This document shows positions 1-64,000 of a stretch of DNA of 64,000 bases, in pieces. Positions within the stretch are counted from its first letter, which is position 1. Each line of letters opens with the position of its first letter. The DNA is from Phlebopus portentosus (Eukaryota; Basidiomycota; Agaricomycetes; Boletales; Boletinellaceae): positions 62,001 through 126,000 of the forward strand of contig JAYXKI010000013.1 in the NCBI GenBank assembly GCA_037892935.1, read 5' to 3'. The notes under the pieces are model-generated. The model did no database searches and was not told the origin of the DNA. It saw only the letters and a program-made list of their open reading frames with translations. The position numbers and the translations under genes were made by a program.

Positions 1-260
1 AGTTTGAGACCTAGTCCGAAAGAGAGGAATCAGAGCCTTTATGCCTGAGAAATGATCCGAAGCAATCAAGCCTTCAATATGACTGCGTCACGCATACTGA
101 CTTGGGTTGAAACCGTACAAATTCAACTGACTTGAAAACGTTTATTATTCATTGCGGGGGCCGTCGCTGAGCCCGTGTGCCTTGTCGGAGATATCCGAGA
201 AAGAAAGAAAATAATCATTGCGTGAGAAAAGTTTTCTTTACCTTTGATCGTTCGAACGTC

Positions 261-1554
261 ATGTCAAGACAAGATGACAGAAACCAGGAAGCCACAGTAT
301 ATCTCGTAGGTCTCATTTTAAATACTCATATTTCATGCGTTTATCTCATGAAATCATGCAGGGAAACCTGGATGAGCGGGTAACTGATGCAATCATATGG
401 GAGCTCATGTTGCAAGCTGGCCCAGTCGGTACGTCCTCTCTCTCTCGGCCATATTAATATTCCGACAATCACTGACCTTATTATTCCCAGTCAACGTCCA
501 TCTACCAAAGGACAGGATATCAATGGCCCACCAGGGTTACGGATTTTGTGAGTTCTTGACGGAAGAGGATGCTGAGTACGCCTGTAAAATCATGAATCAA
601 ATAAAACTCTGGGGTAAACCCATACGCGTCAATAAGGTGCGTTCCCTGTCCAACCTGCGTTCTCAATGCGAATGCTAATTTCTTATCCTACTTCAGGCAT
701 CATCTGACAAGAAGCAGCTCGACGTCGGTGCAAACTTGTTCGTAGGAAACTTGGACGAGAACGTGGACGAGCGATTGTTGTATGATACGTTCAGTGCATT
801 TGGTATGCTAGCAACGACTGCCAAGGTGCGTGTACCGCCATAGGTTTGTTTTTGAATGTGCTGCTTCCTCGGTGCCATATAGGTTGCTCGAGACCCGACG
901 ACTGGCAAATCGAAAGGCTACGGCTTCGTTTCGTACATCGATTTCGAATCTGCGGACGCTGCTGCCGAAGCCATGAACGGGCAATTCCTCATGAACAAAG
1001 CCATCACCGTGCAGTACGCATTCAAAAAGGACGGAAAGGGGGAACGCCACGGAACTCCTGCTGAACGTCTCCTCGCAGCACAGGCTCGCAAGAACAATGC
1101 TTTACCCGTCTCTGCTAGACCTCCCCCCGCAACATTAAACGCTCTCGCCGCTTTCGCCTCTCCTGCGACAACACCTGCCTCGGCCGCGCCAGGGCATCCT
1201 GCGTCTAATGCCCCCTCTTACGGTGCCCCTGGTCCTTATCAGGGCCAGTTCGCTGGGGCTCTCGCAGCTGCTCCGGCGCCTTCGCCTTCTCCAGGAATGG
1301 GCATGGGCGTGCCACCACCAGCTGGATTCGGAGCGATGTCAGGTGGGATGCCTATGGGAATGTCCGGCATGCCCACACCGCCTCCTGGTTTTGCCGCGTA
1401 CAATGCACCGGCGGGAATGAATATGGGAATGCATCCACCCCCGCCCCCTGGCTTCGGCGCTCCTCCGCAAGGAATGGGAATGCCTCAGCCGCCGCCTGGG
1501 TTTGGCGCTCCGCAGCAAGGAATGCCTATGAATATGACTCCTCCGCCGCGATGA
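261..1554 (+). CDS. SF3B4: Splicing factor 3B subunit 4 (SF3B4/Hsh49-like), 5 exons
   Basis: U2 snRNP SF3b component; two RRMs bind pre-mRNA near the branch point and the partner SF3B2/Cus1 (family knowledge). Exons read 261-305, 362-428, 491-636, 697-825 and 883-1554; all introns are GT-AG, phases agree and the product is 352 aa. RRM1 begins at [15 protein letters not shown] and contains GYGFCEF as RNP1. RRM2 begins at [13 protein letters not shown] and contains GYGFVSY. The linker [22 protein letters not shown] and the stretch [21 protein letters not shown] are typical of SF3B4. The C-terminal 170 residues are rich in Pro, Gly, Met and Ala, as in the family. The start at 261 gives the usual short leader before RRM1. 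The gene looks intact. Confidence 0.95.
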
Positions 1555-4500
1555 TAGTACGTTGGTCGTCTTGTAATGTAGCTTTCACGTATCTCCATTT
1601 CTTCATTTCTTCTCGTTCTCTATCTTTTTCTCGGTCAAGAAGAGTGTATAAGCCTGTAACCCGTTGCTGCCATCAGCAATCGGTTAGAAGTAACCCTAGC
1701 GGGCACGTGTCGCAGCAATGGGGATTCTTAAAAGACTATCTCGCCGAGAAGGCAAACTTTTACGTCCCGCCATCTCAATCCACTTTTGGGCTTGTCACCC
1801 GCGGATGTTCGGCTTCTCGAGCCGCGACGGCGTGCCAGATAGGCGTCCGTGACCCTGAAATGGTAGTAATCTCTGCCGCGCCTTAGAGGAGTATCTTGCA
1901 CGGAGTGACTTGGGGATACCTGATGAAGAACTTGATAAACTATTCCAACCGTTGATAGAGCAGGATTTTTTTTTTCGTGGTGGCCTTCTGAGTGAGGTTG
2001 TTGGAGAAAGAAATGCTTTGGGGCTGAAGAGTATCTAGTGTTAGAATGATGACAGAATGATGGTGAATGCTCTGATAGCCTGATCAATGACCATATTATA
2101 ACTGACAATCGCTATTTGTCATAGGTGATGAATATTGTGTGAGAGACGTTCCAATCAATACATTTTGTACAATATCAAAACTGCTTTTGCAGAGCAACAT
2201 TCAGGTCGTTAAGAGGTCCATAAGGCCAGATGATTGCAATTTTGTATCGCAAGTGGACTTTCAAGTTATTGTCAAAGGCCCAAATGGAAAGCTTTTAATG
2301 GAGATGAAGACCACAGCTGTCCTCAATAGGGTTGAACTTCTGCTTGGCCATCCTACATAGTCTCCCCATACATCTGGCTTCATTTTGCTTAACTGAAGAG
2401 AAGATAATTAGTAAGGTGTGCCTCATTCCTCTATGTTGCTTTGGAGCACCAATTATTATTATTTACTATATTCAAATAAAGGCCTATCTTCATATAGGCT
2501 CTCGTTATGCTCGCAGGCTTGCTCTCTCCTCTCATGAGAAATGAATCTCTTTATAATTCTGCTCTCATGATGACAGCCCATTCATCTTGTACTCAGCTAT
2601 TAAGTGACAAGATAATAGTATGAGGCCTTTCTGTGCACTTCTTGCTATGCTGCTCAATGCAGAAGAACATTGAAACATAGAAAGAAACTCAGCAATCTTG
2701 CACATGAGGTCTGCTATGTGATGCAAAACTATAGAAAGATGGCAGACGGCCCTCAGGAGCATCAGACAATGCACAGCAGGCATCTCAATGGCACCGAGAT
2801 AACTCCTGAGATGTATGTGAAAATTTAAAATCTTATGATGTGTCTTGCTGCATGAGAGATTTTAAATTTCTATGCTAGAGAGATTCTAGAATCTCCCTGG
2901 TCTCAAGATCCTTTCTAAGATATTAAATCTCAACCTCATGGAGACTTAAAATTTAGCTAAGCATCTCATTAGGGATGAAATTTAAAATCTCTTTGTCAGG
3001 ATCTCGATGTATCTGAAATCCTCTGCAAGATGCTAAATCTCATTAGATATAAGATGTAAAATTTAATTGCTACATCTTATAAACACTGAGATTTTGATGC
3101 ACTCATCGTGCAATCAACATGCAATCAGAGTGTGAACAGAGCATGACTATTGCATACTGGTCACATAATAAGTGATTTTTTTTATTGCTTCTCTCATCCT
3201 TAGTTTCCTACTTTTTAACATTGATCTCTTTACTTATATGTATTTTACAGTCTGCAGAAGTTAGATCTCTCATTCTATTCTACATGATGTAAGAAGCATC
3301 GACACATCCAAGATCGCACATATAACACATATCCCATGGTAATCTGTATCATAACAGTAGAACTCAGTGCAGATCGACTTAATTTGAAGTGGAATAGACT
3401 ACTGCAGTCTCTCACATTCGACTGCTGTATAGGGAGAACTTATAACATTCAAAATCCACCAAGAGCAGCCAATTGGACATTTGAGCTACTCAGTTGAAAC
3501 TTGCAAAGGCTGACTTAGCTGGCTCATCTAAATAAAGCCTAGGTATGAGAAATAAATTAAAAGATTTGTAGCTGGCCTCTGATGCCTCCTAAGCTTCGAC
3601 CCAATGTAATACACTCTGGCTTTTCCCTTTTGTGTTCTATATGCATTCACATTTTGTTTTGTCCCCTATGATCCTTATACTCATTATTCTATATGCACTC
3701 ACATTTTGTATTATGCTCTATAGTCATTATGCTTACCATTTTCCAGGTATGCTCACTTCGTCTTTTGTTTTCCATATATTCTCTTATATTTATTACTTCT
3801 GATTTCCTTTCATTATACTCTCTGATGCTCCGAAGGCTCAGGTTCAGACAATATTATAAATAGATGTGCTACTCATAGTAGGAGCCCAGTTCAGCTCTGG
3901 ACAGCAAGTTCAGCTTAGTTCAGGGTTCAGTTCAGACTAGAAACTCACTCTAGCTACAGTCGAGATCAATTCGACTCTTCTTATACTCATCTCAACTCCT
4001 TGTCTCTCATAAAAGTTCTGTCCCAGACACCTCATATCTTCTGCTCTGCAGTCGTACCCAAGCTTAGTGTAATCAGTTCAACCTGTGTTGAAGTTTAGGA
4101 CCCTTATCACTCTTTCATATGCCTCTATGCAAAGTCTTACTCGAGTCCTTTACATATCACTTTGTTCTATATCATATTGTGTTAGACCCAGAGTAAGAAG
4201 AGTAATATATGGCTTACTACTGAAGCAAGTGTCTCACACTGCTGATTGGTAAGCAATGTCGAAGAATCAGGCAAGGACAAGTATCAGACTAGTGTTTGTA
4301 TGAGAGAAAGCTCCAACTCACTTGAGGGGCATTTGGAGAGATGAATTGAACTGCTACTCAGGATGGCTCATTTGGCCTCCTTTTATACTCTACAGGTGTG
4401 GCTATGCTAGGCTACTACTATAACTATCTACCTCAGTCTTTCTACTGACCATGTATACCTTCCAGCACCTTCTACAAGGTGCTCCACTTGCTCCCCCCTT

Positions 4501-4887
4501 TCCTTGTCAATTCCGTACATTCCTTGTCAATTCTGATCGTACTGTATATTCTAGTTCATTCTACTAGTTTCCTGCTGTGTACTTCAATGTCTGAGCTCTA
4601 CTGTTATGGTCGAATGACTCTAGCACTTTCTGGTGCATACTTACTATCCTCAGCTACTCTGTTGGCGTCTGTACTAGTTCTGAGCTCCACTGGTTTATTC
4701 TCTATTGTTCTATGGCCTTCTCTCCTTGGAGTTAGGACTTATGTTCTTCTTCCGACTCGGATGGCTGACTGATGCTGCTACTTTGCCTGAACTAGTTGTA
4801 AAAGCTTTCCTCTCGTCTACTACTCCTATGGATGTATACACATCGCTTCCCTTCTTATCGCCTTCCTGATTAGATTAACTTTTCTTA
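1555..4887. other. AT-rich intergenic and decayed repeat DNA
   Basis: No gene is supported here. 1555-2130 is the SF3B4 downstream region. From about 2130 the sequence is AT-rich, with short open frames that resemble nothing I know. 2820-3080 repeats variants of a GAGATTTTAAAT-like motif. 3634-3735 holds an imperfect direct repeat of about 62 bases (TTCTATATGCA...CACATTTTGT). A TATAAATAG box lies near 3855, followed by several GTTCAG repeats to about 3930, which could be the remains of an LTR. I could not define element ends. Confidence 0.4.
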
Positions 4888-5640
4888 TCAGTGATCATCG
4901 ATCTCCATGGCTTCCGAGGTTCGGTGCCTGTAGGGTACTACATCTTCTTCTGGAAGTCCTGGGGTTTTTCCCACCGGTGTTCTATCATCTACCGAAAAGC
5001 TTCTCTTGTGGAGATATGTCATCATTCTTGTGAATCCTTCTTCCGGTGGCATTGGAATCTTAATTGGACCAATCACAAACTTGATCCTATGTTCTATTGA
5101 TATCTCTGTGACTCTTTTGTCCATAACTGATATCCCTTCTGCATCAATGAGTCTAATGAATTCTTTAACTCTAGTTATCGTATTTTCTGCTATATGTTGT
5201 ACTATTTCATTAGCTCCCCTTCTGTATGGTATGTCAATATTAATATGAATAAATTGACATTCTTCTTTATGTTTCTACTTTGGGAATTTAATTTGTACTC
5301 CTGCATTCATTAGATAGTCTCGTTCGTCATGTGAGAATACTGCTACTATATGTTCAAACGTCACATAGTTTGTATTAGGCTATTGTATGCCTTCTTGAGT
5401 AACGTATCCTGGAAATACTCTATGTGTCCCTCGTATGTCGAAGTTCATTGCTAATACCTCTGTCATCAAGAGTGATGAGATTATTGTACAATAAATGTCC
5501 CATCCTATCTACTGTGCTTGTTTGCATTTCTCGCAGTCATCCTTTACTTCTGGCCATTGACTGGCTTGTCCTTGGTTAACTATTCTCTTTAATGTAGTTT
5601 CCAGTGTTCTCGCTTGTTGTGTGAACATCTTGATTATATG
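4888..5640 (-). pseudogene. Broken gag-like reading frame of an unidentified retroelement
   Basis: On the minus strand the translation runs from KMFTQQARTLETTLKRIVNQ through NFDIRGTHRVFPGYVTQEGI and VQHIAENTITRVKEFIRLID to EEGFTRMMTYLHKRSFSVDD and ends near 4888. It is interrupted by at least two in-frame stops (after EGIQ and after KFPK) and one frame change. The style (alpha-helical, charged, no obvious catalytic motif) resembles fungal retrotransposon gag proteins, but I do not recognise the family. It may belong with the possible LTR remnant at 3.6-4.2 kb; the orientation is uncertain. Confidence 0.4.
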
Positions 5641-5691
5641 CTGTCATATGCACGCTATATTGCTGACTAAAGCAATTTCTAATAGAGATGC

Positions 5692-5889
5692 ATGAACCCA
5701 AAACTACTTGTATGGATGAAGCCGGCACAGTTAAAGAAGCACTTGAGTAGTGTCGCCTTCACTGACAAGACCAAAACTGAAGAGCTTTGTCCTGGACACA
5801 AGATAACGGAACTCGACCTCTCCCTCTCTGAAGAGATACTGCTTATCAAGGTCCCCGGTGCATCGTGCTTCTTCCTCATTTTAAATTGG
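5692..5889 (+). pseudogene. Probable N-terminal header fragment of the Crinkler-like gene split by the transposon nest
   Basis: The frame encodes a 60-residue segment with the pattern KPAQLKKHLSSVAFTDKTK, ELCPGHKITELDLSLSEEI, LLIKVPGA. This resembles the end of the ubiquitin-like header of agaricomycete Crinkler/RHS-like proteins (L-x2-L-x2-F, EEL-x-PG-x-K, E-x-I-x-LIKVPG). It lies directly against the left terminus of the mariner-type element; the body of such a protein starts directly after the right terminus. It therefore probably represents the 5' part of the gene at 32442-34272, cut by the insertion. Upstream exons are missing, and I could not find a splice that joins the two halves in frame. 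The assignment rests on pattern memory. Confidence 0.45.
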
Positions 5890-5891
5890 TA

Positions 5892-5927
5892 AGGTAGGCG
5901 AAAGTTATACTCAACAAGCTGTGACAT
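5892..5927 (+). repeat. Left terminal inverted repeat of the mariner-type element
   Basis: 36 bases identical to the reverse complement of 32386-32421; preceded by TA at 5890-5891. Confidence 0.9.
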
Positions 5928-6462
5928 GGCACATGCCTAACCTTACCTTCCTTTCTCAGCTCACGGAATGATGCTGAAATTCTGACAACACATACCCTCA
6001 AAATCAAAATTGACAACCATAAAAATGTGTGGAATGTAAATAGCTGCAGATTGTTAGTTTTTTTTCTTTAAAATATAAAAAAGTGGTAGCAGAATTTTTG
6101 GAAAAAACCTATTTGTGTAAAATGGCTCAGAATTCACTCTCCTGCCTTCTGGCAAAGTTTACAAAAATTACCCTGTAATTTTGGCCAGGGTCTATATTAC
6201 TAATAATTTCTATATAAAGGTATTACAAATTATTACTAATACAGCTCTGCATTACTAAGTATTATTAATCAGCATGTTCATAAGATCTCATTGTGGGCTC
6301 TAACAACAGACAGTACTATACCTAAATACCTAACCATAGGCCGTCTCTCCAACACATTGAAGGCAAGGTGCAATAACTTCAAAGCTGTGAAAAAGAAGGA
6401 GAATGTAAGCCCATGATCCTATCGAGCTTGAAAAATTTAACCAAATTACTCTATAATGCCAG

Positions 6463-9400
6463 GTGATTGAGTTGCTTTCAGATTCAGATTCAGTCATCTC
6501 AGACACAACTGTCCATTCTATTGAAACTGCTTCAACCAACAGCCAAAATGAAATTGACAGTGATGCTGAGGCAGATTTTGATGGACTGGGAACTGGCCTT
6601 ATCAATGTTGATGCTGCCCAACACCTTCTTCAGAAGCTGGCAGAGGGCATTCAGGCTTGATACAAGCAGTTGAAGGAATGTCGTCGTCCCATCATATATA
6701 CTGGACTCAGTGCACACACCCAATGCCGACACCAGGCAGCAGCCAAAAAGAATGAGGCAAATCTTCAGCAGAAAGGCTATGCAGATATTTGTCAGTTCTT
6801 CAAGTCTCCAGTCCAATCTCCAAAAGAGCCTAGATCAGACGAGGTAGTGATAGTTAGTAGCAAGGATAAGCACATTGGAGAACACATACCTTTGATCTGG
6901 GCACAGCAACAAGTGCTTCGCGCAGACAGCTTAACTGAGCTTCTTGTCTAGGATGTGCAGGCTGAGGATGCTACACTCCGTCACCATCCTCGTACCAATG
7001 CAATCAATAACATACATCTGAAATAGAGTGCAGAAGTCCACTTATGGATGAGTCTTAACGAACCTCACAATCTCAACCACAAGCATACTCAGCCCATCAT
7101 ACAGCCAGTACCCTCATCTGCATCAACGAGGATAACAAGTTTCATGCCATCAACAATGCAGACAGCACTAATGACTGGAACAATGGACTTCAGAGCATCC
7201 ATGGTGAATGAGATTGCACCTGAGGGAGAATGGGGCACATTGATGAGGGAGGCGAGTAGAGATGAATCCATTCCTAGCAAAGAGCAAGTTGCTGCTCTGC
7301 GTGCTCAGATTCAGGCCTTCAAATTTATCGAGCAAGGAGTTCCGATTCCAGAGCATATTCAGCATGCGATGCTTCCTTGCAACAATGCTATTGCTAATCT
7401 TGAAAAGTCACTTTACGATTCCGCAAGTGCTGAAGAACCTGAATCCAAGGAGAAATCAGCGGAGAGACTAACGCGCATGACGTGGGCTGGATTACTCCCC
7501 GCAATTGAGCACCAAACGAGTGCACCAATTCCAGAGCATATAGATCGCGAGATTCTTCCACATGACAATACTATTGCTAATCTCAAAAAGCCACTTCAAT
7601 GTTCTGTGTGTGCTCGTGCTGACAATAATGCCGTGATGGTCTTTGACATACCTGGCGGACAAAATTTATGCGCACCGATTCCAGAGCATATACATCACGA
7701 GATTCCTCTATGTAACAATGCTATTGCTAACCTCAAAAAGTCGCTTCATTCTCCCATGTCTGTGCGTGCCAACAACAGTAACGTGTTAGTCTCTGACATA
7801 CCCGACGAGCAAAGCTCATGCGCACCGATTCTAGAGCATATATGTTACGAGACCCTTCCACACAACAATGCTATTGCTAACCTTGAAAAGTCACTTCAAC
7901 GTTCCATGTGTGCTTGTGCCGACAACAATGCCGTGATGGTCTTTGACATACCTGGCGGATGAAATTCATGTGTACTGATTCCAGAGCATATACATCGCGA
8001 GATTCCTCCACATAACAATGCTATTGTTAACCTCAAAAAGTCGCTTCATTCTTCTGTGTCTGTGTGTGCCGATAACAGTAACGTGTCAGTCTCTGACATA
8101 CCCGACGAGCAAAGCTCATATGCACCAATTCCAGAGCATATATGTCGCGAGACCCTTCCACATGACAATGCTATTGCTAACCTTGAAAAGTCACTTCAAC
8201 ATTCCATGTGTGCTCGCGCCGACAACAATGCCGTGATGGTCTTTGACGTACCTGGTGGACAAAATTCATGCGTACCGATTCCAGAGCATATACATCACGA
8301 GATTCCTCCATGCAACAATGCTATTGCTAACCTTGAGAAGTCTGTTCATGGCCCCAATGTTCGCATGGGTGAGAAACGCATCTTGTCTTGAGAGGGGGAA
8401 GAGGAGGAAGAGAAAGAGGAGGAAGAGCAGGACAAGATCGATAGATGCCAGGCCATGGGTACAGAAGCATCCATGCAACGTGATGTGCAACACCGACAGC
8501 CTGATGGGACTGTCAGTGCTCTTCTAGCTGTGACGCATACTTTGCAAAATGCAAGATGCTTGGACAACAAACTCACCAAATCTCATGCCCCAAAATGAGA
8601 TGATCCTGAACTTCTGGAGGCTATCTAGCAGCTGAGCTGCATTTCTGATGACAAAACACTTGATTTATTGTTTCATGGCTGCGTGATGGCCATGCTTGTC
8701 TTTCTTCGGACGTACGTGATGTACAGTGAGTTTGAGTGGGAGGAGGCAGCATTGTTTGCAGCTGCAACAGTAGCAGGTCGGAGGACACATTTGGCACAGA
8801 ACATAAAACTCTGGACATGGCATCACATTCAAGACCACCGGTACTTACCTGTCAACCTCTATGGAGTCTGGAAGAAATCAATCATTCATGACAAAGACTT
8901 TCAGTCCAAGATACATGCCCATCTACAAAGCCTCAATAAGAAGTATTTGTCTCCCCAGGATGTACAGACCTATTTGAGCTGACCAGATGTACTTGCTCAC
9001 CTTGGACGCACAAAACCTGTCTCTTTGTGTATTGCACAGACATGGCTAAATGCCATGGGATATCGCTATGGGAAAACAAAATGAGAGATGTTTGTTGATG
9101 GCCATGAGCAAGAGGATGTTGTCTCTTACTGGCAAAAGGTATTTCTGCCACTTTGAGCTGAACTCGAGAAACAGATAGCTTTGGAAACTGATGCAATGCA
9201 CTTTCCATCTGGCGAGAATGCAACTGATGAGACCCATCAAATTGTTCTTGTCACTCATAATGAATCAACATTCTATGCAAATGACCAGTGAGAATTATGG
9301 TGGGCTCATTCTACAGAAACAGCAACTCCTCAACCTAAAGGAGAAGGGGCGTCTATCATGATCTCCGACTTCTGCACTCCTGAAGCCAGATGGCTGAAAT

Positions 9401-9875
9401 CTCTTGACAGGTAAGTTAGTTTTTAACTACATATATTAAACTGAGCACTCACTTTCTTGTCTAGTACACGAGAGGCGCAAGTTGTTTTCAAAGCTGGCAA
9501 GAACCGAGAGGGATATTTTAGACATGACGACATAATGAAACAAGTTAAGAAAGCAATTGACATATTCGAAGATCAATTTCCAGGCTGCAACAGACTCTTT
9601 GCTTTTGATAATGCAACTACGTATACAAAATATGCAGAAGATGCTCTTTCTACATGTTACATGCCTAAAGGTCGAGGCTGGAAAGGAGACCGAGCACCAA
9701 AAGTTCCTATGTGTCCTGGACAACTTCCTAATGACACTCTACAACAGCTGTATTATTCCAAAGACCATCCTACTCACCCTAGTGAGTTTAAAGGTATGGC
9801 ACAAATTCTTATAGAACGCGGAATCAATATTACCCACAAGAAAGCTCAATGCAAGAACTTCAAATGCCAAGATAC
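6463..9875 (+). pseudogene. Mariner-type DDE transposase, 5' part, many stops
   Basis: Starts MIELLSDSDSVISDT and contains the conserved YKQLKECRRP...KKNEANLQQKGYADICQFF segment, a variable repeat region, then the catalytic region: VDGHEQEDVV (first Asp), an intron about 9412-9465, CNRLFAFDNATTYTKYAEDA (second Asp), and LYYSKDHPTHPSEFKGMAQI. In-frame stops include those after EGIQA, TELLV, TYLS, GKTK, FLPL and ANDQ; most are TGA or TAG, as expected if CGA or CAG decayed by C-to-T change. The frame is cut at KCQDT (9875) by the gypsy insertion and resumes at 31791. The family, known from Coprinopsis, Moniliophthora and relatives, is usually a single protein of roughly 1000 residues. Confidence 0.8.
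7490..8390 (+). repeat. 150-bp coding tandem repeat, six copies, in the transposase
   Basis: The motif CCAGAGCATA (CTAGAGCATA at 7831) recurs at exactly 7531, 7681, 7831, 7981, 8131 and 8281, a strict 150-base period that encodes 50 residues per unit (core PIPEHI, NNAIANL, KSL). Two unit types alternate: one with ADNNAVMVFDIPGGQN, one with NSNVLVSDIPDEQSS, so the higher-order period is 300 bases. A diverged unit lies at 7348. A TGA near 7960 breaks the frame in the fourth unit. The following run 8391-8440 is Glu-rich. The repeats sit between the N-terminal region and the catalytic core. Confidence 0.9.
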
Positions 9876-10333
9876 TGTAAGGACTCGAACATTTTCCTTT
9901 TCTTTTCTTACATCATCATTTATTTTAATATTCTTTTTCTTTTCTTTTATTCTTCTTATGCGCTTATTCATCCTTTTGCCGGAACATTCCACAATGTTCT
10001 ATCACGCTCACTAATCATCCCATTCCTTGTCATGTGACTTCCCATTAGAGTAGACCTTTCCCGCACTCAAAGTCTATATAAGTAGATAGTTTGACTCTTT
10101 CGTTCCTTGTCTTTCTATTCTACTTACCTTCACTGCGACATAGGTATCTACTCTTGTATTATTAGTTTACTGAAATCTACTTACCTTCACTGCGACATAG
10201 CGTTCGACGGTCTGGACTTAAGCCCCGTCTTAGCTGTCTTGACCTGAACGATGTGCTTGGGATTATCTCATTCGCGCTTGTTTGTTGTTGTGTTGGCCTG
10301 CCTCGACTCAGTCCTTGAGCCGTCCGCCTAACA
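9876..10333 (+). repeat. 5' LTR of the gypsy element (458 bp)
   Basis: Begins TGTAAGGACT and ends CGCCTAACA. It differs from the 3' LTR by G versus A at 9962/31362 and by one missing 57-base tandem unit (here one full unit 10143-10199 plus the shared tail before it). A TATATAAG box lies at about 10075-10082. The left flank is GATAC. Confidence 0.93.
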
Positions 10334-10599
10334 TAATAGAAAGACCTACCTCTGGCTCACGCCCGATCCCGTTGTCATCGAGCGCTCGCCTGTGACGTGT
10401 CCCCTGAAGTATATCTTCGAAGGACGACATTGAACAAAACCCGGTTCCTACCGTGCAGACAACAAACCCCTATCTTGCCCGTCAAAGTCCGATTGACTCC
10501 GACGTGACCCGATAGTACCCAAAGTATCAACCAATCATATCACCGTGGCGCTCCGAATCACCCTTCTCTGGAACTCCCATCAAACCTTCTCGTGGGTAA

Positions 10600-11068
10600 C
10601 GCATAGAGTCCAGTCGTCAACAAGTATCTCCTTCATTATCTACCTCGGAGCCTTTTGTTTAGTCGTCAACTTCAAAGACGAGCCGATTATCCGAAGCCGG
10701 GCCCGCCCGAACAGCATCCCGATCCCCGTTCCACCCCCAGCCTATCAAGGTGGAGCTAACTGACGAGCAACGAGCGGCCCTCCCTGCGAACTCTAGGTAG
10801 AGCGCCTCGCGAGGACATTATATCGTCAAGGCAGGAAACCAAGTCTTCGGCGCCTGGTGGGACGAGACTGCCAAGAGGTGGTACTCCCAGAGGGAAGAAA
10901 GGTCCATCCACTGGAGGGTGAAACAAGAAGGCGACATAGACGAACCCTCACCTCCTACTCCGACGCAACCAACAGCCCCCTTACTAGAACCATCGGGTTC
11001 GACCACTCAAGCGTTGGCCCCCACTGTCGAGCCTTCTCCAGCGTTTGGAAAGTTCCGAGAACCAGCGC
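10600..11068 (+). pseudogene. Gypsy 5' leader with gag-frame remnant before the nested insertion
   Basis: In the frame that joins gag across the nested LTR element, this stretch reads KVELTDEQRAALPANSR, a TAG at 10798-10800, then GHYIVKAGNQVFGAWWDETA, RWYSQREERSIHWRVKQEGD and an acidic/proline-rich region to REPA at 11068. The other side of the nested element resumes with PLILSEEDEEEEEEHE before the Met at 18246. So the original gag probably extended upstream and was already nonsense-mutated, or this is a leader that merely stays open. I see no Met in this frame. Confidence 0.5.
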
Positions 11069-12854
11069 TGTAGTGCCCTGGCCAGTCCTGTGCCAGGACA
11101 CTCATACTATGGCTCTCCCCTACTTCAGATACCATATCCCTTCGCCGCCTACACCTCAGAGGACCAGGGCATACTCATACCACACTCTAGAGGCCATACA
11201 AGCACATATCTATGGATTCTAGCCTACGCTTTCCCCTGCGGCGCCCTCCGAGAGCCCAGACAAGTCCGCCGCTGGCTCCCTGGCACCCACACACATCCGC
11301 CGAAGGCTCCTACCCAGCACCAGACACCATAGGAGATGTCCCCCAATCATTATAGGCCTTCGTTATTACGATTCCTCATACGTACAGGCTCGAGGTGGAT
11401 TTGGACACCCCTGCGGCGGCCCCCCAAGCCTCAGATTGGTCCGGCGGCCACTCAGGCGTCCTCAGGTGCCCTTGCCGAGGCCTCCTACAACTTACCAGGC
11501 AGTCCCCCAAGGCCTATGGATTTATCTAGTATCATCCCTGCTCATATGCCACCAAAGGCCGCACCTTTACGAATCCGCCGCCGATCGAGCAGCGAGTTGC
11601 AGATCCGCCGCTCCGGCGCCCTCCTTAGTTACCATGGATCGCCTACACTCTATATTGAGTGCGGCGGCGGCCTTGGGCGGCCCAGAGACCCTGACTGATG
11701 CACCCTCTATCTCATATATGCGATATGAGCCTCCGAACATCGGCCCCGATGTTTCCTGACTTCCCCCCAAGCGGCGGGCGACTCTAGACCATATATGGCA
11801 GTCAGGCATGTGGTACAGCAGCGTGCCAAGCCACCGACCGCCGCCGCCAAGCCAGACTCCACCGGCGCCCGTTTTATTGCAGATACTCGATATTTCATGC
11901 CATTGGATGATCCCCTCGCGATGTAGCTCTTGGGCGACTCCTAGATGCTCCGGCGGCGGCCCTTGGCGAGCCCAGTGACTCAGGAGATGTTGTCAGACAG
12001 TAGGACTCATCGGCGAGAGCAGTAGAGTATATATAGAGTGTATATTCATCAGTAGACGAGCAATATAGACATTCATAGCAGAGAGCTTCCACAGCATACA
12101 AGGGCCAGGGTTCGAGATTCCCTCACTCTGAGCTCCCCCTCATGTACTGAGCTCCCCCATTGACTATATACTACCCTTGACTCATCGTTCTATTCTCCTT
12201 CGGCGCCTCTGACATTTAGTGTGTGAGTTAGGACTGGGAACCTACCCCCAAACGTTCGCCGCACTCCATTGTACCTGTCGGGCGGCCTCTATTCGACCTC
12301 GGCGGCCCTCCGGCGACACAGGCCTTCTGTCCTACACCCCTGCAGCGTCTTTTCCAGTTGCTCGCCGCACGTTGTCCCTTATATTCATCATAGGCGGCCC
12401 CTACCTTTCATTTATCCGGTTTACGCTACCGCGGCGGATTTGTACGAGCTCCCTCATCCCTGGCGGCCCCCTATTCGACCTCGGCGGCCCTCCGGCGACA
12501 CAGGCCTTCCATTGTATTCCCCCTCGGCGTCTTTTTCAGCTACTCGCCGCACATTACGCCTCATATTCGTCATATACAGTTCCTAGCTTCCCCTACTGAG
12601 ATTGCGCTACTCCGGCGGACTCCTGTGACCTCCCCTTCGGTCCGGCGGACCTACTAGAGCATTCCTTTCATACCTCGGCGTCACTAGGCCACTCCCCCAC
12701 GTCTCTGACGGTCTTTGGCACCTGCCAGGTGGTTAGTGGTTAGAGTCTGATAGCCTGAGGCTTTGTTTCTGGAGGTTTCTTCACACATTCAGCTCCCTTA
12801 GTAGGACGGACATCTGTAGCGCCTTCAGATAGAGAGACCACCCAAAATACCACA
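11069..12854 (+). repeat. 5' LTR of the gag-protease element (1786 bp)
   Basis: Begins TGTAGTGCCC, ends ATACCACA. Contains two copies of a 182-base tandem unit (anchors ATTCGACCTC at 12291 and 12473). Against the 3' LTR I count about a dozen substitutions, all transitions, and one C indel near 11420. Confidence 0.9.
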
Positions 12855-12857
12855 TCT

Positions 12858-12876
12858 TGGAGCCCACCAGCGAGGG
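12858..12876 (+). promoter_or_regulatory. Candidate primer binding site
   Basis: TGGAGCCCACCAGCGAGGG starts three bases after the left LTR. TGG pairs with the CCA end of a tRNA; the base before CCA in the matching tRNA would be U. I could not name the tRNA. Confidence 0.6.
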
Positions 12877-12971
12877 AGCTGTTTGTTTTTGAAGACCCTT
12901 CCCTCCCACCCTTATTTTCGCCATTTTTCAACTTTTCAATACTCCGGCGGACTGCCAAGGCCTTCGGCGCC

Positions 12972-15353
12972 ATGACACTCCCTCAATTCATCGATCCTGA
13001 TGATCTCCCATTCGCCGGACCCTCTCCTACCATCTCAGGCTTCACTATGCCACTCCCCGGTGACAAATCTATCCCCAAAATCGATGTTTCTGGCTCCCCA
13101 ACCTCCATACCTAGGTTTTTCGACACTGTCTACCTCCTTGGACGAACCGCCGGCCTCTCAGACTGCCATATCATCGCCTGGGCTCGCTTCTATGCACCGG
13201 CGAAAGAACAACCTCTCTGGAGGCACTGCGCCAAAGTGGCAGGCGATAACTATTCTGCCTTCCGAGACGCCGCACTCAAGATGTACCCACATTCCCAACC
13301 AGTTTACACCCTCCAAGACCTCCGGCGCCTCATTTTATCGACTCAGGCACTCCCCGGCTTCACCCTAGAGTCCTACGGCGGATTTCTGCAAGACTTCCAC
13401 AGAGTTTCTGGGTACTTACTGCGAAATGGCGAAATTTCGACGTTTGAAGAACAACGAATGTTTATGGAAGGAATCCCCGCCGCCTATCACAGGGAACTCA
13501 ACTTCTCCCTTCGCCTGACTGACCCAGAACACGCCGCCGGCGTTCCCTGGCCGGTAGAAGCAGTGACAGACGAAATCCAGCGAATTGTCAAGGTACAACA
13601 GGTTTTAGCATATACCGAGTCCCCAGCACCCCTAGTCGAGGCCTACTATGCCAGCACAAGTCCCCCAGCCATCAGTCACATCCAGAACACCCTCGGCGTT
13701 GACGCCCATGCCAAAAACAAGCCGCCGATGCCTGCAGCACCAGCAGCCAATGGTCTATACGCCTCGCCGGTGAATGTATGGCCTCCTCAGCCAAAACTGA
13801 GCCCCTCGCTGATGCCTACCAATGCCCTGATCACTTCGCCGGCCCCATGGCATGTCCAGCGGCCTACTCTAGCCTTGCCCTCGACATTTTCACCGGTTGC
13901 ACACCAGGCCCAGCCCACACATTTTCTGGACATGCAAAAGTGTTCTTCAGCCCCCAATGCATTTGCTGCTGACTTTCCTGCTCCGCCGCCGCCACCCCCT
14001 GCCAAATGCAAAGCCTCGGCGGATGGTTCTAGCCTACAGAACATCACTACCATCCCTCTGGCATACCCCCCAGCCCTGGCGGCCTCATGTAATGTCCTAG
14101 ACCAATGGCCTATACCTGGTGTCTCTCTCATTCCGGCGACTCACGAACGGTTCTATCGGCGGCCAGACCCCGGCACCCCTGCTCCCCATTTGGCCTCGGC
14201 GAACCTCAGGCAACCTTCCAAGCATCCCCCTAAAGGTTCCCAAGCCCCACCGGCGGCTCAGGCCTGCAGTATTTGTGGTTTTACGATGCACCGAACAGCG
14301 AAATGCCCTACACGAAGCTTCCTACTCAATTCTGGCATTACTGTAGCTGACATGCGCGGCCGCCTCATGCAACCTGATGGCAGGCCTTTCACTGGCAATC
14401 ACTCTGGAGGCCGCATTTTAGATCAGCTGAATCGTTACTTTACTCGGAACGTGAACATGATACCTCTCGGACTGCAAATACCTATTCTACCGCTTCCAGA
14501 TGACCTAGGCCTCGCTTCGGCGCCCCAGGAACTGCCTTCCAACCGCCGCCGCAAGCCTCCTAGACAATGGGGCGTCCCCCAGGACACTCCAGGCGCCAGC
14601 CACACACCTCAGGCGAAGTTACAGGGCCAGACGCCGCCGAACGACACCTGCGGCGCCTCTATGGTACTTGAACAGCTCCCAGACATGTCCCCCAGCCCGG
14701 CCACTGCTCCCCAAGTCAGGAAAGTACCCTCACCCTTCGGCACCATCCTCCCCAAGCCCACGGCGGCGATTCCAGATGACCCAGATGAGCCAATTAATCC
14801 ACCAATCCAACACAGCAAAGCGTACATGAAGGCCTACTCACGTCAAGCATCCCTCACCAATGCCGCAGACATGCCGCCGCCCTGGAAACCACCGGCCGGC
14901 TTCCCTAAGGTCCTAGACAAGCCCCTAGCACCAGCAGTCGTCCCCTTGCATGAGATCAACGTCCGCCTGAATGATACATTACAGGTTAATGGTGTCCTCG
15001 ACTCTGGAAGTTCATTTATTGGTATCCCCCGACGAATATGGCGACAAATAAAATCGCCGGCCTGCATTTCCAACCCCACACACATCCAGACAGCCTCGCC
15101 GAACCCCAGCCAGAGCTCCCACATCATCCCCTGTGTCAAGATTTCACTCCTCGGGTTCTCTATGCATGCACCAGTCTACATACTCGAAAATGCGCCGTTT
15201 GACCTCCTCCTTGGCCGGCCCTTCTTTGCACACACTCATGCTGTCACTGCAGACCTCGACGAACACTTCCAGACCCTCTACATCACAGATCCAGTCACCG
15301 GCGAAGTATTCTGCCTGCCTACAAGCCCCAGAACGCCTCCGCCGGTGCCCTAA
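12972..15353 (+). CDS. Gag-protease polyprotein of the non-autonomous LTR element (793 aa)
   Basis: An uninterrupted ORF. The N-terminal third resembles agaricomycete gag proteins (MPLPGDKSIPKIDVSG..FFDTVYLLGRTAGL, EEQRMFMEGIPAAYHREL). A long proline-rich linker follows. Around residue 431 is a zinc knuckle, CSICGFTMHRTAKC, a perfect C-x2-C-x4-H-x4-C. Around residue 676 a retropepsin-like protease begins with VLDSGSSFIGIP (catalytic Asp) and continues to ENAPFDLLLGRPFF. It would supply capsid and protease but no replication enzymes. Intact gag with absent pol suggests selection for gag, as in other gag-only retroelements, or recent deletion of pol. Confidence 0.8.
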   Translation: MTLPQFIDPDDLPFAGPSPTISGFTMPLPGDKSIPKIDVSGSPTSIPRFFDTVYLLGRTAGLSDCHIIAWARFYAPAKEQPLWRHCAKVAGDNYSAFRDAALKMYPHSQPVYTLQDLRRLILSTQALPGFTLESYGGFLQDFHRVSGYLLRNGEISTFEEQRMFMEGIPAAYHRELNFSLRLTDPEHAAGVPWPVEAVTDEIQRIVKVQQVLAYTESPAPLVEAYYASTSPPAISHIQNTLGVDAHAKNKPPMPAAPAANGLYASPVNVWPPQPKLSPSLMPTNALITSPAPWHVQRPTLALPSTFSPVAHQAQPTHFLDMQKCSSAPNAFAADFPAPPPPPPAKCKASADGSSLQNITTIPLAYPPALAASCNVLDQWPIPGVSLIPATHERFYRRPDPGTPAPHLASANLRQPSKHPPKGSQAPPAAQACSICGFTMHRTAKCPTRSFLLNSGITVADMRGRLMQPDGRPFTGNHSGGRILDQLNRYFTRNVNMIPLGLQIPILPLPDDLGLASAPQELPSNRRRKPPRQWGVPQDTPGASHTPQAKLQGQTPPNDTCGASMVLEQLPDMSPSPATAPQVRKVPSPFGTILPKPTAAIPDDPDEPINPPIQHSKAYMKAYSRQASLTNAADMPPPWKPPAGFPKVLDKPLAPAVVPLHEINVRLNDTLQVNGVLDSGSSFIGIPRRIWRQIKSPACISNPTHIQTASPNPSQSSHIIPCVKISLLGFSMHAPVYILENAPFDLLLGRPFFAHTHAVTADLDEHFQTLYITDPVTGEVFCLPTSPRTPPPVP

Positions 15354-15617
15354 CAAAGGCCTAACTGATGTAGCACACTGCGGCGAACCCCCCCAGCACC
15401 GGTACTCGAATCAGGACACCCTTTAATCACTATCTCATGCCCAACACCATCCCTCACCTTCCCGCCTTAGCTCCCAGGCAACCTCATCGCTGGTACAGCC
15501 CCGGTGATCAAAGAAATGTACGCCTCAGCGACATTTTCAATGTCTACAAGCTCCCCCGCCCCAGAATTCTCATGGCCGGCCCCTGCGGCGGCCAGAGACG
15601 CCTCCCTACACTACAAT

Positions 15618-15960
15618 ACCCCCCAGACGCCGCCGAAGCCTGCGGCGCCTCCTCCGAGTGATGCCCACTCCTCCTACACATTTTCAGCGAAATGCCCCCC
15701 AAGCCCCCCTCAGTGCAGTACAGCCAACCCCTGGCCACGCCGCCAGCCCGGCCATGCACAAACACATCCCATCAGGCTAAATAAAGCCCTCCCAGATGCC
15801 GCCGATGCCTGCGGCGCCTCCTCCGAGTAATGCCCACTCCTCCTACACATTTTTGGCGAAACGCCCCCCCAACCCCCCCTCAATGCTATACAGCCAATTC
15901 CTGGCCTCGGCGCCACTCCGGCCACACACAGACATATCCCCTTAGGCCAAGAGACGCCTC
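15618..15960 (+). repeat. 170-bp tandem duplication in the element interior
   Basis: Two diverged copies of a GC-rich block (GCCGCCGA..GCCTGCGGCGCCTCCTCCGA then CCACTCCTCCTACACATTTT) with anchors 170 bases apart (about 15658 and 15828). Lies in the non-coding part between the gag-protease ORF and the 3' LTR; the rest of 15354-16227 shows no gene. Confidence 0.75.
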
Positions 15961-16227
15961 CCCATGCATCTACGCTGCCGCCGAACACTGGCACACACTG
16001 GAACAAACACCTGCGGCGACACCAGCCCTCCGAAGTGGCCAATACTTGAGATTTCACAAATCCATCCACCGCCAACCCGGCCTCTTCGTCCCATACCCTC
16101 CAAATTCACTCCTCTATCACCCCCTTCTATCGGCGACCAGCCACAGCACCATACAGCCCTTATTTCAACTTCGGCCCACTGTATACAGCCTTTTTTTTAA
16201 TGATTTTTTTATATAGTAACCTGGAGA

Positions 16228-18194
16228 TGTAGTGCCCTGGCCAGTCCTGTGCCAGGACACTCATACTATGGCTCTCCCCTACTTCAGATACCATATCCCT
16301 TCGCCGCCTACACCTCAGAGGACCAGGGCATACTCATACCACACTCTAGAGGCCATACAAGCACATATCTATGGATTCTAGCCTACGCTTTCCCCTGCGG
16401 CGCCCTCCGAGAGCCCAGACAAGTCCGCCGCTGGCTCCCTGGCACCCACACACATCCGCCGAAGGCTCCTACCCAGCACCAGACACCATAGGAGATGTCC
16501 CCCAATCATTATAGGCCTTCGTTATTACGATTCCTCATACGTACAGGCTCGAGGTGGATTTGGACACCCCTGCGGCGGCCCCCAAGCCTCAGATTGGTCC
16601 GGCGGCCACTCAGGCGTCCTCAGGTGCCCTTGCCGAGGCCTCCTACAACTTACCAGGCAGTCCCCCAAGGCCTATGGATTTATCTAGTATCATCCCTGCT
16701 CATATGCCACCAAAGGCCGCACCTTTACGAATCCGCCGCCGATCGAGCAGCGAGTTGCAGATCCGCCGCTCCGGCGCCCTCCTTAGTTACCATGGATCGC
16801 CTACACTCTATATTGAGTGCGGCGGCGGCCTTGGGCGGCCCAGAGACCCTGACTGATGCGCCCTCTATCTCATATATGCGATATGAGCCTCCGAACATCG
16901 GCCCCGATGTTTCCTGACTTCCCCCCAAGCGGCGGGCGACTCTAGACCATATATGGCAGTCAGGCATGTGGTACAGCGGCGTGCCAAGCCACCGACCGCC
17001 GCCGCCAAGCCAGACTCCGCCAGCGCCCGTTTTATTGCAGATACTCGATATTTCATGCCATTGGATGATCCCCTCGCGATGTAGCTCTTGGGCGACTCCT
17101 AGATGCTCCGGCGGCGGCCCTTGGCGAGCCCAGTGACTCAGGAGATGTTGTCAGACAGTAGGACTCATCGGCGAGAGCAGTAGAGTATATATAGAGTGTA
17201 TATTCATCAGTAGACGAGCAATATAGACATTCATAGCAGAGAGCTTCCACAGCATACAAGGGCCAGGGTTCGAGATTCCCTCACTCTGAGCTCCCCCTCA
17301 TGTACTGAGCTCCCCCATTGACTATATACTACCCTTGACTCATCGTTCTATTCTCCTTTGGCGCCTCTGACATTTAGTGTGTGAGTTAGGACTGGGAACC
17401 TACCCCCAAACGTCCGCCGCACTCCATTGTACCTGTCGGGCGGCCTCTATTCGACCTCGGTGGCCCTCCGGCGACACAGGCCTTCTGTCCTACACCCCTG
17501 CGGCGTCTTTTCCAGTTGCTCGCCGCACGTTGTCCCTTATATTCATCATAGGCGGCCCCTACCTTTCATTTATCCGGTTTACGCTACCGCGGCGGATTTG
17601 TACACGCTCCCTCGTCCCCGGCGGCCCCCTATTCGACCTCGGCGGCCCTCCGGCGACACAGGCCTTCCATTGTATTCCCCCTCGGCGTCTTGTTCACCTA
17701 CTCGCCGCACGTTACGCCTTGTATCCGTCGTATACGGTCCCTACCTTTCATTTATCCAGTTTACGCTACCGCGGCGGATTTGTACGAGCTCCCTCGTCCC
17801 TAGCGGCCCCCTATTCGACCTCGGCGGCCCTCCGGCGACACAGGCCTTCCATTGTATTCCCCCTCGGCGTCTTTTTCAGCTACTCGCCGCACATTACGCC
17901 TCATATTCGTCATATACAGTTCCTAGCTTCCCCTACTGAGATTGCGCTACTCCGGCGGACTCCTGTGACCTCCCCTTCGGTCCGGCGGACCTACTAGAGC
18001 ATTCCTTTCATACCTCGGCGTCACTAGGCCACTCCCCCATGTCTCTGATGGTCTTTGGCACCTGCCAGGTGGTTAGTGGTTAGAGTCTGATAGCCTGAGG
18101 CTTCGTTTCTGGAGGTTTCTTCACACATTCAGCTCCCTTAGTAGGACGGACATCTGTAGCACCTTCAGATAGAGAGACCACCCAAAATACCACA
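16228..18194 (+). repeat. 3' LTR of the gag-protease element (1967 bp)
   Basis: Same ends as the left LTR. Holds three copies of the 182-base unit (anchors at 17449, 17631 and 17813), one more than the left LTR, which accounts for the 181-base length difference together with the single C deletion. Confidence 0.9.
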
Positions 18195-18245
18195 GCGCCG
18201 CTCATACTGAGTGAAGAAGACGAAGAAGAAGAAGAAGAACACGAG

Positions 18246-19325
18246 ATGTCATTGTCGAAGGAAGCGATGACTGACCTCGCAACGGCGGTTGCACTAGCGC
18301 TCCAAGCAGCAGGCGAAGGTGCGAACCAAGGATCAAAGGTGTCGAAGAAGGTCCACGTCGCCAAACCAAGAGACTTTGATAGCGAACACGATTATGTGGA
18401 CTTCAAGCGAGAACTGCGCCTCTACATCTACGCATCTGAGTCAGAGTTCAGGACGAACAAGAGTAAGATTATGTTCGCCCTGTCGTACATGAAGAGTGGT
18501 GCTGCGGCTCGCTGGGCGGAGAGTTACACCAGTGGAGCAGTCGATGCAGACGGCAACTTGACATTCACGGACGCCTGGGACGCCTTCTTAAAGAAGCTGG
18601 ACACTTCGTTCGACGACCCCGCCAGGTCTCAGAAAGCTTTTGAACGACTTGATGCGATGTACCAAGGAGATCTCAACGCCGATGAGTTCTTCAACAAGTT
18701 CGACATCTGTCGAGTGGACGCTGGTCTAGCGACGGAAGCGCATGACGAATGGTTAATGAGTTGTCTGAAGAGGGCACTAAACCCCAAGGTTGTCGAAGGC
18801 GTCATGAGATTGCCTAATGAACCGACGTTGTACGAAGAGTTCAAGAAGGCTGCCATCAAAGTCGACAGGGTCGAACGCCAAATCAGGGATCTGATGGCCG
18901 AACGTTGGCGGAAGGCGACAAACTCGACTATGACGAAGCCGGCTCCAGTACCACCACTGCGACGACCGGTGCCGCCTCAACAAGCGGCTCGTCCCTTTGT
19001 GCCCCCCGCCCAAGATCGTCGTGATGCAACGGGAGTGACGTATGGAGGCTTAGGACAGCCAATGGACGTGATGATGAACCAGGCGCGTCGTACACGTGCT
19101 TGTTACAAGTGTGGTCAGGTGGGCCACTACATCAGGGAATGCCCGCGAGGCCGGGAAGCTATACGTGCCATCATCGCAGCCTTTGTTCCAGAAGACAGAG
19201 AAGCGCTCCTCGAAGAACTCGGTCAAGCGAAGGAATCCTCCTTCGAAGAGGTCGAGGTCAGAGTGGTGCCCACTGAGCTGGAAGAGTTAGTGGACGGTGA
19301 GGGTTTTCCAGCAGACCAGGCGTAG
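18246..19325 (+). CDS. Gypsy gag polyprotein (359 aa from this Met)
   Basis: Capsid-like gag: KPRDFDSEHDYVDFKRELRL, a helical region with MKSGAAARWAESYTSG and LDAMYQGDLNADEFFNKFD, then a basic/proline linker and the zinc knuckle CYKCGQVGHYIRECP (C-x2-C-x4-H-x4-C). It ends with TAG at 19323-19325. The frame is open upstream to the nested LTR element at 18199, so the Met at 18246 may be internal. The nested element's 3' LTR now lies 51 bases upstream in the same orientation. Confidence 0.8.
   Translation: MSLSKEAMTDLATAVALALQAAGEGANQGSKVSKKVHVAKPRDFDSEHDYVDFKRELRLYIYASESEFRTNKSKIMFALSYMKSGAAARWAESYTSGAVDADGNLTFTDAWDAFLKKLDTSFDDPARSQKAFERLDAMYQGDLNADEFFNKFDICRVDAGLATEAHDEWLMSCLKRALNPKVVEGVMRLPNEPTLYEEFKKAAIKVDRVERQIRDLMAERWRKATNSTMTKPAPVPPLRRPVPPQQAARPFVPPAQDRRDATGVTYGGLGQPMDVMMNQARRTRACYKCGQVGHYIRECPRGREAIRAIIAAFVPEDREALLEELGQAKESSFEEVEVRVVPTELEELVDGEGFPADQA
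19301..19307 (+). promoter_or_regulatory. -1 ribosomal frameshift slippery site GGGTTTT
   Basis: In the gag frame the codons are GAG GGT TTT, giving the canonical X-XXY-YYZ heptamer G-GGT-TTT, 15 bases before the gag stop codon. The pol frame is exactly the -1 frame and is open from 19301 onward (TCC AGC AGA CCA GGC), with a TGA just upstream in that frame. Confidence 0.75.
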
Positions 19326-21972
19326 ACGTCGGAACGACTGGTCGGTCTCCTAAAGGACTCTTCTCGTTGGACTCGTTAAAATATAATCGTCCTGTTGTAC
19401 AATACCAAAATGCGAATATCAGCGACGGTTTTACCCTTCGAAAGATCCTTACCGACGTACTGCCAGATGAATCTGAAGATGACAACGATGACTTCGAAGT
19501 CTATGAAGATTTATTTGTCAGAAGAACAGATGCGCAAGCAGGCAAATTGAGAGAGGAAGAGCGGAATCAAACCGCTATAAAAAATGAGGTTGTGGCGGAA
19601 GCACCTTACCGCGAGAACGCTGTTGCTCAGGCGAACGTCACTGAAGCAGTGTGGGATGTAGTAGGCAGACGCGCGGCTGAGGTATGGCGCGAGGGCATTG
19701 TGGACGCAGATCAGTTCGTGCGACGGGCGGGAGGAAAGGAGTTGGACGCCTTCGTTAGCATCGTACACCCAAAGGTAGCAGGTGATGACGAAGTAGACTT
19801 GTCAGACCCCCTACTCAAGGAGGAAAACTTCATTGACGCTCATGCACTGATCGACTCAGGATGCACGGGCTCATGCATCGACGAAGGTTTTGTCAAACGG
19901 TATGGTTTCCCCACCCAAAGGTACATTCGACCTAGACCAGTCTTCAATGCTGACGGAACAAGCAACGAGGCTGGATTGATCAAAGAATACGTAGTCGTAC
20001 GAATGTTCTTTGGGAAACACGAGGAAGAGATTCGACTGGCAGTGACATCCTTAGCGTCAAGCAACATCTTCCTCGGACATGACTGGTTGACGAAGCATAA
20101 TCCTGAAATTGATTGGAGGTTAGGAACAGTTAAGTTCACCCATTGCCCTGATGAATGTGAGTCGCCACTGTCAAGCGAAGAGATAGATGAAGAGTTTGTG
20201 AGGAATGTGCGGATGAAGGAAGCGGCAAAATGACCACCTTACCTGGAGGAATATGCCGACGTCTTTGGTGAGGAATCGTTCGAACGCTTACCAAACCACC
20301 GAACGTGGGATCACGCTATTGACCTGAAGCCAGATTTCAAACCCAGCGACTGCAAGGTTTACCCGTTATCGCCAAAAGAACAAGAAGCGATAAGGGAGTT
20401 CATTGAGGAAAACCTAGCGTCAGGACGTATCCGACAGTCAAAGTCTCCAATGGCGTCACCATTCTTCTTTATCAAGAAAGAGGATGGGAGCTTACGAGCA
20501 ATCCAAGACTATCGAAAGCTCAACGAAGGGACGGTCAAGAACAAATACCCGTTACCGCTGATAAATGAGCTCATCGACAAGGTTAAGGATGCAAGGTACA
20601 TCACGAAGCTCGACGTTCGTTGGGGATACTACAACATCCGGATTCGCGAAGGAGATGAGTGGAAGGCAGCGTTCCGGACAAATCTAGGCTTATTCGAACC
20701 CACAGTCATGTTCTTCGGCTTGTGTAACGCGCCAGCGACATTCCAAGGCTTTATGAACGACATCTTTCGGGAGCTAATCCATGAGGGTATTGTCATCATT
20801 TACCTCGATGACATTCTCATCTTCTCGAACGATCTAGAGGAACATCGCAGACGCACCAAACGAGTCTTTGAGATCCTTCGCCGAAACGGACTTTTCCTAA
20901 AGCCGCAGAAGTGCAAGTTTGAAGTCGACACAGTCAAGTACCTCGGGCACATCATCGGCAATGGCGAAGTTCAAATGGATCCCAAGAAGACGGCAGCAGT
21001 ACAGGACTGGCCAGTTCCAAGGAACGTCCACGAACTGCAACAATTCCTGGGACTAGGGAATTGGTTGCGACGTTTCGTTAAGGATTACAGTTCAGTCGTC
21101 AAACCCTTGACTACACTGACGGGTAAGGTGGAATGGAAGTGGGGGGAAGATGAACAGGCAGCGTTCGAGGAATTGAAGCGTCGTCTGAGTAGTCCTCCCG
21201 TGTTAGCGATACCCAACAGTGAGGACCCTTTTCATGTGGAAGCAGATGCATCGGACTTTGCAACTGGAGGAGTCCTTCTCCAGAAACAAGATGGCAAATG
21301 GAAGGTGATCGCTTATCGGTCGTCAACATTCCTAGAGGCAGAGCGAAATTATGAGATCTACGACAAGGAAATGCTTGCCATCATTCAAGCCCTAAAGGAA
21401 TGGCGACAATATCTCCAGGGAGCTAACCAACCTTTTGAGGTGTGGACAGACCATGCAAATCTAATGTACTTCCGATCGCCGCAGAAGTTAAATCGTCGAC
21501 AAGCTCGATGGCGACTCGATTTAGCTGAGTTTGATTTTACGCTAGTCCATAAACCTGGAAAGACGTTGGGAAAAGCCGATCTGTTGTCACGCCGAGCTGA
21601 TTATGACAAGGGCGAACACGATAACGAGAACGTGACTTTTGTCAAGAAGGAATGGTTGGTTAGAGGAACGGTTCAGACGTCAAGGGAGGTACTCATCGAA
21701 AAGGTTGTGGAAGCGCAGAGACAAGAGGATGAGGGACTGAGGCCAAAGGACGTCGAGAAAAGAGGGGACATATGGAGAAAGGGCCGCCGACTATACGTAC
21801 CAGCGAGCGTCAGAGAGGGCGTCATGAAGGAACACCATGACTCGACCCTGGCAGGACACCCAGGAGCAACAAAGACGATCCAGCTGATAGCACGCAGGTA
21901 CTGGTGGCCAAGGATGAGTGCAGATGTGCGGGTGTATGTGCGGGGGTGTGATCGTTGTCAGTGGACGAACAT
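19308..21972 (+). pseudogene. Gypsy pol, part 1: protease, RT, RNase H, integrase zinc finger
   Basis: Entered by -1 frameshift. Protease: AHALIDSGCTGSCIDEGF (Asp of DSG) and SSNIFLGHDWL. A TGA at 20231-20233 breaks the frame between protease and RT. RT: ASPFFFIKKEDGSLRAIQDY, LDVRWGYYNIRI, FFGLCNAPATFQ and YLDDILIF, the catalytic YxDD, at about 20801. RNase H: FHVEADASDFATGGVLLQ and YEIYDKEMLAIIQAL. Integrase HHCC: EHHDSTLAGHPGATKTIQLI and CDRCQ. The frame is cut just after CDRCQWTN by the 8.1-kb DNA element. Apart from the TGA I see no other lesion. Confidence 0.88.
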
Positions 21973-22620
21973 CAGGAAATCAGTCCATTTGAGTTATTAA
22001 TGGATAGTGAGTTATAACACCATAGTAGTTCATAGTAGTGCATAGTATACTATAGTAATATATAGTAATATATAGATACATATAGATAGTATTCTATAGT
22101 AATGCATAGTATATAGATATGAATAGCAATTAATAGTATCACATAGTTTGATACCTCTGTATAGGGCCTGGTAGACAGTTATAGGTAATAGTTCAAAGAA
22201 GTATATAGCTGTTTATAGTGGTGAGCAATTCATAACAGTATTTAGATAGCAATAGAGGTTAGTAATATATAGTCAATATATGATTAGTTATATATAGTAA
22301 TATATAGTAATATATAGATGCATATAGATGATATCCTATAGTAACATATACTACATAGATATAAATAGTAATCAATAGTAGTATATTGTCTGATATCTCT
22401 GTATAGATCCTAATAAATAGTTATAATCTATAGTTTAAAGAAGTATATAGTTGTTTATAGTGGTAAACTGTCTATATTACTAGATAGAGATTAGTAATAC
22501 ATAGTCAATATATGACTAGTAATATATAGTAATATATAAATGCATATAGATGATATTCTATATCAATATTAGTACATAGTTATGAATAGCAATCAATCAC
22601 TGCATATTGGAGATCCTTAA
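21973..22620 (+). repeat. Left terminal and subterminal repeat region
   Basis: After the terminal repeat come dozens of copies of TATAGTA, ATATATAGTAATATATAG and similar words. Two larger blocks, about 22080-22260 and 22320-22500, are recognisable as diverged direct repeats of about 240 bases (each has a GATATTCTATAGTA-like start, ACATAGATAT, a ...CTCTGTATAG... part and AAAGAAGTATATAG). Such arrays usually bind the transposase. Confidence 0.75.
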
Positions 22621-23026
22621 CACATGCCTGTGTAGCTGAATGTACCCAAGATAAGGAAATCTACACAAAAATCTGTCTTACATCACACAGAAAATTTGTG
22701 TAGAACAAGGTACATTAGGTACACAAATATATGCATTTCTGTGTAGATCACCTAACATAAATGTCTGTATAGTTTCGTCTAGCTGACATGGGGTTTGATT
22801 AGGTTTTGAGAGTTGATATACAAGAACTGGACTAGATTTGCATAATAGAACTATGTAAATCTACATAGATCTACATGGGCCAGTGCCAGTATTTGATGGG
22901 CTTAGATTCATTTTGACATGTTGTCCTCTTTGTCTCTTGCCACCACTGTCATGCCACTCTTTTCACCCTCAGCACCTACAAATTATCTCCATCCCTGCTT
23001 TATCCTCCTCATTCATGACTGTTTTA

Positions 23027-23803
23027 CAGCACCGTCACTGAGGCTGTCATCACTATTCCTGCTTACTTTAACAACTCGCAATGTCAGGTGACACCAGTGT
23101 TATCTCTAGCCTCAACTTCTTCCAACTTATCAATGAACCCACAGTGGCTGCTATCATGTATGGTCTTGACAAGAAGCTCTAAGGCAAGTGCAATGTCCTC
23201 ATTTTTGACCTTGGTGGAGGTACCTTTGATGTATCACTCTTGACCATTGAGGAGGGTATCTTTGAAGTCAAGGCGACTGTCAGCAATAGTCACTTGGGTG
23301 ATGAGAACTTTGACAATCACCTTGTAAACCACTTTATTCAGGAGTTCAAGTGCAAGAACAAGAAGGGTATGTAATTTAAGTCATTCCAATGGCATATGAT
23401 CATGGTATTGACACTGATTTTCTTAGATCTTTCATTGAACCCTTGTGCTCTTTACCAACTCTGTACCGCTCGCAAGTGTGCGAAGTGTACACTGTCATCA
23501 GCAGCACAGATGACCATTGGAATTGATTCACTCTATGAGGGTATCAACTTTTACATCTCAATCACCCATGCACAATTCGAGGAGTTATGCCAAGATCTCT
23601 TCCGGTCTATACTTGAGCCTGTTGAGAAGGTTCTCTGGGACTCCAAGGTTGATAAGTCCAATGTACATGAGATGGTCCTTGTCGGAGGTTCTACCCATAT
23701 CCTCTGTATTGTCAAGCTCTTTTCTGACTCCTTCAACAGCAAGGTGCCATGCAGGTCTGGCAACCCAGATGAGGCTGTCGCGGACGTCTACATAGTAACT
23801 TGA
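23027..23803 (+). pseudogene. Captured Hsp70 fragment 1 (ATPase domain part)
   Basis: Reads [58 protein letters not shown] (the Hsp70 phosphate loop [14 protein letters not shown]), [21 protein letters not shown] retained GT-AG intron (23367-23426) follows, then [60 protein letters not shown] and [14 protein letters not shown]. Stops (for example after KKL) and many substitutions at conserved sites show it is non-functional. The best match in memory is cytosolic SSA-type Hsp70. The intron shows DNA-level capture. Confidence 0.88.
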
Positions 23804-23828
23804 TAGAGAAATGTATTGATTTTTTGGC

Positions 23829-24462
23829 ACATACTGTCATCACCGGAGACCCAAATCTGGAACTGGACAAAGTTGCCACACTGAAGAGCATCATCATGCC
23901 TCTCACGTACCAAGAAAGAGGTTAGTAGGAAGAGCATCTTGGTTGATGTGTGATTTAAAATTATTTGACAGTGACTCCATACGATATTGCATACTTATAA
24001 GAGCTTGTGCAGAATGGATCGAGAGAATACCCTCAAGTGCAATATGTGATTCAAGATACCGGAAAGCATATAGATCTTTGGTACAATAAGCATATGGACA
24101 TCTTTCTTCAGTATCAACATGGTTATATCATCTTCAACTGACAGCTATCGTTGCACAAGATGTCTATGGTGTGTCTCCAGGTCTGACTAGTGCCCTATTT
24201 GAGTGCATACCTAACCTATATATTCATGTCTGAACTCTGACTAATTTTATGCAGGCTTTCGTCTCAATCTTTCTGTCACTCCTCTGTACAATGCCGGCTT
24301 CCATAGTGATGAATAAACATGCAGTATGTCATATCGCTTTCGCTTTGTGTTATTGTCTCTGATCTCTGTGTGGCATTCCCCAGAGCAAGGAGACTGGGGC
24401 CAAACTCAGTCAAATAGTATGGGTCCCCAGGCAGATCATTTTGCTCCAAGTGAACAAGATCG
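23829..24462 (+). pseudogene. Captured RPB1 (RNA polymerase II largest subunit) fragment
   Basis: Reads VITGDPNLELDKVATLKSII and MPLTYQER, a retained intron at 23921-23971, VTPYDIAYL-stop-[36 protein letters not shown], a second apparent intron about 24170-24254, then FRLNLSVTPLYNAGFHSDE (RPB1: FRLNLSVTSPYNADFDGDE, here with the Mg-binding NADFDGD motif destroyed), and SKETGAKLSQIVWVPRQI near 24390-24440. The order of segments matches RPB1. Several stops are present. It lies directly between the two Hsp70 pieces in the same orientation. Confidence 0.85.
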
Positions 24463-24868
24463 TTGGCTGCTATCCTCAAGGGCGACACCTTGGAGAAGAC
24501 CCAAGACCCCTTCTTGCTTGATGTCGCTTCTCTGTCGCTCGGTATCGAGACCACTGGCAGTGTCATGACTGCATTTATCAAGCATAATATGACTGTCCCA
24601 ATGAAGAAGTCAGAGATCTTCTTAACGTATGCCGACAATGATTCAAGGAGCTGTGCCAGAATCTCTTCCATTCCACGCTTGAGCCTGTTGAGAAGATTAT
24701 CCGGGACTCCAAGATAGACAATTCCAATGTACACAAGATCATCCTCATCAATGGTTCCACCTGTATACCCCGAATTGTCAAGTTCATGCCTGACTTCTTC
24801 AACAGCAAGGAGCTATGCAAGTCTATCAACCCAGATGAGACTGTTGTGTACGGTGCCACCATCTGCTA
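24463..24868 (+). pseudogene. Captured Hsp70 fragment 2, segments in permuted order
   Basis: The first half reads [40 protein letters not shown] and [11 protein letters not shown], the start of the Hsp70 substrate-binding domain. It is followed immediately by [40 protein letters not shown] and [17 protein letters not shown], which in a real Hsp70 lies before that first half. The two halves are in different frames. The second half overlaps the protein region already present in fragment 1, so it is a second capture or an internal rearrangement. Confidence 0.82.
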
Positions 24869-25481
24869 AGCTTGCATGTATTTTGGTAATTTCTAATCAA
24901 ATATAATTATAAATTAGTCTGAAAGTGGAAAACAAAATTTCTAACTGTTGAGGCAGTAGAGCCTGTTAACAAAGCAGAGAGTAAATGTATGCAGGCCTAC
25001 ACATAGAGATGTAGGTCATGTATGCATATCTATATGTATGTACAACCTATTTCATCTAGACGGTCCATGCTAAACCAGTGCTGGTTATACATTTGCAATT
25101 TAATACAGATCTTGTGTAGATGATGTACAAAGCTAGTGTAGTCACTGGTTACATGACCTACCCAAATACACACCTCCTAAGAGTAAGAGCAACAGATGCG
25201 TACGCATCCGAGTTTTTGAAGACTTTCCCACAATCACATGATAGAGTTAAATAACACCTTAAATATAGTACAGTACTTTCTGGTTATGCTGACCTTCTGA
25301 GCTTGCTTTGTTTACATCAGGCAGCTTTAGAAAGTGCTATAATGATATAAATTTAGGTTCAATTTTATCAAGATTTGTTTGTTATCATTAGGACTTGTGA
25401 ACATGGGGAGCATCAATCTTGTCTTTTTTTTTCGGTCTTACCCTTTTGTTGCACGTGACGAAGTTGACTTTGCAACTCGCA
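24869..25481. other. AT-rich filler of the 8.1-kb element
   Basis: No reading frame recognised. 24960-25160 contains words such as TACACATAGAGATGTAGG and TGTGTAGATGATGTAC that echo the 22.6-22.9 kb region. A 14-base palindrome GATGCGTACGCATC sits at 25195-25208 and reappears inside a longer palindrome at 29057. Confidence 0.4.
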
Positions 25482-25489
25482 ACTCACAC

Positions 25490-26121
25490 TGGGGGTCGGC
25501 AAATCCCAAGTTCAACGCGTGCGCGTGATTTTCATCGGAGCTTCAAAATATCACTATAATAGGCAATTCATGTAGATCGCAGTTACAACAATTTTACTTT
25601 CGACCATGCATGTACTGTACTTCTCTTGCCAATACAACTCAAACCTGCAAATTATTTAGGTCCAAAATGAGTTTCTTTGCTCTTATTTCTCTTATTCTGC
25701 AAATTCTCAGGGAAATTCACATGCTTCTCTTGATCTGCAGTAGCTTCTGTCTGGTAGAATAATTAAACATCCTGCAACCACATCATCAAAAATCTTGCTT
25801 TTTTTTACACATTCTTGCTATATCATGTCATAGGGACAGCTCTATGGAGCCAGAATTCTTGTTTATTACCTCCAAGCTCAGATATTTATTTTATCTTCGA
25901 GAATTTTGCAAATTTTGAGAAACGGAGACCATAGGATTGAAGACATACATGCAAAAGTAAAATCTACAAGTTTTCTTAGCAATCTATGGCGTGTGGAAAT
26001 TATGATGTTGAGTCGAAGATGGAGGACTTTTTGTTGTAAATTCTATTGAAACTCCGACGGCGGCAGATCCTGCCGGACTCGTGGGAATGCACGCAATTCA
26101 CTTGAGTGTTGCCGACCCCCA
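25490..26121 (+). mobile_element. hAT-like MITE (632 bp) inside the 8.1-kb element
   Basis: Ends TGGGGGTCGGCAA (25490-25502) and TTGCCGACCCCCA (26109-26121) are perfect inverse copies, extending imperfectly for about 33 bases. Flanks are CTCACAC at 25483-25489 and 26122-26128 (or 8-base ACTCACAC with a one-base offset). The 7-8 base duplication and short G-rich terminus suggest the hAT superfamily. No coding capacity is seen. Confidence 0.75.
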
Positions 26122-26159
26122 CTCACACAAGTCACATTCCTCCTTCCCCATCCTCACCT

Positions 26160-26475
26160 CCTTACTGCCCTCGACCGGCGACATCACCTTGCACATGCTT
26201 GACTTGCCAGTAGGCTGGCAGTTTCAGGCTCACACCCTTCGTTGATGCTGACCACAGGTATGAGATTTCATTGATGCCTTGCTGTAGGGTGTTGGGAGAT
26301 AACTTCTTATCCTTATGGAGGACGGTGTAGTGAACTCCATGAGCGATACCTTGCATGCCTGCATGAGCCTGCAAAGAGAAATCGTAGTCGTAAATGCTCG
26401 TCATGCCCTGGTCTATGCTCGTTCCCACCATAGAGCACGAGGTCTTGTCAGTCGTCGTGATGTGCAGGATGCGTC
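26160..26475 (-). pseudogene. Captured Argonaute fragment, C-terminal PIWI end
   Basis: The minus-strand frame reads HITTTDKTSCSMVGTSIDQG, MTSIYDYDFSLQAHAGMQGI, AHGVHYTVLHKDKKLSPNTL and QQGINEISYLWSASTKGVSL then PAYWQVKHVQGDVAGRG. This matches the end of PIWI (GTVVD..., F-x-F-x-LQSHAG-x-QG, HY-x-VL, SVS-x-x-PAYYA). The preceding PIWI catalytic region is absent; the sequence changes to a Sac3-like frame on the plus strand near 26480. Confidence 0.85.
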
Positions 26476-26479
26476 TGAT

Positions 26480-27185
26480 GAACTTCAGTGACTTCACGGA
26501 GACTCGGGCATTTGCCAGAGATCGCTCTCGAGCTGTACGCAACGGTTTCACGATTCAGCAAGACAACGGACCAATAGCTATCGAGTCTCACGAACGATGT
26601 ACACGTTTTCATATCCTTTCACTCTATCTCATGTACGACGTACCTACGTTTGATCGAGCTTTGGAGATCCAGCAGCTTATGAACTGTGAGTCCTCAACCT
26701 TGCCGTCAAGTTGTTGTCTGGATCTTTACGCCTGCAAAAGCTCTGCTGTCTCTAAAGGAGTTCTGTGACGATCAAAGAGGAAAGGCTGAATCACCTAACG
26801 AATTGGAGATGCGTGTATACCGTTGTCTCAGCCTCATCCATGACCAGCACGAACGAAATGACAGACCTCCACCACATATCGCCGCCGACCTAGCCTTCCA
26901 GCTTATATCCCGTTTCCGCAGTGAAGTCCAGGCTGCCACAGTCCGATCACGAAGACTTCGAAGCTCAGAGTCAATGGGGCTGCCATGCAAACGTTTGCCG
27001 AACTAGCGACCACCACTGACGGTCGTCAACATCATCGACACTTGTTTGACGGGCAGCCTCGGGAACATGCAAGTTCCAGTGTTTTCGTACAGCAACTCAA
27101 GAAACTGTATAGGGGCATTTCGAACTTAGGATCGTCTGCGGCTGGGGTAGAACCGAGTCTAATGACCTTTGCTACAAATGATGTA
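26480..27185 (+). pseudogene. Captured Sac3/GANP-domain gene fragment
   Basis: The plus strand reads FTETRAFARDRSRAVRNGFT, IQQDNGPIAIESHERCTRFH, ILSLYLMYDVPTFDRALEIQ and QLMN. An intact GT-AG intron (26686-26740) follows, then LLSLKEFCDDQRGKAESPNE, LEMRVYRCLSLIHDQHERND and HIAADLAFQLISRFRSEVQA, then AAMQTFAELATT. This follows the Sac3/GANP domain (RD-x-R-x-x-RNDF-x-IQQ, ERI-RFHI-SLH, LKE-YDD-R-K-x-S-PNE-E-R-Y). In yeast Sac3 scaffolds the TREX-2 mRNA export complex; related proteins act with the proteasome or in RNA decay. The part from 27030 on is not recognised. It is oriented opposite to the flanking Argonaute pieces. Confidence 0.75.
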
Positions 27186-27479
27186 AGTCAACTTCGGTTT
27201 GTATTTCTTCAGTTCACCAAATGCTTCGTTCAGCTGCTTGATCTCGGTGGGAAATGCAGGGTTCAAAACCTGCTCTACGGCGTTCCATCAGCTGCCTTGT
27301 TGGTGCCGTCCTTTTCCAATGCGCAGAAGAAGACATTCAGACAGCTGCATTCGACGCTTTAAGGTGTGCTACGATCCCAGGTTTCGAAGCGAACCTCAAA
27401 GCCGTTGCCGCCAATCCTCTAGGTGGTTCAGCGAGCCCTTTGGAAGGGTATGTCGCGCTTGCAAGTTTGCTGGGTCCTT

Positions 27480-28905
27480 GTCCACATCCTCATCGCGGTA
27501 TGGATCCTCTCGACTCGGACGGCGGAGCTGCAGGACCTGCATGATGAAGTCCGAGTTGACGTTCATTCCACGTGCGTGACATTTTCCGATCAGAGCCTTC
27601 ACCGCCTCGCGCACCTGCACCTCGAGCGAGCTGTCGGACTCTTCTATATTCCCATCCTTTAAGACCACAACTGCAAGGCGTTTAAGCTCTGCAAGCCTCG
27701 CGAACTGAATGCCACGCGCCGTCCAAGATCCATTGACAATTTGTGCACGGCCCGAAGGATAAATCACCAATGGTGCGGGGAGAACGCGAGCCGCGACAAC
27801 AGCCATATTTGTCGAGATTTTGATTCCGAAGCTGGCCATCGGAGGTGTGCCCTCCTCGAAGCCTAGGAGACGGAGACCCTTGATAGTGATTGTCTGTGCG
27901 TAACCGGCTGGCGTCTTGTTGTTTGCAGCACACAGGGCTGCGCTCTCCCCAGACTTCAGCTCACCCGCGAAAAGGGCCCTGGTACAATCTTGCACAGCTC
28001 GGCTGGTACGAAAACGTCCTTGCCCTCTTTCCCGACATTCACCACGGGCAGGTCGTCTGCGTGGCGGAGTGTGATGTGGAACTCTGTGCGATAGTCAGCA
28101 CGATTCCTATTCGATCCACGGATGACTTACTTTTCTGGAAATATTCCTCCACTGTGATATTGCCGAATTTTTCACTCTGGATCTTTGTCCGTCTCGCCGT
28201 ACCGGGTCCAATTGCCTTCACGGTGTTGCGCTTATCGTACCCGAGGTAACTTGTAACTACCCTCATATTACTGAAGAATTTCTGAGGTACGGCACCGCGA
28301 GATTGCTGCATGAACTCGCGCAGCGCATCGGCCATGCTTCGCGGGACGTGGAACGCGCTCATGCACGTATTCACGCTGACCATGAGGGACTTGTGAACTG
28401 GACGGACGGAAGCGAAGAAGCCGTTGACGACCTTGATGCTAGGGCGAGTAGGCACGCCCGTATCCGCATTGGGGTCGAAATAGTATGCATCCTTGGTGAG
28501 TGCGCGAAAACCAGTGTGAGCGGCATGCGCCATAACGATCAGGTTGAAGGCCGAGACGATAGGTGCAGGATCGTAGTCGGGATTCTCACCACGTAGGTAC
28601 CTGTTGAAGAAAGAAGTCAGTATCACTATTAGATTACGGTCGAAGGGCAAGCCTTACCCAGCGAGGTCCGCTGATTTAAGAGGATTAGGTCCGACAAGTG
28701 TGACAAAGTACGGGATATCGTGCGTGCGTGCGCCCAGTTCCTCGGACGACGGGGCCGGTGCCGTCACCGTGACCTGAAAGTTTTTCGGCAGCGGCAGCTT
28801 TGCGACGAGGCGACCGACGCCATCATGCGCGATGCCCTGCACGTTCTGCGATAGTTCCTGAGACTGAGCAAATTCGGCAACAATGTGCCTGCGCAAGTCG
28901 ACGGC
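27480..28905 (-). pseudogene. Captured Argonaute fragment, N-terminal, PAZ and linker-2 regions
   Basis: On the minus strand: DLRRHIVAEFAQSQELSQNV and LPKNFQVTVTAPAPSSEELG (N domain/linker), an intron near 28605-28660, NPDYDPAPIVSAFNLIVMAH, KVVNGFFASVRPVHKSLMVS and VNTCMSAFHVPRSMADALRE (the GF-x-x-SVRP and N-x-D-x-x-x-SAF region before PAZ). Then MRVVTSYLGYDKRNTVKAIG, an intron near 28090-28130, HADDLPVVNVGKEGKDVFVP and AELCKIVPG (end of PAZ), and GYAQTITIKGLRLLGFEE. It ends in a MID-side part, ARGIQFARLAELKRLAVVVL. A one-base frameshift after KIVPGP separates it from GELKSGESAALCAANN. It is far less decayed than the Hsp70 and RPB1 pieces. MID and most of PIWI are missing. Confidence 0.88.
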
Positions 28906-28911
28906 CTCCTA

Positions 28912-29000
28912 GGTACGGCACTGCAAGATTACTGCATGAACTCGCGCAGTGCATTGGCCATGCTGTGTGGGACATGGAATGCACTCATGCACGTCTCCAG
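28912..29000 (-). repeat. CpG-decayed second copy of an Argonaute segment
   Basis: About 87 bases match 28286-28372 in the same orientation (shared GGTACGGCAC, GCATGAACTCGCGCAG, CATGCACGT). Nearly every difference is a CpG in the better copy that is TG or CA here: ACCGCGAG/ACTGCAAG, CAGCGCATCGG/CAGTGCATTGG, GACGTGGAACGCGC/GACATGGAATGCAC. It is a direct duplication with methyl-cytosine-type decay. Confidence 0.85.
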
Positions 29001-29056
29001 GCTGGTGCTGAATGGACCTGTAAGGTAATTGGCTCCTTATGTTGAGCCACCGAATT

Positions 29057-29076
29057 GTGGATGCGTACGCATCCAC
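29057..29076. repeat. Perfect 20-bp palindrome
   Basis: GTGGATGCGTACGCATCCAC is its own reverse complement. Its core GATGCGTACGCATC also occurs at 25195. Lies just past the Argonaute fragments. Possibly a terminus of a further element enclosing the Argonaute/Sac3 block; not proven. Confidence 0.6.
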
Positions 29077-29559
29077 ATTCTGAACCATCTCTCACCTTGC
29101 AGATTGCAATGGCTTCAGGCCACTTCATTACCTTTTCTTTTAATTGTTGTTCTGGCTGTTGGGAGGTCTGTGGTTCTTGGATACCTCTGTCCCTGTTGCA
29201 GCGGGCAGCCCAGGTGTAGAGGCAGTATGTTGAGTGCTGCTGAACCTGTGCACTTAGCCAGGGCGGCACCTATTATACTGTGGCTGTTTGCCAGCCAGCT
29301 GGAGGTGTGCTATGCGCTGCTGAACCTGTGCCACTTAGCTGGGGCGGCGCTAGTGCACTCTGACCTTGTGTTAACCAGTTTGGGCCTTGAAGCCAGTGGA
29401 AGTTCCTTTGTCCTGTCAACAGTGTCTAGTGTTAACACTTTTGACTATTTATTATCTCCGACAAGTAGCATTGGTCTATATTAGTATAGATGTATATGAG
29501 TGTACGCCTAGCTCACATAGATTCTGTAGTAAGCTGTACATGTAATTAGTTACATGCTT

Positions 29560-30048
29560 GTATGGGTCTGTAAGTAGTATACTATCAATATATTTAAATT
29601 TAATAAAAATTAAATATGTTCTCTGATATGCTCGTGGTCTCTAATAAGTGCTATCTATGATAATATATGACTATCTATATCTTTAATATGCTATGGCAAT
29701 ATATCACCTATAAGAACTATCAACTATAAGCATCTAGTATCAGCTATAAACTCATACTAATTACTATAAGGCACTATGCACTATGCGCTAGTAGTACTAT
29801 AAATCTGTATCAATTGCTACAGGTTGCTATATATTATGCACTATTCATCTCTTTCTAGTACTATGAATAAATATTAACTATAGCATCTATACACTGTTAC
29901 AGCCCTCTATATAGTAGGGGGGTCACGATAAATCACTATGGACTACTAACCTACTATAGGCTGCTATATAGCAGCCTATAGTAATGAGTAGCTATGAGTA
30001 GCTATGGGTAGCTATGGGTAGCAGTGGATAATTTGGACTGTTTTCCTG
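29560..30048 (-). repeat. Right subterminal and terminal repeat region
   Basis: Rich in CTATAAG, ACTATA and AGCTATGGGTAGCTATGG words, mainly the inverse orientation of the left-end TATAGT words. The last 60 bases hold four short tandem copies of a GTAGCTATGG/A unit before the terminal repeat. Confidence 0.65.
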
Positions 30049-30050
30049 AT

Positions 30051-31275
30051 GAAGGCTCTAAGGACAACGAGAGCAAAGGTTTTGCACCCTAACGAGGTGC
30101 CGGAGGCGCCATGGCAGATTGTCACGGTCGACCTAATCGGAGAGTTGCCAGAATCGAATGGGTTCAATGCGATTTGTGTAGTGGTCGATCGCTTTAGCAA
30201 ACAAATCCATGCGATTCCAACAACGACAAAGTTAACGGCGGAAGGCATGGCTAGGATCTACAGAGACCACGTCTTCCGATTACACGGACTACCACGGAAG
30301 ATCATTCATGACCGAGGAGTACAATTCGACGCGAAGATGATGAAGGAGTTATACAAGCTCCTCCACATTGAAGGCAACCCGTCAACAGCGTATCACCCAC
30401 AAACTGACGGACAGACAGAGCGGGTTAATCAGGAACTGGAACAATACCTGCGGCTATACGTCAACCATCGGCAGTCGGACTGGGCGGACTGGCTGGCTCT
30501 CGCAGAATTCGCATATAACAACCGCGAACATTCAGCGACGAAGCTATCTCCCTTCTTCGTCAATACGGGAATGCACCCCTTAGACTTTACGGGGGTTGGA
30601 ACGGCATCATCAAACCTGTCAGCAGAAGAATTTGCCAAGCATGTCAAGGAGGTGCACGAACTCGCTCAAGGTAACCTAACCCAAGCAAACGAAGACATGA
30701 AGCGTTTCTACGACCGCCATGCTGGGAAGTCTATTACCTATGAGGCAGGGCAGAAAGTCTTCCTAGATGGACGGAATATCAAGATGATCCGACCGACGAA
30801 GAAGATGGATGATAAATGGTTCGGTCCCTTCGAGGTAGTGGAAAAGGTTGGCGCAAGCGCATACAGACTCAAACTACCGAAGACCTGGAAGAAGGTCCAT
30901 CCAGTTTTCAATGAGATCTTGCTCAAACCAGCCGTCCAACCGTCCTTTGAATCGCAGAAGAAACCACCTCCACCACCGCCAGTGATCATTGATGAGCAGG
31001 AAGAGTACGAGGTTGAAGAAATACGCAACTCGCGTCTGCATCGAGGCAAGCTCCAATTCTTGGTCAAGTGGGTTGGATATGAGGAAGCGACTTGGCAGCC
31101 AGAATCCGACGTCAAGGATAATGCGCAGGAATCAATTCAAGAATTCTACCGCAAACATCCTGGAGCTCCGAGGAAGTTAACGATACCTCGACAAAGCCTG
31201 CGAGCGCTGTACAAGTTCACGTCCTCGGAAGGCTTATGTGGTTGGTCGGGACGCCCAACCTTGAAGGGGGGGTGA
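30051..31275 (+). pseudogene. Gypsy pol, part 2: integrase core and chromodomain
   Basis: Removing 21973-30050 rejoins the two halves in frame. Integrase core: IVTVDLIGELPESNG (first Asp), HGLPRKIIHDRGVQFDAKMM (second Asp), YHPQTDGQTERVNQELEQYL (Glu). The GPY-like region is DDKWFGPFEVVEKVGASAYR. The C-terminal chromodomain is EEYEVEEIRNSRLHRGKLQF then LVKWVGYEEATWQPESDV. Chromodomains of this clade guide integration to heterochromatin (family knowledge). Stop TGA at 31273-31275 abuts the 3' LTR. Confidence 0.9.
31263..31272 (+). promoter_or_regulatory. Polypurine tract of the gypsy element
   Basis: GAAGGGGGGG directly before the pol stop codon and the 3' LTR; the usual plus-strand primer. 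Confidence 0.8.
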
Positions 31276-31790
31276 TGTAAGGACTCGAACATTTTCCTTT
31301 TCTTTTCTTACATCATCATTTATTTTAATATTCTTTTTCTTTTCTTTTATTCTTCTTATGCACTTATTCATCCTTTTGCCGGAACATTCCACAATGTTCT
31401 ATCACGCTCACTAATCATCCCATTCCTTGTCATGTGACTTCCCATTAGAGTAGACCTTTCCCGCACTCAAAGTCTATATAAGTAGATAGTTTGACTCTTT
31501 CGTTCCTTGTCTTTCTATTCTACTTACCTTCACTGCGACATAGGTATCTACTCTTGTATTATTAGTTTACTGAAATCTACTTACCTTCACTGCGACATAG
31601 GTATCTACTCTTGTATTATTAGTTTACTGAAATCTACTTACCTTCACTGCGACATAGCGTTCGACGGTCTGGACTTAAGCCCCGTCTTAGCTGTCTTGAC
31701 CTGAACGATGTGCTTGGGATTATCTCATTCGCGCTTGTTTGTTGTTGTGTTGGCCTGCCTCGACTCAGTCCTTGAGCCGTCCGCCTAACA
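31276..31790 (+). repeat. 3' LTR of the gypsy element (515 bp)
   Basis: Same ends as the 5' LTR; holds two full 57-base units (31543-31599 and 31600-31656) where the 5' LTR has one. The right flank is GATAC. The polypurine tract directly precedes it. Confidence 0.93.
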
Positions 31791-32229
31791 GATACCAGCA
31801 AAAATGCATCCTGCTGCTGTAGACACATTCTTTTTAACCAGCCTGATTTTTATAATCAGAAGACAGCTCTTGAGGAGTATATCGAATCCCGGAGGCACAA
31901 AGCCATTTTTTATCCAAAATTCCATTGTGAGCTCAATTTTATTAAGCAGTGCTGGGGCAAAGCAAAATATTATTACCGAATGCTGCCTTGAACTTCAAAT
32001 GAAAAGGAAATGGAGGAGAATATCAAGCAATGCCTTGATTCCATTCCCATTGAGCTTTTCAAAAAGTGCGCTTTTCATCTTTCATTGTAACAGTGCAATA
32101 CTTCTGACTATATGTAGATTTGCAGATCGATCTGCATGGTTTATGGATGCATACCGACATGGTCTTACAGGTCCTCAGGCACAATGGGTAAATAAGCGTT
32201 ACCATGGTCACAGAGTCTTAAATGCATGA
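31791..32229 (+). pseudogene. Mariner-type DDE transposase, 3' part
   Basis: Continues the interrupted transposase: SKNASCCCRHILFNQPDFYN (the Cys cluster CCCRRILYNQPDF of the family), FHCELNFIKQCWGKAKYYYR, one in-frame stop, then after a probable intron (about 32055-32108) ADRSAWFMDAYRHGLTGPQA and the C-terminus KRYHGHRVLNA with a TGA stop at 32229. In relatives the third catalytic acid is the Glu of NFIEQCW; here it is Lys (AAG), a single G-to-A change, so the copy is catalytically dead even apart from its stops. Confidence 0.8.
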
Positions 32230-32385
32230 ATTCTTACAGAGATGTCAGCGGCTGGAATTTAACTGCTTATATTATACACTCAGATTATACATTATCAAAA
32301 AAAAATTCTGTCCGACCTCGAGATTTGGCCATCAGGGTCCTTCCTAATGGGGAAATGCAAATTAAGGTTTAGGGTTGTGACTGTG

Positions 32386-32421
32386 ATGTCACAGCTTGTT
32401 GAGTATAACTTTCGCCTACCT
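32386..32421 (-). repeat. Right terminal inverted repeat of the mariner-type element
   Basis: Reverse complement of 5892-5927, followed by TA at 32422-32423. It ends 20 bases before the first ATG of the Crinkler-like gene. Confidence 0.9.
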
Positions 32422-32441
32422 TATCTAGCTCTGTGCCGCTC

Positions 32442-34272
32442 ATGCTGGTGGTAGAACCGCAACTGGCTACGACCATCCCTTCCAAACGCCCGAGAAGTGA
32501 TGGATCGGTTACTGAAATCACTCGAGATAGCGAAAGTCAGTATTACGACAAAATCTAAGCTGACACGTCTCTGACTTCCATTTGTGCTATTTAGTTTTGC
32601 GCTTGGACGATTCTGAAACAAACACAGAACACAGACTACGATATTTGCTGTATGCAGGCCTTTGGAAAAAAGGGAACCTCGCGGACCTGATTGTTAAAGG
32701 CACTTATCGCGTCCCTAGCCTCGAGCTCTCTATCTCTGATGAGCAGACGGAGGATACGGAGCTGGTTGGCCGATTTCTCGACCTGACCAAGCTCGAAGGT
32801 TGGTCCGCGGGTCTATTCAATTTGGTTATGCCGCGGTTTCTGATACGCAAGGAATACGAGGAGCTTGATTCATTCCTGGCGTCTGCGGATAAAAGCAAGA
32901 CGTCACGTGTGTTGCTCACAGGACAACCAGGAATTGGTGCATCGCACTTACTTTCTGCTAATTGGTCGTCTGATTTTCATGATCAGGGAAAACGGTATAC
33001 TTGACGTATTGCCTCCTGAAGCGTCTTTCCAGTGGAAAACGCACCATCGTCTCTTGTTCAGACACGAGTCGCTATTTGTTCCAAGATGATGGTGCTTTTT
33101 GGATTCCCTTTAAAACCATCGCCGCTGCTGGGTTAAAGGTTACCGATGATCGTGACAGAGATGCTCTTATTCTGTACGATCTGAACAATAATCAGCCCAG
33201 GCCATATGAGATGCGAAACTGGCATATTGTTGTGGCATCCTCTCCCAAAAATAGCCGGTGGAAAGAATGGGAGAAGGAAACCCAATCGCAGACGTATATT
33301 ATGAAGACGTGGGGATGGGAAGAGGTGTACATATCCCGGTACGAACGCTCTTTTTATTTAGGGAAATTTGCCGCGTAGTGATATAATTTCAGCGGTATGG
33401 CTGTTGCAAATCGCTCGGACGATGAATGGCGCAAGGCCTTCCTGAAATATGGAGGATCAGCGAGACATCTTCTCGCAATGAAAGAAACAAAACTCTCATT
33501 CAAGACGACACAAGCCATCCGACAGGCTAATGCGAAAGACTTGTTCAACTCGACGGACGTAGAGTTCAAAGACGACGTCAGCAGTTTCTTGGTCGAAATA
33601 AATCCCATGACAGATCCGCAATCTGCGCGGTATGATCGAAGTATTCCATCGGGTGGCATCATTTCGCAAGCCATCTTGGAGTTGATTATAGAGCAGGCGC
33701 AGATCGAGATAGCGTCCGAGATGCAGCGCAGCTATGAAACTCTCATGAGACATCAGGGCACACGGACCGCCGCCGGACTGCTATTTGAAGGGGCGGGGCA
33801 TAGATGGCTGCTCAGAGCGTGCAAGTCGCTGCTTACCGCGGCCTCGTTATCTTTTCCGGGAGAGACGGTGGCCCTCAACTTGTCGCATCTTGACAAGACC
33901 TTTGACTTCGGCAAGATTGAAAACATAGATACAACCAAGTACTATCGTCCTCTGTCTTCAAGATTGGCGGGCGTTGATTCCTTCGCTGTGACGGTAGACA
34001 CCGAAGGCCACGCTACCGAGGTTATCTTATTCCAGTTCACCATCTCCGTTGATCACCCGATCAAGACAGGTTTCGTGAAAGCGCTGTGGGAGATCAATCA
34101 CCTCAGTGATTTGAAATGGAGGTACATATTTATTGTTCCCGAGGATGAGGCAAGTGGTCTCACTGAGCAGCCATGGGCACCTGCTTCTGAAGCAGATACA
34201 TGGAAAAGAAGGATTGCCCAGTACGTCTTAGGAGTCAACACTGAGGAACTTTATGCGAGTTTGCGAAATTAA
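32442..34272 (+). CDS. Crinkler/RHS-like NTPase-nuclease, 4 exons, 5' end displaced by transposon
   Basis: Exons 32442-32535, 32595-32936, 32987-33338 and 33393-34272 give 555 aa with consistent phases and GT-AG introns. A P-loop GQPGIGKT is formed across intron 2, followed by an AAA/STAND-like NTPase part (ALILYDLNNNQP as Walker B-like, WHIVVASSPKNSRWKEWEKE). The C-terminal half has RTAAGLLFEGAGHRWLLRAC and ATEVILFQFTISVDHPIK, as in the nuclease-like C-termini of CRN/RHSP proteins. These are multidomain NTPase-nuclease proteins common in agaricomycetes and oomycetes; a conflict or effector role is inferred by family. The usual N-terminal header is absent here and a header-like piece lies at 5692-5889 across the transposon nest. 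Only 18 bases separate the TA duplication from the first ATG, so either it is a truncated gene or transcription starts in the element. Confidence 0.75.
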
Positions 34273-34713
34273 TTGTGATTCTATGGTCGACGCACCCCGT
34301 GACTTCCACTTTCCTTTTCCGGCCGCGGCCTTTAGCATTCCCGCCGCGCATCTTTGCCCCTCAGTCGTGTACCATACACACTGAGGTGAGCTTTTAGCCA
34401 TTCCGCACAACCACATTGTCTTATTTCATCCCTAGACATGTATTCTTAACAGGTAGATCCTATTCAGAGTCGTGTACCGTACACACTGAGACATGTACTC
34501 TTAACATAAATGAGCCTTGCGGCTCCGCTGCCACACGTCGCTACCCCCACTGTCGTTACTTGTCCTTATTCAACAAAACAACAAAACAACAAAATATCAA
34601 TTCTTATTTTAATTTCAGCTATCTGATTTCTACCGGCAACACAGCAAGGCGCATTCGAGATTCTGGGAGTCCATATCTAACTGGTCAGCCTGTGCCACCG
34701 TCAGACAACCTCG
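34273..34713. other. Intergenic, with a short duplicated motif
   Basis: No gene seen. GTCGTGTACCATACACACTGAG (34365-34386) recurs with one change at 34474-34495, and ACATGTATTCTTAACA-like words occur twice nearby, so this is a small local duplication of about 105-base spacing. Confidence 0.5.
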
Positions 34714-35691
34714 ATGGCACGACACTCTGCAAAGGCTGGTCTTCAATTCCAAGTCGGCCGTATCCACTGTCTCTTGAAGCGTGGCAACTACGCACAGCGT
34801 GTTGGTTTAGAAAGATCTAGTTCTACTTCTCCTGCCAAATCAAGCGAAGGTCGGACGTCACACACGCGCAACCGCCACATCTGGTGTCTGACCATGGTAG
34901 AGCCTTCGAAGTGTCCAGTTAGCTTAAAACGAGACACTCCGATTATCGGCTCCTCGAGCCATCTATCCAAGAAACATTCGAAGCATGACCTGAACAAGAG
35001 GGCGACTCACTCCTTGGTTCAAGCAAGAAGTGCGCGTCGCGATCAGACTATAAGCTCCTCCACAACACAGGAGGATGTAATGAGCGTAGATGTCGTCAGA
35101 AAGCTCACAGTTTCTCGACGGCGCATTTCTTCGAGCGTCTCTCCCCAGGCAACCCCAAGAATTCGCCGGAAAGACGGCTCAGAGAAAGAAAACGTTGAAG
35201 TACAAAATGATGTTTCTTTAAGGCAGACAATAGGTCGATCCGTATCCACTACCACTCTACGAAGGGCTCCGGTGCCACTGATGAACGCTCACTCTCTCAG
35301 GACGAGGAATTCGCAGCGCATTTCTGGAAGCGCGAATAGCAATGTTATTCGACTTCCCTGCTCCGCTACTTCTTTTATCTCCGGCGAAAACTCTGTATCT
35401 GTATTACTGCAGCGCCAAGTCTCCCCAAAGAACCGTAATGCATTTTCTCTGGAGAATTCAGCTTGGACAAACTGTGACATCGCCGAATCGGCTGAACAGA
35501 TTACTTCTGATCATTGGTTTCCTGTCTCTGAAACTGTTGCAAATACTACCGACAATGGCCATATTCCTGCTGAAAGCGCCGTCATTCTTTCCGGTATCTC
35601 TGCAGTTCCTCGGAAGCTCGATTCTGGTGCTTTCGACTGCATCATTCCCTCCGGCGATACTAAATGTCTCTACACTTCCTCAGAAGCTTGA
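34714..35691 (+). CDS. ORF of 325 aa starting with a histone H2A N-terminal fragment
   Basis: Residues 4-31 read [20 protein letters not shown] then GNYAQRVG, near-identical to the start of the H2A histone fold ([27 protein letters not shown]). The remaining 294 residues do not continue as H2A: they are Ser-, Thr-, Arg-rich and unrecognised ([38 protein letters not shown]). The frame stays open for 978 bases without introns. The H2A core (AGAPVYLAAV onward) is missing, so this cannot be a nucleosomal histone. It may be a chimeric gene made from an H2A exon, or a fragment in chance-open DNA. A direct repeat of about 20 bases (CCTCGGAAGCTCGATTCTGG, second copy with two changes, 70 bases later) marks its 3' end. 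Confidence 0.45.
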   Translation: [325 protein letters not shown]

Positions 35692-37395
35692 TTCTGGCTA
35701 GGGTTCTGCAGCGTATCGTATATAGCGTATACGCTATATGCCCGTATGCGTATCAGCTCGAGCAGTCGAAATATACGCCCGTATGCGTATAGTTTCAGAA
35801 ATTTTCGGGGTCTGAAACCAGTAAGAAAACTCGAATTTTACATAACAGTCGAATCGACTGAATCTGTTACTAGTACTGTTCGACCAGCTGCCGTTCATCC
35901 TTATCTCGACAGGCTGCACCAAGATCCTTTTTCCCGGTGGAGGCTTCTTTGTTCTCTTTCTGAGTGTTCTGCCTTTGACTCTTAGCCTAACTCGTCTCTC
36001 TCCACACAGCAATAGTATAATTTAACTCCTGACACGTAAAATCAAGGCTCTTTCCACCTGGATACTCGACTTCAACAAGAATTTTCTCATCATGATTTCT
36101 TCTCACTGCGATTATAAGCATCACAGTGCGAAGTCATCAAATCATGGCACGGAAAGAACGGAAGTGGTCTAGGGGAACTCACAACTAAAACGGTACCCAG
36201 TTACAGTTTCTCCATTTTTCTTGAATTCTCTCTCTATGAAGCAGCCATATTTCGGAGCAACTCATATCGCATCCAAATTCGTCAGACAGGGAATAAACGT
36301 GAAAGGGTTCATTGAGCCTTGACGGGTAAAGATACAGAACTCTCTGAAACGATCTGTATCCTTCCAAGGACATTTCTGTGTATGTTTTGTTATCCTATTC
36401 TGCGATGGGGGGATCAGAGGGAGAACAGACGCGGTATTTTAAGAGTGAATAAAGAACGTGGCAGAGTGCACAATTTGATGCGCAAAGCAGCACCGATAAA
36501 ATGTATTCTTTCGGAAAGTACATTCACTTTGCAGCGTGGTTAATCCAAGTTTCGCGAAGTTCAGAAGAAATCCAACACAATCAACATACTTGCTACGTAG
36601 CAAAGTATGTTAATTTTCCTCTGCGAGGTAGATGAAACAGAACAAGTTCTACATAGATGATACGCTAGTAATACACGGGTGTTGAATCCAGTACATGAGA
36701 AGTAGAATCAGAACAGCGACAACTGGCACGAGGTCATTCGGCAAAGCAAATTCAGACGAGTTAAATCAGGATAAGATACTGAAAACTATCCCATGAACTC
36801 AGCACAGAAGAAAGAGAGAAGCAAGGAAGCGGTGGAACCCCGCAGCTCGGGTAAGCACGTCATTGGGACGAAGGTCGACGAATGAGAAACGGGAAAGTTT
36901 AGCGCAACATGACTGAATGGTAGATAACAGACGAGATAACAGACGAAGCAAAGATAAAGAAAGAACGAGGAAGAACATAGTAAGAGATCGGAAATAGAGC
37001 ACGCTGAACAGCGGGAAATTAACGGAAGTGGACAACGCGGTGCACGCGACCACAGGTCGACAAAGTTGTGAAGAACGCCCAGTTCGGAAGCGAAGCCAAG
37101 CCTCGTGCGTGTATTGGGTCGTGTGAGCGGAGATGCGTGGAACAGCGTGAAGGGTCAAATGAGGGTGAGAGCGAGATAAGGTATGGGCGGAAAGGGAACG
37201 AAAGAACGAGTAAGGGGTGTTCGCAGCACAAACGGCGAAAGGAGTCAAATCGAGTGAAAGCGTATGTAAAGAAGCACGGAACCACAGATCCCAGGGGAAA
37301 GGCTCCGAAGCCGTCATTGCCGAATGACGTTTATCGCTTACTCACCCTCGCACATATCCCCCGTTCCCCGCCAGATCGTCCTCGTAAACTTAATC
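35692..37395. other. Intergenic with palindromes
   Basis: No convincing gene. 35720-35739 is a perfect 20-base palindrome (ATATAGCGTA and its mirror). CCCGTATGCGTAT occurs twice (about 35740 and 35776). 36583-36611 is a 29-base near-perfect hairpin centred on GCTACGTAGC. From about 36800 the DNA is probably the 3' flank of the Par32-like gene. Confidence 0.5.
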
Positions 37396-39721
37396 TTAGA
37401 ACTGATCGGGTAAACGGGGAACAGGTCTCGCAGGAGGCGGACCGGCAAGAGGAACAACGACTCGAAGTTTCCCACCGGCTTCAGAGCCAATAACCTTCTG
37501 CATAGGTTTAGAGGTAATCCGCGAACCGGGATTGAGTCGAGCAGGTAGGACCGGTGCACTGGCACGTACGTATCGCGGTGTGGACGGGAGAATTATCGGT
37601 GCCGGGGTAAGAGGTGGTGGTGATGCTGGTGGGACTCGTCGGGTACCTTGATTTGCGACGTGGGGGGGAGGGAGCTGAGGTCTGCTGTATTGGGCGTCGA
37701 TATTCGTATCGTTGGAGAACGCATACGCGTCAATAATTCCATCCTCGTTCAAATTTTCCTTATCCTTGATCTCGGTCCGATCGAGCTTGTCAAGTGCGAC
37801 CCGAATGACAACGTCCAGACTGTCATGCTTCCCATAGTCATACTGCGGTAGTGAAAATTGTTGCTCCTTCTTGCTAGCTCGGCGTATCATTTGAGGGTCA
37901 ATATCCGAATCCTCACCTTCCTCATCGTCAAAATTGTCATCCTCGTCCTCGTCTTCATCGACTTCATGTAAAGTATCATCATCAACCCATTCTTCCTCTT
38001 CTATGACTCCTTCCGTTTTGTTGACGGATCCCGGTTGCGTGGCTTCCGATAGCACTGTTCCATGTACGTTGGGGTCACCCGGGGGCACGGATGAGTGATT
38101 ATTGACGGGCGTAGAACTTCTCGAAGATAATTCTGTCTGGCTTCTCTGCAGTCTAGGAGTAGCACCCGATACTGACCTCCCACCAGGAAGCGGAAATCCC
38201 GGTGTACCAGGTACACCCAGCACGTTCCTCGCACCAGGAAAATCAGGTAACGCAGCATTCACAAACGAAAGGAGCTCGGCGCCTTCTCTGAGCTCGCCCC
38301 TGGAGCGAGGCTGTTTGCGCAACTTTGCACTACCTTGGATTCCATGGGAAGAATGGGAGGGAGACATCAGTTGAGGTGAGTTCACGCTGTTCGTGGAGGC
38401 TACAGAAGGGAACGAAGGAGATGGTGAGGATGGGCGCTTGATCTCGAGGATGGAATCGCCCATGGATTGGCGCGGCGTGTTGTCGCTTGAGGATGGTGAG
38501 ACAGCATTTGACTCGGCATTGTTAGAGCGAATAGCGCGTCTGAAGAGTTTACGGAACCGTGGACCCTTCTTCTGTTTCTCTCCAACATCAGGAGTAGCAT
38601 CATCATCATCAACGACAGTCGCATCATCATCGCCTTGTCCTTCAAGCGCCGAGGCACCGTCAAGGGACCGATCGTTGGCATTATTGCCGATTTCGTCTGG
38701 ATTTACGTCCGCTCGGGCCTTTCCTTTCCCCTTCTCAACTTCTCTGCTCTTCTTGCTGTTCTTCACTTGAGACTTGACTCTCTTCCCACCAGCACCGACG
38801 TTCCCCGCGCCTCCTCGGCCAGTGCTTCCCTTCAGCGATGCGCGCATACGAGACGCAGCAATGATTTCACGGGCATGTGCTGCCGCCCGTGCTTCGTATT
38901 CCTGAGTAATAACCGCCGCGCACGGATGGAGAGCTGTAAGCAGTAGTTAGTAAACTGATCTTTGCAAATTGACCCGATTATGAAACGAAGAGTCGGACGA
39001 GAAGAACATCAATGGTGAGGATGAATGAAACAGATTGAAAAGAAAAGCCACTCCACTCACTAGGATCAACCCCATACTCAACCGTCTTGTATACGCCTGC
39101 ACCCCCTCTTCCCGATCTCAATTTCACGACTTTCTCCTCCGGGTTTTCCTCCCCGTTCTGATCATCTAGACCTCTAGAAAAAGCTTCCATCTCCTTCTCA
39201 CGAGCCTTCGCATGCTGCTTCTCAAGCGCCCGCTGACGCGCATCAGTCTGCAAATGCAAAGCATACTCCGCGCTAGTGCTCATCACACTCGTCGTCTTCC
39301 CCTTTGTTCCATTCGATGCAGATGAAGGAAACGTCGGGGATAAAGGTGATCCGGGCTCGGAGACGTCATAGTCATCACCTCCCCCCGAAGTCCCGGACAA
39401 TCCGGAAATAACCGAGGCGGCTCCAGAACCAGAACCAATCGTCGCAATAAGAGAGTCGACATTCGAGTACACGCTCGATGCGCTCGATACTGTCGAGTTA
39501 GATCCTACAGACAGCACACGCCGAAATCGAAAGGCTGACGGCGAAGTCGAGCCGGACGACGAAGAAGATTTCGTCGATGGACTTTTCGGTGTGGGGATGG
39601 TGGTATCCTTGACATTAGCCTGAGATTGCTTCCTCGCACGGATGTTGCCTAGCCCACCACGGCTGGAAGTGGGGACGGGTTTCTGGTCGCAGTCAGAGTC
39701 GTCGTCAGTAGAATAAACCAT
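37396..39721 (-). CDS. DUF3602/Par32-like protein, 2 exons
   Basis: Exon 1 is 39061-39721 and exon 2 is 37396-38933; the GT-AG intron joins VEYGVDP to TLHPCAAVITQEYEARAAAH and the product is 732 aa. The hallmark is repeated Gly-Arg motifs: SSRGGLGNIRARK near the N-terminus, RSGRGGAGVYK about residue 212 and TGRGGAGNVGAG about residue 250. These define the DUF3602 family, whose yeast member Par32 is phosphorylated after rapamycin and inhibits ammonium transporters. The rest is disordered: Ser-rich runs, a basic patch GPRFRKLFRRAIRSNN and an acidic cluster DEDEDEDDNFDDEEGEDSD. I chose the Met at 39721 because the upstream in-frame extension is hydrophobic and overlaps a CT-rich promoter. Which transporter or pathway it serves here is unknown. 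Confidence 0.8.
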
Positions 39722-41107
39722 GATCACGGAGAGTGGGAGTGAGAAGTGAGAATGAAAAGTTTCAAGGACGAATCGATTGGAGCGATATGTATATATCAGC
39801 ACCAGAGGCAAAGAGATAAGCAAGCCGGAGACTAGAATAACCTAAAACGGAAAGGGCGAGTGTAACTAATATAGCCCATTTCAAGTTGAAAAAATAGTAG
39901 ACGCCCCGACCCGGCGTTTAAGGCAGTACGATCACGGCGGAGTGGCAAATCAACAAAAATGAAGGCGTTTGGACTATTGTCATGGGGCCATCGGCATTTA
40001 AAGAAACAAAACTTTGTTTGCAAAAAGGTTGTAGAAGCTGGAAATTTGCTCGTACGTTGGAAATGCCGGAAGCATTTCTCACAGCAAGCGCCCATTAGGC
40101 ACATGCTCTATTCACAGCTATCCAGCCGAACACAGGATGAGAGACTCTAGCGTACATGATAGAAGCTGATGGCAAAGATCGAAGCAAAGCCGTTGTGTAT
40201 CCATCAGCATGGAAGACCGACTCGGGTGTAACGGCTGCACACGACAAGTGCTAATCCGGAACACAAAAAGGAACAGATCGGGTCACTGGTATGGAGAGAG
40301 TATACGGAACCATTTGAAAATGAGAACGTAGCTCACCTTTTGTTTCTGCTGCTTGGTAGGGAGTGGCGCGTCCTCTGGTAATGACGCGAGAGATAGAGTC
40401 GGTGAGAGTAGTGAGGAGTTTACTCGTGCGTGCGCGGGCAGACGATCATGTCGAATCGAAGTCGCCGAAGATGAGGATGAGTTAGATGCTGTGCGCGAGA
40501 CGAGCATCGCGGTTTGCAGATATCAACGTCCGGGTGACCTTCAGAGACTTCACCGACGACAGCAGCAACAGAAAGAGCAGTGGAAAGTTTGGGAGAGAAG
40601 AGGGGGGTGAAATAGGACAGACTGGGTCCATAAGTATGCGCTCCAAGCGGGGAATTGCAATATGGACTCCGAGAAAATACAGGTGGGAAAGAATGCGAGA
40701 AAGCCAGGTGGAAGTGGCCTGGAACTATAAAGTTCGCACTGGCCCAGGACAGATGAAGAGATGGGAATGTAGCAAGACGTTCGCTGTCGAAGGGTTGATA
40801 AGCGTGCCTGCTCCCTTTTGCGTGAAGTTTTCCACCTGCCTTCCATCTATTTTCCCCACCGCGTAACTGTTACTACGCTTCCTTGAGAGAATCATCATCC
40901 GTTATCGGACTCTACCATTGGTCTCAATTACCACCGAAAAAGCTTCACAAGCGTGTTTTCGGGATACACGAATAGACCCAGTTCATGCACATGGCAAGAG
41001 ACTGACATTGAGCAGCGATGGACGCGTTGGAAAGGAGACCGAGAACCGTGGGGAGGGCTGGACTGGGCCGCGGTGGGCCGGACTGGCAGGTAAGTATATC
41101 AAGCACT
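39722..41107. other. Intergenic, with one candidate exon and a segment duplicated at 51.4 kb
   Basis: 39722-39990 is the CT-rich upstream region of the Par32-like gene. On the minus strand 40338-40507 is an ATG-led exon candidate (MLVSRTASNSSSSSATSIRH, HARVNSSLLSPTLSLASLPE) that ends at a GTGAGC donor, but I could not find the rest of its gene. About 40300-40930 is duplicated in decayed form at about 51446-51997, where the same exon end and donor are visible. Confidence 0.45.
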
Positions 41108-41142
41108 GCCAAGGTTAGGGTAGGAGAGGAAACTCAAATGGG

Positions 41143-41166
41143 CTTGTGGAAACTAGTTTCCACAAG
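41143..41166. repeat. 24-bp perfect palindrome at left hAT end
   Basis: Half-site CTTGTGGAAACT followed by its mirror; starts 7 bases inside the terminal repeat. Followed by GTGGAAACGTTGGAAAC-type words, two of them in tandem at about 41190-41226. Confidence 0.85.
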
Positions 41167-41431
41167 TAAACTCGGCAGGTGGGCGGTGTGGAAACGTTGG
41201 AAACACGGTGGAAACGTTGGAAACCCGTGGTAATGTAGTACATAATATTTCCGAAAATAGTCATTTTGTCTATTTGTCATTGAAGTCTTGCTGTGCATAC
41301 ATCGAGAGGAAAAAAAATAGATTGCATTTGACACACATATACACTCAGCACATAATGTGCTTGCAAGAAACTTTGGGTGAACTGGGAGTGATTTATTGCA
41401 AAAAAATTTGACAGAACGGCATATATATTGA

Positions 41432-44400
41432 TCACATCTTCCATATCTCCTCATTGCCCAAGTCCATGTTTGGCTGCCCTCGACCATCTACCTGCTTTCC
41501 ATTCCCCTGTTCCTTTCTCGCATCCTCCTTAAGTTTCGTTGCGTGATCTTCATCTGCCCAAAGGTCGAGAAGAATAGGCGATTTAATATTGATGGTATCC
41601 TCCAAGTCCAACTTTGTACCCGAAAACTTTCTATGTTGTTCCGAATCATCCTCGAGTGCATCGATATCGAACTCTTCATTGCTCTCTTCTACGGTATCGC
41701 TTATTTCTTCGTTGTCTTCATTGTCGTTGTCGTTGCCTGCGGAATTCGGCACATTGTCTCTCTTCCCCTCCAAATCGGGCTTATCCGCACGGATGGTGCT
41801 TTTCGATCCGTTTAAAGTCTCCTTCATGTCGCGAAAACGGACTGTCGGGCGGAATGAGCTGGTCTGGTCCTGATGTACAATATATTAACATAACTATATA
41901 AGTTGAATGTAATGCACATACCTTTTCGTTTCCCCTATACCACTGACGAATGGTCGTCATTCGTATCAGTGTAGGGACTTGTTGGCGATTCCTGAGGCGA
42001 CTATTGTACCACTTTATGGTGGAAGCCGTGCGCTCATCGACCATAGAGTTTGGAAGAACCTCGAAGAGAGTCCTGGCGAGTTTCTGGGGAAAATGTCAGC
42101 ACTTACAAGAAATGTTGTAATACGCCGCAATCATATTGAGTAGCACCGGAAAAACGATTACTCACTGCAAGGGGTTGAGCATCATTTGTACGATCAATGT
42201 CGAGTTGTTTCCACCATCCTCCAGCGTGATCCGTGTCGTGGAAGGGACGATCAAAAGGATAGATGGCTTTTGTATACTTGACTAGTTGCTGCTTGAGGAG
42301 GACGTTTGCGTCCTGTGCGGAAAGGCCCACAATGGGTATCTTCAGGTTTTCGTATTGTGTTCGAAGCATTCCGAGGAGGAATGTACCAGCTCGGCGAAGC
42401 GATGGCGGCATCTGGGGCTCCGTATCAGTGCCATTCTTTACTAGTAGCTTACCTGAGGAATCTCGAGCCGGTATCTTCAGCTTTTGAAGAGCGAGTGGGT
42501 TGAGATCGCGAACGATGTCCGCATCACGGAATCCTATACATGATAGAGGATAAACGTATGTCTGATAAGCCCAGTTGACACGGAAGTGACTTACTTGGAT
42601 CAAGGAGAAATCCACAAACATATGCATCAGAGGGTGCCTGGTTGACCATCTGATTGAATCTATAGTTTACAGCGCGACGAATCAACTCCTTAAGCTGGTT
42701 TGGAAGATACTTTTCGGCGAGCACTTGATGAGTTTCAGCAGCGACTGCCAACCAGAAGTAGTACACGTCCGAAACAGTAGAATGGGACGACTCGAGGCAG
42801 GAGATTACTTTCGCAATTGGTGCGAGGACGGCCGTAAGTTCTTCAAGACCGCATTCAAATTCCAAAGCCGGCCTTCCACCCATGAAGAGATGATTTACAT
42901 CGTTTATCACGATATTGGATGCCTTACACAGATCGGAGATCGCTCGGTAGTTCGTCAAGACAGATTGAGCAGCAAAAAAAAGGGTACCGAATCGAGTTTT
43001 GCCAATCTTCTCAATACCGCGCGGGATTCCGAGCTCGTTGCGTTTCCTCGTCAATTTCGTGGTAGCAGCCGAGGAATTGCTGAAGTAGGTGATCGTCCTC
43101 TGTAGATTCTTGATCGTCTGGAAGTGCCAAGTAAAAGGCAACAAGTTGCACGAGTTGTACACGAATGGATAGAGGTCCGCAGACGCATTGCGAGTTTATG
43201 CGCATAAGTTGTCGTTTCAGCGATTGGTAAAGAAGAGCTATGGTCAGAAATGCCGATGGTTCAGAAATAAATACAACTCACCGAACGGAAATAATCAAAC
43301 TTTGCAATGTCCTTGCATAGAAGGCTCAAGCGATGGCAGGGATCTGGAAGAATTAAAATCCATGGATATGCGTCGCGCACCTTTACTCTGGCCAGAGACG
43401 TGTTCCCAGTGTTATCAGACGTGATTCCCTTGAAACGTGTCGGTCCGATTGTTGTCAGGATCTGAAATGGAGCGTCAGCCGTCCGCCTGTCGAATATCAC
43501 CAGTAGAACACTTGATGTGTCCTACCGAGAAAGTATATATACCAGTTAAAGAATTTGGGACTCACCTGATCAAGTACACGAAATAAATGTTCTCCTGTGT
43601 GTGATTGGGCCGATGCTTCGTTCCCTTCGACCAAGTAAGAGCGACGATCAGGAGTGGTTACATGCACCGTGTAGACAGATTGCAAAGCGGCAGTTGTGCC
43701 CCCATCAAAGCTAATTGTCAGATTATTAGATTTCTGAAGAATTTCGATTTGGCGGTTATGAATATGAGCGGCTTCGCGCGGGATCAATGCGTTAACGAAG
43801 AATTTCGAGCTGACGGTTTGGTATTGCCCGCCGGACGAGCTTGCGAGAACCTCTTTCCATTCTTTCGAGTCGATCACGGTTGGCGGGATGGCACAGGCAC
43901 AGAGGAATTTGATAACAGCAAAGTTTATCTTTTTGTTGAGCTCCGTACGTCCCGGACCCCTCGCCCAGTCGGTCAGAGGACCGTTAAAGCGGTCAGGAGT
44001 ACATGAGGAGGGAGAGCACGAAGAGCACGAAGTGGGAACAGTACTGGTCTCATGCGCGTCTAGCTGATTCCCAAGTGCCGTCTTGCCGAGCGCGTTGTTG
44101 ACGCGCTGTTTGAGTTCCGTCGGCACGAATCCGCATCCCGCGGCATGGTAAAAGAAGCGCTCGCGGTATCCATTACTTTTATCAAATATCTTTGCACAGC
44201 CCCTCCCGGATCCCACACAGCGATAATAAATTGGTTCGTCCGGTCCTTTCTTCATGTAGCCTGGAATAACTACCTCAACAATCAATGGATCACGTTTTCG
44301 TCCACCTTTGCCCTTCAATGCGTCCAATTCTGCCCACTCGATATCAATAAATGTATTATTTACAGCCGAAGAAGCCAGGATTTGTTGCTTCTTCGGCTGA

Positions 44401-44948
44401 TCGCTGTCTTGCCGATGCTTCTTGCGCTTCTCGCCGACTGAGACCATTTCCTCGGGCTCTGGCCTGAATTCTGGCATGATTGCATCAATAGATACAATCT
44501 ATATTTGTGCATTAACATGACTTTATCGGAAAGAAGAAATACAATATATTGATATTCTTACCGATCCACCAGCCTTTATTCCTGCTTCCGTCAAGTCCGT
44601 GATCCATTTCTGTAAGACTACATCTGTCGGGAAGTCCTTCGTATACCCCCTTAGTACGTCAACCACCGCCACCAGTCCAGGCCCCCGCTCCAGAAGCGTG
44701 ATTCCATTGATCCGTCCCATGGGAGCGAACGCGTTTTCGAGGGCATTGTTTACGGCACCAGGCACGGAGCCTACCAGATCAAGAATATCGGGATCAGGTC
44801 CAAAGCCAATGAAATAATAGTTATTGCTTGAGCATGGCAATGAACTGGGAAGACTAGACAAAACATTGTGCAGTCGATTGAGCTGTATTTCGAGTTCTTC
44901 AGGTGACAAAACCCTAACAGACATTGTTGTGTTTGCAATTGTTTTCAT
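41432..44948 (-). CDS. hAT transposase, 7 exons, 993 aa, apparently intact
   Basis: Exons on the minus strand: 44562-44948, 43566-44498, 43282-43461, 42595-43117, 42175-42533, 41922-42083, 41432-41869; all GT-AG with agreeing phases, no stops. Exon 2 has a BED-like zinc finger (YYRCVGSGRGCAKIFDKSNG then RERFFYHAAGC). Catalytic landmarks: LTISFDGGTTAALQSVYTVH (first Asp), GITSDNTGNTS and ILILPDPCHRLSLLCKDI (second Asp and C-x2-H region). LLDPRFRDADIV follows, and the C-terminal hAT dimerisation block is GGWWKQLDIDRTNDAQPLA, KLARTLFEVLPNS, ERTASTIKWYNSRLRNRQQV. The tail is acidic. The N-terminal 129 residues are not recognised. The start could also be the Met at 44924. Confidence 0.88.
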
Positions 44949-45079
44949 TTATATTCTTATATGCACTTCGATGACATAACTTTCCTTTTCGGATGATAAA
45001 CTATCTAGTTCTAGCTTACGGTAAGCTTACCCACCCTTCCTGAGTTTCCACAGTTTCCACACCGCCATTTCCGGCCCAT

Positions 45080-45103
45080 GGTGTTGCCAACGTTGGCAAC
45101 ACC
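45080..45103. repeat. 24-bp perfect palindrome at right hAT end
   Basis: Half-site GGTGTTGCCAAC followed by its mirror. Surrounded by GTTTCCAC, GTGGAAAC and TGTGGAAAC words that match those of the left end. Confidence 0.85.
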
Positions 45104-45171
45104 GTGGGAAACCACCGTGGAAACTGTGGAAACAGCTAACTCGGAGTTTCCTCTCCTACCCTAGCCAAGGT

Positions 45172-45515
45172 ACAATGAGCGTCAAACTCCGCAAAACGAA
45201 AGACAGTTGTCCTTCACTTGATAGATCGCTGATTGTAATCCATTACATCGCATCGCTCATACTCCCTTTCCGACCTGCTCTCCAAGGCCTTTAAGCTTAA
45301 GCTTCTCGTTCTCAAAAGCGTCCGAATCATCCGCGTTTGTCCATCTAAAATCCGCTCACAGCGGACATATGATGGAAGCTGAAGCATAGAATAATGCATT
45401 TGGTACTCTTGTTTCGCTGCGGAAAGCCCTAAGATTCGTTGTCTTGTCCACACGAAGTCGTTGAGTTGCAACACAGGTTCGGAGGGACCCGAGTGAGAAT
45501 TTAAAATGGAAAAGA
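45172..45515. other. Short spacer between two DNA transposons
   Basis: A minus-strand open frame of 86 codons (45214-45474) is not recognised and is probably chance. No other feature seen. Confidence 0.4.
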
Positions 45516-45517
45516 TA

Positions 45518-48500
45518 CAGGCAAATACCGGTCATTTGAACACCGAATACATTTCCTCATTTACAACCCACCACATTAAATTTTTGTAAATATAATTATG
45601 CAGTATTTTAGTATACTTCTATTTCTGCATGCTGAATTTTTTTTGAGCTATGAAATGTGCCGTAAAAATTAATATAGCTGTGTGAAGAAATGAGGGAGAT
45701 GTCACAAAATACCACTCCTTTAAACATCATGTGACATGATGTCACACTAACTCGCGTCTCCGTCCGTCCGTCCGTCAACAGCCCCTATCATTGCTCCACA
45801 CGTCTCCCTCCTCCATCCATGATGCTCTGCCAGCACAACCTCATCTCCTCTCTTCATCGTGCCTATGGTACCCTCTCCGTCCTTATAATACCCCAATGAA
45901 ACCTTTGTCAACAGCATTCAACTGCACTGTGCTGCCCAGGATCTTCCTTATCTCGCACTGACTGCCTCACCCTGACAATGGAGATGTGCAAACATCACTG
46001 TCTTCCCACGTCGATAAAGTTCGCAAGCTGAAGGCCAGTTACTCTTCATCATCCTCATTGAATTCTGGTATGTCGATCTCCTCCAAAGTGTTATCGTGCA
46101 ATGCTGTGTCAGCTAATCTTTTCTGAATCTGTCTCTTCGATGGTCTCGTCGGTTTTGGATCCCAATACATCCTAGGGAGGCCTTCTTCCGTCCACTGTGC
46201 ACACTGGATTTCCCACCTGGCAACCTCATCACTGTGGTATGCTTTTGCTTTCTCCCATTCTCCCTCGATTGTCATGCTAAGGTCTTTTCTTCTCTTAGCT
46301 TCGTCTCGTCGTGCTTGCAACTTCTTCTCCTCTTTCTCCTTCGCCTCTTTCCTCTGCCTCACCTGCTCGACAGTTCCAGCTGATGTCCAGATGCATGGTG
46401 AGCCATCATCAAAAATTTGTACATTGTCTACTGACTTCGTCTTCTCCTTCTCGTAAAGTGCAGTTTGCAACTTTGCATTGTATATCGAAGCGAGTACCAG
46501 CTGAGCTTGTGCTCCTTCAGCAATGCTCTGGTTGACTTGGTTGTGGAGCCGCGCTCTTGCAATATTTTGTGAGAACTCTGTGTCGTTATCCAGTTTCAGC
46601 TGCTCCAAGCTTCGTTGCATACCCTCCTAATCCGGCTCCTCAATACATGTAGGCATCTTCTCCAGAATGATAGGGGGAAGGGACTGCACTGATGCAAGTT
46701 TTTCTTTTTCAACAAGGAAGCTTGCTGAACCAGACAGGGATAGAGATGAATACATAGCTCTAGCTCGCTTTGTCGGAGTGAAAAGTGCTGGATCAATGGT
46801 TGGATCAAGGACAGGCTGCTGTGGTGTCGGAGTAATAATACCACTGCCATGAGAACTGTGTGAGTTGTTCTCTGATGTCTGCAGGTGTGTTGCAATGTCA
46901 ACATCAAAACTCGTAGGAGGCTGATGATGGAAAACAGCTATAATTCGATGAACAGGGGAGGGTAAAGGCAGTGGGAATGATGTCAGAAGTGAGGATGTTT
47001 CACTGGGCTTCATCTGATCCATAGAAATAGCGTTGCGATTGAATGGATGAACACCAGTCACTCGAAAAGCAGACAGGACTGTCTCGGAGTCGAAGGAAAG
47101 TATGTATGCATGTCCAAATATCTCCAAAAAGTCTTGTTTGGCAGCAGTGCGCTGAACACATACTTTGAAGTCCCTGATTAGCTTTCTATAGTTTGATTTT
47201 AACCTCGCAAAGCAAACGACGTCGAGACCCTGTAGTGCATGCATGCAATGAGGTGGGTAACCAAATATTTCAACGTTATTGCTAATTGCAGCAAATAGAA
47301 GCTCAAGGGAGTAATGCGAGCTGTGATTATCAACGAGAAGAACACGAGTACGTCCTTGTGCCTTTTCACTTGTCTGCGCATTAAAGTCCTTCATAAACCA
47401 GTTCAATGCAAGCTGGCTATTAGTCCAACCATTTGGTGATACCGTAAACCTGGTAATTGTTATATTAGTCTATAAACTGTATTGAAACTTATACACTTAC
47501 CTCGCATCCGCTATATTATTCTGGGCCCATTTGGACATAACATGATGGCCTTTGAAAATTACTAGCGGCTTCAGATAGGTACCATCAGCACAAATGGTGA
47601 CCACGGTAGTAATGTTCTCACGATTTGCTCCACCTCATCGTGACTGCATCTTCTTATTTGTCCGTCCAGCAACGCAAAATCTTGTATCATTTGCAAGCTG
47701 AAATCCACTCTCATCCATAGCAAATATCAGCTCCGGCAGAATTCCTTTTCGTAGAATGCCCTCTTCAACAATATCGAACCATTGCTTTACGGCAGTAGGA
47801 TTTAATGCATCAGCTCGTTGCATATCAAGATGCTTGCTTCAGTAGGTTTTGACTTCTGTGTGATGTTGTTCGAGATACCGATAGACCCGCTGGATTCCAA
47901 CTGGCTCGAAATTTGGTCCGTAACGCTGGCATAAAATTGCATTTGCAGCATTTCGAATCTCCTCAGTTGTAAATGGTAGGCCACGGTCTGAAGAAAGTTG
48001 GAGTAGTGATGTTAGCTGTTTCTCGTCCTCCATCGAGAGTCTTTGCTTCATAGCATTGAACTCTGTAATAGACCTTCCACCTTCCGCCCTATTTCTGAGT
48101 GTCCCAGCTGTGACTCCATCAAACATGGAAGCAATCTTGTGCAGTCCAAGATGATGCTCTCTTGGCTTCTTCAGCTCTGTCTGATATGCATCAACTGCTT
48201 TCAGAATATTTTCCTCTATATTACTACGTGCCTTTCGTTTTTATTTGGTCTTCGAGTCAGCATGTCGGACCATTGCAGTATGAACAAAGGCAAGATAGTG
48301 ATGGGCAAGAGAGAAAATTGCTAGAAAATTAGCAAAATACTCTGAAACGTGCCAAGAGGCACATTAGCCATTGTGCTGATCAGCTCACTGATCGGCATGC
48401 TGATCATCCCTATTGTCACACTTTTAGATAGTCTCTGCTTGTATGCTGTATAATAATTCTTCTGCTGCTCATATCACTATGAAAATTGGTGAGAATAGAG

Positions 48501-48790
48501 CTAAGACAGTCTTCTACCTAATTATGTACTTATGCAATACATTGACAGACTTATTTCCACAAAAGAAGATCCGTACTGGTCTGACCTTATAGAAAATCAC
48601 CTATTTTTGGCAGTATTTTTTTTTTTTTAAATTAGATAGCTTTATGAATTCAGATGAAATTTTGCACAAGCACTCAAACAAACATTTCTTATCTACAAAT
48701 AATTGTTTTGAGCTGAGAGATGACAATTTGATTGAGAAAATGTGAGGTGTTCAAAGGAATGGTAGTGTTTAAAGGACCGGTAAATGACTG
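45518..48790 (-). mobile_element. Pogo-like (Tc1/mariner superfamily) DNA transposon
   Basis: Ends match as inverse repeats over 26 bases with five differences (45518-45543, starting CAGGCAAATACCGGTC, and 48765-48790, inverse CAGTCATTTACCGGTC). TA flanks both sides (45516-45517 and 48791-48792). CAGT-type ends, TA target and a CENP-B/DDE_1-type transposase are the pogo pattern. 45544-46038 (AT-rich, CGTCCGTCCGTCCGTC run at about 45759) and 48274-48764 are non-coding flanks. Confidence 0.85.
46039..48273 (-). pseudogene. Pogo-like transposase with four nonsense codons
   Basis: Starts MVRHADSKTK at 48273; a TAA at 48241-48243 follows at once. Then RKARSNIEENILKAVDAYQT (psq-type HTH), LPFTTEEIRNAANAILCQRY (CENP-B-type DNA-binding), a TGA at 47839-47841, LPELIFAMDESGFQLANDTR (first Asp) and a TGA at 47635-47637. 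After that come VVTICADGTYLKPLVIFKGH, an intron near 47450-47502, RVLLVDNHSSHYSLELLFAA (second Asp) and ALQGLDVVCFARLKSNYRKL (third Asp). A TAG at 46627-46629 precedes the coiled-coil, charged C-terminus ending FNEDDEE. No frameshift is seen: four point stops only, so decay is young. Confidence 0.85.
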
Positions 48791-48792
48791 TA

Positions 48793-49691
48793 ACCCATCA
48801 CGTGCATTTCATAATCACTCCTGAAGCGAAAACCAAAATGATAGATAGTACTGTACGTTGCTATGTGCTATAAGAGTTCCTAGACCCGGATCATCTATTG
48901 CAGCTCGGAATATGTCCATCTTGAAGGCGATGCGATTGCCGGTTTACCGTAAAGTCCGTATAGGTGTCGAGTTTTCTTTGGTGCCAACGCGAAATGTCTA
49001 TGTGTCTAAGATCAATGCTATCCCACGTAATCTTTCAGAGAACAGTGCTACGCTGGCTCACTAAATCCCAAGTTGATCTCATCACATGAAATGGAACCGC
49101 AACTGATATTCTGGTGGGATTTTCATTGCGAAAACTAGAATACTCTTCTTCATCCTGAGTCATTGTGGCAAAGCATCGTCGCGCTCAACCCACCTTTTGA
49201 TTTCAAGTCCTGTCGTGCTCAAATTAACACAAATGATTTGATAAACTACTCATTTCACTGTGTTGTGTGTATCCTTCTTGTTTTTATTTATGGACTGATT
49301 CGATCAAACAAGTGATTTGCACGTGTAAGTCAGGCTTCTGCTCGCTCGCTCCACGGCGTCCACACTATCCTCCTTTCAACTGAACTCCTCTGATCAGAGA
49401 AACGAAGTACGTTCTGGCTCCAGCTCATTCCACTCCGAGACTCATTAAACAGCTAGAGGTCTTGACAAATCATAGCCAAAGAACGTGAACTCCAAAACAA
49501 CTTGTCAGAGCGTAGTCATCAAAATTATACCGTCAACTTCAGGCAGCGCGTGGAACCTGAGGTTCATCCTCTATGTCGGTCTTGACTGGAGCAGAAAGTA
49601 CCTCGAATTTGTGAGTATTATCAATTTTAGCAGTCCTGATTCTGGTTTTCATAGCAATGCGATAAGCGCTGATCCTGGCCTCAGAATTTCG
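48793..49691. other. Intergenic upstream of the zinc-cluster kinase gene
   Basis: No recognised gene. A 68-codon open frame at 48858-49064 looks like chance. The probable promoter of the following gene lies here; upstream exons of that gene cannot be excluded. Confidence 0.4.
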
Positions 49692-51307
49692 ATGAGCGCG
49701 GACTTTTTCCACTATGACCTTGGTGGACTTCAAGGCCGCGCTGAGTATCTGCGCCGTTCAATTGCATGTAATGCATGCCGAAGAACTCGTCGCAAGGTAA
49801 CAATGCTATTAACCAATCCTAAGCAATGCAGAGTAACAAAGCTGTCATTTTAGTGCATAAGGCCCATTCCTGGAAGTCCTTGTCAATGGTGCACAAGTTC
49901 GGGCCAGATTTGCTATATAACTATCGGAGAAGTCTTCCACTCCGTCCCCGAAGGTGAGCACACTCTAGTCTACATCTACCTACTCACAAATAGCTTATAC
50001 TTCTAGATCCCTCTTACCCGAGTGGGGACGACTTAACAAGCGTGTCGCCATCATCCTCATATCACACAGCAGCATCCTCATTTGGAGACTCATCACCAGC
50101 CATGCCGGTCATCCAAACTGGTGAAACAGGTGCCGATATCGGCCAACAAGCACCAGCAGCTGGCATAGACACACTTGCCTGTGTCCCACCTGCGATACTT
50201 TCTGGATTGACCCACCTCGATCTTTCCCATTCTGTCATCTTCAACGAAAAGAAAGTTGTGGCAGGCGGCTCATATGGAGATATTTGCACAGGAAGCTGTA
50301 CGATTTTAGGGCGAGGCAAAATCAAGGTTGCGATCAAACGGCTTCGATTTTGGTGTAGGGATGATATTGAAACTGTAAGTATAAATGCTCTCATTTCCTC
50401 TGAATGCTTCCTCATTTCAACTTGCAGCTCTTCACAAGGGAGATTTACGTCTGGTCGAAATTGAGTCATCGTAATATTCTTCCCCTCCTTGGATATGCTA
50501 TAGACAAATCGACTGAATTTCCAATGCTCATTTCGGAGTGGATGGAAAACGGTTCTGCGTGGAATTTTGTTACTAGGCATCTGGACTGTGATATAATGCA
50601 TCTGGTATGGTTTAGTTTCGTGATTATGCGTCGTAAGGGTCAACTATTTTCAGCTAGTTGGTACTGCCTGCGGCCTTAATTACTTACATTCGCTTGGAGT
50701 AATCCATTCGGACATCAAATCAGTATGTTTTGCTACCTTAAGCTCTTTGTGATAGAACTAGTAACGTCTGCTTAGGATAACATCATGATCTCCAAAGCTG
50801 GGGATGCCCTTATATGTGACTTTGGATGCGCACGTATGGTGGATGCAAGCAGGAGTTTTGCGAATTTAACTTCCGGCGTTAATGGGACATCTCGATACCT
50901 TGCCTATGAACTTCTTGTTCCTCTGGACTCGAATGATGAACTCCCTACAATTCATTCAATGAAGACGGATGTATGGGCATTTGGAATGACGATGTATGTG
51001 AGTGAAACATGTAATACATTTCTGCTGAAATTGTATTGACAAAATCAAGGAACTTTGCACTCTCCGACGCCCTTATGCGAACCTCAGGGAAACGCAAGTC
51101 GCATACGTCATCGGAAAACGTAAATTACCGCAGTTCCCGGCGTCAAGTCCACTTGACATCTCGAGAAAAGCGTATGGAGAAATTGAAAGGCTTTGTCTCG
51201 GCTGCTGGAACCATGAACCCACAGAGAGGTCTTCAATGACATCAGTCTTAAGCGAGTTGAGGCGAATCCGATACTGTGCCGGTATGCATGTAGGAAATTA
51301 TTTTTGA
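49692..51307 (+). CDS. Zn2Cys6 DNA-binding domain fused to a protein kinase, 7 exons, 432 aa
   Basis: Exons 49692-49796, 49854-49953, 50007-50374, 50428-50604, 50654-50722, 50776-50997 and 51050-51307; all GT-AG, phases agree, no stops. Residues 26-55 form a GAL4-type cluster: CNACRRTRRKCIRPIPGSPC QWCTSSGQIC, spacing C-x2-C-x6-C-x8-C-x2-C-x6-C, split by intron 1. The kinase domain starts near residue 130: VVAGGSYGDICTG (Gly loop), KVAIKRL (VAIK Lys), REIYVWSKLSHRNILPLLGY, IHSDIKSDNIM (catalytic loop with Asp; HSD for HRD), ICDFGCARM (DFG), YLAYELL (APE-like), MKTDVWAFGMTMYE and CWNHEPTERSSM near the end. All key residues are present. TKL-like kinases are expanded in agaricomycetes; their fusion to a Zn2Cys6 domain is unusual to my knowledge. 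Role inferred only: a DNA-bound kinase. Confidence 0.82.
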
Positions 51308-52661
51308 GGTGGCACGGTCCATAAAACTCAGAGCTGATGGATATTTTCCCATGCGATGCGTTACTCCCAAACAAATGGGAGACAATATTCTGATGCATGT
51401 GTATGCGTCCATTTCTTCCTTCGGATTTCATGTATTGTTACTACTTCCATACGGAACCATTGGCAAATGAAGATGTAACTCACCTTTTAATCTGCTTGTA
51501 GGAAGTGAAGGCATGTCTGGTAATGACGAATGTGACAGAGTCAGTGAAGAGTTCATTCGTGTGTAGAGAGACGATAATGTCGGAGCGAAACCGGGGAAGA
51601 AGATGGTAATGATACCGCACCCAAAGTTGAGAACATCGCAAACTACGGACGTGGATCTCCGGATAACTTTGAGAGGTCTCACCGACTCCGATAGTGATGT
51701 AGAAAGGGCGGAAAGGGCTCCGGAAGGAGTGTCCATGAATATGAGCCTCAAGTGGAATTGGATTATGGAAGGGACAGATGGGAAGAGTGCGAAAGACCTA
51801 GATAACAATAGTCTGAAATCGGGTGGAAAGCTTGCACAAACCTAGGATTCATGAAGATGTTAAGGAATGATAAGCATCCCTTCTCCCTTCTCAATGATTT
51901 TTTTATTTTATTTTACCCACCACGTTGTCTCCACGAGCAGCTGTTACTACGGTCCCTTGAGAGTAGTATACGTTATGGAATTCCGCCGCTTGTCTCAAAA
52001 GAGCGTATGTTACAAAACTTCTCTACCCCAAAATATACGGATAGCTATCATTCCTTAGGCTTTGCTGTATCCTTTACACAAACATAAACCCCGATTCCAA
52101 TCATTATTCAGCACACATTTCTTTCCTTGAGAAAGAACTACAGCTCTTACTAAGCACTAGTAATACACGATCCAATACTTAATTGTAACAAGCGACCATG
52201 TCGGATAAGGATCTGAAACTTACGTCTACCAGGTGCTTGTTAAATGTTCTCACATTTCCATTTTCTCTTGATCGAATTGTCCGTACTAACATACAAACCT
52301 AACTCTTTTCAGAATCCGAGAAGACCGGCTGTAAAGTTAACATCACGTCGAGGGATCCGGCAAAGATAAAAAGATCATAGTTGATGATGTGTTGCGACAC
52401 GATTAGGATATACGCGAACTTGTTACTAATTTGCTTCTTCACTAGTCTATCAGAAGGGCTCGAGCAAACCTATCAAAGAAGAGGGTCATGGTGATATAAG
52501 CGTCATGGCCAAGTTCTTTAACTAATTGACGTACGGATTAAGCAGCATCTCCTTTTCGCAGGAAAAGGTGTTAATTCACTTGTTCTTGCAAAAGACATTA
52601 AAATTAGAGCCAACTTCCCCCACGACCACACAGGTGAGTAGTTTCGTACCAGGATTCATTC
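51308..52661. other. Intergenic, containing a decayed duplicate of 40.3-40.9 kb
   Basis: About 51446-51997 aligns with about 40300-40930: shared TACGGAACCATT, CTCACCTTTT, TCTGGTAATGACG, GGTCTCACCGACTCCGA versus GACTTCACCGACGA, CTGTTACTAC and CCTTGAGAG. The minus-strand exon end (MNSSLTLSHSSLPDMPSLPT then SRLK before GTGAGT) matches HARVNSSLLSPTLSLASLPE in the other copy. Its initiation region is broken by stops. 52000-52661 shows no gene. Confidence 0.65.
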
Positions 52662-55600
52662 TCAATCATCCTCGGCTTCGGCATCTTCTTCATCACCATC
52701 GCCTTCGTCTTCAGAGACCTCTAGTCCCACCCTTCGCATGGTCTCCTTATCTCGTTTCCGCTTAGCACTAAGCTCGTCAAGGAGAACAAGTAAGTCCTCT
52801 TGTTCCTTTTCAGCATCGCTGCTCTTTCGCTTTACATCCTCAAGCTCAGATTTCAGAGACTCGATTTGCGATTTGAGGTCAGATATCTATATTGTACGCA
52901 ACAGAGCACGAGCAGGTCAGTACATGGCTTTGAGTGTAGGAAATGGGGTTTTACCTCCGCAGAGGACGCGACTATAGCGGATGCAATCTTATTCTGCACT
53001 TGCTGAACCTGCTTTTGATACCGTTGAAGAAGAAAATGAGTCAATAGTACGTACCTCAGCTTGCTTCTCGGATTGAGCAGAATTTAACTGGGTTTGTAGC
53101 TCTTCGATTTGCGCGGCCTGATTCCGTATAACTTCTTGCAGCGATACGACGAGCATCGCCGATTCGGCATTCTCACCTATAATAACGTTAGAAATACAGA
53201 ATTGCACAATGCGCTGTGCCATTGAAACAGACCTGATGTTGAGCTAAGGGTATCGGGATCAAGAGTCACAGCCCGTTGTATGGTATCTATAGTCGGTTAT
53301 GAACCGGAGGCGACGTAAGAGAGAGTGCTATAAAACTTACAATAGTTGCTCTTCCAGAAATCGACAAATGGCCAATCAAACCAGATCTCGACTTCTACCT
53401 CTTCGGCAGGTGCAGAGTGCATGGCAGGAAATCGATAAGGAAGCACAATCTCTTCAGGTCCGATCGCTCGGAAGCGCTCATCTTCACGCACGCGCGCCAT
53501 TCGCCCGATAAGTGCATCCGCGCTTAGCCGTGTTATGATAGAGTGAATTGTTGATCTGCACATAGACAAGAAGTCAACAAATATGATTCAGCAATAGAAG
53601 AAGGATGAAACATGCCGAGTGATCTCCCCAGAATCTCGATTGAACTCATAACATACACCGAGGAGGAACGCACATAGGCCTTGTACGATTGGATCCACGT
53701 TGTTTGTCTGATTAATCGGCTCAACAAGCTAAGAAAGTGTCAGCACAAGTCGTCCAGCGCACTCAAAGCGGTGCAACACGCACCATCCCCAGCCCCCCAT
53801 TTTCCAGATACTCCCTGACAGCCTTCGGATCCTCCCACAGCCATTGAGCAAGGAGTGAAAGATACACGATAACCAATCGATCCCACTCTCTGGCATCACG
53901 TTCAGTCTCCGCGGACGCAGCATGTGTTCGAGAAAGAAACGCAAGCGACAAGTGTTCTGCCAGCAAAGCGATTAGAGTCTGTGGCTCGTCATCACCACTT
54001 TCCGGAGGCGCTGGCTCTTGTGAGGTGGATGGGGAGCCATCAGCCGGTATGAAGAACTGCTGACCGGCGGAAGTCCCAACAACACTTGGCTTCAATTGTC
54101 GCGCGATCTGCTTGCAACGCGAAGACGAGCGGATTAGGGAAGAGAAAAGAAGCGCGGCAAGCTGGGTTGACAAAAGGGATGTTGGACTGAGCGGGGATGT
54201 GGGAGGGGCGGCAAGGCATTGTAAGAGTGCGGGAGTTGGTCGTAGAGCATTCGGATCTGAACGTGCTGTTAATTTACAGAGACAAAGATATACAGCAGTA
54301 GAGATCACACCTTCGTTAGGTAGCATTGCTTGCAGAATCATCAGCCGCAATTCCTCTTTCCGCGTATAGTTCTGCGGAAAATCCTTACGAACACTATTCA
54401 GATGAGTAGTATCAAGCTCATACCTCGAATGCGGTGGCTCCTGCCGTCCGCAGCAGAAGCGACTCTTTTGCCTTTGGCCTGGTCTCTCCTTCTACGTTGC
54501 CGCCATATTCACCTAGGACGATAAGATCGATTAAAGCATCGAGCGCAACGATAGGTTCTAATCGATCCCATTCTTCTCCATTCGTATCAGGAACGGGTAA
54601 ATATGGCGTTACCATATGCGAGATCAACGGAAAAGTGAGGTTAGCGGGCAAAAGTTGCAGTGCCTGATCACTTAAATTTAGCATCGGAGAAAATTGAGTG
54701 TCGGAGGAGTGAGTACCTGAGTCTTCAAGACAGTCGGGGCATTTGAAGCCAATGCAAGCTCAACCAGACATCGGAGCAATAAGTTGGTTTCAGCCTCCTG
54801 TGCATTATTAGACCATGACACTGACCAGAACAGAAGTATTCACGTACATTGGAGCCTTTCGAACTGACGAGCAGACCAAGAATGCCGATGACAAGCCGCA
54901 CATTTGCAGTCTTCTGCGGATCCCAAAGCTGTAACGCAAACTCCTGCGGTGTGGGTTCTTGCGGCGGCAAATTCATTGGGAAGAGGAGTTGAGAAGTAAG
55001 GAAGCCGACCAACCCGGTCTCGCGGAAGAACGTTTGGTTAGACGTGTTTAGGCGCAATAAGCCATCGACGCATGTCAAGCAGTCTCTCACTGTAGGCCCA
55101 CCATCGACCCCTCCCTCCTTCTGTATCAAACCGAAGAGTTTGTCGAACGCGCCTTCGAATGCAAGAAGCTTTTGGATGTCGGGGCTTTGCGAAGTGAGCG
55201 ACTGAATGAGGATCAATCCCTCTACGAATCATAAGCAGCCGGTCAAGCCGAGTTCGGTTTGCTCACCATTGCGAATTATCTCCCGTCGATCATCTAGCGT
55301 TCCGAGCACGTTTGCTGGTGCGTCCTGCGCTTTCAGAAAGTACGATTGTACAAGCTGTCTGCGATTATGCAACAGCGTGGCAAGAAGTTGCAAGGCCGAG
55401 TATTTCACGTAGAAGTTCTGGTCGCCCAGCAGAACGAATAGCTTTTGCGTCGGTTTATCTGTCTTGAGAACCTCATCCGAATACTTCAGGGCGAGCGCCT
55501 TGCTTTCAGCTGAGGGACTCGCGTCGCCTACATCACATAGCAAATGCAAAGTTTCCAAAACGGCCTTCGCGATTTCAGAGTCGATCTCCGCGTCGTTCTC

Positions 55601-55813
55601 TAATACCTCGAGAAGGCCAGGGAGAGCAGTTTCGCCAACTTCCGACCTCCAATCTCGCGACAGACCCTTGAGGGACAATACGGCAGCGCGTCGGTCAGCT
55701 AGCAAGGTCGAAGGCGAGAGACGACCTGCTAGTCGCTGGATGGTCTCGAGAGGCGACTGAGGCGCGCCCGTCGGCCCTCTGAGGGCGTTGTATGTTTGAG
55801 AGAAGAAGTCCAT
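52662..55813 (-). CDS. USO1: USO1/p115-type vesicle tethering factor, 12 exons
   Basis: Golgi/ER vesicle tether acting with Rab1/Ypt1 and SNAREs (family knowledge). Twelve exons from 55813 down to 52662 give 852 aa. The start MDFFSQTYNALRGPTGAPQS is typical. The armadillo-like head includes LADRRAAVLSLKGLSRDWRS, LLGDQNFYVKYSALQLLATL, LLRLNTSNQTFFRETGLVGF and MARVREDERFRAIGPEEIVL. A short coiled coil (VSLQEVIRNQAAQIEELQTQ; ISDLKSQIESLKSELEDVKR) and an acidic tail EDEGDGDEEDAEAEDD close the protein, as in p115. Intron 4 uses the distal acceptor at 54372 (the nearer AG gives a stop). Intron 7 has a GC donor at 53615-53614; all others are GT-AG. The gene is intact. Confidence 0.93.
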
Positions 55814-56113
55814 CCCCGGTAGACCAAATCAAGCTGGACAACCACTGCGAGTCGATCGCGACACAACACGACGACACGACCGGCGTCGATCACTTCCTAA
55901 CGCGGTCGACTGATGGAAATTAGAATGAAATTGAAGATCTATCATCTTGAGTACAAATACAACAATGAAACGATACCGGTACAATTTGGTAGGCGACTTC
56001 TTTTGGTACACGAATTCTTTCTTCCTTCCGAGAAAATCCACGAGATCAAAGGATAAATAGGTAAATAAGAGGAGAAAATGAATCAGAAACGAATTAAAAA
56101 AAATCCAAAAAAA
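55814..56113. other. Intergenic between USO1 and the MOCOS-like gene
   Basis: Contains the USO1 promoter side (minus strand) and the 3' flank of the next gene; A-rich near 56095-56115. Nothing else seen. Confidence 0.5.
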
Positions 56114-58134
56114 TCAATGTCGTCCGTGAACTTTCTGCGATTTCTTCCACTCCTTCAACATTATGCGTCGTTCGTCTTGGGTGGACATGGCTTGTGCAAA
56201 TTCTAGCAGACGCCAGACGTCAACGAAGTTGCTCGCAAGCCCAAGACTGATACGGACGACGCCAAGCTCGTGGCCAACGCGATTTTCGAATTCTCTCAAG
56301 GTCACACCTTCATATAGTTGTTCCATATCACCCTCAATCCCGATTATCGCGGCTGCACCTCCGGGATTACATACGCATCCCGTGCGGAGCGAGATCTTGT
56401 GCTGTGCTGCAGCGTGCTCGATGAATGAAAGGGGAAGCATAGCACCATCGGGCTTTATAACACGAATTCAAAGGGCAGTAGTCAGCATCAAATGATAAGG
56501 ACAAATCAGAACTAGATTCAACTCACGTCTAGAAAATGCAAGGAGACCGTTGATCCGAAGTTGGCTTGGTCTCCTATCTCTCTCAGTCGGCGTGTCGGGA
56601 GCCGAGACAAAATTTTTACGACTCGCGCGCCGTTGATGTCATGCCGCAGGTCATTGAGTCCAGCAACGAGGTAGTGAAGTAAAGATGATAATCGCAAAGG
56701 AAGGAACGGGAGGTACAGCTTGAGGAAGCGGAGGCCGTGCGTAACCGCAGGTAGACTAAGATAGTTGATGGTACCATCCTACATTAAGGACATCGGTCAA
56801 AATGTGCCTGCATAAGGTCTATTTGAGGAACTCTCACCTGGAACTGTTCGACGAGATCGTCCGCCATGGTGACAAGCGAGCCGGGTACCTGCACGACATC
56901 GACAGTCCCGCCAGCGAACCAAGGTCGATGAAGGATGCGCAGAAAATCTTCTTTCACCACAAGAGCACCGACTCCTGTTGGGAATCCAGTCATTTTGTAA
57001 AAGCTGACACACATGGCATCGACGGGAGTCTCCGTAAGGTCAATTGCCGAGGTTGCGGCGAGCGCGGCTGCGTCGAGAAGTGTGTGATAACCCAGGCTCT
57101 TTGCGTAAGCACAGATGGCAAGCGGATTTTTTGTATTAGAAATGTTCGAGAGCCCTGTGAGCGCAAGAAGACACGGAGGCCCTCCCGAAGAAGGCCGGTT
57201 TTCATTAAGGACGTTCTAAACGGAATGGGAAAGCATATAAATCATTAGTCGATTGCAAGATTGTTTACTAACGAGTGAACGAACCTCAGTTTCGAGCAAG
57301 TCTACGCCGCCACGGCTTCCCGCTCTCAGGTAGACCACGCGTGCTCCTGCTTGGGACGCAAAACGCCGGATTCCGTTGACGCTATTATGTGAGTCCACTC
57401 CTAGAACAAAGGAACCTCCTTCGCGGAAAGGATAAGACTCTCCGACAAGCTTCAGAGCCCCTGTGGCATTCTGAGTGAAGATTACCTAAGAGCAGTTTAG
57501 TATGCATTAGAAACTGATAATCAAGACTGTTTACTTACAGTGTATCCAGGCGGTGCCTTAAAGAAGTCGAGAACTGCCGTTCGTGCCTCGAGAGCAAGAT
57601 TTGTTGATGTCTGAGAGCTATACAAGCGTAATCAGATGTTGCTCGTGTGGTATCAATCACAATCTGAAACGCTGATGTTTACCTGTTGCTGACCGAGTGG
57701 GTATTACCCATGATGTTGCGTGAAAGGAAGTCGGCATGGATCTGGACAAGGCTTTCCGGGAAGAGACAACCGCCCATGTAATCGACGTACGTTTCGTCGG
57801 TGCGTGTCAAGCGGGTATAATCACTCCGTCTGAGAGAATCAACAATCCACGTCTGACGATACTCAGGGTAGGTATCGATGAAGGAGTCGAATGCCTGTTT
57901 GAGCTCAGGCAATGCCTCAATCGCATGGTCGTCGGGTTTAACGAGAGTATGTTGAATGACGGCGGCGCTCTTCTCGTTCCAGTGAGTGTCACTGGTGGTC
58001 GAGCTGCCTGAATGAAGTGACTCTTGGGAGGGGAAAGCAGTGAGACATGAGAGCTTGTGAGCCAGCTTTGGGTGCTGCGGCGCTGACGGACGATTGGCAG
58101 TGGCGCCAGACTTGGAACTGTGTGCGTTGCCCAT
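56114..58134 (-). CDS. Molybdenum-cofactor-sulfurase-like aminotransferase class V protein, no MOSC domain
   Basis: PLP-dependent cysteine-desulfurase fold. Starts MGNAHSSKSG at 58134; reads YTRLTRTDETYVDYMGGCLF, IMGNTHSVSNSSQTSTNLAL, APPGYTVIFTQNATGALKLV, ESYPFREGGSFVLGVDSHNS, SNISNTKNPLAICAYAKSLG, TLLDAAALAATSAIDLTETP (Asp that contacts PLP), MCVSFYKMTGFPTGVGALVV (Schiff-base Lys) and SLRTGCVCNPGGAAAIIGIE (the RTGC-x-CN motif with the catalytic Cys). At least six exons with GT-AG introns. It ends SQKVHGRH after the desulfurase domain, whereas full MOCOS proteins carry a C-terminal MOSC domain for cofactor binding. So it is either a desulfurase working with a separate MOSC partner or a paralogue with another sulfur acceptor. 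Confidence 0.8.
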
Positions 58135-61100
58135 TATACGACGTGAGGATGAAGGGGGGATTGATGAGGTCCACAGGGATGCCAGATCGCATTTTTATCC
58201 TCTGCAGCAGACCTGATTACCGGAAATGTGTTATTGTTTGGGCTTGCTCAGGGAGGACAAGAGTGTAAATCCGAAGCGCTGGCAAGAGCTGGGCTTACGG
58301 GATGATCTAAGATCACACCGGAATGTTTACCTGAAAGCACAATGCCCGTCCAGGAATGTGCAATTCAGAACCTCGCCGATTCGTTGGAGGAACCCGCTCG
58401 GATACTGCTCCGCCGTCAGAATGTGGCTAGGCATATCATGAACTGAATTGACAGTATTCAAATCCGGGATTACTCGAAATCCGCTAAAGTCCTGTTGGGC
58501 AGTGATCGGACAGTCCGCACTAGCCTAGGCATTTCGTTCCGTCGAGCATAGTAGAGAACAGCGCGCCGAGTGCACGTCCACGAAGTCACAAGATAGCCTG
58601 TCAGCATCGTTTTCCCCTAGAATGCCATTTCCTGCGACTTGATTCTGGGACGGGTCTGACTGCAGCGCGGAGACAACTGTCAATAATCCCGTCTGCCATT
58701 TTCTGCCTGTCCGCTGGCACCCCAAACTGGACTGTTCACCTCGGCAAGTCTCTGATGAGCACAATAGTGAGTTTTTGGAGACGCAGGCTTCGCGAAGCCT
58801 TGAGAAGCGAAGCAACATAGCCGAGGTTGAGAAGATGTTCAACTAGTGCTCATAGTGGATTGACGCGGATGCGCAAAGACGGAATTCAACCATGAGGGTA
58901 GCGCAGATCATGCTTTCAAACTCCGACACTTTCTGGTTCTGGTTCTGATGGACCAGGTGCTCAGTCGAAGAATAAAGGTAGGAAGCCTTCTACGCAGTTA
59001 TAGACCTGCATCCTTGAGAAATCAAATAGTTTATAGTCTATCTACTTGTTATGGTAGGAAGAATAGGCTAAGTGACAAGTATTCCTGATGTTACACTATC
59101 CTCTAAGCGGCAATAATCAAGGAAGAATTTCATGGAAATGTCCTCCCTTACGGAGTGAAAATTAAGGAATGCTTCATTGCCAGGAGAGATTCAATGGTCC
59201 GCCAGCATGGACAATAATGAGGGTGCTTGATTAGGAGTTATCATTGCAAAGGACTAGAGATGAAGAGCGTTTACCGAACCCAATTGCATATTTATTTCCA
59301 GCATGATCATGAGCCTTTAGATTGATATTTTCAAAATCTTGATACGAATCCCGATGGTATCCGGTACCTCGTTTCAGTAAGACTAAAGAAGATAATAGAT
59401 AACATTTACTACGTTTTAAGTTGAGCGCAGATCGATGTAATTGATGAGATCTAACATAAATGAGCTGTATTGCAGATTGAGTAGACGATTTAGACAAATT
59501 TTATTGTGATTTACTCACCCCAGTTTACATGACTGTCGGCATCTTCTCTTGCATCTCAATCTTTTCCAAAACAAATGAAACTTATTTTCATATTCCTGAA
59601 TCATCTCACAAGAAACACCGGAGATCCTCTTGATGCACTGGTTAAGTATTTCGTACGTTGGGTGCCTTGTAACAGTCCTCTCACCGCCGCGAATATTCAC
59701 CTCCGAGTGGCATGTTATGTCAATCAGATATGTGCAATCTGAGATTCTGAAAAAGGTGCCGACGGAGACGATCTGAAGTGCCGAACAAAGGCGTTAAGCA
59801 GGACGACACTTTACTCTATAGTAAGAACCAGAGTTCTCAAAAGCCATCGCGATACACCCTGATCGGTGCCATGCACTGCATAAATTACATCTCGATACTT
59901 CTTTCGCATTATGATTGGCTCTCATAAGCCGGAGAGGATCTTCGCCGAGCATTGGTCGTTGGAGTCCTGTCGTATAATAACAAGTCTTTTTCTGCCGAGC
60001 GACATTTTAGGTTGCCTTTTGTGAAGCCCATGAGAACCGAAGCACCATCACAAATCAAAACAATCAGACGGAACAAATCTTCATCAGGAGAAAAGCAAAA
60101 GGGCATCAGTATCAGCATTGTATTGATCCTACGTCAGCAACGGTGTTCCTGGAAACTCTGAGAGAAAACAGTAAACGAAACTGTTATTGCTGCAAAAGAA
60201 GTTTCCTGCCGAACCAATCATCTCAGAGCGGGCATCCGCAAAGAGTCGTCGTAGTTCTTGTGCCATGTGTCCCATTGGCACAATAGACGAGAAGAGGTAG
60301 ACGATGTGAATACAACCCGGCAATAATAAGGAGTAGCCGGTTCTCAAGGTCTGCGAAGCCAGCGTGGAACGCCACATAGTCACCAGGTACTTCTTGAGCT
60401 CCTATATTTGGTAAAATGTCAGAGCACCACAAAGGCGATAAGAAATCACTGCCCCGTTGATTTTTCGAGCCTCGGACTCTTGAATGCCATGGACCTTAGA
60501 GCCGTAAACATAAGGATTCGGATCCGGGGTGTCAAAATCCGAAAGATTGAATGATTTCAGTGCGTGACATGCATGATGCATGAGTATAAGGTTATTCGGA
60601 AGCCTGGAGGCTGAACAATTGCTCCTCCAGACAAAAGCCTACCGCGGTATACACAAACATCTTGTTTCGAAGAGACAACGAAAACAACGATTAGGAAGAA
60701 TCATAAGTCCCGCAACACAAAAGCATAGCTTGGAGCTTTCTGCATGAGAGTATCAAGAATATAAGCGCTCGCGCCTGAGATCCTATTGCTATCATGAGAG
60801 TTCCGGAATCCGGCAACCTCTTACTTGCATCGCCGGAGATGTGTGGATAAAAGATTTGTCCACACTCTGGATTGAACGTAAAAGGATTTGCACCACCGAA
60901 AACCATCGCCTCGGACTCGGACGATCAGATCATTTGTCCCCAGCTTAAGTCAAAGTGACAATTTCGAACCCGAAGACCACGTGGATCTATGAGTGTATGT
61001 AGAACGAACGTCATCAGTTCATCGTCGTCTAAAGAACAAGTTGGTAAATGACCGACGAGCCCGCGCAAAACACACAAAAAATGCCTTGAGATTTAGTAAC

Positions 61101-61622
61101 CAATGATTCGTGTCATTGAATCGCCTAACAGTCCAGAAGCGCGATAGCCAAAGAAGGTGCTAAACATCCTAACGCCACCTTCTACCGCGGTGCAGACGGA
61201 TTGTTCAGTCCGGCTAAGAGCGTGAACAAACATAGACAAACCCCTAGGATTGGAAATAACGCATCCCATTCTGCCTGATACTGTTCTGTCACAACTTTCG
61301 GAGGACTCGCCGGATCGTCTCAGTCATCTTTGCCCTGATCTAGCCGCGGTATCATTGAAAGACTTGTGCAGAAAGGACATAAGTCCGTCCTTGAATGATG
61401 GACTAAGAATGCCCGATCGCTGAGAAAATGCGGCGCTTCATCGAGAGCAAACTGGCCGGAGCGATGCTTTCTGCGCTCCTTGACAGATGTACTGGTGTCC
61501 GCAGTGAGCGTGTGCGAACTTGAGTCATGTGAGCGATCGTCATGCGTCAGTAGTGTTACACACGCTGTCGTATGTTCTATAAAATAGGAAGATACTGCGA
61601 TAAGTAATACATGGAAGTGATG
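58135..61622. other. Long gene-poor region; possible unresolved multi-exon gene on the minus strand
   Basis: Several minus-strand open frames between 59.5 and 60.9 kb (for example MVFGGANPFTFNPECGQIFY from 60906, ADLENRLLLIIAGLYSHRLP near 60340 and LILMPFCFSPDEDLFRLIVL near 60110) alternate with plausible splice sites. This could be a rapidly evolving membrane or secreted protein gene, or its remains. I could not assemble a convincing model. 58.8-59.2 and 61.0-61.6 kb show nothing recognisable. Confidence 0.3.
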
Positions 61623-62612
61623 CTACTGCAATGCAACGCATTGGTTAGCCAGGCGGTCGTGTCTTGAAAGGAAGGTAACTCACTTTTATGAACCTGGACA
61701 TGAACTTCTTGTGGAATTCTGTCCGTAGAAGGTCATTCACGAACTGTCCTTGTGGTTTATCAGAAGCAATCGCTTGATTCTTGAAGATTAAATCTGCACA
61801 TCAAATGAGTCGGATGGGTAACCGTCAGTGCCAGGCAGTGCTCACCATCATCCCAGCGTCGCTTGACTGCGAAGGTGCCAGGAGCCGTCGTGTTGACGCC
61901 CGTTTTTTGGCCAAGTGCTGCAGCCAGATTAAGGAGTGGATTTGCTGTTGCAATTTGCTCTTCCCGTGCCGTCTGAGCATTGGCGTTTTGCTCCCGTTCT
62001 AGCCTTTCCTTTTCCTCTGCACGCTCCCGTTTTATTCTTTCAAGTTCACGAAGTAATTCAGCGGTATCATCTTCTTCCTCAGACTCATCATCATCGCTGT
62101 ATAGTACAATCAGCCGATGAACGATAGGGAGCAAGAAAGTCACGTACTCGTCGTCACTGCCTGACTTCTCGTCTTTCTTGTCACCATTTGCTTCCGCTCC
62201 GCTCTTCTCGCTTGAGCTATCATCATCGTCATCCTTGTCAAGTTCAAGTGCTTCTTGTAGTAGCTTTCGTCGTTTATTTGTCTCATCGTCTTCTATTGCA
62301 GGTAGAGCAGTACGTGCTGGCGTGTCTTCAAGTACAGGTTTGCCGTCCGCCTTTCTCTTCTTCTCCCGAGCTGCCCGTTCAGCCTCCAAGAGTTCCGCGC
62401 GCAAGTCACGCTTTTCAACTTCTGAAGTAGAAGTCTGCCCTGGTTGACTAAGTTATTCTTATTAGACCACCAGGCCGTGTCTGGACTTGAGAAACGTACC
62501 GGAACTTCAACTTGGTATGTGATGGTTTGTCACGCACAGAGATCTGACGCGAGCCGCCCTTGACATCCTTTGCCTGGGCTGGATCCCATGTCGGCCTGTG
62601 AGCTGTGGACAT
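61623..62612 (-). CDS. CWC15: CWC15/AD-002 spliceosome component
   Basis: Component of the Prp19-associated (NineTeen) complex of the spliceosome (family knowledge). Starts MSTAHRPTWDPAQAKDVKGG, the invariant CWC15 N-terminus, with exon 1 ending KLKFR at 62500. The middle is charged (AELLEAERAAREKKRKADGK, ELDKDDDDDSSSEKSGAEAN, DDDESEEEDDTAELLRELER, IKRERAEEKERLEREQNANA), and the conserved end is NPLLNLAAALGQKTG, FAVKRRWDDDLIFKNQA, GQFVNDLLRTEFHKKFMSRF then IK. Introns are GT-AG. The last intron ends directly before TAG (61623-61625), so the final exon begins with the stop codon. Confidence 0.92.
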
Positions 62613-62867
62613 CGTAAGAGTACTTGAAAGAAAGTGAATTCGGTGCAAAAGTGACAGAGCTTGAAGACGTTACGTCACGCAATGCTGTGACAAATACGAA
62701 GTCACTTGTGACGAAGTAACCCCTCACTACGATTTTTTACTTTTGTTGCGCGGTCTTGGGTCTTGACTCAAGCTATCAGGACGGCGCCAGCAACTTGTCA
62801 AGCTCTACGTCTATTGCGCTGCTTCAGGCGGTTCAGTAGCTTTTTGGATTCATCTAGAGAAAGCAGG
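62613..62867. promoter_or_regulatory. Divergent promoter region of CWC15 and the pseudouridine synthase
   Basis: 255 bases separate the two start codons, which point away from each other. It contains GTCACT/GTGACGAAGT and CTTGTGACGAAG words in near-inverse arrangement (62675-62720). The shared region implies co-regulation of two RNA-maturation genes; inferred from layout only. Confidence 0.5.
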
Positions 62868-64000
62868 ATGGTAGATCCAAGCAGCACCTCTGCCAGCAGC
62901 GATCATGCTACGGAAAGGAGCCATGGTGGTCGACCAGGACTGAAGAAAATCCCACCGTATTGGTACCCGTTTAGGACGAACGCCAAAGCGCGCTGGTTCG
63001 ATCGAGAGATCCTTGAAGTTATCTCGACTGAGTTTAGGGATAGAAGTGTTGAATATTACGTGCGTACGTCAAACCTTACCTATTCCCTCTGCAGCTCTTT
63101 GACAACCCTTCTTCTCGCGGAATCAGCGATACGCCTTGCAATCTGGTGCGACCACGCTAAACGGCAAGATTGCACGCCCTGGGACCCTCATTCGAAACGG
63201 CGACACACTAGAGTAGGAGCCATGCTTGCGTTCTGTGAGCCCGACTGATGACATCTATGCGGAATTCGGAATTCTAGAAACATCGTACATCGACATGAGC
63301 CTCCAGTAACGTCGACACCGGTCGAAATCCTTCATCACGATGTTGAGCGAGAATTCATCGTTATCAACAAGCCTGGCAGTATTGTGCGTTCTCGCTTTCC
63401 GATTTGATGATTAGTGACTCATGCCAACTTACTAGCCTGTTCATGCCGCAGGCCGGTATTTCAGGAATTCCCTGATAGAGATCCTTAAGAATGACTTTGG
63501 GTTCCCAAAACTGTACCGTATGTTCTCACATGTACTCCTTTTGCTCGGCTGACGCATCGGCACGTAGCGTGTAATCGCCTAGATCGACTCACCTCGGGGC
63601 TGATGATCATCCCATTATCGGTGGAACGGGCACGTCTTCTCACGGACGAGTTCACGTCCGGATCTATCCAGAAAGAATATGTCGCGCGTGTTCGCGGGGA
63701 GTTCCCGGAGTGAGCATGTCACTGAGTGTCATTTACCTGTGACTCAATTCTGACTATAGACATCGGGCAGAGAGGAGATTACATGCGAAGAAGCATTACT
63801 TACAATCGATCGACAAATGGGTTTGAATATCGTTCATCCGGAGGGCAAGGTATGCACTCTTCTCGAAGAACCAGAAGTTGTGCTCACAGGTGCGATAGGA
63901 AGCGAAAACAATTTTCAAGCGCATGCATTATGACAAGAATACTAATACTAGCGTTGTTCACTGTGGGTCTATCGATATGCTGCCGCGAGAGTGTGCACTG
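62868..64000 (+). CDS. RNA pseudouridine synthase of RIB2/PUS8/PUS9 type (5' part; runs off the window)
   Basis: The first ATG is at 62868 (MVDPSSTSASSDHATERSHG). Conserved blocks: KIPPYWYPFRTNAKARWFDR, EILEVISTEFRDRSVEYY; after an intron ending near 63127, RYALQSGATTLNGKIARPGT and LIRNGDTLE. Next are IVHRHEPPVTSTPVEILHHD, REFIVINKPGSI, PVHAAGRYFRNSLIEILKND, the catalytic motif NRLDRLTSGLMIIPLSVERA (Asp of RLD) and QKEYVARVRGEFPE. These match the fungal family that makes tRNA pseudouridine 32 (Pus8/Pus9) and whose yeast Rib2 also carries a deaminase domain. Whether a C-terminal deaminase follows lies outside the window. Introns are short and GT-AG. Confidence 0.88.

Follow-up and report, generated by a model that had tools for sequence, protein, structure and literature searches.

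The window analysed here is a 64,000-nucleotide stretch of the Phlebopus portentosus genome (contig JAYXKI010000013.1, positions 62,001 to 126,000), in which a discrete insert of 8,082 bp with inverted ends, at 21970-30051, interrupts the integrase of a gypsy element, as was established by comparison with gypsy copies empty at the site. The features of the insert are collected in Table 1. A sequence-only reading of the window had described its cargo as fragments of at least four host genes (Hsp70, RPB1, Hsp70 again, Sac3/GANP and Argonaute); all of these were matched by Pfam in a six-frame search (X at stops, E up to 0.01), and to the genes Hsp70, RPB1, Sac3 and Argonaute a piece of Gcn1, missed in that reading, was added. 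The same search bore out the statement that no transposase is visible in the window copy.

Table 1. Features of the insert at 21970-30051 and of its target site (positions in the window; C, contig; L, locus)
Feature	Position	Strand	Remarks
Target-site duplication AA, left copy	21968-21969	.	Gypsy copies empty at site
Left terminal inverted repeat CATCAGGAAATCAGTCCA	21970-21987	+	
Left subterminal region, with ATAGTA-type motifs (two 242-bp units)	21988-22597	+	
Hsp70 fragment 1	22766-23785	+	Pfam match 23090-23783
RPB1 domain 2 fragment	23809-24198	+	Pfam
Hsp70 fragment 2	24465-24638	+	Profile 372-429
Hsp70 fragment 3	24640-24854	+	Profile 292-373 (out of order); repeats 23575-23786 at 78%
Palindrome GATGCGTACGCATC, copy 1	25195-25208	.	
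MITE, 632 bp	25490-26121	.	TIR TGGGGGTCGG..CCGACCCCCA
Argonaute fragment, Piwi end	26149-26449	-	74% to C4:1881700-1884500
Sac3/GANP segment	26450-27144	+	19 bp of Argonaute missing there
Argonaute fragment, Piwi	27145-27248	-	92% to C4 copy; below Pfam cut-off
Gcn1 fragment, 231 bp	27249-27479	+	97.4% to C13:278359-278589
Argonaute fragment, L1/PAZ/L2	27478-29004	-	90% to C4 copy over 27478-28910
Palindrome GATGCGTACGCATC, copy 2	29060-29073	.	About 55 bp past Argonaute-like end
Right subterminal region	29822-30033	+	Likeness to L046 right end
Right terminal inverted repeat TGGACTGTTTTCCTGATG	30034-30051	-	
Target-site duplication AA, right copy	30052-30053	.	Gypsy copies empty at site

The empty-site comparison used three sequences taken from the 39 other gypsy places listed, and all three were empty. 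The undisturbed gypsy sequence reads GGACRAAGGCTC (L048, GGACAAAGGCTCTAAGG; L049, GGACGAAGGCTCTAAGG; L047, GGACAAAGGCTCT, followed by divergence). As these copies contain a single AA (GGACRAAGG), the target-site duplication (TSD) in the window is the 2-bp AA and not the AT suggested earlier; the borders given with it, 21973..30048, each fall 3 bp short, and the restored sequence then proposed, GACGAACATGAAGG, differs from the empty copies. The integrase frame, read by hand, is restored on removal with either set of borders, as had been claimed. The terminal inverted repeat (TIR) has 18 bp with one mismatch and ends in CATCAGG..CCTGATG, where 15 bases had been given earlier; the TIR is CATCAGGAAAWCAGTCCA. 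CA/TG was counted to the element because it is present at every end read in 21 loci (the window and L009-L028), all of which run ..CA|TCAGG or CCTGA|TG.., a few with one inner mismatch. Among the 20 other fetched loci, the right ends of L021 and L027 read CATTA and not CATCA.

A genome-wide search for other copies, proposed together with the sequence-only reading, found the ends dozens of times over; related loci number at least 24, spread over 10 contigs of the source genome, and 21 were read. The copies are often clustered (for example C6:138-218 kb and C2:1690-1875 kb), and the 11 full copies differ from one another by 0.2-4.8% over three segments. Of the 24 loci, 19 belonging to the short family could be compared at both flanks; a 2-bp TSD matched in 10 of these, compared with a mean of 3.0 in shuffled controls, none of which reached 10 in 100,000 shuffles. 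For the pairs of ends of large related elements the count was 5 of 8, giving 15 of 27 overall. Against this stand nine short-family loci and three large pairs with no matching 2-bp TSD; a 4-bp match exists in two of the twelve (L067/L027, ACTT; one on C6, CCTG), which leaves ten.

Transposase-bearing relatives with the same type of ends were also present; a search for an autonomous relative had been proposed in that reading. Matches to the Plavaka transposase domain (PF18759) lie 9.3-9.6 kb inside seven left ends of the same TIR type. Stops interrupt the matched stretch in at least three of these transposases (those at C2, C3 and C7:1691149), three further ones have open frames of 247-273 aa, including that of a 24.1-kb element on C14 (C14:398341-422436), and the main exon of the C1 transposase is open over 599 aa, within a 36.8-kb pair (C1:2083793-2120558) with TSD AA. 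The first 628 bp of the insert are 82% identical to L029 and L032, left ends belonging to elements with a transposase, the match to the left end L036 covers 530 bp, and the last 230 bp are 77% identical to the right end (L046) of the large element C6:138517-162224. The large elements were read over 3.7 kb surrounding the C1 transposase and at their ends for short distances, and we therefore infer their autonomy. At 24 kb and upwards per pair, counting nested insertions, these partners are big for a cut-and-paste transposon; according to a review, transposition efficiency falls above 6 kb of cargo (PMC6431247).

PlavakaB elements are described as having termini CATCA..TGATG and a TSD of 2-3 bp (PMC12730594). 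Both ends of the insert carry such termini, its AA duplication was read against three empty gypsy copies, and elements with the same ends carry a Plavaka transposase; the window copy itself has none and is thus a non-autonomous member at most. Judged by the sequence of its termini, TSD and relatives, the insert is assignable to PlavakaB, a CACTA-like superfamily, and with host gene fragments between TIRs and no transposase of its own it is of the Pack type.

The closest copies found of four cargo genes, which are not proven parents, lie on four contigs and not at one locus (Hsp70 on C3, Argonaute on C4, Gcn1 on C13 and Sac3 on C19). Hsp70 fragment 1, with an in-frame stop at 23180, is 83% identical to C3:3018200-3019700; a source gene for RPB1 was not found at the DNA level among the 40 scored of 91 candidates. 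Matches to PF10712 (NAD-GH) on the minus strand, antisense to the Hsp70 pieces, were treated as spurious, this family being presumably antisense Hsp70. Argonaute runs on the minus strand, and pieces of Sac3 and Gcn1 interrupt it, an arrangement that had gone unnoticed; ArgoL1, ArgoL2 and one Piwi piece score above the Pfam cut-off, and PAZ and a second Piwi piece below it. An Argonaute intron is kept at about 28601-28657, and therefore DNA was captured. The end of the L1/PAZ/L2 fragment, 28911-29004, is an internal repeat. Within the Sac3/GANP segment, 26488-27009 is 92% identical to C19:188992-189514, a match that does not extend into 27010-27144; the left border is uncertain, as the Pfam SAC3 match begins at 26385, within the Argonaute match.

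The Gcn1 piece stands in place of 555 bp present in the standard copy L010, corresponding to 593 bp of the C4 gene, and its two junctions show microhomologies of 2 bp each, GG and TT. Among the 21 copies read it is present in two (the window and L009, at C2:1690273); 17 have a continuous Argonaute at this place and two are interrupted there. Compared with the C13 gene, six differences are common to both patched copies, three are private to L009 and none to the window, and a single capture followed by spread is therefore indicated. The piece is probably a snapshot of capture by patch repair. Of three segments compared, only the left part places the two patched copies together, and that weakly (0.873); their history has been obscured by recombination or conversion, which could also have moved the patch. 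The expectation that other copies would carry different cargo thus held for the Gcn1 and Argonaute forms and not for the family at large, which consists mostly of one cargo set with few variants.

The MITE, also missed in the sequence-only reading, is flanked by a duplication of 7 bp, CTCACAC (8 bp when the final A is left out of the MITE), and has 11 full and two partial copies genome-wide, the window included. At this position it is present in the window copy alone among the 21 read, and it entered that copy later. A 15-nt inverted repeat flanking the Argonaute block was considered as the ends of a nested transposon and rejected, since it contains the palindrome of Table 1, which is widespread (54 genome places, against one for a reversed control), occurs at similar internal offsets in transposase-bearing elements, and at two other loci sits in almost identical stretches separated by 10 kb; it is more likely a regulatory motif. 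In L021, 1,625 bp replace 1,152 bp; this apparent different cargo gave no Pfam match in six frames, is found at full length in L011, L017 and L025 and partially in L003 and L027, and is probably a repeat insertion. A 1,604-bp insert in L023, whose borders overlap by 6 bp, is likely a TE insertion.

Taken together, the ends, the copies and the dispersed sources support the core of the earlier proposal, a Pack-type TIR transposon with several host gene fragments. The insert is very probably a non-autonomous Pack-type copy of PlavakaB, from a family that took up and multiplied pieces of at least five host genes and would be moved in trans. The short copies would be mobilized by the transposase of the large elements, which would bind the TIR and subterminal repeats common to both. 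Repair of a break or of an excision gap within a copy, with another locus as the template, would bring in a host piece and leave a patch bordered by microhomology of a few bp, and patched copies would then multiply by ordinary transposition.

One alternative is that the chimeras were made elsewhere, and that a Plavaka element absorbed a ready-made repeat and assembles none itself. At least 15 places outside the Plavaka family match part of the Hsp70/RPB1 block as one piece at 85% (22930-24636 in ten, 22930-24524 in five), with 24880-25173 matched at 79-81% beside the latter five; because this chimera is present in another repeat too, the block may not have been taken directly from host genes. 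However, it could have passed either way between repeat and element, and in the places scored neither the Gcn1 patch nor the junction of Sac3 with Argonaute was seen outside Plavaka-ended copies and the related C14 sublineage; we regard this explanation as doubtful. It is rather unlikely that the cargo arrived not by patch repair but by fusion, in which genomic DNA is enclosed between two adjacent copies whose terminal deletions complement each other, as proposed for Pack-CACTA in Arabidopsis (PMC13317346). The clustering of copies suits such fusions, which could account for the entry of the first Argonaute or Hsp70 block, but they do not predict Gcn1 and Sac3 as short internal pieces inside an Argonaute of which part was lost.

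Helitrons are known gene catchers. The genome holds two Helitron Rep loci, and the border letters can be read as A|TC...CTGA|T, which would place the insert between A and T and give it a 5' TC and a 3' CTRR end. The empty gypsy sites, however, have neither an A|T junction nor the CA/TG, and the TIR and subterminal sequence are common to elements with Plavaka transposase, whereas Helitrons are described as having neither TIRs nor TSDs (PMC4289320); given these sites and the TIR, a Helitron is scarcely tenable and was rejected. Nothing was found in favour of an assembly chimera or a single transposition of a host segment, for which ends recurring nowhere else or a cargo intact at one locus had been named as signs, and the numerous related loci, the cargo sources on four contigs and the precise empty sites make it practically negligible.

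The PlavakaB assignment leaves differences from the systems described so far. As characterized in PMC12730594, PlavakaB, of the CMCT clade, shares the termini, the 2-bp TSD and an Agaricomycete host, and the partner elements here carry its transposase domain; the present family differs in having no transposase and being packed with broken pieces of several genes. Some Plavaka families are reported to have acquired a TET/JBP gene (PMC12730594), and one Plavaka-related paper, by its title and abstract opening, treats TET/JBP genes carried by transposons; our search of this genome for Tet/JBP gave no match, and its control also matched nowhere. Pack-type gene shuffling is described in plants and animals (PMC8903248, PMC8277862, PMC13317346). 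Plant Pack-CACTA and Pack-TYPE elements, as presented in PMC8903248 and PMC13317346, are likewise non-autonomous TIR elements of a CACTA-like clade with captured gene fragments, whereas here the host is a fungus, the element Plavaka and the cargo mostly one amplified set. Animal Pack-TIRs, in the account of PMC8277862, are alike in DNA-level capture, short-microhomology filler (median 2 bp, compared with GG and TT here) and amplification by transposition, but in our case several genes accumulated within one element. Gene capture by fungal TIR transposons is not new as such: ascomycete hAT elements of Pyrenophora and Pseudocercospora are reported to have captured and amplified histone H3 (PMC3538342, PMC6710886), a single gene, compared with at least five in a basidiomycete Plavaka family. 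The HELPO elements of the basidiomycete Pleurotus ostreatus also carry extra genes, but are Helitrons, described as rolling-circle (PMC4289320). Judged by titles and abstract openings, no report of host-gene fragment capture by Plavaka was found among the papers listed.

Most of the cargo would be fragmentary DNA carried as a passenger. It is conceivable, though in our view highly improbable, that the amplified Argonaute fragment yields small RNAs or decoy transcripts against the host Argonaute and so weakens the silencing that restrains transposons. The upstream end of this fragment lies about 55 bp from the palindrome that recurs inside transposase-bearing elements, and the retention of the Sac3-Argonaute block across about 17% divergence in the C14 sublineage, where the junction is kept at 83%, is compatible with such a decoy and equally with simple inheritance. 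Under the PlavakaB reading, a Plavaka family in a basidiomycete shuffles pieces of at least five host genes, and fungi would use a little-studied class of transposons for gene shuffling. The window and its sister copy show one capture with source, target and junctions visible, making the repair model directly testable.

Comparison with gypsy copies that are empty at the insertion site fixed the borders of the window element. The insert was absent from the three gypsy copies fetched (39 other gypsy places were listed); the empty site reads GGACAAAGGCTC in two of them (L047 and L048) and GGACGAAGGCTC in the third (L049), and the same site, filled in the window, reads GGACGAA/CATCAGG...CCTGATG/AAGGCTC. 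CA precedes or TG follows the element at each end read (the window and 20 fetched loci), and since target sequence would not recur in this way, these letters belong to the element. It therefore spans 21970-30051 (8,082 bp) and is flanked by an AA duplication, in place of the borders 21973-30048 and the AT duplication proposed in the sequence-only reading. The border letters had allowed two readings, one as a TIR element flanked by duplicated AT and one as a Helitron-like border (A/TC..CTGA/T); the copies and the empty gypsy sites ruled out both. The inverted ends were found again by an inverted-repeat comparison within the window, at a length of 18 nt (94% identical) and not the 15 first claimed.

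PlavakaB families are described as having CATCA..TGATG termini and TSDs of 2-3 bp (PMC12730594). The window element resembles them in its termini and 2-bp TSD and differs in lacking the transposase, an absence that Pfam bore out; its assignment as a non-autonomous PlavakaB-type element is near certain. The TIR pattern, at up to 2 mismatches, matched 76 genome places as against 18 for the reversed control. A profile search for the Plavaka transposase (PF18759) gave 36 matches, and the search suggested earlier for transposase-bearing relatives with same-type ends was successful, as seven Plavaka genes of two exons each sit 9.3-9.6 kb inside the left end of this TIR type. Two further genes, at C14:425612 and C3:2761689, lie in or near same-TIR elements without this spacing, and other hits lie elsewhere, e.g. 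in a second Plavaka family (C14:274159, C5:340583 and C16:9565; L039-L041) whose three copies share 98.7-99.9% identity across 2.3 kb or more. The C1 transposase is open over 599 aa; its exon matches Plavaka in Pfam at E 8e-63 and shares 97% identity with a predicted Sanghuangporus sanghuang protein. On this single protein match, the probable source of the genome is this fungus or one closely related to it. Shorter open frames with no stop in the match were seen at C14 (273 aa), C7:1649624 (247 aa) and C6 (267 aa), and stops within the match at C2, C3 and C7:1691149. The first 628 bp of the window element are 82% identical to two left ends of this type (L029 and L032), the first 530 bp 82% to a third (L036), and the last 230 bp 77% to a right end (L046). 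No cargo matches were found among the scored candidates inside C14:398341-422436, C1:2083793-2120558, C2:1726003-1763732, C7:1639971-1670422 or C6:138517-162224.

A DNA-level search of the genome (38.4 Mb, 23 contigs) with the window element returned many near-full copies. The search for copies with the same ends that the sequence-only reading had called for led to a transposase-less short family of at least 24 loci, some partial or broken up by other insertions. This count combines the whole-element search (best 21 of 164 candidates scored) with two cargo searches (best 40 of 48 for Argonaute/Sac3/Gcn1, best 40 of 91 for Hsp70/RPB1), and is a lower bound because only the best candidates were scored. 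Twenty-one loci, the window included, were read in sequence; among 11 full copies, pairwise differences were 0.4-3.0% in the left 3.5 kb, 0.2-4.7% in the middle segment and 0.6-4.8% in the right 2.6 kb. For the TSD test, orientation and neighbourhood decided which ends were taken as a pair, with the nested pairing chosen at C14. Identical 2-bp flanks were observed in 10 of the 19 short-family loci with both flanks read (3.0 on average in shuffled data, and never as many as 10 in 100,000 shuffles) and in five of eight large TIR pairs (shuffle mean 1.9, P 0.011), namely the seven with a Plavaka hit inside and C14:323646-359985, giving 15/27 overall. Two of the 12 failing loci have a 4-bp match instead (L067/L027, ACTT; C6:138517-162224, CCTG); the remaining ten show no matching TSD at 2 bp, for which clustered copies that recombined, ends that were lost or pairs that were wrongly assigned may be responsible.

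Features of the window element and related loci (unprefixed coordinates are window positions; the large pairs span 24 kb or more, and these lengths may count in nested insertions)
Feature	Position	Remark
Hsp70 fragment	22766-23785	
RPB1 domain 2 fragment	23809-24198	
Hsp70 fragment	24465-24638	
Hsp70 fragment	24640-24854	out of order
Sac3 segment	26450-27144	occupies the spot where 19 bp of Argonaute are absent
632-bp MITE	25490-26121	TIR TGGGGGTCGG; 7- or 8-bp duplication
Palindrome GATGCGTACGCATC	25195-25208, 29060-29073; C14:401710, 401761, 403438, 415874	and others
Short-family loci	C13, C2, C4, C1, C12, C6, C15, C8, C3, C23	at least 1, 4, 3, 1, 2, 5, 2, 3, 2, 1, respectively
Plavaka genes at 9.3-9.6 kb spacing	C1, C2, C3, C6, C14:407902, C7 (twice)	
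Large pair	C14:398341-422436	2-bp TSD matches; 24.1 kb; nested inside C14:380126-465042
Large pair	C7:1639971-1670422	2-bp TSD matches; gypsy match inside
Large pair	C1:2083793-2120558	2-bp TSD matches
Large pair	C2:1726003-1763732	2-bp TSD matches
Second repeat with Hsp70-RPB1-Hsp70	C21:25553, C20:238572, C18:153732, C12:29150, C12:792033/826770, C12:1465110, C16:38494/74169, C15:95786, C15:178477, C13:1416285/1450223, C7:19025/53077	

The Hsp70, RPB1 and second Hsp70 pieces were located at 22766-24854, and the Sac3/GANP and Argonaute pieces were recovered by Pfam and genomic matches, all as first read; the "host gene" of any piece is here the closest genomic copy found. Among the best 40 of 91 candidates, window 22930-24636 occurs in one piece at at least ten places outside the short family and 22930-24524 at at least five (both ~85%), and the block lies in separate pieces at C7:752724 and C8:1815364. 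The one-piece matches indicate that the Hsp70/RPB1 chimera is common to different repeats. The second repeat carrying it was seen at at least 15 places, some close to contig ends; its pairs on C7, C12, C13 and C16, whose members share one orientation and are separated by 34-36 kb, are possibly a very large repeated unit.

The right block is formed by Argonaute sequence on the minus strand. The same parts in the same order occur at C4:1881834-1884304 and, inverted, at C4:1896391-1898864 (best 40 of 48), two inverted genes ~12 kb apart, each sharing 90-91% identity with the element's main piece of Argonaute; in the first (L043), L1, L2 and Piwi lie over the Pfam cut-offs and ArgoN and PAZ under. 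In the standard short copy (L010), positions 4974-7070 match the C4 gene as a single piece (87.8%). An intron-like stretch (GTAAGG...CAG, ~28601-28657) is kept in the element, so the captured material was DNA and not mRNA. Window 26488-27009 is 92% identical to a Sac3 sequence at C19:188992-189514 (best 40 of 48); the left border of the Sac3 segment is uncertain, since the Argonaute match and the Pfam SAC3 match (26385-26690) overlap. The Sac3-Argonaute junction was also found, at 83%, in C14:323646-359985 (L071, L072), a separate sublineage with a left end 76% identical to the window's and flanks without a matching TSD; given this divergence, the Sac3 step of the build-up looks old.

Only two of the 21 loci read, the window and C2:1690273 (L009), carry a 231-bp Gcn1 piece in place of 555 bp present in the standard copy (593 bp in the C4 Argonaute gene); Argonaute is uninterrupted at this site in 17 and broken up by other sequence in two (L011 and L021). 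This Gcn1 piece shares 97.4% identity with C13:278359-278589, the closest among the best 40 of 48 and part of a longer Gcn1 match (Pfam 7e-22), and GG and TT are common to element and source at the junctions. The median microhomology of Pack-TIRs is given as 2 bp (PMC8277862). Both patched copies share six differences from the C13 gene, to which L009 adds three private ones and the window none; this fits a single patch event, after which the patch reached the second locus by movement or conversion. In the tree of copies the two are sisters for the left part alone, with weak support (0.873), and the two remaining segments do not group them; such weak, segment-limited kinship counts against a simple history.

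The MITE is present in the window copy alone among the 21 read, and its entry is a later event. Elsewhere in the genome 10 full and 2 partial copies were found (12 places, 93-98%), bringing the total to 11 full and 2 partial. The perfect palindrome GATGCGTACGCATC occurs at 54 genome places, as against one for the reversed control. In the first 50 places listed, it lies 3.1-3.4 and 4.9-5.1 kb from the left TIR in transposase-bearing Plavaka elements; distances of 17.2-17.5 kb were seen in four Plavaka elements and 31.2 kb in one. Of three stretches that were read, two have CACGTG nearby, and the palindrome is possibly a regulatory site. It also lies inside near-identical 91-bp stretches 10.0-10.1 kb apart (C1:1998874/2008928, C9:288064/298081), which are probably LTRs.

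As fungal precedents, ascomycete hAT elements have each captured a single gene (PMC3538342, PMC6710886), and basidiomycete Helitrons are said in PMC4289320 to have no tendency to capture host genes. Two Helitron Rep-domain loci were noted in this genome (C9:707709-711359, L037; C4:647339-650989, L038), 98.9% identical over 3,349 bp, with open frames of 1,619 and 1,489 aa. In its way of working the window element resembles the Pack-CACTA elements of plants and the Pack-TIRs of animals. Patch repair is the most likely route by which its Gcn1 and Sac3 pieces entered, and the short copies very likely move in trans.
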